A model generated the notes under the pieces. The model saw only the letters and a program-made list of their open reading frames with translations. It was not told the DNA's origin and made no database searches. Below, in pieces: positions 1-64,000 of a stretch of DNA of 64,000 bases; position 1 is the first letter of the stretch, and the number at the start of each line of letters is the position of its first letter. Position numbers and translations under genes: made by a program. This DNA comes from Bradyrhizobium roseum (GTDB lineage: Bacteria; Pseudomonadota; Alphaproteobacteria; Rhizobiales; Xanthobacteraceae). The DNA is taken from positions 3,596,001 to 3,660,000 of the forward strand of contig NZ_CP129212.1 in the NCBI RefSeq assembly GCF_030413175.1, in the 5' to 3' direction.

Positions 1-186
1 GAGGTGGGCGAGATCGTGCTCGGCCTCTGGCTGATCGCCTCGCCGCTGATTCTTGGATATTCCGGCGACGAGGCGCTTCGCATGTGGCACATGACGCTCG
101 GTGCCATCGTCGCCGCGCTGGGCGCGCTTCAGCTCTGGCAGGACTGGCGGCTGAGCGAGCAGGAACTGGCCAAGCATTCCCAGTAG
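1..186 (+). CDS. SPW-repeat membrane protein, 3' part
   Basis: This is the 3' end of a gene that begins before the window. The visible residues form two hydrophobic segments around the short SP-L-x-L-G-Y type motif (LIASPLILGYSGD), which is characteristic of SPW-repeat integral membrane proteins. It ends with a hydrophilic tail (QDWRLSEQELAKHSQ). These proteins sit in the inner membrane and have no firmly established function. A GTG at position 4 is in frame, but the family usually has upstream helices, so I treat the gene as truncated by the window edge. Confidence 0.65.
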   Translation, partial: EVGEIVLGLWLIASPLILGYSGDEALRMWHMTLGAIVAALGALQLWQDWRLSEQELAKHSQ

Positions 187-373
187 TTTATTTGGCGAGC
201 AAAGCGCCGGATTCGTCGTGGCGCGGCAGGATGCCAGCCGGCAGGGCGGCTGTGCCAGCCAAGATCAGCTTTCGCGGGTAACCGTGGTGATCCCTTGAAT
301 CATGGGTGGAGTTGATGGACGGGCGCGCCGGGCCGGCTATGGTGATGCGCACAACGCTTGCCGGGAGAATACC

Positions 374-502
374 ATGGCCAATGAAAAAGGCCCCAACATC
401 AAAAAGAAGCAGAAATGCAAGAACTGCGAGGGCAAGGGCCTGCTGAAGAAGGGCGACCGGGTGGTCAAGTGCCAGCGCTGCAAGGGGACCGGTGTGCGCT
501 GA
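374..502 (+). CDS. Mini zinc-finger protein, DnaJ-like CxxCxGxG repeats
   Basis: This 42-residue protein is made almost wholly of one zinc-binding unit. CKNCEGKG and CQRCKGTG are two copies of the CxxCxGxG motif found in the cysteine-rich domain of DnaJ. A Lys-rich N-terminus precedes them. The start at 374 is chosen because CGGGAGA lies just upstream and the reading frame further upstream shows no conserved character. The four cysteines should bind one zinc ion. In DnaJ such units hold unfolded proteins, but here there is no J domain, so the role is unknown; an RNA, protein or chaperone-cofactor role are all possible. Confidence 0.7.
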   Translation: MANEKGPNIKKKQKCKNCEGKGLLKKGDRVVKCQRCKGTGVR

Positions 503-596
503 GGCCGGCCCACGGATTTGAGCAGGCGGCAGGCTTTCTGCTATCGTTGCGCCGAGCTGACTACGTCTGTTGTTCGAAAATGCAGGTTGATTCCCG

Positions 597-2237
597 GTGT
601 CTGAAACCATGACGATTCCCGTTCCGCGCGGCGGCTTGGCGCGGATGTCGCGCCGGGTGATGAACCTCGCGCATATGCTGACCCAGAACGCCCGCCGCCA
701 TGGCAACCGCACTGGCTTCGTGTGGGGCGACAGAACCTGGACCTGGCGCGAGATCGACGGTCATGTCTCCGCGCTGGCGGCCGGCCTCGCCGCGCGCGGC
801 ATCGTCAAGGGCGATCGCCTTCTCGTGCATTCCAAGAATTGCGACGAGATGTTCTGGTCGATGTTCGCGGCTTTCCGGTTGGGGGCGGTCTGGGTGCCGA
901 CCAATTTCCGCCTGATGCCGGACGAGGTCGCCTATCTCGCTTCCGCCTCCGGGGCGAAGGGGTTTTTGTGTCATGGTGATTTTCCCGATCATGTGACCGC
1001 TGCGGCCAATCCCGCGCTCGAATTCACCTGGCGGATCGGCGAGGGGGCGTTCGGCGAGCGGGAGGTGAGCGAGGTGATCGCGTCGCACGCCGGCGCCAGG
1101 GTCGAGAACGCTGCGGTCGAGTACGACGATCCCTGCTGGTTCTTCTTCACCTCCGGCACCACCGGCCGCTCCAAGGCCGCGGTGCTCACCCACGGCCAGA
1201 TGGCCTTTGTGGTGACCAATCATCTGGCTGACCTGACGCCCGGCACCACGGAGACCGACGCTTCGCTGGTGGTCGCGCCGCTGTCGCATGGCGCCGGTGT
1301 GCACCAACTGATGCAGGCCGCGCGCGGCGTGCCGACCATTTTGCTGCCGACCGAAAAATTCGATATCGCCGAAGCGTTCCGCCTGATCGAAACGCATCGC
1401 GTCAGCAACATGTTTACCGTGCCGACGATCTTGAAGATGATGGTCGAGCACCCTGCGGTCGACAAATACGATCACTCCTCGCTGCGCTACGTGATCTATG
1501 CCGGCGCGCCGATGTATCGCGAGGACCAGAAGGCGGCGTTGAAAAAACTGGGATCGGTGCTGGTGCAATATTTCGGGCTTGGCGAGGTCACCGGCAACAT
1601 CACGGTCATGCCGACCAGCCTGCACGATCCCGAGGACGGTCCGCAGGCCCGCATCGGCACCTGCGGCTTCGAACGCACGGGCATGCAGGTCTCGATCCAG
1701 GGCGACGATGGGCGCGAACTCAAACCGTTCGAGACCGGCGAGATCTGCGTGATCGGCCCCGCCGTGTTCGCGGGCTATTACGACAACCCCGAGGCCAACG
1801 CAAAGGCGTTCCGCGACGGCTGGTTTCGCACCGGCGATCTCGGCCACATGGACGAGGAGGGCTTTGTCTACATCACGGGCCGCGCTTCCGACATGTACAT
1901 CTCGGGCGGCTCCAACATCTATCCGCGCGAGGTCGAGGAGAAGATTCTCACCCATCCCGCGATCGGCGAAGTCGCCGTGCTCGGCGTGCCCGACCCGTTC
2001 TGGGGCGAGGTCGGCGTCGCCGTCTGCGTTGCGCGCGAAGGCGCGGCCAAAGTGAGCGAAGCGGAGCTGGCGGCGTTCCTGTCGCCGAAAGTGTCGCGCT
2101 ACAAGATGCCGAAACGGTTCTTCTTCTGGGAGGCGCTGCCGAAATCCGGCTACGGCAAGATTCCGAAGCGGCTGGTGCGTGACGAACTCGAGGCGCGGGG
2201 CTTGCTCGAACTCGTCGCGCAGTCGACGGGCTCTTGA
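597..2237 (+). CDS. Acyl-CoA synthetase (AMP-forming ligase)
   Basis: This 546-residue enzyme of the ANL superfamily activates a carboxylic acid, probably a fatty or aromatic acid, to acyl-AMP and then acyl-CoA. The phosphate-binding loop FFFTSGTTGRSKAA is at about residues 182-196. The adenine-binding region YFGLGEVTGN and the hinge region GWFRTGDLG follow near 330 and 405. The C-terminal lysine motif is SGYGKIPKR near 520. Length is normal. The start may be GTG 597 or ATG 609; neither has a strong ribosome-binding site. The substrate cannot be read from sequence. The next gene begins 4 bases after the stop, so the two are probably cotranscribed. Confidence 0.9.
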   Translation: MSETMTIPVPRGGLARMSRRVMNLAHMLTQNARRHGNRTGFVWGDRTWTWREIDGHVSALAAGLAARGIVKGDRLLVHSKNCDEMFWSMFAAFRLGAVWVPTNFRLMPDEVAYLASASGAKGFLCHGDFPDHVTAAANPALEFTWRIGEGAFGEREVSEVIASHAGARVENAAVEYDDPCWFFFTSGTTGRSKAAVLTHGQMAFVVTNHLADLTPGTTETDASLVVAPLSHGAGVHQLMQAARGVPTILLPTEKFDIAEAFRLIETHRVSNMFTVPTILKMMVEHPAVDKYDHSSLRYVIYAGAPMYREDQKAALKKLGSVLVQYFGLGEVTGNITVMPTSLHDPEDGPQARIGTCGFERTGMQVSIQGDDGRELKPFETGEICVIGPAVFAGYYDNPEANAKAFRDGWFRTGDLGHMDEEGFVYITGRASDMYISGGSNIYPREVEEKILTHPAIGEVAVLGVPDPFWGEVGVAVCVAREGAAKVSEAELAAFLSPKVSRYKMPKRFFFWEALPKSGYGKIPKRLVRDELEARGLLELVAQSTGS

Positions 2238-2240
2238 CCG

Positions 2241-3098
2241 ATGCGCAATATTGAGCAGCCCGGGCCGGCCGCACCCGAACGTATCCAATGGGTCGCGGCG
2301 CGGGGCCGGGCGTTCTCGTTCACGCTCGCCGCCGGCCTGCCGTTGCTCGAGGCCGCGCGCCTTGGATTCGCCGAGGCCGGGTTTGTGGGCGGCGTGCTGG
2401 GAATGCGGGAAGGGGCTCTGGGGCCGTTTGCCTATGTGATGCCGGCGCTGTCGAAGACCGGCGCCAATGCGGCGTTTTACAGCGACACGTTTCGGCCATC
2501 CGGAGTCACGCGGCTGAAATGCGGCGCGATGACGCTGGGTGAGCGCGACGGTACGCCGTTTTTCCACTGCCACGGCCTGTGGACCGAGACCGATGGCCAT
2601 CTACACGGCGGCCATATTCTGCCCGAGGAGAGCATCGTCGCCGAATCGTTTGAGGTGGAAGCGTTCGGCATCGACGGTGCCGTCTTCGCGGCCGAACCCG
2701 ATTCGGAAACCAATTTCAAACTGTTCGGTCCGGTCGCGCGCGTCGGCACGAATGTGAAGGCCGAACGCCGCGCCTTCGCGATTCGGCTGCGGCCGAATCA
2801 GGATTTTGCCGCGGCGCTGGAGACGTTCTGCCGGCAGCACGGGATTTTGCGCGCGCGAATCCATGGCGGCGTCGGTTCCACCATTGGGGCGCACTTTACG
2901 GACGGAAGGACCGTGGTGCCGTTTGCGACCGAGCTTGCGATCAAGTCAGGTGGAATCGCGCCCGGCGCCGACGGCACGCTGCAGGCGGATCTCGATATCG
3001 CGCTGGTGGACTATCTCGGCGGCATCGCGGAAGGCCGGCTGATGCGCGGCGACAATCCGGTGCTGATGACGATGGAACTGGTGCTTGAGGTGGTGTGA
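2241..3098 (+). CDS. DUF296/PPC-domain protein (two tandem domains)
   Basis: This 285-residue protein appears to hold two copies of the PPC/DUF296 fold. The first copy, about residues 20-150, has the typical FFHCHGLW...HGGHILPEES histidine pattern that forms a metal or ligand pocket. The second, about 175-285, ends in GDNPVLMTMELVLEVV. In bacteria this domain occurs alone; in plants it is joined to AT-hook DNA-binding motifs, which are absent here. Only 3 bases separate it from the acyl-CoA synthetase stop, which suggests a two-gene operon and perhaps a role in metabolism of the same acid. The biochemical function is unknown. Confidence 0.75.
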   Translation: MRNIEQPGPAAPERIQWVAARGRAFSFTLAAGLPLLEAARLGFAEAGFVGGVLGMREGALGPFAYVMPALSKTGANAAFYSDTFRPSGVTRLKCGAMTLGERDGTPFFHCHGLWTETDGHLHGGHILPEESIVAESFEVEAFGIDGAVFAAEPDSETNFKLFGPVARVGTNVKAERRAFAIRLRPNQDFAAALETFCRQHGILRARIHGGVGSTIGAHFTDGRTVVPFATELAIKSGGIAPGADGTLQADLDIALVDYLGGIAEGRLMRGDNPVLMTMELVLEVV

Positions 3099-3136
3099 AG
3101 TTTTTGAAGGATCGGCAACCACGCATGGACGCCGCG

Positions 3137-3355
3137 TTACGGCGCCGCGTCCGCCATCTCATCGAGGAGATCGCCATGGATCGCCGGCGACGGGAGGCCG
3201 TTGTCCGGCGCGCATTCGCGCACTCCGTTGGAATTGGCCCATACAAAGGCCTTTGCCCACGCCAAGGCCTGCTGGTTCTGCAGAAGGGTGTCACCCGCTT
3301 TCGCGGGTGACAATTGTTGATACGCAGTCTGGAACACCTGGTTCACGGCGTTCAT
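3137..3355 (-). CDS. Small hypothetical protein coupled to the barrel gene
   Basis: A 72-residue reading frame whose ATG overlaps the TAA stop of the upstream outer-membrane protein gene (TAATG). This arrangement often marks translational coupling. The product is soluble-looking, rich in Ala, Gln and Asn, with no signal peptide and no motif I recognise. It has one cysteine. Its codon use resembles the neighbours. It may be a real small gene or a chance frame in the 3' untranslated region; the stop/start overlap is the main support. Confidence 0.4.
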   Translation of the reverse strand: MNAVNQVFQTAYQQLSPAKAGDTLLQNQQALAWAKAFVWANSNGVRECAPDNGLPSPAIHGDLLDEMADAAP

Positions 3356-4026
3356 TACCGGAAGTGGTAGTTCACGCCGACCTTGATGGTGTGGAAGTCG
3401 AGATTGCCGGAATCCAGCAGGGCTCCCTGACCGAAATTATAGGTCTCGCCGCCGAGGCTGGTGTACATGTACTCGGCCTTGGCCGACCAGCTCGGCGTGA
3501 ACAGGTATTCGAGGCCGCCGCCGATGGTGTAGCCGGTGTGAGTCTGGCTGTCCGAAACCGACAAACCCGGCACCGAAATCGTGGCCTTGTTGTTGGCCCA
3601 GGCGTAGCCGCCCTTGGCGTAGAGCAGCATCGCATCCATGGCGAAGCCGGCGCGGCCGGTAACGCTGCCGAACGAGTTGATCTTGGATTCCTGCGTCAGC
3701 AAAATGCCGCCGCCGAGATCCTCGGTGAAGCTGTCCTTGATGCTGGCGCCGGCCGCGTCGACCTCGATACCGAACACGAACTGGCTGCCGGGAAGCTGCC
3801 AGTTGTAGCCGACCGTGCCGCCACCGAAACCACCGGTGCCTTCGTTGTCACCGCTGCCCCAGCCGAAGCCGCCCATCGCTCCGATGTAGAAGCCGGACCA
3901 GTTATACGCCGGAGAAATCATCGCCGCCGGAGGAGGGGCCTTGTAAGGACGCGCCTGCATGTCGGCAGCCGAGGCCGCGCTCGCGACCGACAGGGCCGCC
4001 ACGCCAGCGAGAAGTAGTTGTTTCAT
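3355..4026 (-). CDS. Outer-membrane beta-barrel protein (Omp25/Omp31 type)
   Basis: A 223-residue porin-like barrel. The start at 4026 follows AGGGGA at good spacing and gives a clean signal peptide (MKQLLLAGVAALSVASAASA, cut before ADMQ). The mature start (ARPYKAPPP) and the YNWSGFYIG strand with a Gly-rich loop are typical of rhizobial Omp25/31 relatives. The barrel ends in alternating residues with GVNYHFR at the C-terminus. It should sit in the outer membrane as a structural or passive-transport protein. A second member of the family lies at 12542-13261. It is followed by a possible small coupled gene. Confidence 0.9.
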   Translation of the reverse strand: MKQLLLAGVAALSVASAASAADMQARPYKAPPPAAMISPAYNWSGFYIGAMGGFGWGSGDNEGTGGFGGGTVGYNWQLPGSQFVFGIEVDAAGASIKDSFTEDLGGGILLTQESKINSFGSVTGRAGFAMDAMLLYAKGGYAWANNKATISVPGLSVSDSQTHTGYTIGGGLEYLFTPSWSAKAEYMYTSLGGETYNFGQGALLDSGNLDFHTIKVGVNYHFR

Positions 4027-4538
4027 ATTCTGTCCCCTAAAGTTGATCACTCGTACAAACCCCCTTACGGGCTCGATAGCGAACCGATCGCACCAACATG
4101 GTGACGTATCGTTGTGGAAGCGGGCGCGAACGCGCCCCCAATGAGCCGACTACAAGCGACGTCCGTTCAGGTGTGAGGACGTTGCTTGCAGGTTAACCAT
4201 ACGATGGGTATGCCGGCAAAAATTGGACTGAAGCGCGACCATGCATTGGCGCAGACAGGTTGCTAATTCGACGGCCGTGCGACGATGTGTGGCGTGAATG
4301 CGTTCATGATCTGTGGAGAGCGTGGCATTTGTCTTCGCTCGATGTGATCCAGCGCGCTGAATTTGGATTCTCCTGCAGATCTGCAGCATTACGAGTGCAA
4401 ATCGACAAGCGATCTATTTGTGGCGCCAGTGAATTATGGATGTCGTGGCAACGATCGCAACGAGGGACAGATTGTCGCAACGTTCCGGGTCCGAGCATTC
4501 GAACGTCACGCGTGGCATTCCGCAACAGCGTTCGCGCT
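4027..4538. other. Intergenic region, no gene recognised
   Basis: About 510 bases between the barrel gene and the next minus-strand gene. It must hold the promoter of the barrel gene near 4030-4100. Reading frames here lack convincing start sites or recognisable products. A perfect 14-base palindrome, CTGCAGATCTGCAG, lies at 4373-4386, with no known meaning. Confidence 0.6.
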
Positions 4539-4862
4539 TCACGGCCGCTTTCGAACGTGAACGTTGATGTCGAGATCGATATCGCTCACGCATGTCTGAA
4601 TCGTCTGATGCGATCCGCCTTCATGCGAGCGGCCCGCGCGCGGGCGTGCGTTGCTGACGTTCGCCAGCTTGAGGCAGCGCCATTGCGGCAACGGGCCTGA
4701 ACTCCCGCCATCGAACTGCCAGGCCAGCACGACCTCTTCGCCACGCTTGTTGATGCCGATGATGTGCGGGCATAGCTCGCGCGCGCGGCCGCCGTAGACG
4801 CAGACGACCTGCTGTTCACCGAGGATGGCGTTGCGGAAGAGGGTGTAGGTCTCGGAAGGCAT
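4539..4862 (-). CDS. Small conserved protein with WYL-like character
   Basis: A 107-residue protein starting MPSETYTLFR. The sequence VVCVYGGRARELCPHIIGINKRGEEVVLAWQ is a beta-rich segment with the CPHIIG pattern I associate with a WYL-like family common in rhizobia. WRCLKL and a C-terminal HQTIQTCVSDIDLDIN follow. WYL-type domains often sense ligands or nucleic acid in regulators, but no DNA-binding part is present here. The start at 4862 was chosen because upstream residues look non-coding. It is divergent from the ATPase gene at 4954. The function is unknown; family placement is by memory of pattern only. Confidence 0.55.
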   Translation of the reverse strand: MPSETYTLFRNAILGEQQVVCVYGGRARELCPHIIGINKRGEEVVLAWQFDGGSSGPLPQWRCLKLANVSNARPRAGRSHEGGSHQTIQTCVSDIDLDINVHVRKRP

Positions 4863-4953
4863 GGGGCTTCTTGCAGCGGGGGCACGATCTGGGGTTGCGC
4901 GACGATCGGGATATATGCAGAGAATAGCATGTTGTTCCATCGGACCCGCGCGT

Positions 4954-5730
4954 ATGGCCATACGACGAAACAAGCCGATCAACCTGCCGGCGCCCTACCT
5001 CAAGCGCATCTGGCTCGACCCGTCGAAGATCACCGACCGCGAGGCCTATCCGTTCTGCCTGCCGTTGCTGCGCGACGACTTTGAACTGCGTTTCGATAAG
5101 GCCATCACTATCATCGTCGGCGAGAACGGCACGGGCAAATCCACGCTGCTGGAAGGCATCGCTGTGCTTGCCGGCTATGACGAAGCCGGCGGCGGCAAGG
5201 GATATATGACGGTCGACCATTCATGGGCGCTGGAAAAAATGGGAGGCCGATTGTCCAGCGCGTTGCGGGCGAGCTGGCTGCCCAAAATCACCAAGGGCTG
5301 GTTTTTCCGCGCTGAAAGTTTTTTCTCGGTCGCCCGGTACCTGGACGAGATGGCCCAGAAATATCCAATGGGAGGAGGCCCGCCGCCGGACTTCCTCTCG
5401 CATTCGCATGGCGAAGGCTTTTTACGCTTCTTCGAGGAGCGCTGCCAGCGCCAGGGCATCTTCATCTTCGACGAACCGGAATCCGCGCTGTCGCCCTTGC
5501 GCCAGATCGCATTCCTGAAACTGATGCGGCGAATGGAAGACATCGGCCACTGCCAGATCATCATGGCCACGCACGCGCCAATGCTGATGGCCTACCCGAA
5601 CGCGACGCTGCTGCAACTGACGAAACACGGGCTGGAGCCGGTGAAGGTCAAGGACACCGACCACTACAAGGTCATGCGCGAGTTCTGCGAGGACCCGAAG
5701 GGGTTTGTGGATGCGGCGATCGTGGAGTAG
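4954..5730 (+). CDS. AAA/ABC-like ATPase (COG3910-like)
   Basis: A 258-residue stand-alone ATPase. Walker A is GENGTGKST near residues 48-56. A SHGEG stretch near 152 resembles the ABC signature. Walker B is IFIFDEPES near 173, and a switch histidine follows in ATHAP near 205. It has no membrane segments, so it is not an exporter on its own. Relatives are small SMC/Rad50-like or AAA-type predicted ATPases, some of which occur in defence or repair loci. The start at ATG 4954 excludes an upstream Arg-rich extension of non-coding appearance. It lies next to the A/T-rich defence-like island but has normal base composition. Confidence 0.8.
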   Translation: MAIRRNKPINLPAPYLKRIWLDPSKITDREAYPFCLPLLRDDFELRFDKAITIIVGENGTGKSTLLEGIAVLAGYDEAGGGKGYMTVDHSWALEKMGGRLSSALRASWLPKITKGWFFRAESFFSVARYLDEMAQKYPMGGGPPPDFLSHSHGEGFLRFFEERCQRQGIFIFDEPESALSPLRQIAFLKLMRRMEDIGHCQIIMATHAPMLMAYPNATLLQLTKHGLEPVKVKDTDHYKVMREFCEDPKGFVDAAIVE

Positions 5731-5797
5731 ACGCAAACGAGGTGTTTATATACCCCTGCTTAGGAACTGATGTGTAGTGAAAATCGGAGATTTTTTT

Positions 5798-6025
5798 ATG
5801 AAAGACTGGATGGGCCTGGTGGTCGCGTGGGTGCCATTTCTGGTGCTCATCGTGGCATGGTTCTGGTTTTCACGTCGAAATGGAATGCAGGCGCGTAGCT
5901 CGTCCGGGACGACGCTGATCGAGCTTTACGCGCAGCAGGTCGAAGAAACCCGCCGCATGAATCAGTTCCTGGAGCGGATTGCTACGTCGATGGAGAAGCG
6001 AGAACGCATTGGATCGAGTGGGTAG
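5798..6025 (+). CDS. Small one-pass membrane protein, FtsH-like N-terminus
   Basis: A 75-residue protein with one membrane segment (VAWVPFLVLIVAWFWF, about residues 8-23), a basic stop-transfer SRR, and a charged helical tail containing YAQQVEETRRMNQFLERIA. The membrane segment plus basic residues resembles the N-terminal anchor of FtsH proteases, but no protease domain follows. The ATG at 5798 is preferred over the upstream GTG at 5777 because GGAG lies 9 bases before it. The helical tail could be a coiled coil. The function is unknown; such genes are common in Bradyrhizobium. Confidence 0.6.
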   Translation: MKDWMGLVVAWVPFLVLIVAWFWFSRRNGMQARSSSGTTLIELYAQQVEETRRMNQFLERIATSMEKRERIGSSG

Positions 6026-6112
6026 AGAAGCGAACGAGTTTGCCGCTCAATGATCTCGGCGCGGATCACTGAGGAGCGTGAAGCTAGGAGATAATAGACT
6101 GAGGAGATTCGA

Positions 6113-6985
6113 ATGGCTTATTCTGCTACGGTTATTCCGGTGATGATTGCATCTCCTGGAGATGTCCTGAGTGAGCGCAATGCCGCCAGAGAAGCGATCC
6201 TTGACTGGAATTATGTTAATTCCCTTTCGTCAAAAACGATTCTTACGCCTGTTGGATGGGACACGCACGCCTCACCTGACCTAGGAGGAAGACCTCAAAA
6301 ACTAATCAACGAGCGTATACTGAAAGACTGCGATCTGCTCGTCGGAATTTTTTGGACCCGCCTAGGGACACCGACGGGAGAAGCCGAAAGCGGCTCCGTT
6401 GAAGAAATCAAAACGCATATTGCCGAGGGCAAGCCGGCAATGGTGTACTTTTCCGACGCACCAGTTGCGCCTGCGAGCATCGATCCCAAACAGTACGATG
6501 CGGTACGCAAATTTCGAGCTTGGTGCGAACAACAAGGTCTTATTTCGACCTATGACAATCTTCCAGACTTTCAATCCAAATTTGGAAGAGAGCTGCAGAT
6601 TCAGATGAACGGCCACAGTTACCTGAAAAAATTGCGGAAAAACGTTGATGCTAATGGTATCTACGAAGATAATACAAAAAGTTCTTTGGAGCAGCGATCC
6701 TCAAGCATCAATTTATCAGATGAATCTCGTGTTCTCTTGCTTGAGGCCGCCCAAGATCAAGGCGGCACCATTCTAAAAGCAGTGTATATAGGCGGAGCGC
6801 ACATTCAAACACATGGTAAAACGTTTGGAGAAGGAGCTGACCGGCGGCTTTTTGCAAAATGGGAATTTGCAATTGAGCAGCTGCATCAACTAGGCTTCTT
6901 GGTCGCACGAGGAAGTAAAGGCGAAGTTTTTGCACTTACTGCGCAAGGTTACGAAGCGGCCGATAAACTTAAGGCCAGTCTGTAG
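6113..6985 (+). CDS. TIR-like (DUF4062-type) protein with C-terminal winged-helix-like part
   Basis: A 290-residue protein in an A/T-rich island. Residues 5-110 match the pattern I know for DUF4062/TIR-like domains: IASPGDVLSERNAAREAI, then GGRPQKLINERIL, DCDLLVGIFWTRLGTPT and GSVEEI, then GKPAMVYFS. This fold is related to TIR domains that cleave NAD or sense nucleotides, but activity here is unproven. Residues 205-285 look like a winged helix (WEFAIEQLHQLGFL...FALTAQGYEAADKL). The ATG 6113 follows GAGGAGATTCGA. The gene converges with the NACHT gene, with 12 bases between the stops. Base composition differs from the neighbours, which suggests transfer. Confidence 0.7.
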   Translation: MAYSATVIPVMIASPGDVLSERNAAREAILDWNYVNSLSSKTILTPVGWDTHASPDLGGRPQKLINERILKDCDLLVGIFWTRLGTPTGEAESGSVEEIKTHIAEGKPAMVYFSDAPVAPASIDPKQYDAVRKFRAWCEQQGLISTYDNLPDFQSKFGRELQIQMNGHSYLKKLRKNVDANGIYEDNTKSSLEQRSSSINLSDESRVLLLEAAQDQGGTILKAVYIGGAHIQTHGKTFGEGADRRLFAKWEFAIEQLHQLGFLVARGSKGEVFALTAQGYEAADKLKASL

Positions 6986-6997
6986 CTGAACCCTCGC

Positions 6998-8941
6998 TCA
7001 ACGTTGTTGCTTTGCCGCCGAGCGAGATGGCCAATCAGGTAGATGTTGATCTACTAGAGATTTTGGTATCGAAAGATATGTCGGCAGTTTGAAGCCATCA
7101 ATCAACCCCTTCCTTCTAACGTGATAGATATCCCCATCACCGTCCGGATTCACAAAATCATAGTATTTAGAGATCATGTGAGCTGGGTTTTTAGTGACAA
7201 TGAGCGATAGCAACTTATTGTACTGGTTGTGATCGCTGACGGTAATCCGCCGTTGCGCATTTTTCATGCTGACATGCTTGCCCATGTTGATCCATAGAGT
7301 GAGCAAAGCAAAAAAAGACAAGATGACTGTTGTGTCTTGATAGAAATCAGGCTTCTCCAGCACGAGTCTGTTGACGAAGGCATCGTAGAATTGCGGAGGC
7401 AGGTCGTTTCTTGAAAGCACATTCAAAACTAGGTCGGAGATGTACGAACTTGGATTGGACGAGATGGCCACAGCAATTGCCAACTCCGCGCCCAAACTCT
7501 GTAGTATGGCTGGACGTCTCGGAATCGAAGGCAGCTTAACTATATATTCCGCCGTTAAATATTCTTGGATCGATTTGTGTGCAAATTCATACTGCTCGTA
7601 CGCGCTTTGTAAAAACAAGCCGGTGTGGCTTTCAATTTCCGCAACGACTAATTTAGTTTCAGATTCATCAAGCCCAAAATTGGTGTGGATCTGCTCATAA
7701 GCGCCAAAGAAATCAGCTTGTGAAAATACTGAACGTCTGGTCTGGGTCGTGAGATAAAAAGCTAAATGACTTAAAAACTCAAACTTTCGGTCTGCCTCAA
7801 ACTTCGCGTATTTCGACTGGCGTCTTATGGAGCGTTGCTGATCCCACTCCTCCAACAGCAAGCCAACGATTTTCCTATAAACGGTTTTAGGTCTATCCGG
7901 TATCTGACCGATTCGCTCATAAATTGCGCAGAGGTGGGCCAGCGACAGCGGTTTTATGGCGGTATCAGCGAAAGGGCTGCTGTACAAGTCAGATACGAAG
8001 CGATTCTTATCCACCTCATTGCCGATCCAGCGGCTAGCAAACATTTCGATTTGTTCTCTCTTGAGGTTTGCGATCTCAAACGTTCGCGAATTATCCAAGC
8101 TGTAGTTGAATTCTCCAGTGCGGCAAGTTACCACGACCTTTGATGAAGTCAGCGCCGAAGTCAGTTTTCGTATTTCATTTGCGATTTCGACCATGGCAGA
8201 ATTGTTAGGATACTCATCAAAGCCTTCCAAAATGATGAGTGGCTTCAGAGCATTTAAGAAGATCAGAAACGACCGATCCTTGAAGCTTTTCGTCAGCTCG
8301 GTCTCTTTTTCTTCCAGAGGGCCAGTGAAGCGAAATTTAAGCGGAATTATCGCTTTTAGTTCATTGAGTATTACGCCGTCGTTGTGTGTACTCGGCGGCA
8401 AGTCTCTGAACTTTATCAATAAAGGAAATGCGTATTTTTCCATCTGCTGATTGGATAGTAGACGCATACAGAGGCGCTTCATAGAAGTTGTCTTGCCAGC
8501 CCCTGGCTGGCCAAGAACTATGCAATGGTCATTCTCTTCGAAGATTGCATTTTCTAGTGGGATAGTTTGTTCGCGCTCGACCGAATCCAGATGAAGTCGA
8601 GATGGGGTGAGGTACGTATCCAGTTGTATGTAGATGTCGCTGAGTGTCTTTGTACCTCGAAGATCAGCAAAACCAACTTTTGTTGACCACCGTTCTACGC
8701 TTTGAAGATGTGACTGCAGCGTGCTTGATGCTTCAGAATTTGATACGCTAACATCTGCGCCGGCGGTTTCTGGAGGATCAAGTTTGATTCGCTCCAACTC
8801 ATCGTCAGACATTTTTTTCTTCATTTCGGCACGTTTCCGTTCAAGAGACGTGCTGTTGAAATCGTCAACTCGACCTTTCAAAAACTCTTTTGACTTCGAA
8901 ACCGCTAATTCGAATATTGGCTTACCGGTAAAATGCGACAT
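6998..8941 (-). CDS. NACHT-domain NTPase, NLR-like
   Basis: A 647-residue STAND-class NTPase. The N-terminal 90 residues are charged and helical. Walker A is GQPGAGKTTSMKRL at about 144-157. The NACHT Walker B is PLIILEGFDEYP near 234-245, and sensor VVVTCRTGEF near 269-278. A winged-helix-like region follows, with FAHKSIQEYLTAEYI near 470, the classic NACHT end motif. The last 150 residues are not recognised and contain no repeats such as WD40, LRR or TPR. Bacterial NACHT proteins of this size act in antiphage defence. The start at 8941 was chosen over upstream residues of non-coding look, but its ribosome-binding site is weak. Confidence 0.85.
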   Translation of the reverse strand: MSHFTGKPIFELAVSKSKEFLKGRVDDFNSTSLERKRAEMKKKMSDDELERIKLDPPETAGADVSVSNSEASSTLQSHLQSVERWSTKVGFADLRGTKTLSDIYIQLDTYLTPSRLHLDSVEREQTIPLENAIFEENDHCIVLGQPGAGKTTSMKRLCMRLLSNQQMEKYAFPLLIKFRDLPPSTHNDGVILNELKAIIPLKFRFTGPLEEKETELTKSFKDRSFLIFLNALKPLIILEGFDEYPNNSAMVEIANEIRKLTSALTSSKVVVTCRTGEFNYSLDNSRTFEIANLKREQIEMFASRWIGNEVDKNRFVSDLYSSPFADTAIKPLSLAHLCAIYERIGQIPDRPKTVYRKIVGLLLEEWDQQRSIRRQSKYAKFEADRKFEFLSHLAFYLTTQTRRSVFSQADFFGAYEQIHTNFGLDESETKLVVAEIESHTGLFLQSAYEQYEFAHKSIQEYLTAEYIVKLPSIPRRPAILQSLGAELAIAVAISSNPSSYISDLVLNVLSRNDLPPQFYDAFVNRLVLEKPDFYQDTTVILSFFALLTLWINMGKHVSMKNAQRRITVSDHNQYNKLLSLIVTKNPAHMISKYYDFVNPDGDGDIYHVRRKGLIDGFKLPTYLSIPKSLVDQHLPDWPSRSAAKQQR

Positions 8942-9232
8942 AGAGAATACCCCAACTGTAATGCGCCTAAGAGTGACGCTTAGGTTGGGGGACGTCAATG
9001 ACGGTTATTAAAAGTTGTCTCGCTTCTTGTTCAGAATCGCAGGTAGGAGGCGCAAAGTGCGTATCGACCTAAGGCAAATTGACAGTCGATACTTGGCTTT
9101 CCGCGTGGATCTGCTGGAAGATACATTCCGGAATGAGGCATTCCCGCTAATCTAAAGACTAATAAAAAGGTGAGTTCTCGCTCAAAGGACCAAGAATGCC
9201 GTAACGATTGCTGGGCTGTGACTACGAGTTAG
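8942..9232. other. Intergenic edge of the A/T-rich island
   Basis: This region lies between the start of the NACHT gene and the stop of uvrA. It is A/T-rich like the island and should hold the NACHT promoter. I see no integrase, tRNA, insertion sequence or clear direct repeat that would mark an integration site. Confidence 0.5.
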
Positions 9233-12229
<2,997 letters not shown>

Positions 12230-12319
12230 GTCGGCATTCCAGGCGCGCGGAAGCGCGCCACGTTGGGCGCGAATGACCGGGCCGGCAAGCCGGGGTCAGG
12301 CGCCGATGACTGAAAGCCG

Positions 12320-12334
12320 GAACGTAGGAAGAAC
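12320..12334 (-). promoter_or_regulatory. SOS (LexA) box of uvrA
   Basis: GAAC-GTAGGAA-GAAC on the plus strand, so GTTC-N7-GTTC in the direction of uvrA. This is a perfect match to the alphaproteobacterial LexA direct-repeat site. It lies 91 bases upstream of the uvrA start codon, and ssb has its own copy. Confidence 0.8.
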
Positions 12335-12489
12335 GGAGGGGGATTTCCAGTGCCGATTGCGAATCATCAACGGATTGTTTTGGGCAATCAGCGTTTGGCA
12401 GCAATCGTCAGCCGAACGGGAACAGCGCAAAGTAAATCGTGTCGGAAACGGAGAGGATTGCCAATTGGCGCATCGGTCGTGGCTTACAT

Positions 12490-12517
12490 AAAAAGGCCGG
12501 CACGAGGCCGGCCTTTT
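12490..12517 (-). terminator. Rho-independent terminator of the barrel gene
   Basis: A strong hairpin, AAAAGGCCGG-cacga-GGCCGGCCTTTT, followed on the minus strand by TTTTTAT. It lies just after the stop of the 12542-13261 gene and would separate it from uvrA. Confidence 0.8.
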
Positions 12518-12541
12518 CTCGATCTTAGGAACTAGTGGAGA

Positions 12542-13261
12542 TTAGTACGCGCCGAACCTGTAGTTGATACGAGCGGTAACGACATCGACGTCTTGGCGAA
12601 TGCGGTTCCGCGCTAGGAGGAAGCCAGCGGTGTTGAAGTCATAGGTCTTATCCTGCATGAACAGGTGATTGTATTCGATGCCAGCTGACCAGTTCGGGGC
12701 GAAGCCGTACTCCAGGCCTGCGCCGACGGCGGCACCCCAACGGGTTTCATCGACGCTGGCGAGTGAGGTGCCGACGCCAGTTACTAGCATGCGGTAGCGG
12801 TTGGAGGTCACAGCGGCACCGCCCTTGATGTAGAACAGAACGTTGTTGGCGGCATAGCCCACCTGACCCGTGAACAGGCCGAAGGCATCGATACGCGTAT
12901 CGTTGGTCAGCGCCGGAAGAGCTGCGATCGCATTGCTACCGTGGAAGTCTGCCCAGTTGCCCTGCGCTTCCACGCCGAACACCCACGACGCAGCCTGCCA
13001 GCGGTAACCGATCTGACCACCGACGGTGCCGCCGGTTGCGTCATGGCTGCCTAGCGGGATAAAGGGGGCGGCAAAGGTTTCATCCCAAGTGTTGCGGCTC
13101 GATCCCCAGCCGCCGTTAACGCCAGCGTAAAATCCGCTCCAGTTATACATCGCGACAGCGACAGGTGCCTTGGTGTAGGGCCGGGCGGCCAGGTCAGCGG
13201 CGGCGGCAGGTGCGATACCCAGCGCGAGCAGGGCGGTCGTCGTCAACAAAATCTTCTTCAC
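12542..13261 (-). CDS. Outer-membrane beta-barrel protein (Omp25/Omp31 type)
   Basis: A 239-residue barrel. The true start is GTG 13261, preceded by AAAGGA at 7 bases, giving a signal peptide that begins KKILLTTTALLALGIAPAAA and is cut before ADLAARPY. The mature YNWSGFYAGVNGGWG strand and the C-terminal ARINYRFGAY, ending in an aromatic residue, are typical of rhizobial surface porin-like proteins. It lies between uvrA and ssb, which are often direct neighbours, so it may be an insertion into that pair. It has its own terminator. It is a likely structural protein of the outer membrane. Confidence 0.9.
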   Translation of the reverse strand: MKKILLTTTALLALGIAPAAAADLAARPYTKAPVAVAMYNWSGFYAGVNGGWGSSRNTWDETFAAPFIPLGSHDATGGTVGGQIGYRWQAASWVFGVEAQGNWADFHGSNAIAALPALTNDTRIDAFGLFTGQVGYAANNVLFYIKGGAAVTSNRYRMLVTGVGTSLASVDETRWGAAVGAGLEYGFAPNWSAGIEYNHLFMQDKTYDFNTAGFLLARNRIRQDVDVVTARINYRFGAY

Positions 13262-13435
13262 GTTTTTTCCTTTCGGCATGTCCCACGCAACTACCGGAGC
13301 AGTCAATTTCAGGTTGCTCGGTTGTATAGCCCGATACCGCCGCAAAATGCTGTCACTGGAAAACCACATCCGCGGCAAATGTAGGTAAGATGCAACCGAT
13401 GCGGGTGGCAGGCGCGATGCGGTACAACCAAACAA

Positions 13436-13461
13436 AAGGCCGGAATATGATGCCGGCCTTT
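13436..13461 (-). terminator. Terminator-like hairpin upstream of the barrel gene
   Basis: AAAGGCCGG and CCGGCCTTT arms around an 8-base loop; on the minus strand it is followed by TTTTGTTTGG. The stem matches that of the terminator at 12490-12517. No minus-strand gene obviously ends here, so it may close a short untranslated RNA or isolate the barrel promoter. Confidence 0.5.
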
Positions 13462-13532
13462 CGCGTCACGTCGGTCCATGAACCCGTATGTGTCGTCGAT
13501 ACCAGTCCCCTTGAGATGCCAGGCCGCCGGCG

Positions 13533-13547
13533 GAACAAAGCTGGAAC
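13533..13547. promoter_or_regulatory. SOS (LexA) box upstream of ssb
   Basis: GAAC-AAAGCTG-GAAC, a perfect GAAC-N7-GAAC direct repeat, about 205 bases before the ssb start. It is the second LexA site in this repair cluster. A TTGACT sequence at 13581-13586 could be a nearby -35 element for ssb. Confidence 0.75.
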
Positions 13548-13752
13548 ATTGGCGGAGAAGATGCTATATGTGGATAACCGTTGACTTGCGGAGGGATCGC
13601 TAAGTCGGCGGGGCTTGCGCGTGTATAGGGTCGCCCCGGATGTCTGGAAACGGGCGCAGCAAGCGGATCAGCGACAGGTGAAGAATTGAAGGCGGCCGCA
13701 AGAAGTGGCCGAACCAGTGATTTTTGCCGGCAATATCGAGTGGAGAGCGGCG

Positions 13753-14253
13753 ATGGCGGGAAGCGTAAACAAGGTGATTCTGATCGGCAACCTCGGCAAG
13801 GATCCTGAGATCCGGCGGACACAGGACGGGCGGCCGATCGCCAATCTGACCGTCGCCACCTCAGAAACCTGGCGCGATAAGAACACCGGCGAGCGCAAGG
13901 AAAAGACCGAGTGGCACCGCGTCGTGATCTTCAACGAGGGGCTCTGCAAGGTCGCCGAACAGTATCTGAAGAAGGGCGCCAAGGTTTACATCGAGGGCGC
14001 GCTGCAGACCCGCAAATGGACCGACCAGAGCGGCGTTGAGAAATACTCGACCGAAGTCGTGCTGCAGGGATTTAACTCGACCCTGACCATGCTCGACGGC
14101 CGTAGCGGCGGTAGCGGTAGTGGTGGCGGCGGCTTTGGCTCCGATGATTCCGGCGATTTCGGCTCCGGTAGCGCAGCCAGCTCCGCACCGCGGCGGGCAG
14201 TGGCTGCCGGCGGCGGTCGCAACAGCGACATGGACGACGATATCCCGTTCTAA
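13753..14253 (+). CDS. ssb: Single-stranded DNA-binding protein
   Basis: SSB, 166 residues, coats single-stranded DNA in replication, repair and recombination. The OB fold spans about residues 4-112 ([23 protein letters not shown], then [11 protein letters not shown] and [11 protein letters not shown]). A Gly/Ser-rich linker follows, with the conserved acidic tip DMDDDIPF that recruits partner proteins. The start at 13753 has GGAG upstream and avoids a non-homologous extension. It is divergent from the uvrA side and carries an SOS box, which fits damage induction. Its stop overlaps the stop of the convergent phosphatase gene by 4 bases. Confidence 0.97.
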
Positions 14254-14600
14254 CGTCTCGCAGAAGGTGGCGCGGTTGGAGGCAGTAAGCGGCCGACCCT
14301 GGTTTCGAGGATCCGGACAAGCGCCGGATCCATGAATTCATAGTCGTCGGGAATGTCGAGGCAGATGACCCGTTTGCCCTTCAGGCTGGAACGGAACTTC
14401 CGGTTCAGCTTGTTGCGGTGGGTCTTCTCCATGACGAAGATGATGTCGGCCCACTCGACCTGTTCGGCCGACAACAGCACGTCCGCGCCGTTAGATATGC
14501 CGGCCGAGTCGGTTTCGATGTCCGGCCAAGTCGAAAAAACTTGTTCAGCTGTAGGACTGCGGAGGCGATTGGCACTGCAGACAAAAAGGACGTTGGTCAC
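14250..14600 (-). CDS. Low-molecular-weight tyrosine phosphatase-like protein
   Basis: A 116-residue protein of the LMW protein tyrosine phosphatase fold. The N-terminal loop [10 protein letters not shown] keeps the CX5R(S/T) catalytic signature (Cys8, Arg14). The acid region appears as MDPAL near residue 90, matching the Asp-Pro of the family. It is shorter than classical 150-residue enzymes, as are many small prokaryotic members. Arsenate reductases share the fold, but the thioredoxin-linked cysteines are not seen. The substrate is unknown. It converges on ssb with a 4-base overlap. Confidence 0.8.
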
Positions 14601-14795
14601 TTTGTCACCCGAATGAGGCGGCGAGCTGCGATGTCAGACACATATCGGTAAGGGCCGCAAGCATAGTCCCAGCTGGAGGGATGATCCGCGCCGCGCCGGC
14701 CGATATTGCTCCGCCGTTATGTTATTGATAGTTGCATGAGGTATTTTCCTCAAGTTGCTTCCAGCCTTGAGATCAACTGGAAATAGAGTGCTGCC

Positions 14796-15194
14796 ATGAG
14801 CCTCGCGCCGCTGCTGGGGGCCTCCGGGACGATCCCGCTGCATGCCTTCGCGGCCATCGCGGCATTCGTGCTGGGTATCGTGCAGTTCGCGGCGCCCAAG
14901 GGGACGCTGCCGCACCGGACCATCGGCTGGATCTGGGTGCTGCTGATGTTTGCCGTCGCGATCAGCTCGTTCTGGATCCATGAGATCCGCCTGGTCGGGC
15001 CGTTCAGCCCGATCCACCTGCTCTCGATCTTCGCGCCCGTCATGCTGGTGCTCGCCGTCCTGCACGCCCGCAGGCACAATGTCAGCGCGCACAAGAAGGC
15101 GATGGCCTCGATCTTCTTCGGTGCGCTCGTCGTCGCCGGCCTGTTCACCTTCCTGCCGGGGCGGGTCATGCATGCGGTGGTTTTCGGCCCGTAA
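14796..15194 (+). CDS. DUF2306-type membrane protein
   Basis: A 132-residue integral membrane protein with four hydrophobic segments (about 12-30, 45-62, 75-92, 105-122). The motif LHAFAAIAAFVLGIVQF, then LPHRTIGWIWV, and HKKAMASIFFGALVVAGLFTF near the end match the DUF2306 pattern, which carries conserved histidines in the membrane that could bind heme or metal. Function is unproven. It is transcribed toward gyrA, with a strong terminator between them. Confidence 0.8.
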   Translation: MSLAPLLGASGTIPLHAFAAIAAFVLGIVQFAAPKGTLPHRTIGWIWVLLMFAVAISSFWIHEIRLVGPFSPIHLLSIFAPVMLVLAVLHARRHNVSAHKKAMASIFFGALVVAGLFTFLPGRVMHAVVFGP

Positions 15195-15299
15195 GGGAGG
15201 CTGGAAACGGCGTTCCGGAATCCGCTTACAGGCTTGCAAGAAAGCTCTTCCGGGACACCCCGGTGCTCCTGTTAAGTCCATGAAAAATCGGGCAGAAAA

Positions 15300-15333
15300 A
15301 CCGCCCCTCCGGACCGCTTCGGGGTGGTTTTTG
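15300..15333 (+). terminator. Rho-independent terminator before gyrA
   Basis: ACCGCCCC and GGGGTGGT arms around a 13-base loop, followed by TTTTTG. It ends the DUF2306 gene transcript and leaves about 50 bases for the gyrA promoter and leader. Confidence 0.75.
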
Positions 15334-15384
15334 CACCCCCGATGCGCTATATGATTCTCAGCTGAGAACTGACCGGATTCCCCT

Positions 15385-18117
<2,733 letters not shown>

Positions 18118-18165
18118 CGCCGCCGGCCATCAACGGGTCTATGACGCTCTTCGCTGGATTGGGAA

Positions 18166-18942
18166 TTGGTATCCTTCAATTTCATTCTCGTGGCGGGACC
18201 GCTGGTCCGGGCGTCAAGCTGGGAGCCTGCGGCCGGCGCCTTGCGGGCGGCGGGATGCCATGTCCAGGTGCCGGACGTATTGGCCCATCATCCTTCGCCG
18301 CCTTCCTGGGGCGCCTGGAATTCTCGACTTCTGGAGCAGGTGAGCCGGGATCCCGATCCGATCGTGGTGGGTCATAGTTCGGCGAGCGCGCTGGTTGCCG
18401 ATCTGGCGACCAGGCTGCCTGCGCGGGCGGTCATCATCGTGGATGGCGACGTGCCTCCGCCGAAAGGCGCAGCGTTCCCGGTCAGGCCGGCCCTGCACGA
18501 TTTCATCAAGGGCCTCGCCGCCGCCGACGGCATGCTTCCGATTTGGTCCGAATGGTTTGCGGCCGACAAGGGGCGCGCGTCGCTCGTCGGGATCGACGTG
18601 ATGGCGCGCGATGCCGCAGCGTTCGCGCGGTTTGAAGATGGACTTCCGCGCATGCACATCGGCTGGTTCGACGAGGCGATCGAACTCGCCGATTGGGATC
18701 ATATCCCCGCCGGCTTCATCCAGACTTCAGCAATCTACGATCACGCCATCGCGGAGGCGCAACGGCGCGGCTGGTCGGTCGTAAACCTGCACGGTACGCA
18801 TTTGCATCCAACGCTGCAGCCGGAAGAGACGGCGAATGCCATTCTCGCCATGTCGCGCCAGCTTGTGACCGGCGCCAACCCGGCCGTTGACGCGTCGCCT
18901 GCCTTCTTCGTCCGTCCCAAGCTTCAGGACGAGGCATCGTAG
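18166..18942 (+). CDS. Alpha/beta-hydrolase-like protein
   Basis: A 258-residue protein with the alpha/beta-hydrolase layout: an N-terminal strand FILVAGPLV, the nucleophile elbow GHSSAS near residue 69, and a late histidine in LHGTHLHP near 210. It has no signal peptide. The start may be TTG 18166 (GGGA upstream); there is no strong alternative. The substrate is unknown; relatives are uncharacterised small cytoplasmic hydrolases. It follows gyrA by about 50 bases on the same strand but is probably independent of it. Confidence 0.65.
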   Translation: MVSFNFILVAGPLVRASSWEPAAGALRAAGCHVQVPDVLAHHPSPPSWGAWNSRLLEQVSRDPDPIVVGHSSASALVADLATRLPARAVIIVDGDVPPPKGAAFPVRPALHDFIKGLAAADGMLPIWSEWFAADKGRASLVGIDVMARDAAAFARFEDGLPRMHIGWFDEAIELADWDHIPAGFIQTSAIYDHAIAEAQRRGWSVVNLHGTHLHPTLQPEETANAILAMSRQLVTGANPAVDASPAFFVRPKLQDEAS

Positions 18943-18978
18943 CGCCTTAAGCGGGGCCCGAGGAAACGGCACCCGATT

Positions 18979-20373
18979 TCAAATAACGCCGGTCAGGCGC
19001 AACGCGATGCCCGCGACACAGGACGCCGCGAGCACCGCCAGCATGCCCACCTTGAAACGGAACACGGCGATGGCGGCTGCGATGGCCAGGAATAGCGCCG
19101 GTGTGTCGACACTCGACAGGACCGGCGCGTCGAAGGCGAAGCCAAAGCGTCTCACCTCAAAGGTTTGCCGGAACAGCGTGTGCAGCGCGAACCATATCGA
19201 CAAATTGAGGATCACGCCGACCACCGCCGCCGTGATCGCCGACAATGCCCCGGCAAGCGCCTTGTTGCCGCGCATCGTCTCGATGTAGGGCGCGCCGGCG
19301 AAGATCCACAGGAAGCACGGTGCGAATGTCACCCAGGTGGCGAGCAATCCGCCAAGCGTCGCAGCCAGCATTGGCGGCAGCCCGCTCGCATCACGAAACG
19401 CAGCCATGAACCCCACGAACTGAACCACCATGATCAGGGGGCCCGGCGTCGTCTCCGCCATGCCCAGCCCGTCCAGCATCTCGCGCGGCGTTACCCAGTG
19501 GTAATAGTCCGCCGCCTGCTGCGCGACGTAGGCCAGAACCGCATAGGCGCCGCCGAACGTCACCATCGCCATCTTGCTGAAGAAGATGGCGATCTGGCTG
19601 AAGACATGGTTCGGTCCGAGACCGATCAGGAGCCCGGCAACCGGCACGAGCCACAGCGCCAGCCAGACCACGGTCACACGCAACGTCCGGGCGGAGTTGG
19701 GCTTCACATGTTCGGGCATCGCATCTCCGAGCATGCTGTCGATGACGGCGGCGTTTGCGCTGCCGCCGTGCCCGATGGCGGCGAATTCCGACCGGCCGAT
19801 CCTCGCTCCGGCAAAGCCGATGATGCCGGCGGCGATGATGATGACCGGGAACGGTACGGCAAAGAAGAATATCCCCACGAAAGCCGCGGCCGCGATCGAA
19901 ATCATGACCCAGTTGCGCAGCGCGCGCTTGCCGACCCGCACCACCGCTTGAACGACGATGGCAAGCACGGCGGCCTTCAGGCCGAAGAACAGCGCCTCGA
20001 TGAAGCCGACATTGCCGTAGGCCGCGTAGACGTAGCTGAGCGCCATGATGGCGATGACGCCGGGCAGGACAAAGAGCCCGCCCGCCATCAGACCGCCGGC
20101 GGTGCGATGCAGCAACCAGCCGATATAGGTCGCAAGCTGCTGTGCCTCGGGCCCAGGTAACAGCATGCAGTAGTTCAGCGCATGCAGGAAGCGGCCCTCC
20201 GAAATCCACTTTTTCTCCTCGACGATGATCCGGTGCATCACGGCAATCTGCCCGGCCGGCCCGCCGAAGCTGAGGATCGCGACGCGGAGCCAGACGATAA
20301 ATGCCTCGTTGAAGGAAACGCCGTGCGTGTACATTTCCGGCTTGGGCTTTGTATTCGCGGTGAGGTCGGTCAT
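18979..20373 (-). CDS. chrA: Chromate transporter
   Basis: A 464-residue inner-membrane protein of the CHR family that exports chromate. It has two homologous halves of about six helices. The hallmark motifs are SFGGPAGQIAVMH at the start of half one, with LPGPEAQQLATYIGW, and TFGGAYAVLAYVAQQ with ETTPGPLIMVVQFVGF in half two. The start at 20373 follows GGGGAGGTGAAG. It begins 4 bases after the stop of chrB, so the two are translated from one message. The length is that of a long-chain, bidomain ChrA. Confidence 0.95.
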   Translation of the reverse strand: MTDLTANTKPKPEMYTHGVSFNEAFIVWLRVAILSFGGPAGQIAVMHRIIVEEKKWISEGRFLHALNYCMLLPGPEAQQLATYIGWLLHRTAGGLMAGGLFVLPGVIAIMALSYVYAAYGNVGFIEALFFGLKAAVLAIVVQAVVRVGKRALRNWVMISIAAAAFVGIFFFAVPFPVIIIAAGIIGFAGARIGRSEFAAIGHGGSANAAVIDSMLGDAMPEHVKPNSARTLRVTVVWLALWLVPVAGLLIGLGPNHVFSQIAIFFSKMAMVTFGGAYAVLAYVAQQAADYYHWVTPREMLDGLGMAETTPGPLIMVVQFVGFMAAFRDASGLPPMLAATLGGLLATWVTFAPCFLWIFAGAPYIETMRGNKALAGALSAITAAVVGVILNLSIWFALHTLFRQTFEVRRFGFAFDAPVLSSVDTPALFLAIAAAIAVFRFKVGMLAVLAASCVAGIALRLTGVI

Positions 20374-20377
20374 GGCT

Positions 20378-21196
20378 TCACCTCCCCTTGCTGGTCGGCC
20401 AGTTGTGCGTCTCGCCCGTAGCGTCCCGGCACCAGCGATAGAACGCATCATAGAGCAGCATTCCGGCGCTGAGTTGTTCTAGGTCGTCGTCAAACATGCG
20501 CGAAAGACCGAGTGAGGCGGCGAGCAGCCCGGGTGCCTCCGGCGAAAGGTCGAGCCGCGCCGTATCGGCCGCGCGAACCATCGTCGCCAGCCTTTCTAGT
20601 GGCGGGGCCGAGAGGCCGAATTCCTGGATCATCACATCGAAGGTACAGAGTTCTCCGCGATGGCTCCAGAACACGTTCTCGATATCGAACGGGGTGGCAC
20701 CGAAGCGGTCGGCCACGGCCTCCACTTCCGAGGGCGCAACGAAGAGAAAGACCGCCGCGGGATCGATGAAGCGGCGAATCAGCCAGGGGCAGGCGATGCG
20801 GTCAATCTTGGGCCGTGCACGCGTCACCCAGACGGTGCGGCCACGGCCGTCACGCCTGGGGATCTTGTCGGCGGGAACGGCCGGCCTCTGCGTCTCGGTC
20901 CAGCCGAGATGTCCACCTTCGAGCGCTTCGGCGGCAATGCCGGACTGGCGCAGCCACGCCGCGGCGCCTTCACTGAGCTTCTTCCCTTTCTGGCAGATGA
21001 CGACGACCGGCGACTGTCCGGCAAGCTGTGGCGCCCATTCCTGCACATCAAGGTAGGAGCGCCGCATGGCGCCGGGGATCAGGCGCGGGTCGGCGGCGAA
21101 ATCTTCATCGATGCGCACATCGATCAGGGTCGGCGCCCTGGCGGTGCCAATCAGACGGGAGAGTTTGTCGGATGAGATGGTGTTATAGGAAGACAT
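20378..21196 (-). CDS. chrB: Rhodanese-ChrB fusion, chromate-resistance protein
   Basis: A 272-residue two-domain protein. Residues 1-105 are a rhodanese domain with active-site cysteine in VICQKGKK (about residue 69) between SPVVV and EGAAAWL. Residues 120-265 match the ChrB C-terminal domain: VWVTRARPKIDRIACPWLIRRFIDP, FDIENVFWSHRGELCTFD, and a late LYDAFYRWCRD. ChrB regulates or supports chromate resistance in other bacteria. The usual N-terminal part of ChrB is replaced here by rhodanese, so a sulfur or redox role is plausible. The ATG 21196 follows AAGGAC. Confidence 0.88.
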   Translation of the reverse strand: MSSYNTISSDKLSRLIGTARAPTLIDVRIDEDFAADPRLIPGAMRRSYLDVQEWAPQLAGQSPVVVICQKGKKLSEGAAAWLRQSGIAAEALEGGHLGWTETQRPAVPADKIPRRDGRGRTVWVTRARPKIDRIACPWLIRRFIDPAAVFLFVAPSEVEAVADRFGATPFDIENVFWSHRGELCTFDVMIQEFGLSAPPLERLATMVRAADTARLDLSPEAPGLLAASLGLSRMFDDDLEQLSAGMLLYDAFYRWCRDATGETHNWPTSKGR

Positions 21197-21317
21197 GTTG
21201 CGTCCTTGTGAAGGTGGACGCGATTCTTGGGCATGTCGCCTCGCGGGGAGATCGCTTTCCCCGTTTGAATAATTAAGGCCGGGCGGCCCGCCATGTCAAC
21301 GCCGGGATGCCGCGTTT

Positions 21318-22664
21318 TCACTTGCTATGACGGGCGAGGACGCGGTCGACCATCGCTCCCGCTGTTCCGAGATAGTTCGCCGGTTCGCACAACGCAGCGA
21401 GCCGGTCGCGGGGCAGGGCGGAAGCAATGGTCGGCCGCCGCAACAATGCATCCAGCAGCGGCTCGCTATGGGTAAACGCATCGCGGCAGGCGGCGTAGAC
21501 TTCATCATGCGCCGGCTGGCGGCCGAGCACGGGCGCCAGCCCCATCATGACGGCTTCGGCGACGATCAGCCCGCGCGTGGAGTCAAGGTTTCGCTTCATC
21601 GCCGCGGGATCGACGATCAGGCCGGCGAGCATGAATTGCGCCTGCGCCAGCGAGCCCGCGGTCAGCAGACAGACCTGCGGCAGCGCCATCCATTCGGCAT
21701 GCCACGGGCCGGTGGCGCGCTCGAGATCCTGAACCATGGCGTCGAGCATCAGCGAGGCGGCGTCGCGCGAGATCTTTGCGTTGGCCAGCAGAATTTCCGA
21801 CGAGATCGGATTGCGCTTCTGCGGCATGGTCGAGGATGCGCCGCGATGCGAGGAGAACGGCTCGAACACCTCTCCGATCTCGTTGGCCATCAGGATCATG
21901 ACGTCGTAGCCGATCTTGCCGAGCGCGCCGCAGATCACGGCCAGCGTCTGGACCATTTCAACCAGCCCGTCGCGGGCGACATGCCAGGTGATGTCGGGCT
22001 CGACGAGACCAAGCGCACGCGCATAGGCGGCGCGCACATCCAGGCCGTGGTCGCCGAGCGACGCCAGCGTGCCGACCGCGCCGCCGAGCTGTGCCTGGAG
22101 CGCGCGAGGCTTGGCCTGTTGGAGCCGCTCGGCCGAGCGCTGCAGCGCCGAGAGCCAGATCGCCACCTTGTGCCCGAATGTGATCGGCAGCGCCTGCTGC
22201 AGATGGGTTCGCCCGGCCATCGGCGTATCGCGATGCAGGCGGGCGAGACCGGCGAGGGTGACGATCACCTCGACGAGCTGGGTCTCGATCAGAACGACCG
22301 CTTCGCGCAATTGCAGCACCGTCGCGGTGTCCATGATGTCCTGGGTGGTCGCGCCCCAATGCACGTAGCGGCCGGCTTCGCCGAGCTGCTCGGATAGCTG
22401 CCGCACCAGGCCGACGATGGGATAGCCGACATTCTCGGTGTCGCGCTTCAACTGCGCGGTATCGAGCACGATCGTCGGCGCCTTTTGGGCGATCGCCTGC
22501 GCTGCCTCTTGCGGGATGATTCCGGTTTCGCCCTGGGCCACGGCGAGCGCGACCTCTGCCTGCACATAGGCCTTCAGAACGGCTTCGTCTGAGAATGCCG
22601 CCCGCATGGCCGGCGTGGAGAACACGTCGCGATAGAGGACGCTGTCGAATAGGGTGCTGGCCAC
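21318..22664 (-). CDS. pcaB: 3-carboxy-cis,cis-muconate cycloisomerase
   Basis: A 448-residue member of the fumarase/aspartase superfamily, best matched to PcaB of the protocatechuate branch of the beta-ketoadipate pathway. The signature GASSTMPQKRNP lies near residue 275. The N-terminal FDSVLYRDVFSTPAMRAAFSDE is typical of PcaB. I chose GTG 22664, with AAAGGA just upstream, over an upstream frame beginning at 22697. No other pca genes lie in the window; instead a ThDP decarboxylase is upstream on the same strand. Adenylosuccinate lyase is a less likely alternative. Confidence 0.85.
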   Translation of the reverse strand: MASTLFDSVLYRDVFSTPAMRAAFSDEAVLKAYVQAEVALAVAQGETGIIPQEAAQAIAQKAPTIVLDTAQLKRDTENVGYPIVGLVRQLSEQLGEAGRYVHWGATTQDIMDTATVLQLREAVVLIETQLVEVIVTLAGLARLHRDTPMAGRTHLQQALPITFGHKVAIWLSALQRSAERLQQAKPRALQAQLGGAVGTLASLGDHGLDVRAAYARALGLVEPDITWHVARDGLVEMVQTLAVICGALGKIGYDVMILMANEIGEVFEPFSSHRGASSTMPQKRNPISSEILLANAKISRDAASLMLDAMVQDLERATGPWHAEWMALPQVCLLTAGSLAQAQFMLAGLIVDPAAMKRNLDSTRGLIVAEAVMMGLAPVLGRQPAHDEVYAACRDAFTHSEPLLDALLRRPTIASALPRDRLAALCEPANYLGTAGAMVDRVLARHSK

Positions 22665-22780
22665 GGCGATCCTTTCAGAGATGAACGGCCATAACATTTA
22701 CAAGCGCAAACTTGTCAAGCGGGAGGGGCGGGCGTCGTTAGGGCCATCCCGAAAGCTCGGCGAGTGAAGTCGCCGTGTGC

Positions 22781-24445
22781 CTAGCGTTTGCCCTCGATGG
22801 CAATTTCGACGAGATACGGCCGACCTGCCGCAACCGCCTTTGCAACCGCGCCGGCAATGTCTTCGGCCTTCTCGACCCTGACGGCCTCGACGCCCATGCC
22901 GGCTGCGAGGTGCACGAAGTCGAGCACGGGACCGGTGATATCCATGTTCTGATAGGGATGCTGGGTGCCGGCTTCGAAATTCTGGCGCCAGACATCCACA
23001 TTGTGTTTGAGGATGCGATATTCGTGGTTGGCAAGCACCACGAACACGATCGCGAGTTTGTGGTGCGCAGCCGTCCACAGCGACTGGATCGCATACATCG
23101 CCGAGCCGTCGCCGGAGACGGCGACCACGGGCCGGTCCGGCATGGCCACCTTGACGCCGATCGCGCCGGCAAGGCCCTGGCCGATGCCGCCACCGCGACC
23201 GCCGAAATAATCGCCGAAGCCGCGATAGTCGAAGGCGCGGGCGAGGTCGAGGCTGGCCGTGATGCTTTCATCGACGATGACGACATTGTCCGGCAGCCCG
23301 CGGCGAAGCTCCGCGGTGACGCGCGGCATCGAGCTCGGCTGGCGGTTCCAGCTTTTTTCGACGCGTGCACGATAGGCTTCTTTTTCGCTCGCCTGCAATT
23401 CGGCCAACGCGGCATTGCGGCTTTGTGCGGCTTGCCTGAAGTCCGCGCCCGCTTTTGCGTGCAGGGCTTCCGTCAAGGAACGGAGGCTGACGGCGATGTC
23501 GCCGACGATGCCGGCATCGAGCCGGTTGTTGAGCGCGAGACGTTCGGCGGACGCTTCGATCTGCAGCAAGGGTACGCCGTCGGCCATGTGGCCGCCAGGC
23601 GCAAACCAGATGTCCTCAAAGAAGGGGCCGCCGATCAGCAGCACAAGATCGGTATCGCCGAGCGCCTTGCGGACCTGCCGGGCGTCGGCGGGGAGCGACT
23701 GGCGGTAGCTCGGATGGCTGGTCGGGAAGGGCGCGTGATGCCGCAGCCCTTCGAACCACACGGTGGCCCCAATCGTTTCCACCAGGGCCACCAGCGCCTG
23801 TTCGCCGCCCGATCTCGCCACGTCGTCGCCGGCGATGATGGCCGGCTTCTTCGACTTGAGAAGCAGCGTGGCCAGCGCTTCCACGCCAGCCGGGTCGGGT
23901 CGGGTCGATCGCCACAGATTGTCCGGCGCCGAAGCATCGACGGCGGTCTCCTGTTCCAGAACGTCGATCGGCAGTGCGACGAACACCGGACCCGGAGGGC
24001 CGTCGGTCGCGACCTTGAACGCGCGACGCATGATCGGGGCAATCTCGTCGGCGCGCTCGATCTGCACGCTCCACTTGGTCACGGGGGCCGCCATCGCCAC
24101 GAGGTCGTGGCCGAGAACCGGATTCCTGAGCCGCATCCGCGTGTCCTGCTGACCGGCGGTGACGACAACGGGCGAATTGGCTTTCAGCGCGCCGTAGAGC
24201 GAACCGATGCCATTGCCGAGGCCGGGGGCAACGTGCAGATTGGCGACGGTGACGCGGCCCGAGGCCTGCGCATAGAAGCTGGCAGCACTGACCGCGACGC
24301 CTTCATGCAGCGCCATGATGTATTCGAGTTGCGGAAATGCCGGCAGGCTGTCGAGCAGCGGGGTTTCCGTCGTTCCGGGATTGCCGAAGATATGACGCAC
24401 GCCGTGCGACACGAACGATTCCATCAGCACACGACGTCCGCGCAT
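22781..24445 (-). CDS. ThDP-dependent decarboxylase, benzoylformate decarboxylase-like
   Basis: A 554-residue thiamine-diphosphate enzyme of the acetolactate synthase / benzoylformate decarboxylase class. The N-terminus has FGNPGTTETPLL, the ThDP-activating Glu in ALHEGVAV (near 48) and a conserved NLHVAPG. The cofactor-binding motif GDGSAMYAIQSLW runs to VLAN near 430. The middle domain lacks the second histidine known from benzoylformate decarboxylase, so the substrate is uncertain. Start ATG 24445 follows AAGGGAGAG. pcaB lies 116 bases downstream on the same strand, which suggests an aromatic-acid catabolic unit. Confidence 0.82.
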   Translation of the reverse strand: MRGRRVLMESFVSHGVRHIFGNPGTTETPLLDSLPAFPQLEYIMALHEGVAVSAASFYAQASGRVTVANLHVAPGLGNGIGSLYGALKANSPVVVTAGQQDTRMRLRNPVLGHDLVAMAAPVTKWSVQIERADEIAPIMRRAFKVATDGPPGPVFVALPIDVLEQETAVDASAPDNLWRSTRPDPAGVEALATLLLKSKKPAIIAGDDVARSGGEQALVALVETIGATVWFEGLRHHAPFPTSHPSYRQSLPADARQVRKALGDTDLVLLIGGPFFEDIWFAPGGHMADGVPLLQIEASAERLALNNRLDAGIVGDIAVSLRSLTEALHAKAGADFRQAAQSRNAALAELQASEKEAYRARVEKSWNRQPSSMPRVTAELRRGLPDNVVIVDESITASLDLARAFDYRGFGDYFGGRGGGIGQGLAGAIGVKVAMPDRPVVAVSGDGSAMYAIQSLWTAAHHKLAIVFVVLANHEYRILKHNVDVWRQNFEAGTQHPYQNMDITGPVLDFVHLAAGMGVEAVRVEKAEDIAGAVAKAVAAGRPYLVEIAIEGKR

Positions 24446-24594
24446 TTCTCTCCCTTTCGATGCTTCGATCCGTTATGAGCATCATCGGCCGGGACGCCGC
24501 CCATGGCAATCGCGCGGGACGGTTTGCGCCCGCGCGGCCGGCTGCGTCTTCCGCATGGCTGTGGGTGACAACGTCGACACCCGTCGAGGCCGCA

Positions 24595-25788
24595 TCACTC
24601 CTCCGACAGCGAATGCCCCAGGAAGAAACGCAACATTTCTCTGGTTGCATCCGGTCCTCGCGGATCGGTATAGGAGCCTGCGGGGCTGCCGCCGGACCAT
24701 GCATGTCCGCCGCCGTGGACATTCCAGTGCTCCAGCATTTCGCGTCCATGCGCATCGGTCAGGACCGTTCTCGTATAGGCGTGACCGCCGGAGATCTGTC
24801 CCCGATGCACGGTCTTTTGTGTGTTCAAGGCCCTCACGGACTGCTCAACGATGTGATCGCCGTTGTTGGGATGCACGGTCGTGTCGCGATCGCCGTGGAA
24901 GACGATGGTGGGAACGGGAGACGGGCCACCTGAAACGAACTTGCGATCCAATCCTCCCTGTCGCATGGCGAGAAGCGCGGAGGGAAGATCCGTGGCGACG
25001 CCGCATGGCAGGCCGGAGTGGATGCCGATGGCGGCATACAAATCGCCATACGTCGCGCCCATCACGGCCGCTGCGGCTGCGCCGGCCGACAGTCCGGCCA
25101 CGTAGACGCGCTTTCGATCGACCGAATATTGTTCCATGATTTCTCGCGTAATGCCCGCGATCAGCGACGGCTCGCCTCGGCCTCGCTGCTGGTCCTCCTT
25201 GCGAAACCAGTTCCAGCATTTCGCCTGGTTGGCCTGGCTCGGTTGAGCGGGATAGACCACAAGGCAATTGAGCTCCTCCGCGAGCAGGTTCATGCGCGTG
25301 CCGGCGGCGAAATCGTCCGGCGACTGGGTACAGCCGTGAAGCATTACGGCCAGAGGAAGCGGCTGCTGGCGATAGCCACTCGGGATGAACAGCTTGTAGG
25401 TACGGCTTCCCGCCGGACTGCGGTATGTCGCTTCGATGAAACGGGCGCCCTCCGGCACGACCTCCGGTGAACTCAGCGGGGCGCGTTTCAAGACGCCGGG
25501 CATTTCGATCACGGGGCGTCGCTTTTTGCGATCCACCAAGGAGTGGGTCTTGCGCGGCGGCCCAGCGGGGGCTGATGCGGATGACGGTGTGTTCTGCGGC
25601 TCCTCGATCACGTTGGCCTTTGCGTCGATGATGATCGGGCCGGGGAGAGCGACGTGACTGCGGCTGCGCGGCGGCGCGTGTTCCGTGCGCTCGCCGTGAA
25701 GCATGCGTTGCAGCAGCGCGGTGGCTTCAACGAGTTGGCCCGCGCGGGTGAGGCGGGTGGCTTCCCGGATGATGTCCTGGTTCAGCAT
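24595..25788 (-). CDS. PHB-depolymerase-family esterase (LpqC-like)
   Basis: A 397-residue hydrolase. The first ~140 residues are low-complexity and contain no signal peptide. The catalytic part has LPLAVMLHGCTQSPDDFA (oxyanion region), the nucleophile in AGLSAGAAA near 250, the Asp in FHGDRDTTVHPNN near 310, and the His in HGGGHAWSGG near 365. These fit the type found in feruloyl esterases and PHB depolymerases, but the lack of export suggests action on internal polyester or another ester. Start ATG 25788 follows GAGGTG and lies 4 bases after the regulator stop, so the two form an operon under the 26219-26254 operator. Confidence 0.85.
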   Translation of the reverse strand: MLNQDIIREATRLTRAGQLVEATALLQRMLHGERTEHAPPRSRSHVALPGPIIIDAKANVIEEPQNTPSSASAPAGPPRKTHSLVDRKKRRPVIEMPGVLKRAPLSSPEVVPEGARFIEATYRSPAGSRTYKLFIPSGYRQQPLPLAVMLHGCTQSPDDFAAGTRMNLLAEELNCLVVYPAQPSQANQAKCWNWFRKEDQQRGRGEPSLIAGITREIMEQYSVDRKRVYVAGLSAGAAAAAVMGATYGDLYAAIGIHSGLPCGVATDLPSALLAMRQGGLDRKFVSGGPSPVPTIVFHGDRDTTVHPNNGDHIVEQSVRALNTQKTVHRGQISGGHAYTRTVLTDAHGREMLEHWNVHGGGHAWSGGSPAGSYTDPRGPDATREMLRFFLGHSLSEE

Positions 25789-25792
25789 CGTT

Positions 25793-26212
25793 TCACCTCG
25801 TCCTGTCGGCGAGCGCGGCCTTGACCGCCGGACTGGCATGCAAAGCGCCCAGCACCGAGACGGAGGCGATGGTGGCCCGTGCAAGCTCGGGCGTGACGTC
25901 CTGGGAAATGCTGGCAAGGCCCAGCACATTGATGTGGAGCATCTCGCCGGTGCGCTGCACTGCTTCAAGATCCTCGCGGCTATAGGTTCGCAATCCGAGG
26001 TCCAGACTTTTGCGTGCGGTCGACTGCTTGACGACGTCGGCGTGACGTTCGAGCTGATTACGGATCGCCGTCCGGATGAAATCGGTCCGGTTCGAGTAGA
26101 AACCCTCCTGGACCATGAGATCGACGTGACCCAGATCGACATAGCCAAGATTAATGGTGATTTTTTCGCTTTCGGGCGGTTTGGGCCGAAGTTCCCTGAC
26201 GTTACCTTGCAT
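25793..26212 (-). CDS. Ribbon-helix-helix (CopG-like) regulator
   Basis: A 139-residue protein with an N-terminal RHH fold: strand KITINLGYVDLG and helices leading to FYSNRTDFIRTAIRNQL (about 18-53). The rest is helical and may dimerise or bind a ligand. RHH proteins bind as dimers to short inverted repeats. A nested palindrome made of four CATCCATA-type half-sites lies 7-42 bases before its start, strong evidence for autorepression. It is the first gene of an operon with the esterase. It may sense polyhydroxyalkanoate status, which is inferred only from the neighbour. Confidence 0.8.
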   Translation of the reverse strand: MQGNVRELRPKPPESEKITINLGYVDLGHVDLMVQEGFYSNRTDFIRTAIRNQLERHADVVKQSTARKSLDLGLRTYSREDLEAVQRTGEMLHINVLGLASISQDVTPELARATIASVSVLGALHASPAVKAALADRTR

Positions 26213-26218
26213 CGATTA

Positions 26219-26254
26219 CATCCATACACCATCCATATGGATGTTATATGGATG
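26219..26254 (-). promoter_or_regulatory. Nested palindromic operator of the RHH-esterase operon
   Basis: Four half-sites in perfect symmetry: CATCCATA at 26219 and 26230, TATGGATG at 26236 and 26247, with 3-base spacers (cac and tta). The inner pair makes the palindrome CATCCATATGGATG. The site covers the region from -7 to -42 relative to the regulator ATG, and its GGATG lies where the ribosome-binding site should be. Binding would block both transcription and translation start. Confidence 0.75.
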
Positions 26255-26299
26255 TTAAGGTCGCCCCCGCAAGGTGGCCAACTCTCTTAATTTTCCTGC

Positions 26300-26326
26300 A
26301 AAAAAGACGGCCCGCCGAAGCGGGCC
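26300..26326 (-). terminator. Rho-independent terminator of the 26363 gene
   Basis: GGCCCGC-cgaa-GCGGGCC, followed on the minus strand by GTCTTTTTT. It lies directly after the stress-protein gene and before the operator of the next operon. Confidence 0.85.
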
Positions 26327-26362
26327 GCCTGGTGCAATTAGCGATGTGCATCATTGATGCGA

Positions 26363-26983
26363 TTAGCGCGGTGCGCCGCCGTAGATTTGACGCTCCTTGC
26401 GAACCTCATCCGCGCCATAGGGCTGACTGGCGGGATCGAACGATTTCCAACCGGTCTTCTGCCAGGCGGCACTCCGGTCGCGCAGGTTGACGGCAGACTC
26501 GTTCAATATCGCGTCGAGTCGGGTCCTTTCCGCATCGGCCACGCGTGCGGACACCAGCGTGCCTCCACGACGGACGCCCTCGGCATAGGAGTGAGCGTCC
26601 TCGTCGGAGACGCCCGCTTCCGTCAGCGCACCGACGATTCCGCCGGTCGCCGCGCCTGCAGCCGCGCCGACCGCGGTAGCTGCCAGCCAACCAGCGGCGA
26701 CGACGGGGCCGAGGCCCGGGATCGCCAGCAAGCCGAGTCCGGCAAGCAGGCCCGCTGCGCCGCCTACGCCCGCACCAATGCCAGCGCCCTTGCCGGCACC
26801 TTCGGCGCGATCGTCGACGCCATCGCGATCGCGATCAACGTTCTTGTCGGTATTGAACCAGCTGTCCGAATTATTGGCGACGATGCTGATGTCCGAATGC
26901 GGAACGCCCGCCGATTCCAGACGCTGAACGGCTTGCTGGGCATCGCTGTGGTTATCGTAAAGACGAGAGATTGTAACGGTCAT
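26363..26983 (-). CDS. General-stress-type protein, YflT/17M-like
   Basis: A 206-residue protein. The N-terminal MTVTISRLYDNHSDAQQAVQRLESAGVPHSDIS is the pattern of heat- or stress-induced YflT/GSP17M proteins. Next comes an acidic DRDRDGVDD stretch and then a Gly/Ala-rich hydrophobic middle (residues 65-120, two likely membrane hairpins), typical of glycine-zipper stress proteins. The C-terminus (GWKSFDPASQPYGADEVRKERQIYGG) is shared by rhizobial members. It follows the PepSY gene by 12 bases, so it is part of a two-gene operon. A role in envelope or osmotic stress is likely but unproven. Confidence 0.75.
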   Translation of the reverse strand: MTVTISRLYDNHSDAQQAVQRLESAGVPHSDISIVANNSDSWFNTDKNVDRDRDGVDDRAEGAGKGAGIGAGVGGAAGLLAGLGLLAIPGLGPVVAAGWLAATAVGAAAGAATGGIVGALTEAGVSDEDAHSYAEGVRRGGTLVSARVADAERTRLDAILNESAVNLRDRSAAWQKTGWKSFDPASQPYGADEVRKERQIYGGAPR

Positions 26984-26995
26984 GTAAAACCTTCC

Positions 26996-27313
26996 TTACT
27001 TGGCAGAATTGACGTTGCCTTGAAAATCGACGCTCACCGCCGTCGCGGCGCCGCTCTTGCTCGCCTTGCCGCGCCACACACCGTTGTCGTCCTTCTTCAA
27101 TTCGGTGACGTTGGTGTAGCCGGCATCTTCGATCTTCGACTTGGCTTGTCCTTCCGTGAAACTGTTGCGACCGGCGACAGGCGCATTGGAGTTGTTCTGT
27201 CCGGAGCTGTTGACCGCGTTGTTGTTCGGTCCCGATTGCGCAGGCGGATTTTGCGCCGATGCGGTGCTAGCGGCCAATAATCCAATACAGACGAATAGAA
27301 GTGATCGTTTCAT
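26996..27313 (-). CDS. Secreted PepSY-domain protein
   Basis: A 105-residue exported protein. The start at 27313 follows GGAGACC and gives the signal peptide MKRSLLFVCIGLLAASTASA. An Asn/Gln-rich linker follows, then a PepSY-like domain: SFTEGQAKSKIEDAGYTNVTELKKDDNGVWRG and GAATAVSVDFQGNV. PepSY domains often inhibit proteases or bind cell-wall partners. Here the protein is free in the periplasm. It forms an operon with the stress protein downstream. Confidence 0.78.
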   Translation of the reverse strand: MKRSLLFVCIGLLAASTASAQNPPAQSGPNNNAVNSSGQNNSNAPVAGRNSFTEGQAKSKIEDAGYTNVTELKKDDNGVWRGKASKSGAATAVSVDFQGNVNSAK

Positions 27314-27615
27314 AGTTGGTCTCCAAAGCTTCAGGAGCGAGCCCAATCTCCCGTCGGGGCTTTAGTTCCTAAACGGTGGAGTCATTCGGATTGCTTGTCG
27401 TTGAACAGTCGCTCGCTTGCGAAATTATTTGGCTGCGTCAGGCAGTCGCGAACGATGCGAGACACCCGAGCCCTTCCAGCCAGGCGTAGCGCTTGTGCGC
27501 GAACGGTGAGCCGTGACGGCTTTGGCCTTCCGTTGCCTCGACTGGTTCAACTTGAAATGGAACCAAGAAGGACACGAGGAATTGCCCCACGCAATCACCT
27601 TACCCGGAGAAAATC
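27314..27615. other. Divergent intergenic region
   Basis: About 300 bases between the PepSY operon (minus) and the ferritin-like gene (plus). It must contain both promoters. GGAAC occurs near 27374 on the minus strand and near 27559 on the plus strand, but the matching CGTT of an EcfG stress promoter is not at the right spacing in either case. No gene was seen. Confidence 0.5.
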
Positions 27616-28122
27616 ATGGCCAAGATGAAGAAGCTCGAAGACCTGTTTCACGATACGCTCAAGGACGTCTATTTCGCCGAGAAGAAGATCCTCGTGAGCC
27701 TGCCGAAAATGGCGAAGGCTGCGCAGCACTCCGCACTGAAGGCCGCCTTCGAGAAACACCATGGCGAGACCGAAGGCCAGATCGAGCGTCTGGAGCAGGT
27801 GTTCGCGGAAATCGACAAGAAGCCTCAGGGCAAGACCTGCGACGCCATCGTCGGCATTGCCAAGGAAGGCCAGGAGATCATGGATGAGTACAAGGGCATG
27901 CCGGCCCACGACGCAGGTCTGCTCGCCGCGGCGCAGGCGGTCGAACACTACGAAATGACCCGTTACGGCACGCTTCGTACCTGGGCGGAAGAGCTCGGTT
28001 ACACCAAGGCCGCCAAGTTGCTCCAGCAGACCCTCGACGAAGAACGCGCGACCGACGCGGCCCTCACCAAACTTGCGAAGGCCGTCATCAATCTGGACGC
28101 GGAAAAGGAACAAGCGGCTTAA
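27616..28122 (+). CDS. Ferritin-like DUF892 protein (YciE/YciF family)
   Basis: A 168-residue four-helix protein. The start ATG 27616 follows CGGAG. Helix one carries KLEDLFHDTLKDVYFAEKKIL; later AFEKHHGETEGQIERLEQVF, then AQAVEHYEMTRYGTLRTWA and LLQQTLDEE supply the Glu/His ligands expected for a diiron site. Family members are induced by osmotic or general stress, and some act as oxidases. The neighbours, a PepSY protein and a stress protein, fit a general-stress cluster. A GC-rich hairpin follows the gene. Confidence 0.9.
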   Translation: MAKMKKLEDLFHDTLKDVYFAEKKILVSLPKMAKAAQHSALKAAFEKHHGETEGQIERLEQVFAEIDKKPQGKTCDAIVGIAKEGQEIMDEYKGMPAHDAGLLAAAQAVEHYEMTRYGTLRTWAEELGYTKAAKLLQQTLDEERATDAALTKLAKAVINLDAEKEQAA

Positions 28123-28133
28123 GTGTCCTCATC

Positions 28134-28158
28134 GGCCGCCCCGACCCCTGGGGCGGCC
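28134..28158 (+). terminator. GC-rich hairpin after the ferritin-like gene
   Basis: GGCCGCCCC and GGGGCGGCC arms with a 7-base loop, 12 bases after the stop codon. There is no U-tract, so it may work with Rho or as an mRNA 3' stabiliser. A second inverted repeat, GAGGTCC...GGACCTC, lies at 28246-28275. Confidence 0.5.
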
Positions 28159-28316
28159 GCCATGAGAACGCTCGTCGAAGCGTGATGCGCCTGTCGGTGT
28201 GTTCTTGCGCGACCAGGTTTCCGATCGGCCGCTCCCAGAATCGATGAGGTCCCCGGGGGGCATCCCGAGGACCTCAAGCCAGAGCAAACTGGCAATCATT
28301 CTATGAAGGCTGTGCC

Positions 28317-28574
28317 CTACGGGGTCCGGTTGCCGGTAACCAGGCGCGCTTCCTTCACGGTCGACTTGGAGCCGGCGGCGCGGAGGCATGAGGCCTCGAA
28401 ATTCGGCCAAGCCTGCTGGGAACAATCCTTGCCGACCGTTCGGATATCCAGCCGGTCGCCCTTGGCGAGCGCCTGCGGAACGCTGGCTTCGACCTGGGGG
28501 GCAAAGCCGGGCAGCACTGTCAGTGCGGCGGCGATGAAGGCGGCAGCGGCGATAGCGGAAAAAGCCTTGATCAT
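28317..28574 (-). CDS. Small secreted protein, conserved in Bradyrhizobium
   Basis: An 85-residue protein. The start at 28574 gives a signal peptide (MIKAFSAIAAAAFIAAALTV) cut near VEA. The mature part has two cysteines (GKDCSQQAWPNFEASCLRAAG) that could form a disulfide. No enzymatic motif is visible. An upstream ATG at 28724 is in frame but adds a non-export N-terminus, so I reject it. It is likely a periplasmic protein of unknown role. A 14-base sequence shared with another small-gene locus lies about 95 bases upstream. Confidence 0.6.
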   Translation of the reverse strand: MIKAFSAIAAAAFIAAALTVLPGFAPQVEASVPQALAKGDRLDIRTVGKDCSQQAWPNFEASCLRAAGSKSTVKEARLVTGNRTP

Positions 28575-28668
28575 GAGAGCCCCCTGTCGTGGGCCTTGGC
28601 GGCCCGTCGTCGTCTCGTTGGTTGAACTTGTAGCCATCACAAGTTTCCGGCTGTCTTCGCGGGCTACA

Positions 28669-28682
28669 AAAATGGTTTCGTC
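28669..28682. repeat. Shared 14-mer, copy 1
   Basis: AAAATGGTTTCGTC, found again at 48740-48753. Both copies sit 70-110 bases upstream of a minus-strand gene for a small exported or membrane protein and are followed by a GC-rich GGGC stretch. It may be a shared promoter or regulator site. Confidence 0.35.
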
Positions 28683-28852
28683 GGGCCGGGGTTTTGTTTC
28701 GTCGTCCATTGGCTGACGAAACATTGCCGACCGCCTGGAACAGACGCCTGGACCCCGGTAGTGGTTCAGTGGCCGAATGGAAATAAATAGCCGTGCTCCG
28801 GGGGAACCGGGCCCGGCTTGCCGGGTGGCCCGAGGCGGGGTAGGAGGGTCCT

Positions 28853-29350
28853 ATGCCCCGTATCGCGCTCTATCCCGGTTCATTCGATCCCGTCACCAAC
28901 GGCCATCTGGACGTCGTCCGGAACGCCGTCCGCCTGTGCGACCGCCTGATCGTGGCCATCGGCGTCCATCCCGGCAAAAAGCCGCTGTTTTCGACCGAGG
29001 AGCGGCTGGAGATGGTCCGGGCGGTATTCGCGCCCGTCGCCGCCAAGGCCGGCTGCGACTTCGACTGCACGACCTATGACAATCTGACGGTGACCGCCGC
29101 CCAGAAGGCCGGCGCGACCATCATGATCCGGGGCCTGCGCGACGGCACCGATCTTGACTACGAGATGCAGATCGCCGGCATGAACGAGACCATGGCGCCG
29201 GAGGTGCACACGGTATTCCTGCCGGCCTCGGTTACCGTCCGCCCGATCACCGCCACACTGGTGCGCCAAATCGCGGCGATGGGCGGCGACGTCTCGGCCT
29301 TCGTGCCGCCATCGGTCGCAGCCAGCCTGAAGACCAAGTTCGCGAGCTAA
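28853..29350 (+). CDS. coaD: Phosphopantetheine adenylyltransferase
   Basis: CoaD, 165 residues, makes dephospho-CoA from 4'-phosphopantetheine and ATP, the fourth step of CoA synthesis. It has the nucleotidyltransferase signature [15 protein letters not shown] near residue 7, with the T/HxGH-type [22 protein letters not shown] near 87 and [16 protein letters not shown] near 125 are typical substrate-binding segments. It starts at ATG 28853 after GGAGGG. It opens a plus-strand run with two cyclophilins and queA. Confidence 0.97.
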
Positions 29351-29402
29351 ACACGCCTGTCGGCGACATCACGCTTTCCTGTTTCACATGACCGGAGCTT
29401 TC

Positions 29403-29945
29403 ATGATCCGCATTCTCGCCGTCCTCGCCGCGCTGTTTTTCGTCAGCCCCGCGATCGCCCAGCCGCTGCCCGCCAATATCGACAAGGCCAATGCGATCGT
29501 GATCGAGACCACCAAGGGCCGCATCGTGGTCAAGCTGCGCAACGACATCGCGCCGCAGCATGCCGAGCGCATCAAGCTGCTTGCGCGCGAGGGTTATTAC
29601 AACAACGTGCCGTTCCATCGCGTGATCGAGGGCTTCATGGCCCAGACCGGCGACGGCAAGAATTTCAACGGCACCGGCGGTTCGAAATATCCGAATCTCG
29701 CGGCCGAATTCTCCAACGTGCCGTTCAAGCGCGGCATCGTCGGCATGGCGCGCGCCGCCAGCAACGATTCCGCCAACTCGCAATTCTTCATCATGTTCGC
29801 CGAAGGCGCCTCGCTGAACGGCAAGTACACCGTGATCGGCGAAGTGGTGGCGGGCATGGATGTGGTCGACAAGATCAAGCGCGGCGAACCCGTCGTCGAT
29901 CCCGACAAGATGGTGAAGGTGCAGGTCGCATCCGACGTCAAGTGA
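29403..29945 (+). CDS. ppiA: Periplasmic peptidyl-prolyl cis-trans isomerase (cyclophilin)
   Basis: A 180-residue cyclophilin with a signal peptide (MIRILAVLAALFFVSPAIA). It speeds proline isomerisation in exported proteins. Active-site elements VPFHRVIEGFMAQTGDG, GMARAASNDSANSQFFIMF and GEVVAGMDVVDKI are intact, including the catalytic Arg of FHRV and the Gln of SQFFI. Start ATG 29403 has GGAG upstream. It is probably cotranscribed with coaD and followed after 4 bases by a small secreted protein. It is the exported partner of the cytoplasmic cyclophilin at 30363. Confidence 0.92.
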   Translation: MIRILAVLAALFFVSPAIAQPLPANIDKANAIVIETTKGRIVVKLRNDIAPQHAERIKLLAREGYYNNVPFHRVIEGFMAQTGDGKNFNGTGGSKYPNLAAEFSNVPFKRGIVGMARAASNDSANSQFFIMFAEGASLNGKYTVIGEVVAGMDVVDKIKRGEPVVDPDKMVKVQVASDVK

Positions 29946-29949
29946 GGCG

Positions 29950-30387
29950 ATGATCTCGCCGCGCCGCGCGCCAGCCGTCTGTTGCGCCGCCGCGTTGCTG
30001 TGGCTTGCGGCGGCGGCGCACGCGCAGGCCGGCCCCGGTCAGATCGACACCATCAAGGACGTCTACGCCAAACTGTATTCCTGCTGGCGGCCGCCGGCTT
30101 CGCGCGCCAACCTGATGGACATTACGGTCATCGTCAGTTTCAACCGCGAAGGCGCTATTCTCGGTCAACCCAGGATTACCTATGAATCCCCAAGTGCCGG
30201 AGATGACGATCGGCTTGTGTACCGAATTGCCGTCATGGAAACATTGCAACGCTGTTCGCCGTTGCCATTTACCGAAGGACTGGGCGGTGCGGTCGCCGGC
30301 CGGCCTTTCGCGGTCACTTTCAGATCCCGCAAACGTCCACCCAAACCTGAAGAGAAAAGAGCATGGCTGATACAGAAAATACTTTGA
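29950..30387 (+). CDS. Secreted protein, TonB-C-like pattern
   Basis: A 145-residue exported protein with an N-terminal signal segment (AVCCAAALLWLAAAAHA). The mature part has YSCWRPPASRANLMDITVIVSFNREGAILGQPRITYES, which resembles the short TonB-C / TolA-type fold, and two cysteines (YSCW and QRCSPL). Its stop overlaps the start of the downstream cyclophilin by 25 bases, and it begins 4 bases after ppiA, so the three genes are tightly packed. The function is unknown. Confidence 0.72.
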   Translation: MISPRRAPAVCCAAALLWLAAAAHAQAGPGQIDTIKDVYAKLYSCWRPPASRANLMDITVIVSFNREGAILGQPRITYESPSAGDDDRLVYRIAVMETLQRCSPLPFTEGLGGAVAGRPFAVTFRSRKRPPKPEEKRAWLIQKIL

Positions 30388-30827
30388 TTCTTGAAACCAC
30401 GCAGGGCCCCGTCACCATCGAAATGCGCCCCGACCTGGCGCCCGGCCATGTCGCCCGCATCAAGGAACTGGTGCGCGAAGGCTTCTACGACGGCATCGTG
30501 TTCCACCGCGTGATCGAAGGCTTCATGGCGCAGACCGGCTGCCCGCAGGGCACCGGAACCGGCGGCTCGGGCCAGAAGCTGAAGGCCGAATTCAACAAGG
30601 AACCGCATGTCCGCGGCACCACCTCGATGGCCCGCGCCGCGAGCCCGGATTCCGGCGACAGCCAGTTCTTCATCTGCTTCGACGACGCCTCGTTCCTCAA
30701 CGGCCAGTACACGGTCTGGGGCAAGGTGACGTCGGGCATGGAGAACGTCGACAAGATCAAGCGTGGCGAGCCGGTGCAGAACCCCGACAAGATCGTCAAG
30801 GCGCACATGGCCGTCGACGCGGCTTAA
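30363..30827 (+). CDS. ppiB: Cytoplasmic peptidyl-prolyl cis-trans isomerase (cyclophilin)
   Basis: A 154-residue cyclophilin without signal peptide. Active-site motifs are VFHRVIEGFMAQTGCPQGTG, SMARAASPDSGDSQFFICF and YTVWGKVTSGMENVDKIKRG. It is the cytoplasmic counterpart of the upstream exported enzyme, and the two probably arose by duplication. The start at 30363 lies inside the end of the preceding gene, which suggests coupling. A pair of palindromic repeats follows. Confidence 0.95.
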   Translation: MADTENTLILETTQGPVTIEMRPDLAPGHVARIKELVREGFYDGIVFHRVIEGFMAQTGCPQGTGTGGSGQKLKAEFNKEPHVRGTTSMARAASPDSGDSQFFICFDDASFLNGQYTVWGKVTSGMENVDKIKRGEPVQNPDKIVKAHMAVDAA

Positions 30828-30836
30828 CGCTCGCCC

Positions 30837-30947
30837 CTCATGGTGAGGAGCCTGCGAAGCAGGCGCCTCGAACCATGAGTCCCCGGATGCCGCAGCACAC
30901 CGGCCTCATCCTTCGAGACGCGGCTTGCTCCGCTGCTCAGGATGAGG
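30837..30947. repeat. Two intergenic palindromic (BIME/RPE-like) elements
   Basis: Two imperfect palindromes in a row between ppiB and queA. The first (30837-30879) has arms CTCATGGT and ACCATGAG. The second (30904-30947) has arms CTCATCCT and AGGATGAG with the common TTCGAGACGCGG core. This is the family of short interspersed repeats I know from Bradyrhizobium intergenic regions. They form stable stem-loops in mRNA. Confidence 0.75.
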
Positions 30948-30966
30948 ATCGGCGGTCTGAGCCAAT

Positions 30967-32043
30967 ATGCGCACCGATCTCTTCGACTTCGAACTCCCCG
31001 CCACGAGCATCGCGCTGCGCCCCGCCAGCCCGCGCGATTCTGCGCGGATGTTGGTGGTGCAGCCCGACGGCGTGTTGCGTGACCGCCGCGTCGCCGATCT
31101 GCCGCAATGGTTGCAGCCGGGCGATCAGCTTGTCGTCAACGACACAAAGGTGATAGCAGCCCAGCTCAAGGGACGCCGCATCGGGCGTGAGACCGAGCCG
31201 AAGATCGAGGCGACGCTGATCAAGCGGCTCGACGGTTCGCGCTGGCAGGCGCTGGTGAAGCCTGCGAAAAAGCTTGCGCCCGGCGACATCGTTCGTTTCG
31301 GCAATGAGGGCAAGGTCTGCCTGCTCGGCCATCTCGATGCAGAAGTCGAGGCCAAGGGCGAGGAGGGGGAGATCACGCTGTCGTTCTCGTTGCACGGGCC
31401 GGCGCTCGACCAAGCCATCGCCGATCTCGGCACGCCGCCGCTGCCGCCCTACATCGCGTCGAAGCGCACGCCTGACGATCGCGACGCGGCCGACTACCAG
31501 ACGATGTTCGCGGCGAACGAGGGCGCCGTCGCGGCGCCGACGGCGGGACTGCACTTCACGCCTGCGCTCGAAGCGACGCTACGCGGTCGTGGCGTCGAGC
31601 TGCATCGCCTGACCTTGCATGTCGGGGCAGGAACCTTCCTGCCGGTCAAAGTGGAAGAAACCTCCGAGCACCGGATGCATGCCGAATGGGGTTCCATCTC
31701 GGCCAAAACGGCGGCGTCCCTGAACGCCGCGCGCGCCAAGGGCGGACGCATCGTTGCGGTCGGCACCACGTCGCTGCGACTTCTGGAAAGCGCTGCCGCC
31801 GAAGACGGGACCATTCAGCCGTTCGCCGGCGAGACTTCGATCTTCATCACGCCGGGCTATCGCTTCCGCGCGGTCGATATTCTGTTGACCAATTTCCATC
31901 TGCCGCGCTCGACGCTGTTCATGCTGGTGTCGGCGTTCTCCGGGCTCGCCGCGATGAAGCAGGCCTATGCGCACGCGATCGCTGCAGGCTACCGGTTCTA
32001 TTCCTACGGCGACGCCTGCCTGCTGTTTCGCGAGTCGCGCTGA
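30967..32043 (+). CDS. queA: S-adenosylmethionine:tRNA ribosyltransferase-isomerase
   Basis: QueA, 358 residues, transfers and rearranges the ribose of AdoMet onto preQ1 in tRNA to make epoxyqueuosine. Family motifs: [11 protein letters not shown] at the start, [44 protein letters not shown], and [17 protein letters not shown] near the C-terminus. It works after Tgt (38147) in the same pathway, though the two genes are 6 kb apart. It follows the palindromic repeats and is ended by the strong downstream structure at 32053. Confidence 0.98.
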
Positions 32044-32052
32044 GACGGTACC

Positions 32053-32160
32053 TCAAAAAAAAGCCCGCCATTGAGGCGGGCAAAGGTTGAGGGAGGAAGC
32101 GCTCTGACAATAAAGCGCCAAGGTTTTCTGGGCGATTCGGCCATTTTCGCCTAGATCGTA
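32053..32160 (-). ncRNA. Probable minus-strand small RNA with anti-Shine-Dalgarno motif
   Basis: Read on the minus strand from about 32160: a hairpin with arms GGCGA / TCGCC (32151-32131), a second hairpin GCGCT / AGCGC (32118-32099), then the unpaired UUCCUCCCU (32098-32090), and a terminator GCCCGCC-loop-GGCGGGC followed by eight Us (32081-32055). No minus-strand gene precedes this terminator, and queA lacks a U-tract in its own direction. This layout matches trans-acting rhizobial small RNAs that pair with ribosome-binding sites. The 5' end is a guess. Confidence 0.5.
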
Positions 32161-32296
32161 GTACTACCGGCTCGCCTTGCATCAGCGCTGCCGTTCTCGC
32201 ACGTAAACGCATGACAGTCCGTGAAATTACGTGCGGCGTGCCGTTCCAACGCTTCCCGGTGTCGGATAGGGTGGCCGCGATTATCTGGAGAAGTTT

Positions 32297-33598
32297 ATGA
32301 AAATGTCGGCTGTTTTTGCGCGGATCGTCGCGCTGATCGGCGCCGCTGCGCTGCTGTGGCGCCGCGTTCAGGGCTCCGCGCCTGCGCCGGCCTGGGGCCA
32401 TGCGCCGGCGATACCGGAGGCGAAGCCGCAAGGCGCCATCCCGACGCTGAAAATGCCGACGGCGCAGGGCTGGAGCGACGGGCAAAAGCCGACCGTTGCA
32501 ACCGGGCTCAAGGTCAACGCCTTTGCAAGAGACCTCGACCATCCGCGCTGGATCTACGTCTTGCCAAATGGCGACGTGCTGATCGCGGAATCGACGCAGA
32601 TCGCCGGGCCGCCACGCAGCGTGTTCCACTATGCGATGCAGGCGACGATGCGGCGGGCTGCCGCGCTCGGCGTCAGCGCCAATCGCATCACGGTGTTGCG
32701 GGACCGCGACGGTGACGGCGTGGCGGAGGGCCGCGGCGCTTTCATGGAAGGGCTGAGCCAGCCGTTCGGCATGGCGTTGGTCGGCGACACCTTCTATGTC
32801 GGCAACACGGACGGCGTGGTCGCCTTTCCGTACGTCGCTGGCGCGGACCGCATCACCGCCGAGGGACGAAAGCTCGTCGCGTTCAAGCCCAATGGCCACT
32901 GGACGCGCAGCCTGCTGCCGAGCGCGGACGGCAAAAAACTCTATGCCGGCGTTGGCTCGCTCAGCAACATCGCCGAGATGGGCATGGAGGTGGAGGAAGG
33001 CCGCGCTGCGATCTATGAGCTCGATCTGGCTGCGGGCACGAGCCGCATCTTCGCAGGCGGGCTCCGTAACGCCGTGGGAATGGCATGGGAGCCCAGGACC
33101 GGCGTGCTCTGGACCGTCGTCAACGAGCGCGACGGCCTCGGCGACGAGACGCCGCCGGACTATCTGACCTCGGTGCGCGACGGCGGCTTCTACGGCTGGC
33201 CCTATTGCTACTGGGGACAGACGGTAGACGACCGCGTGCCGCAGGATGCGGCCATGGTCGCGAAAGCGATCCAGCCGGACTACGCGCTCGGCGGGCATAC
33301 CGCTTCGCTCGGCCTGTGCTGGATGCCGGCAGGTACGCTTCCCGGTTTTCCCGACGGCATGGTGATCGGCCAGCACGGCTCCTGGAATCGCAGCAAATTG
33401 AGCGGCTACGCCGTCGTGTTCGTGCCGTTCGAGAACGGCCGTCCCTCGGGTCCGCCGCGGGATATTTTGACGGGCTTCCTGGCAACCGACGAGAAGGTTT
33501 CCTACGGACGGCCGGTCGGCGTTACGCTCGGCCCCGACCGCTCGTTGCTGGTGGCGGATGATGTCGGCAACGTCATTTGGCGCGTGACGGGGGCGTAA
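32297..33598 (+). CDS. PQQ-dependent sugar (sorbosone-type) dehydrogenase
   Basis: A 433-residue exported six-bladed propeller. After a signal or anchor peptide (FARIVALIGAAALLW), the domain begins with GLKVNAFARDLDHPRWIYVLPNGDVLIAEST. RDRDGDGVAE resembles a calcium-binding loop, and AGGLRNAVGMAWEP, YGWPYCYWG and GQHGSWNRSKLSGYAVVFVPF are typical of the soluble glucose / L-sorbosone dehydrogenase family. It would oxidise a sugar in the periplasm with PQQ. Start ATG 32297 follows GGAGAAG. The substrate is not determined, and no PQQ-synthesis genes are in the window. Confidence 0.85.
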   Translation: MKMSAVFARIVALIGAAALLWRRVQGSAPAPAWGHAPAIPEAKPQGAIPTLKMPTAQGWSDGQKPTVATGLKVNAFARDLDHPRWIYVLPNGDVLIAESTQIAGPPRSVFHYAMQATMRRAAALGVSANRITVLRDRDGDGVAEGRGAFMEGLSQPFGMALVGDTFYVGNTDGVVAFPYVAGADRITAEGRKLVAFKPNGHWTRSLLPSADGKKLYAGVGSLSNIAEMGMEVEEGRAAIYELDLAAGTSRIFAGGLRNAVGMAWEPRTGVLWTVVNERDGLGDETPPDYLTSVRDGGFYGWPYCYWGQTVDDRVPQDAAMVAKAIQPDYALGGHTASLGLCWMPAGTLPGFPDGMVIGQHGSWNRSKLSGYAVVFVPFENGRPSGPPRDILTGFLATDEKVSYGRPVGVTLGPDRSLLVADDVGNVIWRVTGA

Positions 33599-33718
33599 CA
33601 GCGCGGGTGCTGCAGGGTGGGAAGGCGCAATTCGCCGTGCCCACCCACGTGCAGCGAGATCGGTGAGAGTTGGTAGGCACGTCGCTTGCGCTCCTTTGCC
33701 TACCCTACGATTCCTGTA

Positions 33719-34744
33719 CTACGCCATCGCCGGCTGCGGCAACAGCTCCGCGATCTGGATCGCGTTCAGCGCCGCGCCTTTCAGGAGCTGATCGGCCGAC
33801 ACGAACATCGAAATCGAGTGGCCTGAGGCGTCGCTGAGATCGTTGCGGATGCGGCCGACCAAAACGTCATCCTGTCCTGATGCGTCAATCGGCATCGGGA
33901 AGTAGTTTTTGGCGCGGTCGTCGACGATCCTGACGCCCGGCGCGTTGGCCAGGATGGCGCGCACCTCGTGCTCTGTGATCGGCTTCTCGCATTCGAAGGT
34001 GATCGCCTCGCAATGGGCGCGCAGCACCGGCACGCGGACGCAGGTGACGCCGATCGCGATCTGCTCATCCTCAAAAATCTTTCGCGTTTCCTTGATGACC
34101 TTCGTCTCTTCGTCGTTGTAGCCGGTCTCGGGATCGATCGCGGTATTGTGGCTGAAGACGTTGAAGGCGTAGGGCAGCGGGATCACCTTGGGCGCGAACG
34201 GCCGGCCGTCGAGATAGGCGCGGGTCGATTCCACCAGCTCTTCCATAGCCGCCGCGCCGGCGCCACTCGCCGCCTGATAGGTCGACAGGATCACCCGCTT
34301 GATGCGGTTGGCCTTGTGGATCGGCCACAGCGGCACCAGCGCCGTGATCGCCGAGCAGTTCGGATTGGCGATGATGCCCTTGTGGTCGCGGATGCGGCCG
34401 GCGTTGATCTCCGGGATCACCAGCGGCACGTTCGGGTCCATCCGGAACGCCGAGGAATTATCGACCACCACCGCGCCCGCCTTTACCGCTGCAGGCGCGA
34501 ACTTGCGCGAAATGCCGCCGCCGGCCGAGAACAGCGCGATGTCGACGCCCTCGAACGACCGTTCGGTGAGCTCTTCGATGACGACCTTCTTGCCGCGGAA
34601 ATCGATGGTCTTGCCGGCCGAGCGGGCGCTGGCGAGCGCCTTGAGCCTGCGGACCGGGAAGGCGCGCCGGTCCATGGTGGCGATGAATTCGGCGCCGACT
34701 GCGCCGGTCACGCCGACGATGGCAACAACGGGTTCGTAGCTCAC
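33719..34744 (-). CDS. asd: Aspartate-semialdehyde dehydrogenase
   Basis: Asd, 341 residues, reduces aspartyl phosphate to aspartate semialdehyde, the branch point for lysine, threonine, methionine, isoleucine and diaminopimelate. The NADP loop is VGVTGAVG. The catalytic cysteine is in ANPNCSAI near residue 128, with AASGAGAAAM nearby, and VRVPVLRAHCEAI contains the catalytic His. I prefer the GTG 34744 start (GAGGA 8 bases upstream) over ATG 34765, which has no ribosome-binding site and lies right after a terminator. A leader peptide and terminator upstream indicate attenuation. Confidence 0.96.
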   Translation of the reverse strand: MSYEPVVAIVGVTGAVGAEFIATMDRRAFPVRRLKALASARSAGKTIDFRGKKVVIEELTERSFEGVDIALFSAGGGISRKFAPAAVKAGAVVVDNSSAFRMDPNVPLVIPEINAGRIRDHKGIIANPNCSAITALVPLWPIHKANRIKRVILSTYQAASGAGAAAMEELVESTRAYLDGRPFAPKVIPLPYAFNVFSHNTAIDPETGYNDEETKVIKETRKIFEDEQIAIGVTCVRVPVLRAHCEAITFECEKPITEHEVRAILANAPGVRIVDDRAKNYFPMPIDASGQDDVLVGRIRNDLSDASGHSISMFVSADQLLKGAALNAIQIAELLPQPAMA

Positions 34745-34777
34745 GGGTCTGTCCTCTGTTTGCATAATGCGGGCAAT

Positions 34778-34807
34778 AAAAAAGCCCCGGTCCTTTTCAG
34801 GCGGGGC
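34778..34807 (-). terminator. Attenuator terminator upstream of asd
   Basis: On the minus strand, GCCCCG-loop-CGGGGC followed by TTTTTTATT. It lies between the leader peptide and asd. A stretch of the leader, CGGGGGCTC, can pair with the 5' arm AGCCCC, offering an alternative antiterminator fold. Confidence 0.8.
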
Positions 34808-34834
34808 TTCGGTTCAGATGATGCGTTCGTTCGA

Positions 34835-34906
34835 CTACGCGCGCACGGCTCCCGAGCCCCCGGAGGGTGCTTTGGTTTTCGTGATCGTTTTGGTCGAGAT
34901 CGGCAT
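34835..34906 (-). CDS. Leader peptide of the asd attenuator (thrL-like)
   Basis: A 23-codon open frame on the minus strand that begins MPISTKTITKTK and ends in a Gly/Ser-rich tail and TAG. Four Thr, three Lys and two Ile codons sit within the first 12 codons; these are end products of the pathway that Asd feeds. E. coli thrL has a similar Thr/Ile run followed by GNGAG. The frame stops 28 bases before the terminator hairpin, as required for ribosome-controlled attenuation. The ribosome-binding site is weak, which is the main doubt. Confidence 0.65.
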   Translation of the reverse strand: MPISTKTITKTKAPSGGSGAVRA

Positions 34907-34992
34907 GGCGCGGACTTATGCGGCAGCTTGGGGACGTCGTCAACCGGTTTCGGCCTTATCCGCGGGCTGCAACGGTGGCCGGACGAGGCTCG

Positions 34993-35613
34993 TCATCGCC
35001 GCCTTGCGACGCCCGGAGGCTCGAGGATCACTTCCTTGAGGTCACTGCCGCTCATGACGACGATCGCGAAGCTCAGCCGGCTGCGTTCGCGGATCAGGCC
35101 GCCGCTGATGGCCTTGCCGGCCGCCGCCTGCTCGGCCAGGCGGACGGCATCCGCCAAGCGGTGCCGGATCGTCTTGAGAGCAACGAGGTTGCTGCGGTCC
35201 CCGGCATCGAGTTCCTTCAGGGGCAGGGCGGCTTCGCCACCGACGATCTTGCCAGTCGTAGCGTCGATGGTGTGTTGCCAGATGCGGTCGTGGTGAAGGG
35301 TCTTTACCCGGTAGACCGGTGAATCCGGCGTGCCGTCGAAGCTGACATCGGCGGCGATTGCGCCGGCATGCCTGGCCTCGGCGATCGCCATCGCCTGGCT
35401 GAGCGAGATCGCCGAGCCACGGAAGAGCTCAAGCTCGCGGTTGACCGCCTGCCGGTCGGATGCCGCGCTCTCCTCGGCCTCATTGCGGAGCGAGGCTGGC
35501 TCGCCGGTCTGCGACGCGTTGGCAGAGACGGGGGCAGGCAGGATGATCGCCACCAGGACGATTGCGAGCAACTGTCTCCAACATCCCGGCGCGCGCATGT
35601 TTGCCGTCTCCAT
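34993..35613 (-). CDS. Secreted PepSY-domain protein (two PepSY units)
   Basis: A 206-residue exported protein. The signal peptide is WRQLLAIVLVAIILPAPVSA. The first PepSY unit covers about residues 65-125 (ISLSQAMAIAEARHAGAIAADVSFDG...YRVKTLHHDRIWQHTIDATTGKIVG). The second, about 145-200, includes LADAVRLAEQAAAGKAISGGL. PepSY proteins often act as inhibitors or sensors in the periplasm. A long palindrome 178 bases upstream (35791-35823) matches another at the patatin gene and probably binds the TetR encoded between them. Confidence 0.8.
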   Translation of the reverse strand: METANMRAPGCWRQLLAIVLVAIILPAPVSANASQTGEPASLRNEAEESAASDRQAVNRELELFRGSAISLSQAMAIAEARHAGAIAADVSFDGTPDSPVYRVKTLHHDRIWQHTIDATTGKIVGGEAALPLKELDAGDRSNLVALKTIRHRLADAVRLAEQAAAGKAISGGLIRERSRLSFAIVVMSGSDLKEVILEPPGVARRR

Positions 35614-35790
35614 CCTTGAGCCTGTCTCTGCCGGCGGACGGGCCGGATCGTCTTGAAGGAAGCGCGGCCGACCCTTTGGAGGCCTACGGGTCGGCCGCGG
35701 ATCGCCGCAAACGGGCTATACCGCCGTTTGCGGCGATCGAAGCGGCCTGCAGGCCCGCCGGGACTACGGAAAGCGGGCACGCACTTCGCT

Positions 35791-35823
35791 CATAACAAAA
35801 CCATACCGTATCGTTTTGTTATG
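35791..35823. promoter_or_regulatory. Palindromic TetR-type operator, copy 1
   Basis: Arms CATAACAAAAC and GTTTTGTTATG flank the core ATACCGTAT with one base on each side, a perfect 33-base palindrome centred at 35807. It lies between the 3' end of the TetR gene and the PepSY gene. The 21-base core is repeated at 37999-38019. Confidence 0.75.
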
Positions 35824-35877
35824 GTCAACGATGCTGCCGTGCCGTATCGCGCGTGAAACTCCGTTCTCACGGAATTG

Positions 35878-36654
35878 TCAGCGGGACAGGCGCCGCCGAA
35901 TGGTTCCTTTGGGGAGGGATTGAACGCGGCTCGATGGTCCAAGCGCACCGGCCAGGAACAGCCGGATCGCCAGGCGCATGCGTTTCTCGGCGGACTTCAT
36001 CTCCAGCGGTGTTCCGAACGTCGCCATCCGGTGCGTGTGACCGACGACCACGTCGAGAAAGACCTCGGCCGCGATGCCGGTATCCTCGACGTCCATCGCG
36101 CCTTGTGCGACCAATTTATCAAAGAAGCGCGCGGTGGTAGCAACGGCCTTCATCCAGCCTTCCTCCTTGCCAAGCTTGGCAATGTCGGGAAAGTTGATGG
36201 CTTGTGACGTCATCATGCGGCTGAACGCGACGGCATCGGGTCCGCAGGTGAATGTCAGCATTTCGCGCCCGACCTCGATCAGGCGCTGCTCGACCGAAAT
36301 GTCCGAGGAACGCGTGATCTGCGCCTCCGCCGCTTCAGCAAGCGGCGCAAGCCAGCGCGCAATCTCGCGCCTCAGCACCTCCGCAAACAGCCCGCGCTTG
36401 TCGCCATAGCGCGCATAGACGGTGGGCTTGCTGACCCGGGCGGCTTCCGCAACCGCATCAAGCGATGTCGCATCGTAGCCCCGGTCCAGGAAAAGACGGG
36501 TGGCAACTTCGATCAGCCGCTGATCGCGCTCGATGGCTGCGCTTTTCGTCGGCCGGCCGCCGCGCGATTTTGGAATGTCTCGTTTTGCCGGTCTGGCCTT
36601 GGTCGCAGTTAATCCCATGCCCAATGATTCCTGCGCGGTCGCGATATCGGTCAT
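35878..36654 (-). CDS. TetR/AcrR-family transcriptional regulator
   Basis: A 258-residue repressor. The DNA-binding region is about residues 45-90: RLIEVATRLFLDRGYDATSLDAVAEAARVSKPTVYARYGDKRGLFAEVL. An unusual basic, Pro-rich stretch precedes it. The C-terminal ligand domain spans 110-240. Two starts are possible (36654 or 36705); I prefer the shorter. It lies in the same direction as the patatin gene (90 bases), and matched palindromes stand upstream of that gene and upstream of the PepSY gene. I infer it represses both units. Confidence 0.9.
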   Translation of the reverse strand: MTDIATAQESLGMGLTATKARPAKRDIPKSRGGRPTKSAAIERDQRLIEVATRLFLDRGYDATSLDAVAEAARVSKPTVYARYGDKRGLFAEVLRREIARWLAPLAEAAEAQITRSSDISVEQRLIEVGREMLTFTCGPDAVAFSRMMTSQAINFPDIAKLGKEEGWMKAVATTARFFDKLVAQGAMDVEDTGIAAEVFLDVVVGHTHRMATFGTPLEMKSAEKRMRLAIRLFLAGALGPSSRVQSLPKGTIRRRLSR

Positions 36655-36743
36655 TGCTCTATACCGCGCAGTAGAAGGGGCGTCGAATCTGGCCGAATTG
36701 GCCATATCGGCGGCGGCCCAGGCAGGTCGTCATCCGGCGAGGC

Positions 36744-37922
36744 TCACGGCACCGTCGAGGTCCAGGCCCGGCCCGACGCAGCCTTCTCATAGCCATGCTG
36801 ATAAAGGGCACGCATGTAGGCGGTGTCGAATCCCTCTGAAGACGACGCCGGATAGTCGCGCTCAATATAGGACAGGTGGAAGCCCCATCGATTGCGCTTG
36901 GCGAAATCGTAGGTGGAGAAGATCACCGAGCGCGTCTGCGACTGGGTGATCGACGACAGGCTGCGTGAAGCGACATCGAGCGTGCTGTTGGATACGAGCT
37001 CAAACGTTCGTTCCAGCTTCTTGTTGACGAGAATGTAGATGTTCATCCGGCTGTTTCCGGGCAGACGGCCCTGGAAGAGCAGGGCATCGGGCAGCGTCAG
37101 GACCGGCGCGGTTACGCCGCCGTCGACATGCATCTCCTCAAAGCGCCGGCCCTTGCCCTCGGCTTCGATCAGGATGGGCGGGAACACCAGCGGAATGCTG
37201 GCGGAGGCCGCCATCACGTCGCGAAACAGGCGCAGCGCCTCAGGCGAACCGACCGCGGCGATTTTCCCCATGTCCCAAACGACCGTGCGCTGGGTGTCGA
37301 GATCGGTCGTCACCACGAGCAGTTTTCGGCCTTTGGCATTTTCGCGTGCGACGGCGGCCAGGATCTCCGGCCCGACATAGCGGGCCACCAGCTCGCGCAG
37401 CCGCTTGTTGCCGAACAGGCCGGATCCGAACAGCACGCGGATGATGCTGGGATCATCGAGCAGGCTCGAAGCGATGCCGCTGGTGTAGACCTCCCTCAGC
37501 GTGTCGTCATATTGCGACCCGAGAAACGCAAAAGGCGCGATCAGGCCGCCGGTGCTGACGCCTGAAACGACCGAGAAGGCCGGGCGGTTGCCGGCCGCGG
37601 TCCAGCCATTCAAGACGCCCACGCCATAGGCGCCATCGGCGCCGCCGCCGGAGAGCGCGAGATAGGTCTTGTTTGGGGAAAGGTCGTCCTTTTCGAAACG
37701 GAATTTCGTGATGGGTTCGTCGGCGTAGCGCCGCAGGCCGTCGAGTTCGAGCACGCGGGAGCTACCGGCATCCGCGGCGGTGTAAGGCGTCCGCGGCAGG
37801 GACGTGCAGGCGGCCAGGGCGAGGCTGCACATCACGACGGCCGACCTGAGCAGGTGTGAGCCTGCGCCTCTGATCCGGTTGTCAGAGAGGATTGATCCAG
37901 TCAGGAAAGAGAGGGAGAGCAT
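36744..37922 (-). CDS. Patatin-like phospholipase lipoprotein
   Basis: A 392-residue protein anchored by a lipobox (SLALAACTS). The patatin fold has the oxyanion loop SGGGADGAYG near residue 90, the nucleophile elbow SGVSTGG near 120, and the catalytic Asp in HVDGGVTAP near 265. It likely hydrolyses acyl esters of phospholipids at the membrane. The ATG 37922 lacks a good ribosome-binding site, so a later start is possible. It is the first gene of the unit with the TetR regulator, and a matching palindrome lies 75 bases upstream. Confidence 0.9.
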   Translation of the reverse strand: MLSLSFLTGSILSDNRIRGAGSHLLRSAVVMCSLALAACTSLPRTPYTAADAGSSRVLELDGLRRYADEPITKFRFEKDDLSPNKTYLALSGGGADGAYGVGVLNGWTAAGNRPAFSVVSGVSTGGLIAPFAFLGSQYDDTLREVYTSGIASSLLDDPSIIRVLFGSGLFGNKRLRELVARYVGPEILAAVARENAKGRKLLVVTTDLDTQRTVVWDMGKIAAVGSPEALRLFRDVMAASASIPLVFPPILIEAEGKGRRFEEMHVDGGVTAPVLTLPDALLFQGRLPGNSRMNIYILVNKKLERTFELVSNSTLDVASRSLSSITQSQTRSVIFSTYDFAKRNRWGFHLSYIERDYPASSSEGFDTAYMRALYQHGYEKAASGRAWTSTVP

Positions 37923-37996
37923 TCGCCGTCAGTCACCGTACACGTGCACTTGCCGCCGCCGGGCGCTTCGCCAGCGGCGTTCTACGTTGCACGTTC

Positions 37997-38021
37997 ATAA
38001 AACTATACGGTATCGTTTTAT
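37997..38021. promoter_or_regulatory. Palindromic TetR-type operator, copy 2
   Basis: ATAAAAC and GTTTTAT arms flank ATACGGTAT with one base on each side, centred at 38009. The core is the reverse complement of copy 1 (ATACCGTAT). It lies between patatin (minus) and tgt (plus) and could affect either promoter; patatin is the closer start. Confidence 0.75.
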
Positions 38022-38146
38022 TTAACAAGCTGGAGGCTGGAGGGCTCTGGGGCGGCTCAATTGTGTCCGGCGTAGGGCGCGTCGCTGCCCGGAACGCGCC
38101 CACTAGGCGGTTGATTGACCGTTCCCGGCACGCAATAAGCAGCGCC

Positions 38147-39280
38147 ATGAGCCTCCCCAACCATTTCGAATTGCTCGCCACCGACGGCACCGCCCGCGCC
38201 GGTCGCCTGACCACCCCGCATGGGGTGGTGCGGACGCCGGCTTTCATGCCGGTCGGCACTGCCGGCGCGATGAAAGGCATGCACTGGCGCGAGGTGCGCG
38301 ATGCGGGCGCCGACATCGTGCTCGGCAATACCTATCACCTGATGCTGCGTCCGGGCGCCGAACGGATCGCCGCGCTCGGCGGCCTGCAGAGGTTCACCGG
38401 CTGGAATGGGCCGATGCTGACGGATTCCGGCGGCTTCCAGGTGATGTCGCTGTCGGAACTGCGCAAGGTCACCGAGAAGGCCGTGACCTTTCGTTCGCAT
38501 ATCGATGGCGCCAAGGTCGAGCTTTCACCGGAGCGTTCGATCGAGGTGCAGCGGCTCCTGGGTTCCGACATCGCGATGCAGATGGATGAGTGCGTACGGC
38601 TGCCGGCTTCGCGCGACGACATCGAGCGCGCGATGCGGCTGTCGCTGCGCTGGGCAGAGCGCAGCAAGCGCGCGTTCGAGAGCGCGCCCGAAGGCTTCAT
38701 GCTGTTCGGCATCGTGCAGGGCGGCGATATTCCCGAGATGCGCTACATCAGCGCGCGCGGATCGGTCGACATCGGCTTCCACGGCTATGCGATCGGTGGG
38801 CTTGCGGTCGGCGAGCCGCAGGCGGTGATGCTTGCGATGGTCGAGGAAACCGCGCCGGCGCTTCCGACGGATCGTCCGCGCTATCTGATGGGCGTCGGCA
38901 CGCCGGAGGATCTGCTGGAAAGCGTGGCGCGCGGCATCGACATGTTCGATTGCGTGATGCCGACCCGCAACGGGCGCCACGGCATGGCGTTCACCCGCCA
39001 CGGCCAGATCAACCTGCGCAACGCCCGCCACGCCGACGATCCGCGGCCACTCGACGAGGAGAGCGACTGGCCGTCGGCGCGCGATATCTCACGCGCCTAT
39101 CTGCATCATCTGGTGCGGTCGGGAGAAACGCTCGGCGCGATGCTGCTGTCGGAAATCAACGTCGCGTATTACCAGCACCTGATGCAGGGCATGCGCGAAG
39201 CGATTTCAAATGGAACGTTCGAGACGTTCAAAACGAAAACGCGCGCCCAATGGGCGCGCGGAGATATCCCACCGAGATAG
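38147..39280 (+). CDS. tgt: tRNA-guanine transglycosylase (zinc cysteines missing)
   Basis: Tgt, 377 residues, swaps the wobble guanine of certain tRNAs for preQ1 in queuosine synthesis. Catalytic elements are intact: MLTDSGGFQVMSL with Asp93, the nucleophile Asp in FDCVMPTRNGRHG and the substrate-binding GGLAVGE. The zinc site is altered. E. coli has Cys302, Cys304 and Cys307 within DCDCYTC; here the same stretch reads ESDWPSA (Ser306, Trp308, Ala311). SRAYLHH follows as in the family. ATG 38147 is preferred over the long upstream frame. QueA is encoded at 30967. Confidence 0.95.
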   Translation: MSLPNHFELLATDGTARAGRLTTPHGVVRTPAFMPVGTAGAMKGMHWREVRDAGADIVLGNTYHLMLRPGAERIAALGGLQRFTGWNGPMLTDSGGFQVMSLSELRKVTEKAVTFRSHIDGAKVELSPERSIEVQRLLGSDIAMQMDECVRLPASRDDIERAMRLSLRWAERSKRAFESAPEGFMLFGIVQGGDIPEMRYISARGSVDIGFHGYAIGGLAVGEPQAVMLAMVEETAPALPTDRPRYLMGVGTPEDLLESVARGIDMFDCVMPTRNGRHGMAFTRHGQINLRNARHADDPRPLDEESDWPSARDISRAYLHHLVRSGETLGAMLLSEINVAYYQHLMQGMREAISNGTFETFKTKTRAQWARGDIPPR

Positions 39281-39283
39281 ACC

Positions 39284-39499
39284 TCAGTTGCAGGCGAACC
39301 TTTTGACCGAATGCTTGGTCACGAAGCCGTAACCGCAGGTATCGCAGGTCCAGAGATAACTGATCGCGTTGTCGGTGAGGTAGGCCGACGCTTCCGCCGC
39401 GACCATGGTATCCGCACATACAGGGCAGGTCGGCAGATCACATCCGCGTGGATCGGGCCGAGACGTTAGGGTCGACTGGGCTTCAGCAATTGCTGACAT
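39284..39499 (-). CDS. Small zinc-ribbon protein
   Basis: A 71-residue protein. The start at 39499 has a perfect AAAGGAGG ribosome-binding site. Two CxxC pairs, CPVCADT and CDTCGYG, separated by about 27 residues, form a likely zinc ribbon. The sequence between them, AYLTDNAISYLWTC, is hydrophobic. The function is unknown; such mini zinc-ribbon proteins are common in Bradyrhizobium and may bind nucleic acid or a protein partner. It is convergent with tgt with a 3-base gap. Confidence 0.72.
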   Translation of the reverse strand: MSAIAEAQSTLTSRPDPRGCDLPTCPVCADTMVAAEASAYLTDNAISYLWTCDTCGYGFVTKHSVKRFACN

Positions 39500-39730
39500 C
39501 GTGACCTCCTTTGCGATCCAAGCCGCACTCTCAGTTCGCAACTAAAGTATAGTCACAATATTTGACGTAGTGGCAACACAAATGCGTTGCTTTGACGAAA
39601 TTTAGCGACGCCTCATTTTGCGCTGCAGCGAATTCTTCGCTGATGAGATTCCGGCTTGCGCATCGCGCTGGCCGGCTCCTAAGTAAGGAGAACCGCAAAA
39701 TCCCCGCATGATTGTCACAGGAGCGTTCAG

Positions 39731-40708
<978 letters not shown>

Positions 40709-40710
40709 CG

Positions 40711-40950
40711 ATGGCGGATCAGCCGCGACGGCCGAGAACCCTGAACGATGCGCGCTCCGAGGCCGAGGCCGCGTTCAAGCGCACCACCACCAAGGTGGCC
40801 GAAGCGCCGCCAAAGCCCGCCCGGCTGCCCGGCGTGAGGGAACTGGTGTCGCTGCGCATCGATCAGGATGTGCTGGAATACTTCCAGGAGGGCGGCCCCG
40901 GCTGGCAGGATCGCATCAACGAGGCGCTGCGAAAGGTGGCAGGCAAATAG
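40711..40950 (+). CDS. BrnA-like antitoxin (DUF4415)
   Basis: A 79-residue protein. The N-terminus is basic and flexible; the C-terminal part, VSLRIDQDVLEYFQEGGPGWQDRINEALRKVAG, is the ribbon-helix-helix unit of BrnA/DUF4415 antitoxins. BrnA usually follows a BrnT RNase toxin in one operon; no BrnT is visible here. It begins 2 bases after the cysK stop, so it is a solitary copy carried in the cysK transcript. It may act as a regulator instead. Confidence 0.75.
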   Translation: MADQPRRPRTLNDARSEAEAAFKRTTTKVAEAPPKPARLPGVRELVSLRIDQDVLEYFQEGGPGWQDRINEALRKVAGK

Positions 40951-41012
40951 GCCGGACCGTCCGCGCCGGCACCCCGGCAGAATGACTGTATCAGTGACGG
41001 CATCAGTGAAAA

Positions 41013-41037
41013 GGCCCGGGACGAGCCCGGGCCTTTT
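41013..41037. terminator. Bidirectional Rho-independent terminator
   Basis: GGCCCGGG-acga-GCCCGGGCC followed by TTTTT on the plus strand and, in reverse, by TTTTCAC. It ends the cysK transcript and lies just past the stop of the convergent caspase-like gene. Confidence 0.85.
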
Positions 41038-41057
41038 TGCTGGTGAGCGTTTGTTTG

Positions 41058-42479
41058 TCAGCGCAGCATGCCGCCAACCACGCCGCCGATGAAGCGGCCA
41101 GCGCCGGCCGGATCGGGGCCGGGGGCGGGGGCATACTGCCGCTGGGGCGGCGGAGCCTGATGCTGGACCTGCGGCTGCGCCTGCTGCTGGCTCGTGGTCC
41201 GGCGCTTGGGGCGGTCTTCCTCGGTGCTCGCGGTCGGTGCCGCCGCCACGATCTCGGTCAGCAGCGCCTTGTGCTGCAGCGTGTTGAGATAGCCGCTTGC
41301 GGGATAGCCGCGGGCGGTCTGCCAGCGCGTAATCACGCTGCGGGTGCCCTGATCGAACTGTCCTGTGATCTTGGTGTCGAAGCCGAGCCCGGTAAGGCGG
41401 CGCTGCACGTCGCGACGCTTGTTCTTGTCGAGGCCGATCTGGTCTTCGGTGGTCTGGTTGGCCTCGTCTTTGAAGGTCGCAGGATCGATGCCCTTGGTCA
41501 GGTTGCGCGTGGCATCCGGCTTCGGCCCCGCTTCCAGGGAAGCGATGCGCGACAACGCCAGCGAACGGAACTGGCCATTGGGATAGGTGCTCAGATAGGC
41601 GTTAAGTTCCTCCGGCTTGTTGGAGTCCTTGATCGAGCGCCAAAACTCCAGTTCGACGTCGCTGCCGGCGGCGGGCGTCTGCAAGGTGGCCGCCACCGCT
41701 CCCGGGGCGGGCGCGCCGTTCAGATAGACCGTGCCGATCAGGTTGGTGTGACCCCAGGGCAATTGTCCCTTGTTGGTCTCCTCATTGACCTGGGCGCGGA
41801 CCTTGGTCATCGCCTGCTGGATCTCCATGCCGGGCTGGGTGAGGTTGGCGAGCAGCGCGCGGGTGAACGGGCTGTTGTTGCCTTCCTGGCCGTCGAGTGC
41901 GGTCTGGCCCGGGCCGGTGGCGAACGCGATCAGCGTGCCTTCGCCGGATTTCATTTCGGCGAGACCGGTCTGCACGTTGACGCTGCGGGTCGCCGAGTTC
42001 GACTTGATCTTGGCTGCGAACGGATTGTCGCGGCAGGCATCGAGGAACACCAGTTTGACCTTGGCGTCGCCCATGGTCTGCTCGAGCGTAAGGTCGATGT
42101 TGATCGCGGCGCCGAGCTTGACGTCCATTTCGGATTTGATGTCCGCGTCGACCGGCAGCAGATAGTTGGTGCCCGAGATGGCGATGCCATGGCCGGCGTA
42201 GAAGAACAGTGCGACGTCGGCGCCCTGCGCCTTCTTGCCGAAGTCGAGCAGCCGCTCGGTCATCTTGTCGCGCGTGAGATTGGAGCCCTCGACCACTTCG
42301 AAGCCGACATTGCGCAGCGTTGCGGCCATCGCCTTCGCATCGACCGACGGGTTCGGCAGCGGGGCGACGTTCTTGTAGGCGCCGTTACCGACGACAAAGG
42401 CAACCCGCTTGTCGGCGCTGGCGGCGCCGACGGTGAGGACCGTGCAGATGACAGACAGAATGAGGGTTGGGAAGCGCAT
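41058..42479 (-). CDS. Caspase-like (C14) protease with peptidoglycan-binding-like tail
   Basis: A 473-residue exported protein. Signal peptide MRFPTLILSVICTVLTVGAASA, with start 42479 supported by GGGGGA. The caspase-type domain spans about 25-240: RVAFVVGNGAYKN, catalytic His in FFYAGHG and Cys in FLDACRDNPF. Then follows a segment of unknown fold and, near 370-430, VQRRLTGLGFDTKITGQFDQGTRSVITRWQ, which resembles a peptidoglycan-binding domain. The tail is Gln/Pro-rich. Both catalytic residues are present, so it may be an active arginine- or lysine-specific protease in the periplasm. Confidence 0.88.
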   Translation of the reverse strand: MRFPTLILSVICTVLTVGAASADKRVAFVVGNGAYKNVAPLPNPSVDAKAMAATLRNVGFEVVEGSNLTRDKMTERLLDFGKKAQGADVALFFYAGHGIAISGTNYLLPVDADIKSEMDVKLGAAINIDLTLEQTMGDAKVKLVFLDACRDNPFAAKIKSNSATRSVNVQTGLAEMKSGEGTLIAFATGPGQTALDGQEGNNSPFTRALLANLTQPGMEIQQAMTKVRAQVNEETNKGQLPWGHTNLIGTVYLNGAPAPGAVAATLQTPAAGSDVELEFWRSIKDSNKPEELNAYLSTYPNGQFRSLALSRIASLEAGPKPDATRNLTKGIDPATFKDEANQTTEDQIGLDKNKRRDVQRRLTGLGFDTKITGQFDQGTRSVITRWQTARGYPASGYLNTLQHKALLTEIVAAAPTASTEEDRPKRRTTSQQQAQPQVQHQAPPPQRQYAPAPGPDPAGAGRFIGGVVGGMLR

Positions 42480-42655
42480 AGGAAATCCCCCTGCAGAATC
42501 GATAAAAGGCTTTGGCTTCAACGCTGGCCGAACATTACAGAAAACAGCCTGCTTCGCGCCACAAAAAAGCGGCCCGACCACCAAATCCGGTGCCATCCGT
42601 TACCGTTGCGACACGCGTCGCGGCGTGATCTAGATCACAGCCACGCCAATAAAAT

Positions 42656-43534
42656 TCAGCTTGGGGCCGCCGCCTTGGTCGGAGGAGCAGGTTTCAGGTT
42701 CAACAGATTGCCGGTGAGGATCAGCATGGCGCCCAGCACGGTGAACAGGTCGAGCCGTTCATCGTAGATCAGCCAGCCCGCCATCGCGCTGAGTGGAACC
42801 CGCAAAAAGTCCATCGGGATCACGACCGTCGCGTCCGCATGCAGCATCGCGCGCGCCATGCAGTAGTGGGAGAATGTGCCGCAAATCGCGATCAGCACGA
42901 CCCAGCCCCAGAGATGGACTGGCGGCCACGCCCAGACGTAGAGCGCGGGAAGCAGTCCCGCCGCAGATTGCACCACCAGCATCCAGAACATGATCGCGAG
43001 CGGTTTTTCGGTGCGGGTAAGCGACTTGACCATCGCGACCGACACGCCGAAGCCGACGGCCGCCGCCAGCGCGGTCAACTGTCCGGGATCGACCTCGCTG
43101 GTGGCGGGACGAACGATCACGACGACGCCAATGACGCCCAGCACGATTGCCGTGATCTTCCAGATCGTCATGCGCTCGCCGAGGAAGCTCGCGGCCAGGA
43201 TTGCAGTCCAGATCGGCATGGTGAATTCGATCGCCACCAGCTGGCCGATCGGGATCAGCGTCAGCGCAAAGAACCAGCCGAGCTGCGCGCCGTAGTGAAT
43301 GAGATTGCGTGACACGTGCTCCGGCAGCCGCGTCGTCCTCATCATGGCAAAACCACCGCCGGCGCGGATCAGCGGGTACAGCAGCAGGAAGCCGAGAACC
43401 GAACGCAGCTCCATCAGCTGGAACACGTTGATCTCGCGCGCCGCCTCGCGTCCGGCGACCGTGATGATCAGCATCAGGGCGAGCCAGCCAGCCATCCACA
43501 ACGCAGCCAGGGTCTTGGATTGTGTGCGGTCCAT
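42656..43534 (-). CDS. EamA/DMT-family transporter
   Basis: A 292-residue inner-membrane protein with ten membrane segments in two EamA repeats, each about 140 residues. IPIGQLVAIEFTMPIWTAILAASFLGERM and the parallel VVIPMDFLRVPLSAMAGWLIYDER are the typical ends of helices 3-4 and 8-9. DMT transporters move small metabolites or amino acids, often outward. The substrate is unknown. It is an isolated gene with a weak ribosome-binding site. Confidence 0.88.
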   Translation of the reverse strand: MDRTQSKTLAALWMAGWLALMLIITVAGREAAREINVFQLMELRSVLGFLLLYPLIRAGGGFAMMRTTRLPEHVSRNLIHYGAQLGWFFALTLIPIGQLVAIEFTMPIWTAILAASFLGERMTIWKITAIVLGVIGVVVIVRPATSEVDPGQLTALAAAVGFGVSVAMVKSLTRTEKPLAIMFWMLVVQSAAGLLPALYVWAWPPVHLWGWVVLIAICGTFSHYCMARAMLHADATVVIPMDFLRVPLSAMAGWLIYDERLDLFTVLGAMLILTGNLLNLKPAPPTKAAAPS

Positions 43535-43717
43535 TCGGGAAGCCGGGGGTCAGGGCAGGCCGGTATCGGCGAGCGCGTCCCGATTTGCAATGCGCTTCAG
43601 CGGCGGGGCAGCGATGCGCCGGCCCAATTTCAGGGTGGGAGCGCGCCTGCGTTCAATGCTAAGGGATCGTCATTCCGGGCGTCGCCGCGCAACGGAAATT
43701 GAGGAGGAACCCTGCCC

Positions 43718-44116
43718 ATGCGAATCTTGCAACCGGCCGAATGGTCGAAACCCCGCGGCTTCTCGCACGGCGTCGAAGTCGACGGCCCCGGCAAATGGAT
43801 CGTGCTGGCCGGCCAGACCGGCGGTGACGAGAAGGGCGATTATGCCCCCGACATGGCCGCCCAGGTCGGCACGGCGCTGAAGCGCGTCATGAAGCTGCTC
43901 GGCGAAGCCGGCGCCGGACCGGAACACATCGTTCGCCTGACCTGGTACCTGACCAGCCGCAGCGAATACGAAGCCGCAGGTCCCGGCATCGGTGCGGCCT
44001 GGAAGGAAACGCTCGGGCGCAATTTCCCGCCGTCGACCCTGCTCTATATCGACGGTCTGGTCGACGTCAGGGCCAAGGTTGAGCTCGAAGTCACTGCCTA
44101 CGTCCCAACAGCCTAA
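43718..44116 (+). CDS. RidA/YjgF-family protein
   Basis: A 132-residue protein of the RidA fold, which in its type member hydrolyses toxic enamine/imine intermediates. SHGVEVDGPGKWIVLAGQTG and GPEHIVRLTWYLTS are typical, and the arginine in VDVRAKVELEVTAYV near 119 is where RidA has its catalytic Arg. Start 43718 follows GAGGAGG. The neighbour at 44182 is short and of unknown role, perhaps in the same transcript. Confidence 0.9.
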   Translation: MRILQPAEWSKPRGFSHGVEVDGPGKWIVLAGQTGGDEKGDYAPDMAAQVGTALKRVMKLLGEAGAGPEHIVRLTWYLTSRSEYEAAGPGIGAAWKETLGRNFPPSTLLYIDGLVDVRAKVELEVTAYVPTA

Positions 44117-44181
44117 CGCGGCGAGACCGTGCGCAGTCCACGCTGGCCGCGCTGGAAAACACAAAAGGATATCGTGAGCCC

Positions 44182-44388
44182 ATGACGACCACCACCCGAT
44201 CGACCTCCGCTGACTTCGTAACCGCCTTCGCAACCGGCTGGCCCGAGCATCAGCCCGACATCATGGTGCTGTCGCTGACCACGCAGCGGGGCGTCCAGGA
44301 TTTTGCGTTCAACAAGGAGCAGGCTTTGTTGATCGCCAAGACGATCAAGGAGACCGCGGCGAAACTCGAAAAGCCCAAGACGAGTTAA
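44182..44388 (+). CDS. Small hypothetical protein
   Basis: A 68-residue protein with a Thr-rich N-terminus, then a compact part: GWPEHQPDIMVLSLTTQRGVQDFAFNKEQALLIAKTIKETAAKL. The second half resembles a short beta-beta-alpha unit. No known motif. AAAGGA lies 12 bases upstream. It is likely a genuine, conserved small gene, as the sequence has balanced composition and its stop is followed by a convergent terminator. Confidence 0.6.
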   Translation: MTTTTRSTSADFVTAFATGWPEHQPDIMVLSLTTQRGVQDFAFNKEQALLIAKTIKETAAKLEKPKTS

Positions 44389-44407
44389 AAACGAGATAGG
44401 TGACTGC

Positions 44408-44449
44408 AACTGTCGTCGCCCGCGTTCGCGTTAGGGGGCGATGACAGTT
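44408..44449. terminator. Convergent stem-loop terminator
   Basis: A 14-base stem (AACTGTCGTCGCCC pairing with GGGCGATGACAGTT) around a 14-base loop, between two convergent genes. It has no long U-tract but is very stable and probably serves both sides. Confidence 0.6.
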
Positions 44450-44469
44450 TGAGGGGTGGGGAAACAGAT

Positions 44470-45021
44470 CTACTTCGACAGCGAAATATTGGCCGCACGG
44501 AACTGGCTGTCGGCCTTCATGGTAACCTGCTGCTTGGTGCCGCTCGTCTTCAGCGAGATGCTGGAACTGAAACCGGCTGCTTCGGCGATCACCTGGAAAC
44601 TGCCGTTGGCGCCGCGTCCCTGGATGCTGCCGCCGACATTGCGGCTGGTTTCGCTCCATTTGCCGGTCACCTCGCCGCCTGCTGCGACCACTTCAGCCAA
44701 CAAATTGAATTTGTAGGCGTCGCTTGCGCAGGTGAGGTTCATGTCCATGCTGGCACCGCTGACCTTGTAGGTCGCGCGGCAGCGAATCCGCTCGCTGGAA
44801 CCGTCATCCAGCGACACGGTTCCGCTGCCTTGCCAGTTGCCGGCCATGCCGCTGAATGCGCTCGACTGGGCGTGGCTGTTGGTGGCCGAAAAAGCCGTCA
44901 TAGAAAGAGCGACGACTGCGAAAGCCAGCCGCCGCGCCCGGGTCAGAAATTCTGACGACCGATGGGTCTTATTGACGGGACGCTTCCCATCGACCGCTGC
45001 ACGCGACACCTGCTGAGGCCC
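44470..45021 (-). CDS. Secreted hypothetical protein, start uncertain
   Basis: An exported protein of about 183 residues. The signal region is ARRLAFAVVALSMTAFSATNSHA, cut before QSS. The mature part is rich in beta strands: MAGNWQGSGTVSLDDGSSERIRCRATYKV, then CASDAYKFNLLAEVV and GSFQVIAE. It resembles a lipocalin-like or similar barrel found in rhizobia. The start is unclear because the ATG at 45021 overlaps the previous gene; a non-ATG start near 44940 is also possible. It lies directly after a related secreted gene. Confidence 0.6.
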   Translation of the reverse strand, partial: GPQQVSRAAVDGKRPVNKTHRSSEFLTRARRLAFAVVALSMTAFSATNSHAQSSAFSGMAGNWQGSGTVSLDDGSSERIRCRATYKVSGASMDMNLTCASDAYKFNLLAEVVAAGGEVTGKWSETSRNVGGSIQGRGANGSFQVIAEAAGFSSSISLKTSGTKQQVTMKADSQFRAANISLSK

Positions 45022-45310
45022 CATTCCATTTCCCCGATCCGGAGTTGCCACTGAGTTGACCGTTCGCATATGCGCCATTGATCGAGACTTTCACAAGCCC
45101 CCCGCTGCCGACGCTGCCGGAAACCGGACCGCCTGAAATCTTGCCGTCGGTGACGTTCACGGTCGAGGTGGTCTGCGCGTCGCAGCTGCCCGTTTTTGTG
45201 ACAACGGTAACCTGCCAAAGGCCGTCATAAGGCGACTGGGCGGAGGCAGGAACTGCGGCGAAAGCGAAAAATGAAACAAACAACATGTTGCGGATGCGGC
45301 TGGAACGCAT
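44969..45310 (-). CDS. Secreted beta-rich hypothetical protein
   Basis: A 113-residue exported protein with signal peptide MRSSRIRNMLFVSFFAFAAVPASA. The mature part SPYDGLWQVTVVTKTGSCDAQTTSTVNV, then GSGGLVKVSINGAYANGQLSGNSGSGKWNG and a final CSGRWEA are a pattern I know from many small Bradyrhizobium secreted proteins; two cysteines could pair. Function is unknown. The next gene (44470) may overlap its 3' end. GGGG lies 10 bases before the ATG. Confidence 0.7.
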   Translation of the reverse strand: MRSSRIRNMLFVSFFAFAAVPASAQSPYDGLWQVTVVTKTGSCDAQTTSTVNVTDGKISGGPVSGSVGSGGLVKVSINGAYANGQLSGNSGSGKWNGASAGVACSGRWEASRQ

Positions 45311-45512
45311 GGATCAAAATCCCCGAAATGTGTGTGATGACGCGCCTTATCCGGTCACAATGTGTCCAAACTTGGATGCGCCGCAGCACAAGTAGAAGTT
45401 CCTTTCATTTCAAACACATCAAGGTGAATCCGGTTCCCCGCCGGGAACGCTAAAATTCACATTTGCCACGATTTTGTAGTGAATCAGGATGGATTGAGGT
45501 ATTATGGTAGAG

Positions 45513-46112
45513 TTAGTGATCCCGCTCCGAAAGGCTTGGCGCCTTGGTGGCGAACTGCTCGTCCTGCGGTGTCGCGGGCAGGCTGCCATGGAGTTTGGCA
45601 TGGTCGATCACGCCGGCCAGCAGCTTCTGACCCAGCGGCGCCAGCGCACGCTCCCACAGCTCCCGCGCCGTTTCCCCCTTCTTGACGAACACCCATTCCT
45701 GCGCGGCGATGGAGCCGGCGTCCATCCGCTCCGCGAGGTGATAGACCGTGCCGCCGGCGATCGGGTCGCCCTCCTTGATGGTCCACTCCACAGCGGCGAT
45801 GCCGCGATGCCGGGGCAGCAGCGAAGGGTGGTAGCCGATGCCGCCAAGCCTTGAGGCAGCGAGCGCCTCGGCGGTTACGCGGGCATGGCTGTGCGCCGTC
45901 ACGATCAGGTCGGTGCCAGGCGCGATCTCGGGGGCGACAACGCGTTTCGGATCGGCCTGCACCACCACCTCGATACCGGCAGCCCGCGCGGCGGCGGCCA
46001 GCCGGTCCTCGCCGTCGTGGACGACGATGCGGGCGATATCGACCCCTTGTTGGCGCAGGGTGTTGAATGTCGTCACGCCAAAATGGCGGGAACCGACCAG
46101 GGTAATCCGCAT
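45513..46112 (-). CDS. Formyltransferase-family protein with altered active site
   Basis: A 199-residue protein matching the catalytic half of methionyl-tRNA formyltransferase and related enzymes. VVVQADPKRVV and GYHPSLLPRHRG, then DPIAGGTVYHLAERMDAGSIAAQEW are the family hallmarks. In classical members the loop reads Asn-x-His (N in INVHASLLP); here the Asn position is Gly in GIGYHPSL. The Asp of the triad (MDAGSI) is retained. It lacks the C-terminal tRNA-binding domain, so it is not the housekeeping Fmt. Its acceptor is unknown, perhaps a sugar amine. Confidence 0.78.
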   Translation of the reverse strand: MRITLVGSRHFGVTTFNTLRQQGVDIARIVVHDGEDRLAAAARAAGIEVVVQADPKRVVAPEIAPGTDLIVTAHSHARVTAEALAASRLGGIGYHPSLLPRHRGIAAVEWTIKEGDPIAGGTVYHLAERMDAGSIAAQEWVFVKKGETARELWERALAPLGQKLLAGVIDHAKLHGSLPATPQDEQFATKAPSLSERDH

Positions 46113-46311
46113 ATGTTCCGTCCGTCGTTGATCAGGCGATATGCCCTAGCACACCATGACGACCAGTTTCGACGCCGGATCCGGGGCATCCGGGTTATCA
46201 ACAGGCCGGCCGAAGCCCCGGGGGCGGCCCAGCGTGCGCGGCGTCACAGCGGGCGTGCCCCGTGCAGCGCTAAGCTCGGGGCCGGATAGGCCAACGAGAG
46301 ACCCCACCAGC

Positions 46312-46743
46312 ATGACACGCTTTCTGATCTTCGCCGCCATGGCGCCGCCGCTTGGCTTCGTCGTTGCATTCTGGGTGATGCTGCAAGTCGCGAATTGGCT
46401 GGCGGGCGGCCCCACTTCCTTCGACGTTGCCCAGATCATGATGCTGCCCACGATATACTTGGTCGGGCTGATCCCGGCGCTGCTGGCGGCGTGGTTCGAT
46501 CACACGCTGGCGAGGCGCCAAGCCTCGTACCGCATCGCGCGCACGGCGTTGTTCGGCTATGCAATCAGCTATCTGCCGCTGACGGTCGCGTTCTGGATGG
46601 GCCTGCCGCTCGGGCTGGACGTCCTGCTGCTCGGCCTCATCGGCGCGGTGCCATCGGCGGTTTGCTCATGGCTGGCGGCGGAAGGGCAGGCGGCCGATTT
46701 CTTTCGTCACCACGACAGGATACGCAGCGCCGGCCGGGTATAG
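46312..46743 (+). CDS. Four-helix membrane protein of unknown function
   Basis: A 143-residue inner-membrane protein with four hydrophobic segments (about 3-28, 45-65, 80-98, 100-120). It is of a type found in Bradyrhizobium and has no recognised motif. The start at 46312 gives a sensible N-terminus; the upstream reading frame is basic and low in complexity. Its end overlaps by 37 bases the end of the convergent 46707 gene. The function is unknown. Confidence 0.6.
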   Translation: MTRFLIFAAMAPPLGFVVAFWVMLQVANWLAGGPTSFDVAQIMMLPTIYLVGLIPALLAAWFDHTLARRQASYRIARTALFGYAISYLPLTVAFWMGLPLGLDVLLLGLIGAVPSAVCSWLAAEGQAADFFRHHDRIRSAGRV

Positions 46744-46967
46744 CTCGGGATTGGTTCCTGGACCGGCCCTGATTGCTGCTCGGCCGCCATCTGCAGCCGC
46801 GCCCGCAGGTCGGCGCTGCATTGCTTCATCTGGTTGCGCAATTCGCGTCGGCTGAAGGTGGTGAGCGAGGGGTCGGCGAGTTGCTCCCAAGCGGCGCGCA
46901 GCCACTGTTGCAGGGCGCGGACATCATAGTCGCGGATATCGGAATCGAGGATCTCAGGCTGGTCCAT
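46707..46967 (-). CDS. Small hypothetical helical protein
   Basis: An 86-residue protein beginning MDQPEILDSDIRDYDVRALQQWLRAAWEQLADPSL, followed by an amphipathic helix RRELRNQMKQCSADLRARLQ. It has no signal or membrane segment. The helical, acidic N-terminus looks like a genuine conserved small protein. It converges with the 46312 gene with a 37-base overlap. Confidence 0.55.
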   Translation of the reverse strand: MDQPEILDSDIRDYDVRALQQWLRAAWEQLADPSLTTFSRRELRNQMKQCSADLRARLQMAAEQQSGPVQEPIPSYTRPALRILSW

Positions 46968-47156
46968 TCCGCCGGAATCTCAAGATGTGATCGCGCCGTG
47001 ATTAGGCCTGATTCTCGCGCCGACGCCTACACCGTCGCAGTACTGACGGAGCGAAAAATGGCGATTTTGACCGGCGGCCCGGCAGCAGACGGGCTGGATG
47101 CGAGGGAACGCGCGCGCCACATGACCGTTGCCTGCATACCGTTGAGAGGCTGCTCG

Positions 47157-47558
47157 ATGTCCCGCAATCCGGCGTTCGTATTCCTCGTGTCGTTTGTCCT
47201 GGCCGCTCCCGCCAGCGCGTTCGCGCAGTTGACACCGCCCGCGGGTTCGGCCGGCGCCGGCAATTCGGCGATCTCCGGCGTGCCGTTTGGCCCCGCCAAC
47301 CCGAGAGCGCTGTCCGATCCCAGCGGCATCGGCAACGCCGCAAACACGCCGCCGCTGCGCCCCAACCCTCCGCCGCCCGCCGTCTCCTACGGTTCGGTCG
47401 ATCAGGCGGCACCGCGCGCGCGCGTGGTGAGGCCGCCCTATGCCGGCGCCTCGCAGCGGATCACCAGCGCACGGCAGGGCGGGCCGCGAAAGCCGCCGCT
47501 CCGTCGCCGGGCGCGCCCGGAGGTGAGCAGCTTTACGGGGATTTGCCGAGGTTGCTAG
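47157..47558 (+). CDS. Secreted Pro/Gly-rich protein
   Basis: A 133-residue exported protein. Start ATG 47157 follows GAGAGG; the signal peptide is AFVFLVSFVLAAPASAFA. The mature part is Pro, Gly and Ala rich (TPPAGSAGAGNSAISG; RPNPPPPAVSYG) and ends with a basic region RKPPLRRRARPEV. The end may include a spurious extension GICRGC. The protein looks disordered. Function unknown; possibly cell-wall associated. Confidence 0.55.
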   Translation: MSRNPAFVFLVSFVLAAPASAFAQLTPPAGSAGAGNSAISGVPFGPANPRALSDPSGIGNAANTPPLRPNPPPPAVSYGSVDQAAPRARVVRPPYAGASQRITSARQGGPRKPPLRRRARPEVSSFTGICRGC

Positions 47559-47708
47559 CGAGCCTGATCCGGCAAATGGAAACCGGCTTTCTCTCGCGAC
47601 AGATGCGGACGCGTTTGCGCAGGGATAAGTTAAGCCGGGAAGGTGCGATCATGAAGCGATTCCTTCCAATCGCGTCATGATCTTGCACCGAAGCGCGAGC
47701 GCGGCAGC

Positions 47709-48110
47709 TCAGTCGCGGTAATAGTAGCGGCCCGGTGGCGGGCGCCGGTAGTATCCCTCGCCGTAATATTGACGGCCTTGCTGAAACTGCGGCGGAACCA
47801 TTCCGGTCGGGTAGCATCGACCGTCGCGGCTATCGAGGTCAGTGCCGTGGCCACAGGGTACGGGATAGCGGCCATCGCCGCGGTAGTGGCGCTGATATCG
47901 CCTCGCGGCCTGATCTTGCGGAGGCAGGTAGCCATTCGGATAGCATAGACCGTCGCGGGCGCTCAGATCCCAACCGTGGCCGCATGGCGGCGGATGCGCC
48001 GGAACATGGTATTGCACATTTTGGCGCAAGGCGGGCGCGGCGGCGGGTTCAGGTATCACGATCAACTGGGCAGCCAGTGCCGCAGCGGCGATGCTGACGA
48101 TCATAGTCAT
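47709..48110 (-). CDS. Secreted protein with two tandem Cys repeats
   Basis: A 133-residue exported protein with signal MTMIVSIAAAALAAQLIVI. Two copies of a 23-residue unit follow: CGHGWDLSARDGLCYPNGYL and CGHGTDLDSRDGRCYPTGMV, each ending in PPQ. Each unit has two cysteines, a His and Asp-Gly turns that suggest a small metal- or disulfide-held fold. A Tyr/Arg/Gly-rich tail closes the protein. The repeats resemble GCG-CRPN-like modules of rhizobial secreted proteins only loosely. Function unknown. Confidence 0.7.
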   Translation of the reverse strand: MTMIVSIAAAALAAQLIVIPEPAAAPALRQNVQYHVPAHPPPCGHGWDLSARDGLCYPNGYLPPQDQAARRYQRHYRGDGRYPVPCGHGTDLDSRDGRCYPTGMVPPQFQQGRQYYGEGYYRRPPPGRYYYRD

Positions 48111-48500
48111 TCTCCGGTAAAATCAGAAGCTGCCAGCGCTTCACGACGCGCAGACCAGTCGCATCATGAACGAGGTGCAGTCGTTGCATCCGTCCAATTA
48201 TATCAATTCACGCGCTGAATGTCCGATGAATGTATTCGAATGCCGCAGGCCACATGGGTGTCAGATCTGTGCGCGCTATCGCGTTTCGCAGCAGCCGTTC
48301 AGGCGATAGGGGCGTCCCCGTTGGTATTACCGAACGCCGAGGCCTTTTTGGGAGCGAAGCTGTGGGAGCTTGGGCCTTCAAGGCTCACCAACCGGGCGCG
48401 TCGGGCAAATGCCAGCCAACCCGCGTTCGCAAACCGGAGGATCCGATCGTGGGCGTGAGGGCGCCGCATTAAAGGCACGCCGGGTGAAGGAAGGGCGAAG
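48111..48500. other. Intergenic region, no gene recognised
   Basis: About 390 bases with no convincing coding frame, terminator or known site. It contains the promoter of the 47709 gene near 48111-48200. Confidence 0.5.
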
Positions 48501-48587
48501 CTAGCCCGTACGATAAGCATCCAGCGCGTGTGCTGCGAATATCGCCACACTGATACAGGCCAGGATCGTTGCAGAGAGTTCGATCAT
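48501..48587 (-). CDS. 28-residue membrane mini-protein
   Basis: A tiny gene with a perfect GGGAGGCGGAG ribosome-binding site. The protein starts MIELSATILACISVAIFAAH and ends in LDAYRTG; one membrane segment covers most of it. Similar tiny proteins ending in H-A-x-D/E-A-Y appear in Bradyrhizobium. Its ATGA overlaps the stop of the upstream mini-gene, so they are coupled. Confidence 0.6.
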   Translation of the reverse strand: MIELSATILACISVAIFAAHALDAYRTG

Positions 48588-48667
48588 TGCTCCGCCTCCC
48601 GCTCACCGATCGTGGCGAGGAATCTGTTGCGCGACTGCTTCCAGATGAAATCGAAGATGACTTGCAT
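48584..48667 (-). CDS. 27-residue mini-protein, first of a coupled pair
   Basis: Begins MQVIFDFIWKQSRNRFLATI and ends REAEQ; its TGA overlaps the ATG of the next mini-gene (ATGA). The last codons (GAGCGGGAGGCGGAG) also serve as the ribosome-binding site of the next gene. AGGGA lies 10 bases upstream of its ATG. It is amphipathic. Function is unknown. Confidence 0.5.
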   Translation of the reverse strand: MQVIFDFIWKQSRNRFLATIGEREAEQ

Positions 48668-48739
48668 GGTCGAACGTCCCTGTTTTGTTATCAACCAGAT
48701 AGACCGCGCTTTGTTTCAGGACGTTTTCGTCCGCCCCGG

Positions 48740-48753
48740 AAAATGGTTTCGTC
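48740..48753. repeat. Shared 14-mer, copy 2
   Basis: AAAATGGTTTCGTC, identical to 28669-28682. It lies 73 bases upstream of the mini-gene pair and is followed by CGGGC. See the finding on this motif. Confidence 0.35.
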
Positions 48754-48834
48754 CGGGCGTGGTCCGTAAACTGAATGATGACAATTTCGCGGCAGGCGCG
48801 CATGCTTCTGCGACACCAGCGGAGTGATTCGAGC

Positions 48835-48939
48835 ATGCTGGAAGCGATCGTATTGTTGCTGGGCGTAAGTACCTTGGGCCTGATCCTCATCGCCTTCTGG
48901 GGCCTTGACCTGCGTGGGATGCGCCGTCGAAGAGGATAG
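48835..48939 (+). CDS. 34-residue membrane mini-protein
   Basis: Starts MLEAIVLLLGVSTLGLILIA and ends FWGLDLRGMRRRRG. One membrane helix with a strongly basic C-terminus (positive-inside), a convincing topology for a small membrane protein. GGAG lies 11 bases upstream. It is divergent from the mini-gene pair, and no longer frame competes on this strand. Confidence 0.45.
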   Translation: MLEAIVLLLGVSTLGLILIAFWGLDLRGMRRRRG

Positions 48940-49105
48940 GCGCTTGTAGGCATCGCGGGCGGGCGGGCGTCGCCGCAATCGGCCGCCGGTATCCGCCTGC
49001 CGCTCCCTGCGACCGTCCCCTCCGGTAAACCAACGATTAACCATGAATCGCTAGGGTTCGCTTGCGACTGGGCGGTAACCGTCCGGTTAAGCGGGAGCGC
49101 ATTCC

Positions 49106-49612
49106 ATGCCCGTCGAAATGCTGACGTATGCCCAACTGGGCGAAAGACTGACGATTTCCCCGGAGGCAGCCCGGGCATTGGTGAAACGACATCGATGGCC
49201 GCGTTCGCGCTCCAACGATGGCAAGACGCTGGTCCAAGTCGATCTTACCGAAATCAGCCATTCCCCGATCGCACGACCGCCGCAGGCCCAGTCCGGTCAG
49301 CAACTGGTCAATTCGCTGAAGCAGAAGATCGAGCAGTTGCAGGCCGAGCTGGTCGAGGCAAAGGCCATCGCCAACGGTCATCGTGCCGACTTCGAGCGGG
49401 AATGCGAGCGCACGAACAAGCTGCTGGCCGAATTGCTGAAAGCGACTTCGGAAGGGATGGGAGCCCGCGAGCGGGCGGCTCTGCTCGAAGGCAAGTTGTC
49501 GATGCTGACGCAGCCCTGGCGGCGCCGGCTGGTCGATGCGTTCAGCCTTGCCTTGCCGCAGGTCGCCAACCCGCGTGAAAGCGCGGCCAGCGCAGCTCCA
49601 TCGCACAACTAA
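49106..49612 (+). CDS. HTH and coiled-coil DNA-binding-like protein
   Basis: A 168-residue protein. Residues 1-45, MLTYAQLGERLTISPEAARALVKRHRWPRSRSNDGKTLVQV, look like a MerR/excisionase-type winged helix. A long coiled coil follows (QQLVNSLKQKIEQLQAELVE, about 72-130). The C-terminus has MLTQPWRRRLVDAFSLAL. This type is repeated many times in Bradyrhizobium genomes. It probably binds DNA; targets are unknown. Confidence 0.7.
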   Translation: MPVEMLTYAQLGERLTISPEAARALVKRHRWPRSRSNDGKTLVQVDLTEISHSPIARPPQAQSGQQLVNSLKQKIEQLQAELVEAKAIANGHRADFERECERTNKLLAELLKATSEGMGARERAALLEGKLSMLTQPWRRRLVDAFSLALPQVANPRESAASAAPSHN

Positions 49613-49837
49613 TTAGGCCCGAGCTGCTTCAGTCGCGCATTCCTGCTTCACGCGACAGGACGGATCGGCCCGCTCCGGATCCGCGCTGATGACGGTGGTG
49701 AGGGCTATGGCACCAATGGTGACGATGTCCCGCCGTCTCCAGCCATGGCGTGTGCCGGGATTCCCGCGCCCGTCATTTTGGCTATTGGCGTTCGGATAGA
49801 ACGGGGCGCGCCGGCCCGGATTGGTGATCCAGCACAT
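49613..49837 (-). CDS. Possible small gene, weak
   Basis: A frame whose last 45 residues, with RRRDIVTIGAIALTTVISADPER, look like a basic N-terminus and one membrane segment. The true start is unknown, and the upstream half looks non-coding. It converges with the 49106 gene. Could be a small exported protein or chance. Confidence 0.25.
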   Translation of the reverse strand: MCWITNPGRRAPFYPNANSQNDGRGNPGTRHGWRRRDIVTIGAIALTTVISADPERADPSCRVKQECATEAARA

Positions 49838-49849
49838 TGCGCGGGTCTG

Positions 49850-49987
49850 CTACGCCAGCGGATAGCCGAGGTGGCGTTCGAAGCGGCGGCGACGGTTTGC
49901 CGAGATCAATGCGCGGACTGCGTATCCCGAACCGAATCCGGATGCAAAGACAGCCATCAGCAAGATCAGGGAAGTTCTGAAATCCAT
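49850..49987 (-). CDS. 45-residue membrane mini-protein
   Basis: A small gene beginning MDFRTSLILLMAVFASGFGS, one membrane helix, then a basic RRRRFERHLGYPLA tail. The start at 49987 is supported by GTGGA and by the clear topology; the upstream frame to 50068 looks non-coding. Function is unknown. Confidence 0.55.
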   Translation of the reverse strand: MDFRTSLILLMAVFASGFGSGYAVRALISANRRRRFERHLGYPLA

Positions 49988-50111
49988 TGTTCCACCGGTT
50001 AAGAGAAGCCCGACCGGAGACAATAAATTTGAGCGGAAGTTCGTTCCTGATACCCGGCAAAAACCCACCTGCAGGCAGTCCCGTCAGCGCGCTGGTTCTC
50101 GCTGCCGATGC

Positions 50112-50423
50112 CTATTGGATCCTGAACTCGTCGACGCTTCGGCCGTCCGCGAGCATTTCGGCCATCCAGCGCGGGGTTTTGCCCCGGCCCGACCACGTCA
50201 CTGAGGGATCGTTCGGGTTTCGATATTTCGGCTCGACTTTGGGGTAGGGCCGGCGTTGCGGGATGTCCTTGGGCGAACCGCCGAACTTGCGGCCGAGCTC
50301 GTCGAGCTGGCCCTGAAGCTTGCGCTTTTCGTTCTCAAGTTTTCGATCAAGCACGTCAATGATCCTCTGGTGCAGGTCCCAGAGGTCATCCAGCTCCATC
50401 TTCTCCAGTTCTCGGTCCTTCAT
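50112..50423 (-). CDS. H-NS family nucleoid-associated protein
   Basis: A 103-residue H-NS-like protein. The N-terminal coiled coil (ELEKMELDDLWDLHQRIIDV and on, about 1-50) mediates oligomers. The C-terminal DNA-binding domain carries PKYRNPNDPSVTWSGRGKTPRWM, the H-NS core motif (W-S/T-G-R-G-R/K-x-P). It would silence A/T-rich DNA, such as the island at 6050-9230. The start at 50423 is normal for the family. Confidence 0.92.
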   Translation of the reverse strand: MKDRELEKMELDDLWDLHQRIIDVLDRKLENEKRKLQGQLDELGRKFGGSPKDIPQRRPYPKVEPKYRNPNDPSVTWSGRGKTPRWMAEMLADGRSVDEFRIQ

Positions 50424-50483
50424 AGCCCGCCCCAGGCAACGATGCGATTCGCAGCATGCGATGGAAAACTTAATAAAAGAAAA

Positions 50484-50499
50484 GCCGCCGGGAGGCGGC
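50484..50499 (-). terminator. Terminator-like hairpin with no clear gene
   Basis: GCCGCC-ggga-GGCGGC, followed on the minus strand by TTTTCTTTTATTA. No intact minus-strand gene ends just before it; it may have served the decayed PEP-CTERM gene or a small RNA. Confidence 0.5.
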
Positions 50500-51306
50500 C
50501 TCTCGAACTGAATGCTGGTCGATCCAAGAATAGTCCTTTGGTGCTTGCGCCGATAGCGATTATGCGACCGTACGACTACGGATCAGGAATCTGGCTGCAT
50601 CATCTGTTGGCAGAAGGACCGGTTTGCCTCGCTACGAGGCAGGCGCACCTTGCGAGGGTCACCGCGCGGCGGCTCAGGTTCTGCGTTCGCCGGCGCCATG
50701 CCGCGCCTGGGCGCGTTGGGAAAATGCGCGTGTCAAAACGATTCGCCGCCGGGCTCGAAATGCATTGTCCCGGCGGCGTGTTGTCTCAGACTGAGTCGCT
50801 GAAATCCCAGTCTGTCGGTCGTTGGCAACGCCCGAGTCTATGGGGGGCGGGGCCGCCTTTAGGGCACGAAGCGGCCCCTGGTCGCGCAGTACTCAGACGG
50901 GGACTAATCGCCATCTGCGCGGCCTGCTGCCACGGTAGAGATGTCTGGATCGGCCGCAACGAAACTCGCGCGTTAAGCTTGATGCCCGCGTTTCGGGTTA
51001 AATCTGGAACCGAAGAAAATCCGCAGGACTGATCAGGCTGTGCCAAGCGCGGTGGCCGCTTGCGGCGGCGACAGGTCATGTAGCCCACACCAGCAAAGCC
51101 AGGGATCATCACGACCCAGGTGGAGGTCTCGGGTACGGCTTCCGCCACTGTGAACTTCGGACAGCAGGTCGAGCCGGCGGAGGCGCCGAAACAGTTAAGA
51201 AAGCGCTTCGAGTTGGTCGACGGCCCGGAGCGCCGGGATAGTCGAACGTTTATCGTAACCGGCTTCGGGGCTGGAACAGGCGCCGGGCGCCTCTCATAAT
51301 TCGAGG
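50500..51306. other. Gene-poor region with a decayed gene
   Basis: About 800 bases without an intact gene. A PEP-CTERM remnant lies at 51059-51136. The region upstream of the 50484 hairpin on the minus strand might encode a small RNA, but I see no further support. Confidence 0.5.
51059..51136 (-). pseudogene. Remnant of a PEP-CTERM protein gene
   Basis: On the minus strand the frame [26 protein letters not shown] matches the end of the intact PEP-CTERM protein at 62468 ([26 protein letters not shown]). The key Pro of VPEP is Thr here, and no matching N-terminal part with signal peptide is in frame. This is the decayed 3' end of a sorting-signal protein gene. Confidence 0.7.
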
Positions 51307-51522
51307 ATGGCAAGTAGCATATGGACGATCGAGCTTTTCAGCTGCCCGGGCTGCGGGTTGCCCTACACCGCGACGAGGGAGCACCATCCGGACAAGCATT
51401 CCGGCAAGTTCAAATGCGAGGTTTGCGAGACCAAAGTCCACGAATGGTCGGGCAATTATGACTTCTTCGACTGGAAAGTCGACGTGGTGAAGTCGCCCGT
51501 ATTCGGGAAACGCTGGAGCTGA
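51307..51522 (+). CDS. Small zinc-ribbon protein
   Basis: A 71-residue protein with CPGCGLPY and CEVCETK, two CxxC pairs spaced for a zinc ribbon. Aromatic C-terminus (YDFFDWKVDVVKSP). A genuine small conserved gene; the role is unknown. It follows the decayed region on the plus strand. Confidence 0.7.
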   Translation: MASSIWTIELFSCPGCGLPYTATREHHPDKHSGKFKCEVCETKVHEWSGNYDFFDWKVDVVKSPVFGKRWS

Positions 51523-51669
51523 TCGGGCATCGCAATCGCAAACCTGTGATGCCAGCCGGCACCCTCAAGTGAACTCAACCCGGTGACTGTGCACTCAACT
51601 CCAGTGAGAGCGTCATGCACCGTCACCATAAGTGGGCCGCCGAAGTCGGCCATGGAGTCCGCTATTGCA

Positions 51670-51855
51670 TCACTTGGCGTAGCCCTGAGCGCGGAGCCAA
51701 GCGATCTTACGGTCTCCGTTCATCCACTCGTCGATCTCGGTCTTGCTGGCGAACCCCGCGATCTCGCGTGGATCGGTGCCAGGGCAGTCCGCCTGGATCG
51801 TCCAGTTGTCGTCGGCGATCCGGACGGGTTTAAATGCCACTTTTGCTTTTGCCAT
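51670..51855 (-). CDS. Small hypothetical protein
   Basis: A 61-residue protein beginning MAKAKVAFKPVRIADDNWTI, continuing ADCPGTDPREIAGFASKTEI and ending LRAQGYAK. It has a compact, balanced composition, as in conserved rhizobial hypothetical genes. An alternative ATG lies at 51873. No motif is known. Confidence 0.5.
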   Translation of the reverse strand: MAKAKVAFKPVRIADDNWTIQADCPGTDPREIAGFASKTEIDEWMNGDRKIAWLRAQGYAK

Positions 51856-52129
51856 GCGCTCTATGTAGGCCATCGGATGGAAATTGATAGTACCGCGGTG
51901 TGGCGCAAGGCGCGTTCGAGGGCGCCTTGGGTGGGGCCTGATTGCAGGCGCCTGCAATTGATTTCGTTCACGCTCGCCGGCAACTGCAATGTTTGACGTT
52001 AGGCATGCGGCGCGCGCACCTGGGGACCAGTAAAGCCGACCAACCCATGACACCGGCTCGGCACGAGGTCGTCACCCTGTCTCAGGTACGTTCTGTTACC
52101 CATGTGTCCGGGCTGGACAAGACATCTCA

Positions 52130-52205
52130 TGGTGAGCGCGGAGGGACTCGAACCCTCGACCCCATGATTAAAAGTCACGTGCTCTACCGCCTGAGCTACG
52201 CGCTC
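52130..52205 (-). tRNA. tRNA-Lys (anticodon TTT)
   Basis: A full cloverleaf on the minus strand. Acceptor stem GAGCGCG / CGCGCTC, D-arm TAGCTCAGGCGGTAGAGCA, anticodon loop CTTTTAA (TTT), T-arm GGGTTCGAGTCCC, discriminator A, and an encoded CCA at 52130-52132. Confidence 0.95.
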
Positions 52206-52349
52206 ACTTGCCGCGCTGTGTAGGGGGCTCACCCCTGCGGGTCAATAGTGCCGCCGCGACAAAAGCGGCATTGCCTCGGCCCGAATTGTCTATATGCCGG
52301 ATGCGCTTAGCCGGGCCTGTTGAGGCCCGGCGGGGGCGATCCTGCAACG

Positions 52350-55175
52350 TCAGTTGGCCTCGCGGCGGATTTCCGAGGCCACCGGCTGGGACTGGCTGGT
52401 GACCGCCGGCAGACGCACCGGGCGCAGCCCGATCAGTTCCGCCGTCCGCACCGCGCTGTAGCGCCAGAAGGCGAAGGAATTGACGCGGGAGTTTTCCAGA
52501 AGCGCGATCGCGACCGCGGCGAGGAAGGGGAGGCTCTGCAGCATCAGCACGCCCGCGAAGATGTAGATCTCACGCACCTGCTTGTAGCCGTTGGTGACGA
52601 TCAGCACGGCGGCGCCGACCAGCAGCAGCACGCCGATCACGGCCTCCCAGAACGCCTGGAATTCGATCGACATCCGCGACAGGCCGCCCTTGGAGGTACG
52701 GGCAAAGGCGATGTGCTCGGTGATCAGGCCCTGCGCCACGGCGCGACATACCGTCCACTGCACGCTCATCGCCGCGATCATGGCGCCGAGCATCTGGCCG
52801 GCCTTGATCTTCACCCGCAGGCGATAGAGCGCCAGGAAGTGGGCCAGCGAGACGATGAAGGAGGCGATGATCGGCAGCGTCAGGATCTTGTCGGGCACCG
52901 CGATGTCGGCGAACGCGACGATCGGCACCCAGATGATGTTGAGAATAGCCACCACGACGCCGAGGCTTTCGGCGCCCAGCCAGTTCAGCCAGCCGAGCGA
53001 GAATTCGCGGCGCTGGTCCGGGGTCAGCCGGCTCGCGCCGGGCAGGAAGCGCCGCCAGTGCTTCTTGACGATCTGCAGGCCGCCATAGGCCCAGCGGTGG
53101 CGCTGCTTCTTGAACGCTTCATAAGTGTCGGGCAGCAGGCCTTCGCCATAACGCACATTGGTGTAGTGCGTCAGCCAGCCCTGCTGCTGGATGGTCAGGC
53201 CGAGATCGGTGTCCTCGCAGATGGTGTCGGAGGACCAGCCGCCGGCCATGTCCATCGCGGCGCGGCGGATCAGGCACATCGTGCCGTGCACGATGATGGC
53301 GTTGTGCTCGTTGCGCTGGACCATGCCGATGTCGAAGAACCCGGCATATTCGCCGTTCATGATGTAGTGCATCAGCGAGAGGTCGCCGTCGCGATGCTCC
53401 TGCGGCGCCTGCACCAGGCCGACGCGCGGGTCGGCGAACGCCGGCACGAGGTCCTTCAGCCAGTCCGGATGCACGACATAGTCGGCATCGATGATGCCGA
53501 TGATCTCGGCGTCGGCGGCGGTGCGTTCCATGGCGATGCGCAACGCGCCGGCCTTGAAGCCCTGCACCTTCTCGGCGTTGATGAACTTGAAGCGTTCGCC
53601 GAGCGCGCGGCAGTGGTCCTGGATCGGCTGCCAGAAGTCAGGATCGGGCGTGTTGTTGATGATGCAGACGCATTCGAAATTGGGATAGTCGAGCTTCGCG
53701 ACCGCATCCAGCGTCTGCTTCAGCATCTCGACCGGCTCGAAATAGGCGGGGATGTGGATCGAGACCTTCGGGAAGGTGATGTTCTCGCCGATGGTGGCGG
53801 GCGCCAGCGGCGCGCTCCTGGTGATCAGCCGGCGCGGGCCGCGCCCGAAGGCGACCGCTGCGATTTCGTCGATGCGGGCCAGGGCGATCAGCACCAGCGG
53901 CACCAGCAGGATCAGGCCGAGCGTCAGCGCAAAGGCCGAGCCGAACACGAAATAGTGCCCCGCCCAATAGGCGAACACGGTAGCGGCCCAGGCGCCGACG
54001 CCGTTGGCCGCCGCGGCAAGCACCAGCGCCTGCATGGCAGTCGCCTGCTGGATCCGCAGGATCGGCAGCGACATCAGGATGCCGACCAGCAGCGCGATCG
54101 CCGCCAGCTTCCAGTAGTTCTCGTTCACGATCGGGCCGGTCCACGAGAACTTGGGTTCGCGGGATGCGTCGAGAATGCCCCAATAGGGTCCGACGCCGCC
54201 TTCGAAGAATTTCCAGGGCTGATCGATCGCCTCGACGATGTTGTAGTCCATTCCGATGGCTTCGGCGCGGGTCACGAAGTTGCGCAGCACCGAGGCCTGC
54301 TCGAACCGACCCGGGTCGGCATTGCGCAGATTGTACCCGGCGCTCGGCCAGCCGAATTCGGCGATCACGATCCGCTTTCCCGGAAACTGATCGCGCAGCA
54401 ATTGGTACATGGCGACCGACTGGTCGACGGCCTGCTTGGAGGTAAAATTTTCCCAATAAGGAAGTACGTGGGCGCCGATGAAATCGGCGGAGTTTGCGAG
54501 TTGAGGATGATCGCGCCAGATGTTCCAGATCTCGCCGGTCGTCACGGGCACGTTGACGGATTTCTTGATCCGCTGAATCAGCTTGCCGAGCCGGTAGACA
54601 TTGTTCTCCGCAAGCGCCCATTTCAAAGCTTCGGCCCGCCTGTCTTCGGGCTGCGCTTCGGCTTCCCGAACGCGCTGGTTCTCCTCGTTCAGGATCCGCG
54701 CGGCCTCCGCGGGTTCGATCCCGGTTTCGGATATCGGCCCGAGGTTCTCCAGCGGAACCGCTTCACCGCGGTACACGGTTTCGTTGCCGACCACGACCCC
54801 GATGACATTGCTGTTGCGCCGAGCCAGGTTGATGACGGCCTCGATCTCGCGCTTGTTGCGATCCTTGTCTTTGTCGATCCAGGCGCCGACGGTGACCTTG
54901 ACACCGAATTCCGCGGCAATCGGCGGCACCAGCTCGTTGCCTTCCGTCGAGGAGTACAGGCGGATCGCTCGCGTGAGGGTCGAGAGTTTCTTCAGGTCGG
55001 CGCGAACCTTCTCGGCGTCGCCGTCGGCGACGGTGTGACCCGGTTCAAACGGCGCGTAGGAGAGGCTGGGCAGGATGCCCCTGAAATCGGGAGCCGGCTG
55101 CTTTTCCTGGAACAGGCCCCACAGCCCGGCGTGAGCCGCAGTTACAAACAGCAGAACGGCGACGACGGCACGCAT
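52350..55175 (-). CDS. ndvB: Beta-1,3-glucan synthase with GH17-like N-domain
   Basis: A 941-residue membrane enzyme. After a signal/anchor, residues 45-340 form a GH17-like domain with acid/base VGNETVYRGE and nucleophile EFGWPSAG. Next come membrane segments and a GT2 domain: HIPAYFEP, IDADY, EDTDLGLTI and QRHRW (about 470-720). Further membrane helices follow. This matches NdvB of Bradyrhizobium, which makes branched cyclic beta-1,3/1,6-glucan. ATG 55175 is preferred over an upstream TTG. NdvC and an NdvD-like protein are encoded just upstream. Confidence 0.92.
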   Translation of the reverse strand: MRAVVAVLLFVTAAHAGLWGLFQEKQPAPDFRGILPSLSYAPFEPGHTVADGDAEKVRADLKKLSTLTRAIRLYSSTEGNELVPPIAAEFGVKVTVGAWIDKDKDRNKREIEAVINLARRNSNVIGVVVGNETVYRGEAVPLENLGPISETGIEPAEAARILNEENQRVREAEAQPEDRRAEALKWALAENNVYRLGKLIQRIKKSVNVPVTTGEIWNIWRDHPQLANSADFIGAHVLPYWENFTSKQAVDQSVAMYQLLRDQFPGKRIVIAEFGWPSAGYNLRNADPGRFEQASVLRNFVTRAEAIGMDYNIVEAIDQPWKFFEGGVGPYWGILDASREPKFSWTGPIVNENYWKLAAIALLVGILMSLPILRIQQATAMQALVLAAAANGVGAWAATVFAYWAGHYFVFGSAFALTLGLILLVPLVLIALARIDEIAAVAFGRGPRRLITRSAPLAPATIGENITFPKVSIHIPAYFEPVEMLKQTLDAVAKLDYPNFECVCIINNTPDPDFWQPIQDHCRALGERFKFINAEKVQGFKAGALRIAMERTAADAEIIGIIDADYVVHPDWLKDLVPAFADPRVGLVQAPQEHRDGDLSLMHYIMNGEYAGFFDIGMVQRNEHNAIIVHGTMCLIRRAAMDMAGGWSSDTICEDTDLGLTIQQQGWLTHYTNVRYGEGLLPDTYEAFKKQRHRWAYGGLQIVKKHWRRFLPGASRLTPDQRREFSLGWLNWLGAESLGVVVAILNIIWVPIVAFADIAVPDKILTLPIIASFIVSLAHFLALYRLRVKIKAGQMLGAMIAAMSVQWTVCRAVAQGLITEHIAFARTSKGGLSRMSIEFQAFWEAVIGVLLLVGAAVLIVTNGYKQVREIYIFAGVLMLQSLPFLAAVAIALLENSRVNSFAFWRYSAVRTAELIGLRPVRLPAVTSQSQPVASEIRREAN

Positions 55176-55413
55176 CGAGGTAAACCATACGGGGCAGCGA
55201 TTTGAGGTAAGCGAACCCGTCCCCAAGGTTCGACCGACACGGCGGCGACGTAAAGAATAGTCCTGCCCTGTGAATTCACAACTGGTATGACGCCGTGGCC
55301 TTTTTAAGGTTGAATTTTTTCGAGGTCGGCGTTTTCAGGGCGCGGCCAATTCTGCCGCCGCATAACGCATAGATAGAATCGTTCCGCTGAACGTATCCTG
55401 AATACGGGGCAGC

Positions 55414-55986
55414 TTATTTTGCTGGCGGGACGGGGCTGGCGCTCGGAGCCGGTGCGGGCGAAGCGGCCGGAGCCGGCGCGGGGGTGCCGGCAGCCGCAGG
55501 CGCCGGGCTGGCCGCCGCGGCGGCCTGGGGCTGGGTGCCCGGATTGATCCAGCAGGCGTGCACCTTGTCGTCCAGGCTCCTCGGCACCTTGTCGTCGATC
55601 TGTCCGCCAAAGCGGGTCAGGCAGCGGAAGGTCGCCTGGACATGGCCGCCCGGGCAGCCGAACCGGTCGTAAAGATCGAGGTGGCGGAACGCGGTATCGA
55701 GGTCGTCGCGCCACATCAGGCGGACCACGCGACGGCCGAGCCAGACGCATTCGGGATTGCCGCCCGGGCCGTTGATGGCCTGGGCCGCCTCGACGAATTC
55801 GTCGGTCTTGCGCTGGTTTTCCTTGTTGGCGTCAGCGGCATTGGCGGCCGGCTGCTTGGACTGATCCTGGGGATTGGGGGTTCCACTCTGGGCCAATGCG
55901 CCGGCCGATCCGATCAGCAGCGCCAGGCCGGCAGCGGCGAAACCCCTCAAAACTGCAACTCTAGGATCAAGCATCCGTCGACGCAT
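55414..55986 (-). CDS. ndvD: Beta-glucan biosynthesis accessory protein, NdvD-like
   Basis: A 190-residue exported protein. The signal peptide is AVLRGFAAAGLALLIGSAGALA. The mature core carries several cysteines: GGNPECVWLGRRVVRLMWRD, FGCPGGHVQATFRCLTRFGG and VHACW. A Pro/Ala-rich tail (residues 140-190) follows. It lies between ndvB and ndvC, as NdvD does in Bradyrhizobium. Start 55986 follows GGGGAATGT. The role in glucan export or modification is inferred from position; the symbol is by synteny and should be taken with caution. Confidence 0.75.
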   Translation of the reverse strand: MRRRMLDPRVAVLRGFAAAGLALLIGSAGALAQSGTPNPQDQSKQPAANAADANKENQRKTDEFVEAAQAINGPGGNPECVWLGRRVVRLMWRDDLDTAFRHLDLYDRFGCPGGHVQATFRCLTRFGGQIDDKVPRSLDDKVHACWINPGTQPQAAAAASPAPAAAGTPAPAPAASPAPAPSASPVPPAK

Positions 55987-56234
55987 ACATTCCCCGATTA
56001 AGTTTCCGGCCGCGCGGCCGGCGTGATGGTCTGGCTTGTTGCCGCCCAAATTGGTCCCGAATGCGGCGGACAGGCCTGACAATCCACATGCCCAGTATTT
56101 TGGATATTGTCCAGCAAAGTCACAACTTTATCAATGTAGTGGTGAAACTGCCGCAGGCGGCGCGGCGGAATAGGGGTACGGTGCGTCTTGGCAGAACGCC
56201 GTCGAACGGGTAATCGACGGGCCCCGCCCGGAGG

Positions 56235-57860
56235 ATGGAACCGATTTCTCTTCGTACGCCGCTGGCGCTTCTCCTGTCATCGCTTGGGTTGATCGCGGCG
56301 CTGTGGTGGTGGCTGGCCACGCCGATCACGCTGTCGCGCGCGCCGATTGATCCGAGCGCCAAGCTCCAATGCGTGTCCTACGCGCCGTTCCGCGGCGCGC
56401 AGACGCCGCTGGTCCCGACCACGCAGATCTCGCCGGAGCAGATCGCGCAGGATCTGGCGCAACTTGCCAAGATCACCGATTGCGTGCGGACCTACTCGAT
56501 CGAGAACGGGCTCGACCAGGTTCCGGCGCTCGCCGCCAAGGTCGGGCTGAAGGTGATCCAGGGCATCTGGCTCTCCAGCAACCGGATCAAGAACCTTGCC
56601 CAGATGGCGATCGCGGTCGAACTGACCAAGGAGCATCCAGGCACCGTCACCGCGCTGGTGGTCGGCAACGAAGTGCTGCTGCGCGGCGAGATGACGTCGT
56701 CGGATCTCGCGGCCAACATCCGATCGGTCAAATCGCGGGTCACCGTGCCTGTGACCTACGCCGACGTCTGGGAATTCTGGCTGCGCAACCGCGAGGTCTA
56801 TGACGCCGTCGATTTCGTCACCATCCACATTCTGCCGTACTGGGAAGACATCCCGGTGCGCGCAAAGTTCGCCGCCGGCCATGTCGACGACATCCGCAAG
56901 CGGATGGCGGTGGCGTTCCCGAACAAGGAAATTCTGATCGGCGAGACCGGCTGGCCGAGCGCGGGCCGGATGCGCGAGGGCGCGCTGCCGTCGCGCACCA
57001 ACCAGGCGCGCGTGGTGTCTGACATTCTCGATCTCGCCAAACGCGAAAAGTTTCGCGTCAACCTGATCGAGGCCTACGACCAGCCGTGGAAGCGCCAGCT
57101 CGAAGGCACCGTCGGCGGCTATTGGGGCCTGATCGACGACATCAAGCGCGCGGTGAAATATCCCGCCGGCGAGCCGATCAGCAATTATCCGTCCTGGAAG
57201 CTGCAGATGGGATGCGGCATGGCGCTCAGCGTCTTCGTGTTCCTCGCGGGATGGCTGACGTTGCGGCGGCGGCCATGGAAGCCGGGGGTGGCGGCCTGGG
57301 TCGTGGTCGGTATGTCGGCGACGACGGCCGGCATGCTGCTCGGGATCGCCGCCGACAAGATGTATGACGAGAGCTACGGCGCCGGCGGCTGGCTGCAATG
57401 GGGCGTGCTGCTGGCGGCCGGGATCGCCTCGCCCTTGCTGTGCGCGAATGCGGCGATGTCGGGACGGCCGCTGCCGACATTCCTCGAACTGCTCGGACCG
57501 CGCGACTACCGCGCCAATTCAGTATTGGCGGCGCTGCTGGGATTCGTTCTTGTCGTCACCACGCTGATCGCTGCGGAAACCGCGCTCGGATTTACGTTCG
57601 ATCCGCGCTATCGCGATTTTCCGTTCGCCTCGCTCACCATGGCGGTGCTGCCGTTCGCGTCGCTGATGCTGCTCAACCGGCCGAAGGAGGGCGTGCGTCC
57701 GATCGCCGAATCCACCTTCGCGGGCCTGTTGGTCGTGGCCGCGCTGTTCATGGGCGTCAACGAGGGCAACCAGAACTGGCAGGCGATGTGGACCTGCGCG
57801 GTCTATTTGCTGCTGGCGCTCACGCTGTGGCGGGCGCGGGCCGTGCAAATCCCAAAATGA
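56235..57860 (+). CDS. ndvC: Beta-1,6-glucan-forming GH17-like protein
   Basis: A 541-residue protein. One N-terminal membrane anchor (LALLLSSLGLIAALWWWLA), then a GH17-type TIM barrel (about 45-320) with VGNEVLLRGE (acid/base Glu) and GETGWPSAG (nucleophile Glu), followed by eight or so membrane helices. It matches NdvC of Bradyrhizobium, needed for the beta-1,6 linkages of the cyclic glucan. The gene runs opposite to ndvB and the ndvD-like gene. GGAGG lies 6-7 bases before the ATG. Confidence 0.92.
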   Translation: MEPISLRTPLALLLSSLGLIAALWWWLATPITLSRAPIDPSAKLQCVSYAPFRGAQTPLVPTTQISPEQIAQDLAQLAKITDCVRTYSIENGLDQVPALAAKVGLKVIQGIWLSSNRIKNLAQMAIAVELTKEHPGTVTALVVGNEVLLRGEMTSSDLAANIRSVKSRVTVPVTYADVWEFWLRNREVYDAVDFVTIHILPYWEDIPVRAKFAAGHVDDIRKRMAVAFPNKEILIGETGWPSAGRMREGALPSRTNQARVVSDILDLAKREKFRVNLIEAYDQPWKRQLEGTVGGYWGLIDDIKRAVKYPAGEPISNYPSWKLQMGCGMALSVFVFLAGWLTLRRRPWKPGVAAWVVVGMSATTAGMLLGIAADKMYDESYGAGGWLQWGVLLAAGIASPLLCANAAMSGRPLPTFLELLGPRDYRANSVLAALLGFVLVVTTLIAAETALGFTFDPRYRDFPFASLTMAVLPFASLMLLNRPKEGVRPIAESTFAGLLVVAALFMGVNEGNQNWQAMWTCAVYLLLALTLWRARAVQIPK

Positions 57861-58200
57861 GCAGGCCGATCGCGATTCCCGACAGCGCGATATTGTAGAG
57901 CACGATCCCGAATCCCGCCGCGACCAGCCCGAGCGTCAGCAGCACGATCGACGGCCGCATGACATGGAGCACCGCAATGATCAGCGCGGCGACGCCGAAC
58001 ACCGAATTCTTGAACAGATAGGTCGCGAGCGTGCGCATCTTGCAAAGCATGCTCTGCAGGCCGGCGTCGCAGGCCAGCGCCACGGTCGAGAACTCGACCG
58101 CGAGATAGCGCAGGTACAGCGCGTAGCCGACGGTGACGAAGCCGACCACCAGCAGGAACTGGACTTGATACGGCGTGAGCCGGAACGGGGATTTTTTCAT
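57820..58200 (-). CDS. Small membrane protein (four helices)
   Basis: A 126-residue inner-membrane protein starting MKKSPFRLTPYQVQFLLVVG, with three or four membrane segments. It carries two cysteines (LACDAGLQSMLCKM) in the loop. It overlaps the 3' end of ndvC by 41 bases, tail to tail. Function is unknown; it may assist the glucan locus but may be independent. Confidence 0.7.
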   Translation of the reverse strand: MKKSPFRLTPYQVQFLLVVGFVTVGYALYLRYLAVEFSTVALACDAGLQSMLCKMRTLATYLFKNSVFGVAALIIAVLHVMRPSIVLLTLGLVAAGFGIVLYNIALSGIAIGLLILGFARPAPATA

Positions 58201-58296
58201 GCGGGCAATATGGTCGGGATTGGCGGCGGGGACAAGCGCTTGGCCATGCAGGCGATGCGTGAAAAAAATTCGGCGTAACGCACTGGCATTGCGAGA

Positions 58297-59634
58297 TTAT
58301 TGCGTGCCCTTCCGGTTCAAGATGGTCGATAGCGTGGCCTGCGTGGTCGCCGGTGGCGCTTCCGGCTTCTTTGCGACCTCCTCGACGACCGCGGCCCGCT
58401 TGGCGACGCCGCGGCGGCGAGTGGCCGGCTTGGCGGCGGCGGGCGCGGGCTCGTCGGCCTTCAGCGACAGCCGCTGGCCGTCAAAAATCGTGGTTTCGCA
58501 GGGCCGTTTGTTTTCGGTCAAGACGGCGCAGATCTTCGCGGCGGCGCCGGCGTCGTTCAACGGACCGGCAACCAGATGAAGCTGCATGCCGAGGCCCTTG
58601 TTGCTCTCCCTGACGACGATGATCGGGCGCAACGGCGCCAGCGGCGCGTTCGATCGCGACTTCAACAGCCCGAGCCAGAGCATGCGCAGCCCGTTGACGG
58701 AATTGGCGGTACCGAGGTCGACGCCGAACTCGGTTCGCTGCAATGACGCCTTTGGCGTGCCGTCGTCGTCGGCTTCCGTATCGTTGGCCGATGGCGCGGC
58801 CGCGATGACGTCGGGGATCGGGCTCACGATCACGTGGCCTTGCGCCTTGCCCAGTTCGACCAGCTTGCCGGCCGCCGGATCGGGCGGGGCCATCATCAAT
58901 TGCGCCGCCGCCAATGTCGTGAAGGGTGAAGGTTTTACAGGCTCCGCCCTGGCGGTGTCTGTTTTTGCCGGTTCCGTTTTGGCGGTCTCCGGTTTGGTCG
59001 TTTCCGGTTTCGCCGTTTCCGTCTTCACTGCTTCCTTCACGGCTTCCTTGGCGCCATCCGCCTTGGCGGCATCGGCCTTCGCGGCCTCCCTGGCCGGAGG
59101 CTCGGTCGCGACGTTCACCGGCTTGTCGGAGGCCGGGGCGGTCGTGACGGCGGAGACGGCCGGCGAGGGCGGGTGTGGGGCGGCCTGCGGTTCCGATCGC
59201 GCGGAACCCTGCCTGGCGACCGCGCCGGTGACGGAATCGAGCCCTTGTTCCAGGCCGGTGACACGGGAATACAGCCGGTCGCGATCGCCGTTGAGCGTCT
59301 CGATGGCGGCCGCGAGCCGCCGCGCCTCATTCTGGGTTTCGCGCGCAAACATCTGAATTTGCTGCGTCTGCCGGGCCATGTCGGCGACGGAGATCTGTTC
59401 GCGCTTGAACCCGAGCGACGACTGGTTGGCCATCACGGCCACGACGACCGCGGCGGTCGCGCCGACGCCCCAGGATGCGATCCGCCACAGCGTGCGGCTA
59501 TCGAACGAATCCTCATCCGCCAGCAGCTTGCCCAGCACGCCAGCCGTGTCATCCGTCTCCAGGTCCGCAAGATGGTCTGGTTTCTTGGCCAAGCGCCCTT
59601 GGCCCTCCTCAAGGCCTTCCGAATCACAGGCCAA
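58297..59634 (-). CDS. Anchored coiled-coil protein with SPOR-like C-terminal domain
   Basis: About 445 residues. An acidic cytoplasmic N-terminus, one membrane segment (VGATAAVVVAVMA, about 57-69), and a coiled coil (IQMFARETQNEARRLAAAIE). Then a low-complexity linker of Lys-Thr-Glu-Ala-Pro repeats (residues 190-240). The C-terminal part, RMLWLGLLKSRSNAPLAPLRP, then GMQLHLVAGPLNDAGAAAKI, resembles a SPOR domain, which binds denuded peptidoglycan at division sites. The start is TTG 59634, with other choices inside. Confidence 0.7.
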   Translation of the reverse strand: MACDSEGLEEGQGRLAKKPDHLADLETDDTAGVLGKLLADEDSFDSRTLWRIASWGVGATAAVVVAVMANQSSLGFKREQISVADMARQTQQIQMFARETQNEARRLAAAIETLNGDRDRLYSRVTGLEQGLDSVTGAVARQGSARSEPQAAPHPPSPAVSAVTTAPASDKPVNVATEPPAREAAKADAAKADGAKEAVKEAVKTETAKPETTKPETAKTEPAKTDTARAEPVKPSPFTTLAAAQLMMAPPDPAAGKLVELGKAQGHVIVSPIPDVIAAAPSANDTEADDDGTPKASLQRTEFGVDLGTANSVNGLRMLWLGLLKSRSNAPLAPLRPIIVVRESNKGLGMQLHLVAGPLNDAGAAAKICAVLTENKRPCETTIFDGQRLSLKADEPAPAAAKPATRRRGVAKRAAVVEEVAKKPEAPPATTQATLSTILNRKGTQ

Positions 59635-59823
59635 ACATTAACAGGAAAAGCGCCATCTACTTGAATTGGGCGGTTTGCGGGCGGCTTTCCGGTTTGATCT
59701 CCGGGGGAAAACAATCAAAGCGGGCAGAAAGCCGTCCGGTCCGCACTTTTCGGCTTGGCCGGGGGGCTTGTCCCGCCCATCAACCTCTGTCTACCTCGAC
59801 GCGATGACACTGCGAGGACCCGA

Positions 59824-61179
59824 ATGACTGCCCGATCCAGCCTCACTGTCGTGCTCGCGGCCGGCGAGGGCACGCGGATGCGCTCCTCGCTGCCGAAAGT
59901 GCTGCACCCGATCGCCGGCCGGCCGCTGCTGGCGCATGTGCTGGACGCCGCCCCGCAGGAAGCCGGCGCCGCGCTGGCGGTGGTGGTCGGGCCGGACCAC
60001 ACGGCGGTGGCCGACGAGGTCAAGCGGGTGCGTCCGGATGCGTCGACCTACGTCCAGGCCGAGCGCCTCGGCACCGCGCATGCGGTGCTGGCCGCCCGCG
60101 AAGCGATCGCGCGCGGCGCGGACGATTTGCTGGTGGCGTTCGGCGACACGCCCCTCATCTCGTCCGAAACGTTCGCCCGGCTGCGTGCGCCGCTGGAAAA
60201 GGGCGCCGCACTCGCCGTGCTCGGCTTCCGCGCCGCCGATCCCACCGGCTATGGACGGCTGCTGCGCGAGGGCGGCCACCTCATCGCGATCCGCGAACAC
60301 GCCGATGCTTCGGAAGACGAGCGCAAGGTGACGCTGTGCAATGCCGGCGTGATGGCGTTCGACGGCCGCAAGGCGCTGACCATTCTCGACCGGATCGGCA
60401 ACGCCAACAGCAAGGGCGAATATTATCTGGTCGATGCGGTCAGCATTGTCAGGGAAATGGGAGGGGAGGCCGTCGTGATCGAGACCAGCGAGGACGAAGT
60501 GCGCGGCATCAACACCAAGGCCCAGCTCGCCGAGGCCGAAGCCGTGATGCAGGCGCGGCTGCGCAAGGCCGCGCTCGACGCCGGCGTGACGCTGATCGCG
60601 CCGGAGACGGTGCACCTTGCCGCCGACACCATTTTCGGCCGCGACGTCACCATCGAGCCCTATGTCGTGATCGGCCCCGGCGTCAGCATCGCCGATGGTG
60701 CGGTGATCCATTCCTTCTCGCACATCGTGCAGGCCTCGATCGGCAGAGGCGCCTCCGTCGGCCCCTATGCCCGTCTGCGCCCCGGCACCGCGCTCGGCGA
60801 CGGCGTACGGATCGGCAATTTCGTGGAAACAAAGGCTGCGACCATCGAGGCCGGCGCCAAGGTCAACCATCTGTCCTATGTCGGCGACGCCCATGTCGGC
60901 GCCAACGCCAACCTCGGCGCCGGCACCATCACCTGCAACTATGATGGCTTCTTCAAGCACAAGACGCTGATCGGCGAAGGCGCCTTCGTCGGCACCAACT
61001 CCTCGCTGGTGGCGCCGGTGAAGATCGGCAAGGGCGCGTATGTCGGCTCGGGCTCGGTGATCACGAAGGATGTGCCTGACGATGCGATGGCGGTGGAACG
61101 CAGCCCGCAGAGCAATCGCGAGGGCGGGGCGAAACGGTATCGCGAGATGAAGATGCGGGCGAAGAAGGGGAAGGAATGA
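59824..61179 (+). CDS. glmU: Bifunctional UDP-GlcNAc pyrophosphorylase / GlcN-1-P acetyltransferase
   Basis: GlmU, 451 residues, acetylates glucosamine-1-phosphate and joins it to UTP, giving UDP-GlcNAc for peptidoglycan and lipid A. The N-terminal uridylyltransferase has [22 protein letters not shown]. The C-terminal left-handed beta-helix (about 255-440) contains [15 protein letters not shown] and [17 protein letters not shown]. Start 59824 follows GAGGA. glmS, which supplies its substrate, begins at 63822. Confidence 0.98.
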
Positions 61180-61235
61180 GGGGTGAGCGCAGCGCGGCCA
61201 GGCCACCGTATCATCGCGTCCGCCCGAGGGCGAAT

Positions 61236-61604
61236 ATGATGAGAGCTATTCTGGCGATGCTGGCCGTGGTCTTGAGCGCGCACGCGGCTCGGGCCGAAAT
61301 GTGTAGCCGCGTCGGGACATACAAGCTGTCGTATGACGCTGACTGGCCCATGTACATTTCCATCAGGGCCGGAGCTACCTGTGAAGCGACGTTCGGAAGT
61401 TATGGTGGAGGCAACCTGACGTTCAAGCGGTTGCTGCTTGTTGCGCCGCCGGCCCGTGGGAAGATCAGGCTCAGGGAAGGCGGCTATTACATCTACACCG
61501 CACCTTCCAGCCAGGGCTCCGACAAGTTCACGCTTCGGGTTTGCGGCACACAAAACAATAGCCCCGGCTGCGCCACGCTCAACTATTCGGTGACGGTGAA
61601 GTGA
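61236..61604 (+). CDS. Small secreted hypothetical protein
   Basis: A 122-residue exported protein. Signal MMRAILAMLAVVLSAHAARA. The mature part has EMCSRVGTYKLSYDADW, GATCEATFGSYGGGNL and a late CGTQNNSPGCATLNYSV, four cysteines, and a beta-rich look. It may be an immunoglobulin-like periplasmic protein. GAGGG is at good spacing before ATG 61236. Unknown function. Confidence 0.65.
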   Translation: MMRAILAMLAVVLSAHAARAEMCSRVGTYKLSYDADWPMYISIRAGATCEATFGSYGGGNLTFKRLLLVAPPARGKIRLREGGYYIYTAPSSQGSDKFTLRVCGTQNNSPGCATLNYSVTVK

Positions 61605-61793
61605 GACGTATCGAAGGACCATATGCGACGGTGCATTCAACTGGCCTTCGCTACCGGTAAGTTAAGTGGGCTGTCACTGTGACGAAGACTTTTCTGACAA
61701 GGCCATGGCGGCAAGCGGGTCGCCGGATCTAGCGCGCATCATCTTTTCTGTGCATCGGCAACCTCGGGAGAGATCGCAAGGAGAACATCCGAT

Positions 61794-62324
61794 ATGGCAA
61801 AGCTCGTCTTTGCATTGAACCAGTCGCTGGACGGCTATGTCGACCACACGGCATTTGCGCCCGATCCCGTGCTGTTTCGTCATTTCGTCGACGATGTGAG
61901 CGGTCTCGCCGGCACCGTGTACGGCCGTCGCATGTATGCGGTGATGCGGTATTGGGACGAGGATCATGCCGAGTGGGACGAGGCAGAACGCGACTATGCG
62001 GCGGCGTGGCGGCGCCAGCCGAAATGGGTCGTGTCGCGGTCGTTGAAGTCGGTCGGCCCGAACGCCACGTTGGTAGCGAATGATGTCGAGGCGACGATAC
62101 GAGGGTTGAAAGCGCAACGCGACGGGGTGATGGAAGTTTCAGGCCCAGCGTTGGCGGCAAGCCTGGGCAGCCTCGGCCTGGTGGATGAGTATCAATTATA
62201 CATCCACCCCGTCGTGCTCGGCGGCGGCAAGCCGCTGTTCGCCGGCCCGCGGCCCCGGCTGCGCCTGGTGGCGAGCGATCCTATCGGCGCGGACGTGATC
62301 AGGTTGACCTACGTTCCGGCATAA
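61794..62324 (+). CDS. Dihydrofolate reductase-fold (RibD C-domain) protein
   Basis: A 176-residue protein with the RibD C-terminal / DHFR-like fold. KLVFALNQSLDGYVD at the start, GTVYGRRMYAVMRYW and the late YIHPVVLGGGKPLF are typical of the stand-alone YwjB/YyaP type. It may reduce a pterin or flavin-like substrate with NADPH, but no substrate is known. The ATG 61794 follows GGAGA. Confidence 0.85.
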   Translation: MAKLVFALNQSLDGYVDHTAFAPDPVLFRHFVDDVSGLAGTVYGRRMYAVMRYWDEDHAEWDEAERDYAAAWRRQPKWVVSRSLKSVGPNATLVANDVEATIRGLKAQRDGVMEVSGPALAASLGSLGLVDEYQLYIHPVVLGGGKPLFAGPRPRLRLVASDPIGADVIRLTYVPA

Positions 62325-62467
62325 CCGCACCGGTCTTAACAGGGCGACCTGATCGCGGAACATGGGCTGTCATAAAACCTTGTTGATAATGACGCGCCAT
62401 TGACGCGATCGGCGATCAACTCTCCCGGCAAGCGGCGACGCCGCTATGCAGCAGGAGATTTCGTTCG

Positions 62468-63118
62468 ATGAATAAGGTTTTCCGCATTCTGGCGGCGCTC
62501 GGGTTCGTGTGCGTCGCCGGTTCGGCTCACGCCGCCGTCCTCACTGAAAACTTCGATAGTCCGAACTTCGCCGACTGGCAAAGCGGCTGGTTCGGCCAGA
62601 ACAGCAATGCCAAGCCCTTCTTCTCCAACCCGAACGATCGCGGCAACAACGTCACAGGCCTGACCATCTATGACGGTAACATCGACGATGGCCGCGCGGT
62701 CAATATATTCTTCAATGCCGCATTCGCGGCGACCATCACCAATTTCTCGTTCGACATGCTGAATTACACCAGCGGTCTCGATCAGCTGCTCGAAGTGTTC
62801 GACAGGGACGGCAATACGCTGTTCGGCACGGTATTGCCCGTGGTGGCGCAGGATCCGTCGGCTGATAACGGCAGCAACAACGGCTACGATTTCGGGGACA
62901 GCAAATACACCCGCTACAGCGTGGACTCGACCAATGGAATCGGCGGCTTCCGCATCCGGCCGTTCGGCTCCGAAGGCAATGTCTCGATCGATGACCTCAG
63001 CGCAACCATCGCTGCCGTTCCGGAACCGTCCACCTGGGCGATGATGATCCTCGGCTTCGCCGGCGTCGGCTACATGACCTATCGCCGCCGCAAGCCGACC
63101 GCGCTCACCGCGGTCTGA
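62468..63118 (+). CDS. PEP-CTERM sorting-domain protein
   Basis: A 216-residue exported protein. The signal peptide is [18 protein letters not shown]. The middle is a beta-rich, Asn/Gly/Asp-rich domain. The C-terminus carries [20 protein letters not shown] then TYRRRK: the VPEP motif, a membrane helix and a basic anchor, the signal cut by exosortase. No exosortase or EPS cluster is in the window. A decayed copy of the same tail is at 51059. Confidence 0.9.
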
Positions 63119-63147
63119 TCATTCAGCCCCGACCAGATGCCATCGAC

Positions 63148-63169
63148 AGGCCGCCTAAGGGCGGCCTTT
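63148..63169 (+). terminator. Rho-independent terminator of the PEP-CTERM gene
   Basis: AGGCCGCC-taag-GGCGGCCT followed by TTG. It lies 30 bases after the stop codon. Confidence 0.6.
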
Positions 63170-63272
63170 GAGCGTCTGGCGCTGGTTCCTGGTCTTGCCG
63201 GCGCAATCCATCGTCAGGAACGTCTTTCTCCCTGGCCCGTTGTCATGGACCAACAACGCAAAGGAGACATTG

Positions 63273-63515
63273 ATGAAGAAGCTTGTCGCAGTTGCCGCCT
63301 TCACGCTGATGTGTGGTTCGGCCTTCGCCCAAAATACCGGTGCGCCGGCAGCCGCCCAGAACGACATGAACAAGCCCGGCATGAATACCATGGATAAGGG
63401 CTCGATGAGCGGCACGTCAGGCATGTCCAACAATTCGACGTCCAAGAACGATCCGAAGAAGGAAATGTCGAAGGACGGTTCGCCGGCTGCCGGCAGCAAG
63501 GAAATGAAGAAGTAG
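63273..63515 (+). CDS. Small secreted Met/Ser/Lys-rich protein
   Basis: An 80-residue exported protein. Start 63273 has a strong AAAGGAG ribosome-binding site. Signal peptide MKKLVAVAAFTLMCGSAFA. The mature part is Met-, Asn-, Ser- and Lys-rich (NKPGMNTMDKGSMSGTSGMS), probably disordered, as in pentapeptide-MXKDX-like proteins of Bradyrhizobium. Function is unknown. Confidence 0.7.
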   Translation: MKKLVAVAAFTLMCGSAFAQNTGAPAAAQNDMNKPGMNTMDKGSMSGTSGMSNNSTSKNDPKKEMSKDGSPAAGSKEMKK

Positions 63516-63821
63516 TCGCGGCACAACACCGCAAGAAAGCTGCGCCGTCAACGTGATGGCGCGGCTATCTCTCTCGGAGCCGGCGAGGCGGCGGTGACTA
63601 GGCAAAACGTACCTCAATTCGCTGTATCTTTGTATCTTTCGTTCGCTGTATCTTTTTGCCCGCGGATACGCGCGGTTACTCCCCATTCAGGCGATCCGAT
63701 AAGCCTTCCGCTTAAGACTGTCTCAATACGCAACAATTATTGAGTATCTGTCAGCCGGCATTTCTCGTTAAGAGGAGCGCGGGTCGCGACGCGCTATGGT
63801 CGCTTTGGGGAATTGAACCGC
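63516..63821. other. glmS leader region with short direct repeats
   Basis: About 300 bases before glmS, with no gene. Three copies of TGTATCTTT lie at 63623, 63631 and 63647; two of them sit in the larger repeat TTCGCTGTATCTTT (63618 and 63642). No glmS ribozyme-like structure is apparent. The glmS promoter should be in this region. Confidence 0.5.
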
Positions 63822-64000
63822 ATGTGCGGCATTGTCGGCATTTTGGGACGCGCTCCGGTCGCGGAGCAACTGGTTGATTCGCTCAAGCGGCTTGAATATC
63901 GCGGCTATGATTCGGCCGGTGTCGCCACGCTGGAAGGCGGGCGCCTGACGCGCCGCCGCGCCGAGGGCAAGCTGAAGAACCTGGAAAAGCGGCTCGATGC
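63822..64000 (+). CDS. glmS: Glucosamine-6-phosphate synthase, 5' part
   Basis: The first 59 codons of GlmS, running off the window. [20 protein letters not shown] is the start, with catalytic Cys2 after removal of Met, and [15 protein letters not shown] is the glutamine-amidotransferase motif. GlmS makes glucosamine-6-phosphate, the precursor used by GlmU (59824). Confidence 0.96.

Follow-up and report, generated by a model that had tools for sequence, protein, structure and literature searches.

A predicted threonine- and lysine-sensing leader-peptide attenuator before a second asd gene in Bradyrhizobium

The thrL leader of Escherichia coli, which senses Thr and Ile, lies before thrA and controls thrABC. 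Proteobacterial attenuators were reportedly the subject of a study by Vitreschak in 2004, which may bear on the priority of the present finding. In ermC-type translational attenuators, a stalled ribosome frees a Shine-Dalgarno (SD) sequence; attenuators of this type are mentioned in the available part of another paper (PMC2965389). In Alphaproteobacteria, the rnTrpL/peTrpL attenuator of Sinorhizobium meliloti senses Trp, and its RNA is reported to start at its own ATG (extracts of PMC7298713). An earlier suggestion of a Thr/Lys leader also comes from S. meliloti: SEP5, a small frame in the 5'-UTR of an 'aspartate dehydrogenase' gene, contains six Thr and three Lys codons, is translated according to Ribo-seq and Western analyses, was called possibly a leader peptide, and is described as conserved only in Sinorhizobium (extracts of PMC10117765). 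The asd leader described below was unreported in the accessible portions of the full-text literature searched, which was mostly without subscription papers and included PMC10117765, PMC7298713, PMC1273637, PMC4842269, PMC1262725, PMC2965389, and PMC4117421.

In the present study, we analyzed a 64,000-nucleotide stretch of the Bradyrhizobium roseum genome (hereafter, the window). In this soil bacterium, the minus strand reads, from 5' to 3', TTGACG-N17-CATAAG-N8-ATG, a 23-codon frame, a 25-nt gap, a GC hairpin and its six T residues, and asd. The leader peptide frame, MPISTKTITKTKAPSGGSGAVRA, occupies 34906-34835 (minus strand; ATG 34906, TAG 34837-34835), and it has Thr at codons 5, 7, 9, and 11, Lys at codons 6, 10, and 12, and Ile at codons 3 and 8; codons 5-12 form the Thr/Lys block. 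A short frame rich in codons for the regulated amino acids is located ahead of their biosynthetic gene, with an intrinsic terminator between the two, and the Thr/Lys-rich minus-strand frame that an earlier note on this DNA had claimed before asd was found as described. A small PepSY-domain gene lies upstream of the leader on the same strand (34993-35613, minus strand).

The gene downstream of the leader (33719..34744, minus strand) encodes an aspartate-semialdehyde dehydrogenase of 341 aa, which is complete by NCBIfam and Pfam (NF011456, 435 bits; PF01118; PF02774). It is a second asd paralogue; the ordinary asd of the same genome has 46% identity to it, and two asd matches were found in each of the 7 genus genomes examined. 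In our judgement, the start codon is most likely GTG 34744, with the probable SD sequence AGAGGA (34752..34757, minus strand) ahead of it. The in-frame alternative, ATG 34765, had no counterpart there in the relatives compared.

We then compared the best 80 of 562 relatives, with asd identities of 84-95% (the close set); 76 of them were titled Bradyrhizobium, the exceptions being L012, L018, L035, and L062. The leader frame was present in 80/80 close loci as 39 distinct peptides with 6-10 Thr and Lys in 12 codons, and none of 2400 dinucleotide shuffles (30 per locus) scored as high in Thr+Lys as the locus from which it was made. Among eight further genus loci (L112-L117, L165, and L166), some of which possibly repeat genomes of the close set, seven had the leader, and the frame of L165 was broken. 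The earlier note had named a lack of frame conservation in relatives as refuting its reading; the frame was instead conserved in the close loci, in 7/8 of the further loci, and, as described below, in 19/24 loci outside the genus. The window, the close set, L114-L117, and L166 were combined as the genus set (86 loci); besides the window, 79 of its 85 leader-to-terminator stretches were mutually distinct. When 60 genomes were searched, a match at the DNA level was obtained in 35, all among the 36 of the genus.

Codons were analyzed in 82 of the 86 leaders (24 codons including the stop codon, 52 distinct sequences), and the four leaders of differing length were excluded. Thr was found at codon 5 in 80 leaders, Lys at codon 6 in 81, Thr at codon 8 in 79, Lys at codon 10 in 82, and Thr at codon 11 in 82, and synonymous Thr codons of several kinds were used at codons 3, 8, and 9. 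Ile was found at codon 2 in 13 leaders, at codon 3 in 4/82, and at codon 8 in 1/82. As Ile is unconserved, we ruled it out as a third signal, and the claim that it is sensed was not supported. The pN/pS ratio, summed over pairs without a tree, was 0.61 over codons 2-13 and 2.81 over codons 14-23; codons 2-13 vary like a peptide, and codons 14-23 like paired RNA, in which silent sites are more constrained. Lys in the leader was encoded by 180 AAA and 15 AAG codons (195 in total), versus 60 AAA and 1460 AAG codons (1520 in total) in the asd stretches of the same 80 loci. Elsewhere in the window, we observed a tRNA-Lys(UUU) gene (52130-52205, minus strand), which would read the AAA codons preferred in the leader. 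A similarity search with the UUU gene revealed no tRNA-Lys gene with the anticodon CUU, a result that does not show its absence.

The predicted promoter of the leader is located at 34915..34943 on the minus strand (TTGACG, 34943-34938; a spacer of 17 nt; CATAAG, 34920-34915). In the genus set, TTKAC was located 36-38 nt upstream of the leader ATG in 86/86 loci, and CATAAG was present in 85/86. TTKAC was also located 35-40 nt upstream of the leader ATG in 31 of 36 loci outside the genus set, where the result is favorably biased by the search having taken the in-frame ATG closest to 36.5 nt; the background rate, TTKAC 34-39 nt upstream of a random ATG, was 70 in 3060 cases. An SD-like word before the leader ATG was found in 0/122 loci. 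Because of the promoter spacing, transcription is likely to start at or near the leader ATG, and the leader mRNA is predicted to be leaderless, with +1 at or adjoining the ATG. The spacing and the absent SD are compatible with the trait of rnTrpL, a transcript starting at the leader ATG; rnTrpL and the window leader would share, as alphaproteobacterial attenuators, an RNA beginning at the leader ATG, which is only predicted for the window (extracts of PMC7298713 for rnTrpL). In B. japonicum, 320 reported starts fall 0-10 nt upstream of annotated start codons, and 192 of these coincide with the codon (extracts of PMC4842269).

The intrinsic terminator (34778..34809, minus strand) has the stem AAGCCCCG..CGGGGCTT, with inner CCT/AGG, and is followed by T6. 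The hairpin AAGCCCCG-CCTGAAAAGGAC-CGGGGCTT at 34809-34782 is 25 nt past the stop codon, and the six T residues are at 34783-34778, so that the strong hairpin with six Us claimed between leader and asd was confirmed. A simple terminator scan did not list this hairpin, probably due to the inner bulge. In the genus set, GGGG(C/T)(T/C)TTTT was found after the leader in 85/85 loci tried.

The putative antiterminator consists of a 5' arm, GGGGCUCGGGA, located in leader codons 16-19 (34850..34860, minus strand), and a 3' arm, UC....CCG.AGCCCC (34803..34818, minus strand), which overlaps the terminator 5' arm. This pairing bears out the earlier proposal that a leader stretch, CGGGGGCTC, can pair with the terminator 5' arm. 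A small leader hairpin, GGCU-CGGG-AGCC (34847..34858, minus strand), excludes the antiterminator. When RNA that had emerged up to the terminator loop was folded, GGGGCUCGGGA was paired with the 3' arm with the ribosome on the Thr/Lys codons, and this pairing was lost with the ribosome at codon 16 or at the stop codon. Over the 86 loci, for which the folding model was run with one ribosome footprint size, the mean antiterminator probability was 0.85 on the Thr/Lys codons and 0.47 at codon 13; it had fallen to 0.03 by codon 17, stayed within 0.03-0.05 through codon 19, and was 0 thereafter. Each of the 86 loci conformed to the classical switch logic. The drop beyond codon 17 is due to geometry, because the ribosome then masks the antiterminator arm; the informative part of the model is the location of the arm directly behind the Thr/Lys block. 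The folding prediction is a mutually exclusive antiterminator that is masked after the ribosome clears the control codons.

The window and, as a control, E. coli thrL were also run through a near-identical script in which every upstream pairing is counted, including pairing outside the frame. By this count, the window stood at 0.78 through codon 12, dropped to 0.06-0.08 over codons 16-19, and still showed 0.19-0.28 over codons 20-24. For thrL, the value was 1.00 through codon 15 and fell to 0.78 at Thr16 and to 0.24 one codon later, which places the thrL switch at its last Thr codon. The window leader shares with thrL a Thr-rich leader frame, a terminator with a U-tract, and an arm that pairs upstream until the last Thr codon. 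It differs from thrL in having Thr and Lys and a position before asd, in its unconserved Ile, in the lack of an SD before the frame, and in its use of AAA for Lys. Our model R1 matches thrL at E 0.0023; this match is no evidence of descent, because R1 also matches apparent plain terminators.

At equilibrium, the full-length RNA preferred the terminator at every ribosome position tried. Equilibrium folding of the full RNA was therefore dropped as a proof of the switch, and only the co-transcriptional question is informative; control must therefore be kinetic. The mean antiterminator complementarity in 35 loci was 0.67 versus 0.37 in shuffles, with 333 of 2100 shuffles equally high, and this mean includes three loci (L029, L154, and L163) in which, by eye, the hairpin finder picked the wrong hairpin. 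In DNA this rich in GC, such complementarity exceeds the chance level only moderately, and the stability of the whole leader was unremarkable (z -0.50).

The earlier note had also proposed compensatory changes as a check. In a 38-row alignment (A1), the small leader hairpin had one pair with such changes (both sides changed in 12 rows), the inner terminator stem had them in a single row, and the antiterminator had none. In the small leader hairpin, 216 of 500 shuffles had as many pairs with both sides changed, and the loop-adjacent pair was broken in 17/38 rows. Codons 17 and 20 swap together, with GGC..GCC in 21 and GCC..GGC in 61 of 82 leaders, so that this hairpin stays paired; the swap may be a single event. 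The outer terminator stem was hardly variable, and six pairs were invariant over the 38 rows. In the antiterminator template, 6/9 pairs vary or break, and 78.1% of cells were paired, which was no better than in shuffled rows.

From the conserved frame, codon make-up, promoter spacing, terminator, and mutually exclusive pairings, all of which are present in the sequences, we consider it very probable that asd is controlled by a ribosome-mediated transcription attenuator with threonyl-tRNA and lysyl-tRNA as its joint signals. The start site, stalling, termination efficiency, and starvation response are the steps that we infer. Transcription would begin at or beside the leader ATG, as the promoter spacing suggests. 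If Thr and Lys are abundant, the ribosome would reach the stop codon and mask GGGGCUCGGG, and the terminator would halt RNA polymerase before asd. If Thr or Lys is scarce, the ribosome would stall on codons 5-12; GGGGCUCGGG would then be free to capture the emerging terminator 5' arm, and asd would be transcribed. The earlier suggestion of Thr/Lys(/Ile) attenuation of asd is thus retained for Thr and Lys, for which sequence evidence comes from the conservation of the frame and the switch logic in 86/86 loci, and is abandoned for Ile.

Rfam includes a Thr leader family and the lysine riboswitch (L box). Scans of the window at the gathering threshold and of 34700-35000 at E up to 10 gave no match to an Rfam Thr leader, and a known riboswitch, including the L box, was ruled out by the lack of an Rfam match in the same scans. 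Elsewhere in the window, we observed the Rfam chrB-a RNA (21194-21267, minus strand, 76.4 bits), which runs up to an ATG frame near 21195.

Window-type asd (E up to 1e-120) was found in 21 of 289 class genomes. It is rare in the rest of the order beyond the genus: with a limit of 1e-105, it was found in 10 of 297 genomes of the order, of which a single one lay outside the genus, and the family draw gave one other genus (G133) with an 82% asd copy. Among 22 ordinary asd loci of the family, L121 was the only one with a Thr/Lys-rich frame, a GTG frame VTKKPATTPSTAKGGTTR with 7 Thr and Lys in 12 codons that is located 209-152 nt before asd. Outside the genus, the Thr/Lys leader preceded 19 of 24 window-type asd loci (L118, L141-L155, L157-L160, L162-L164, and L167; L156, at a contig end, was excluded), with none of 30 shuffles equal, and five loci were without it. 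Both Thr and Lys occurred within the first 18 residues in 19/19 of these leaders; the leader of L152 was weak (score 4). In the genus g140, the leader was present in 10/10 fetched asd of 71-73% identity. At 57-61% identity, 19 of 39 asd were fetched and the leader was judged absent by eye, although the frames of L212, L214, L218, L220, and L223 in this group scored above 30/30 shuffles for Thr+Lys. Similar Thr-containing frames, e.g. MITKTMIDTPTTVSAPNTSLRAM, were observed about 220-135 nt before g140 asd without the Thr/Lys leader in L212, L213, L214, L223, and L225. In the order of G381, the leader was present in 9/9 asd of 56-62% identity and absent from 10/10 of 66-71%.

In a tree of 64 chosen proteins, one branch split 38/38 leader-bearing asd from 16 without the leader, with a support of 91/44, which is not firm, and the Bradyrhizobium rows joined family f30 of the class (99/95). 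A single origin of the leader is possible. Because of the tree and the rarity of window-type asd in the order, asd and its leader may have been transferred together into Bradyrhizobium. Model R1, searched over 289 class genomes, apparently the same draw, matched 10 genomes, namely 7 of the 21 with window-type asd and three others (L294-L296; E 1e-4 to 6e-4) that resemble plain terminators; R1 misses most window-type asd loci, and weak R1 hits were excluded as proof.

The number of U residues in the 8 nt after the hairpin was 7 in the window, L118, L141, L143, and L163, 6 in L142 and L150, 5 in L149, and at most 4 in 12 of the 19 outside-genus leader loci; the count of L152 was measured at the wrong place and, by eye, is also low. 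By eye, several outside-genus loci have a hairpin over the asd SD, e.g. GUCUCC..GGAGAC, and in the folding model the SD opened by more than 0.15 on stalling in 4/19 (L145, L148, L150, and L206). Of 27 loci 'without T-tract', seven, six of them from the genus g229, had a pairing of the SD with upstream sequence that no more than 10 of 200 shuffles equalled; the 27 include eight loci of the f92, L149, or L150 kind, with 5-6 U in 8 where measured. The same test was positive in 0/24 terminator loci, 4/34 no-leader loci, and 0/22 ordinary asd loci. We hypothesize that the output outside the genus may be translational. If the U-tract-less relatives follow ermC-type logic, which these results weakly suggest, amino acids, not drugs, would be the signal. 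The low U counts and the hairpins over the SD could also be taken to mean that asd is controlled via translation initiation or Rho rather than intrinsic termination even in Bradyrhizobium. In the genus set, however, a GC stem and a T-tract were found in all of the 85 loci tried, the stem has its six pairs invariant over 38 rows, and SD pairing was above shuffles in 0/20 loci, and we regard this reading as very improbable.

Termination at the attenuator would free an RNA of about 130 nt that is leaderless and begins with the frame, like that described for rnTrpL (extracts of PMC7298713), and the leader might act chiefly in trans, either as a small leaderless mRNA/sRNA or as a peptide, in the manner of S. 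meliloti rnTrpL/peTrpL. However, codons 14-23 show greater change in the encoded protein than at silent sites, and the Thr/Lys block fits the downstream gene; we thus give a mainly trans-acting leader very little weight. Trans action is compatible with attenuation and may add to it.

It is highly improbable that the hairpin merely terminates the upstream gene and that the frame is a chance ORF: a PepSY gene match is located upstream in 66/80 close loci, but the leader and terminator persist in the 14 loci without this match (13 with a divergent tgt-like gene upstream; L004, with sequence too short to tell), by which we ruled this reading out, and the conserved promoter immediately ahead of the leader and the retained Thr/Lys codons also argue against it.

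Related leaders were found before other genes. In the window's genome, a second R1 match (24.2 bits, E 0.019) was MKKLFSAASTTTATAYGGSPAGCAR, ahead of a short thrS, at G000:C1:1786899-1788289 on the plus strand (L246, L249). The short thrS matched TIGR00418 with 432 bits but lacks the first ~170 positions of the model. It was present in 8 of 36 genus genomes searched, with a Thr-only leader of similar layout to the asd leader in 8/8 such loci, and in L255 and L256 it was split in two pieces. The thrS leaders have TTGAC 35 nt upstream of the ATG, Thr in the block, and Lys at codons 2-3 only, followed by a GGCCCCGCC hairpin and then four or five T residues, and they are apparently leaderless. The Thr-only leader before thrS fits the expectation that the codons name the sensed amino acid.

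In family f24, which is presumably that of Sinorhizobium, 26 of 30 loci examined (L168-L197, from 59 genomes with a match) had at least 6 Thr and Lys in 12 codons before ordinary asd, with three start codons allowed and counts taken without a shuffle comparison. The cluster, typically TKTTAKTTTKTV, is located at the end of the frame, and the downstream sequences differ from that of the window. The f24 leaders fit the description of SEP5, whose cluster is at the 3' end of the frame, whereas the window leader has its cluster at the 5' end and precedes the other asd paralogue, and thus falls outside a SEP5-like class (extracts of PMC10117765 for SEP5). The distribution of f24-type leaders appears wider than the published SEP5 claim.

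Tentatively, these leaders may form a single family of leaderless leader-peptide switches in Alphaproteobacteria, in which both the sensing codons and the outputs are exchangeable. The sensing codons would be Thr plus Lys ahead of asd but only Thr ahead of the short thrS. The output would be a terminator in Bradyrhizobium and a small number of other groups; elsewhere, across many lineages, a segment freed by the stalled ribosome would open the hairpin over the asd SD, resulting in translational control driven by amino-acid starvation. We regard this family as a possibility rather than as the expected case. The mechanism itself is ordinary, that of a classical attenuator. What is new is this member, the sensing of two amino acids with a predicted leaderless mRNA, and the breadth, as well as the preference for AAA Lys codons, which are rare in asd, the second asd paralogue as the target, and the Thr-only sister leader before thrS. 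The asd product is the branch-point intermediate for lysine and threonine synthesis. If the proposed attenuator is true, a single leader responsive to the two end products would provide this branch point with a built-in sensor of two inputs. The predicted leaderless start, the use of AAA, and the apparent change of output by lineage would make attenuator evolution testable on possibly one homologous element.
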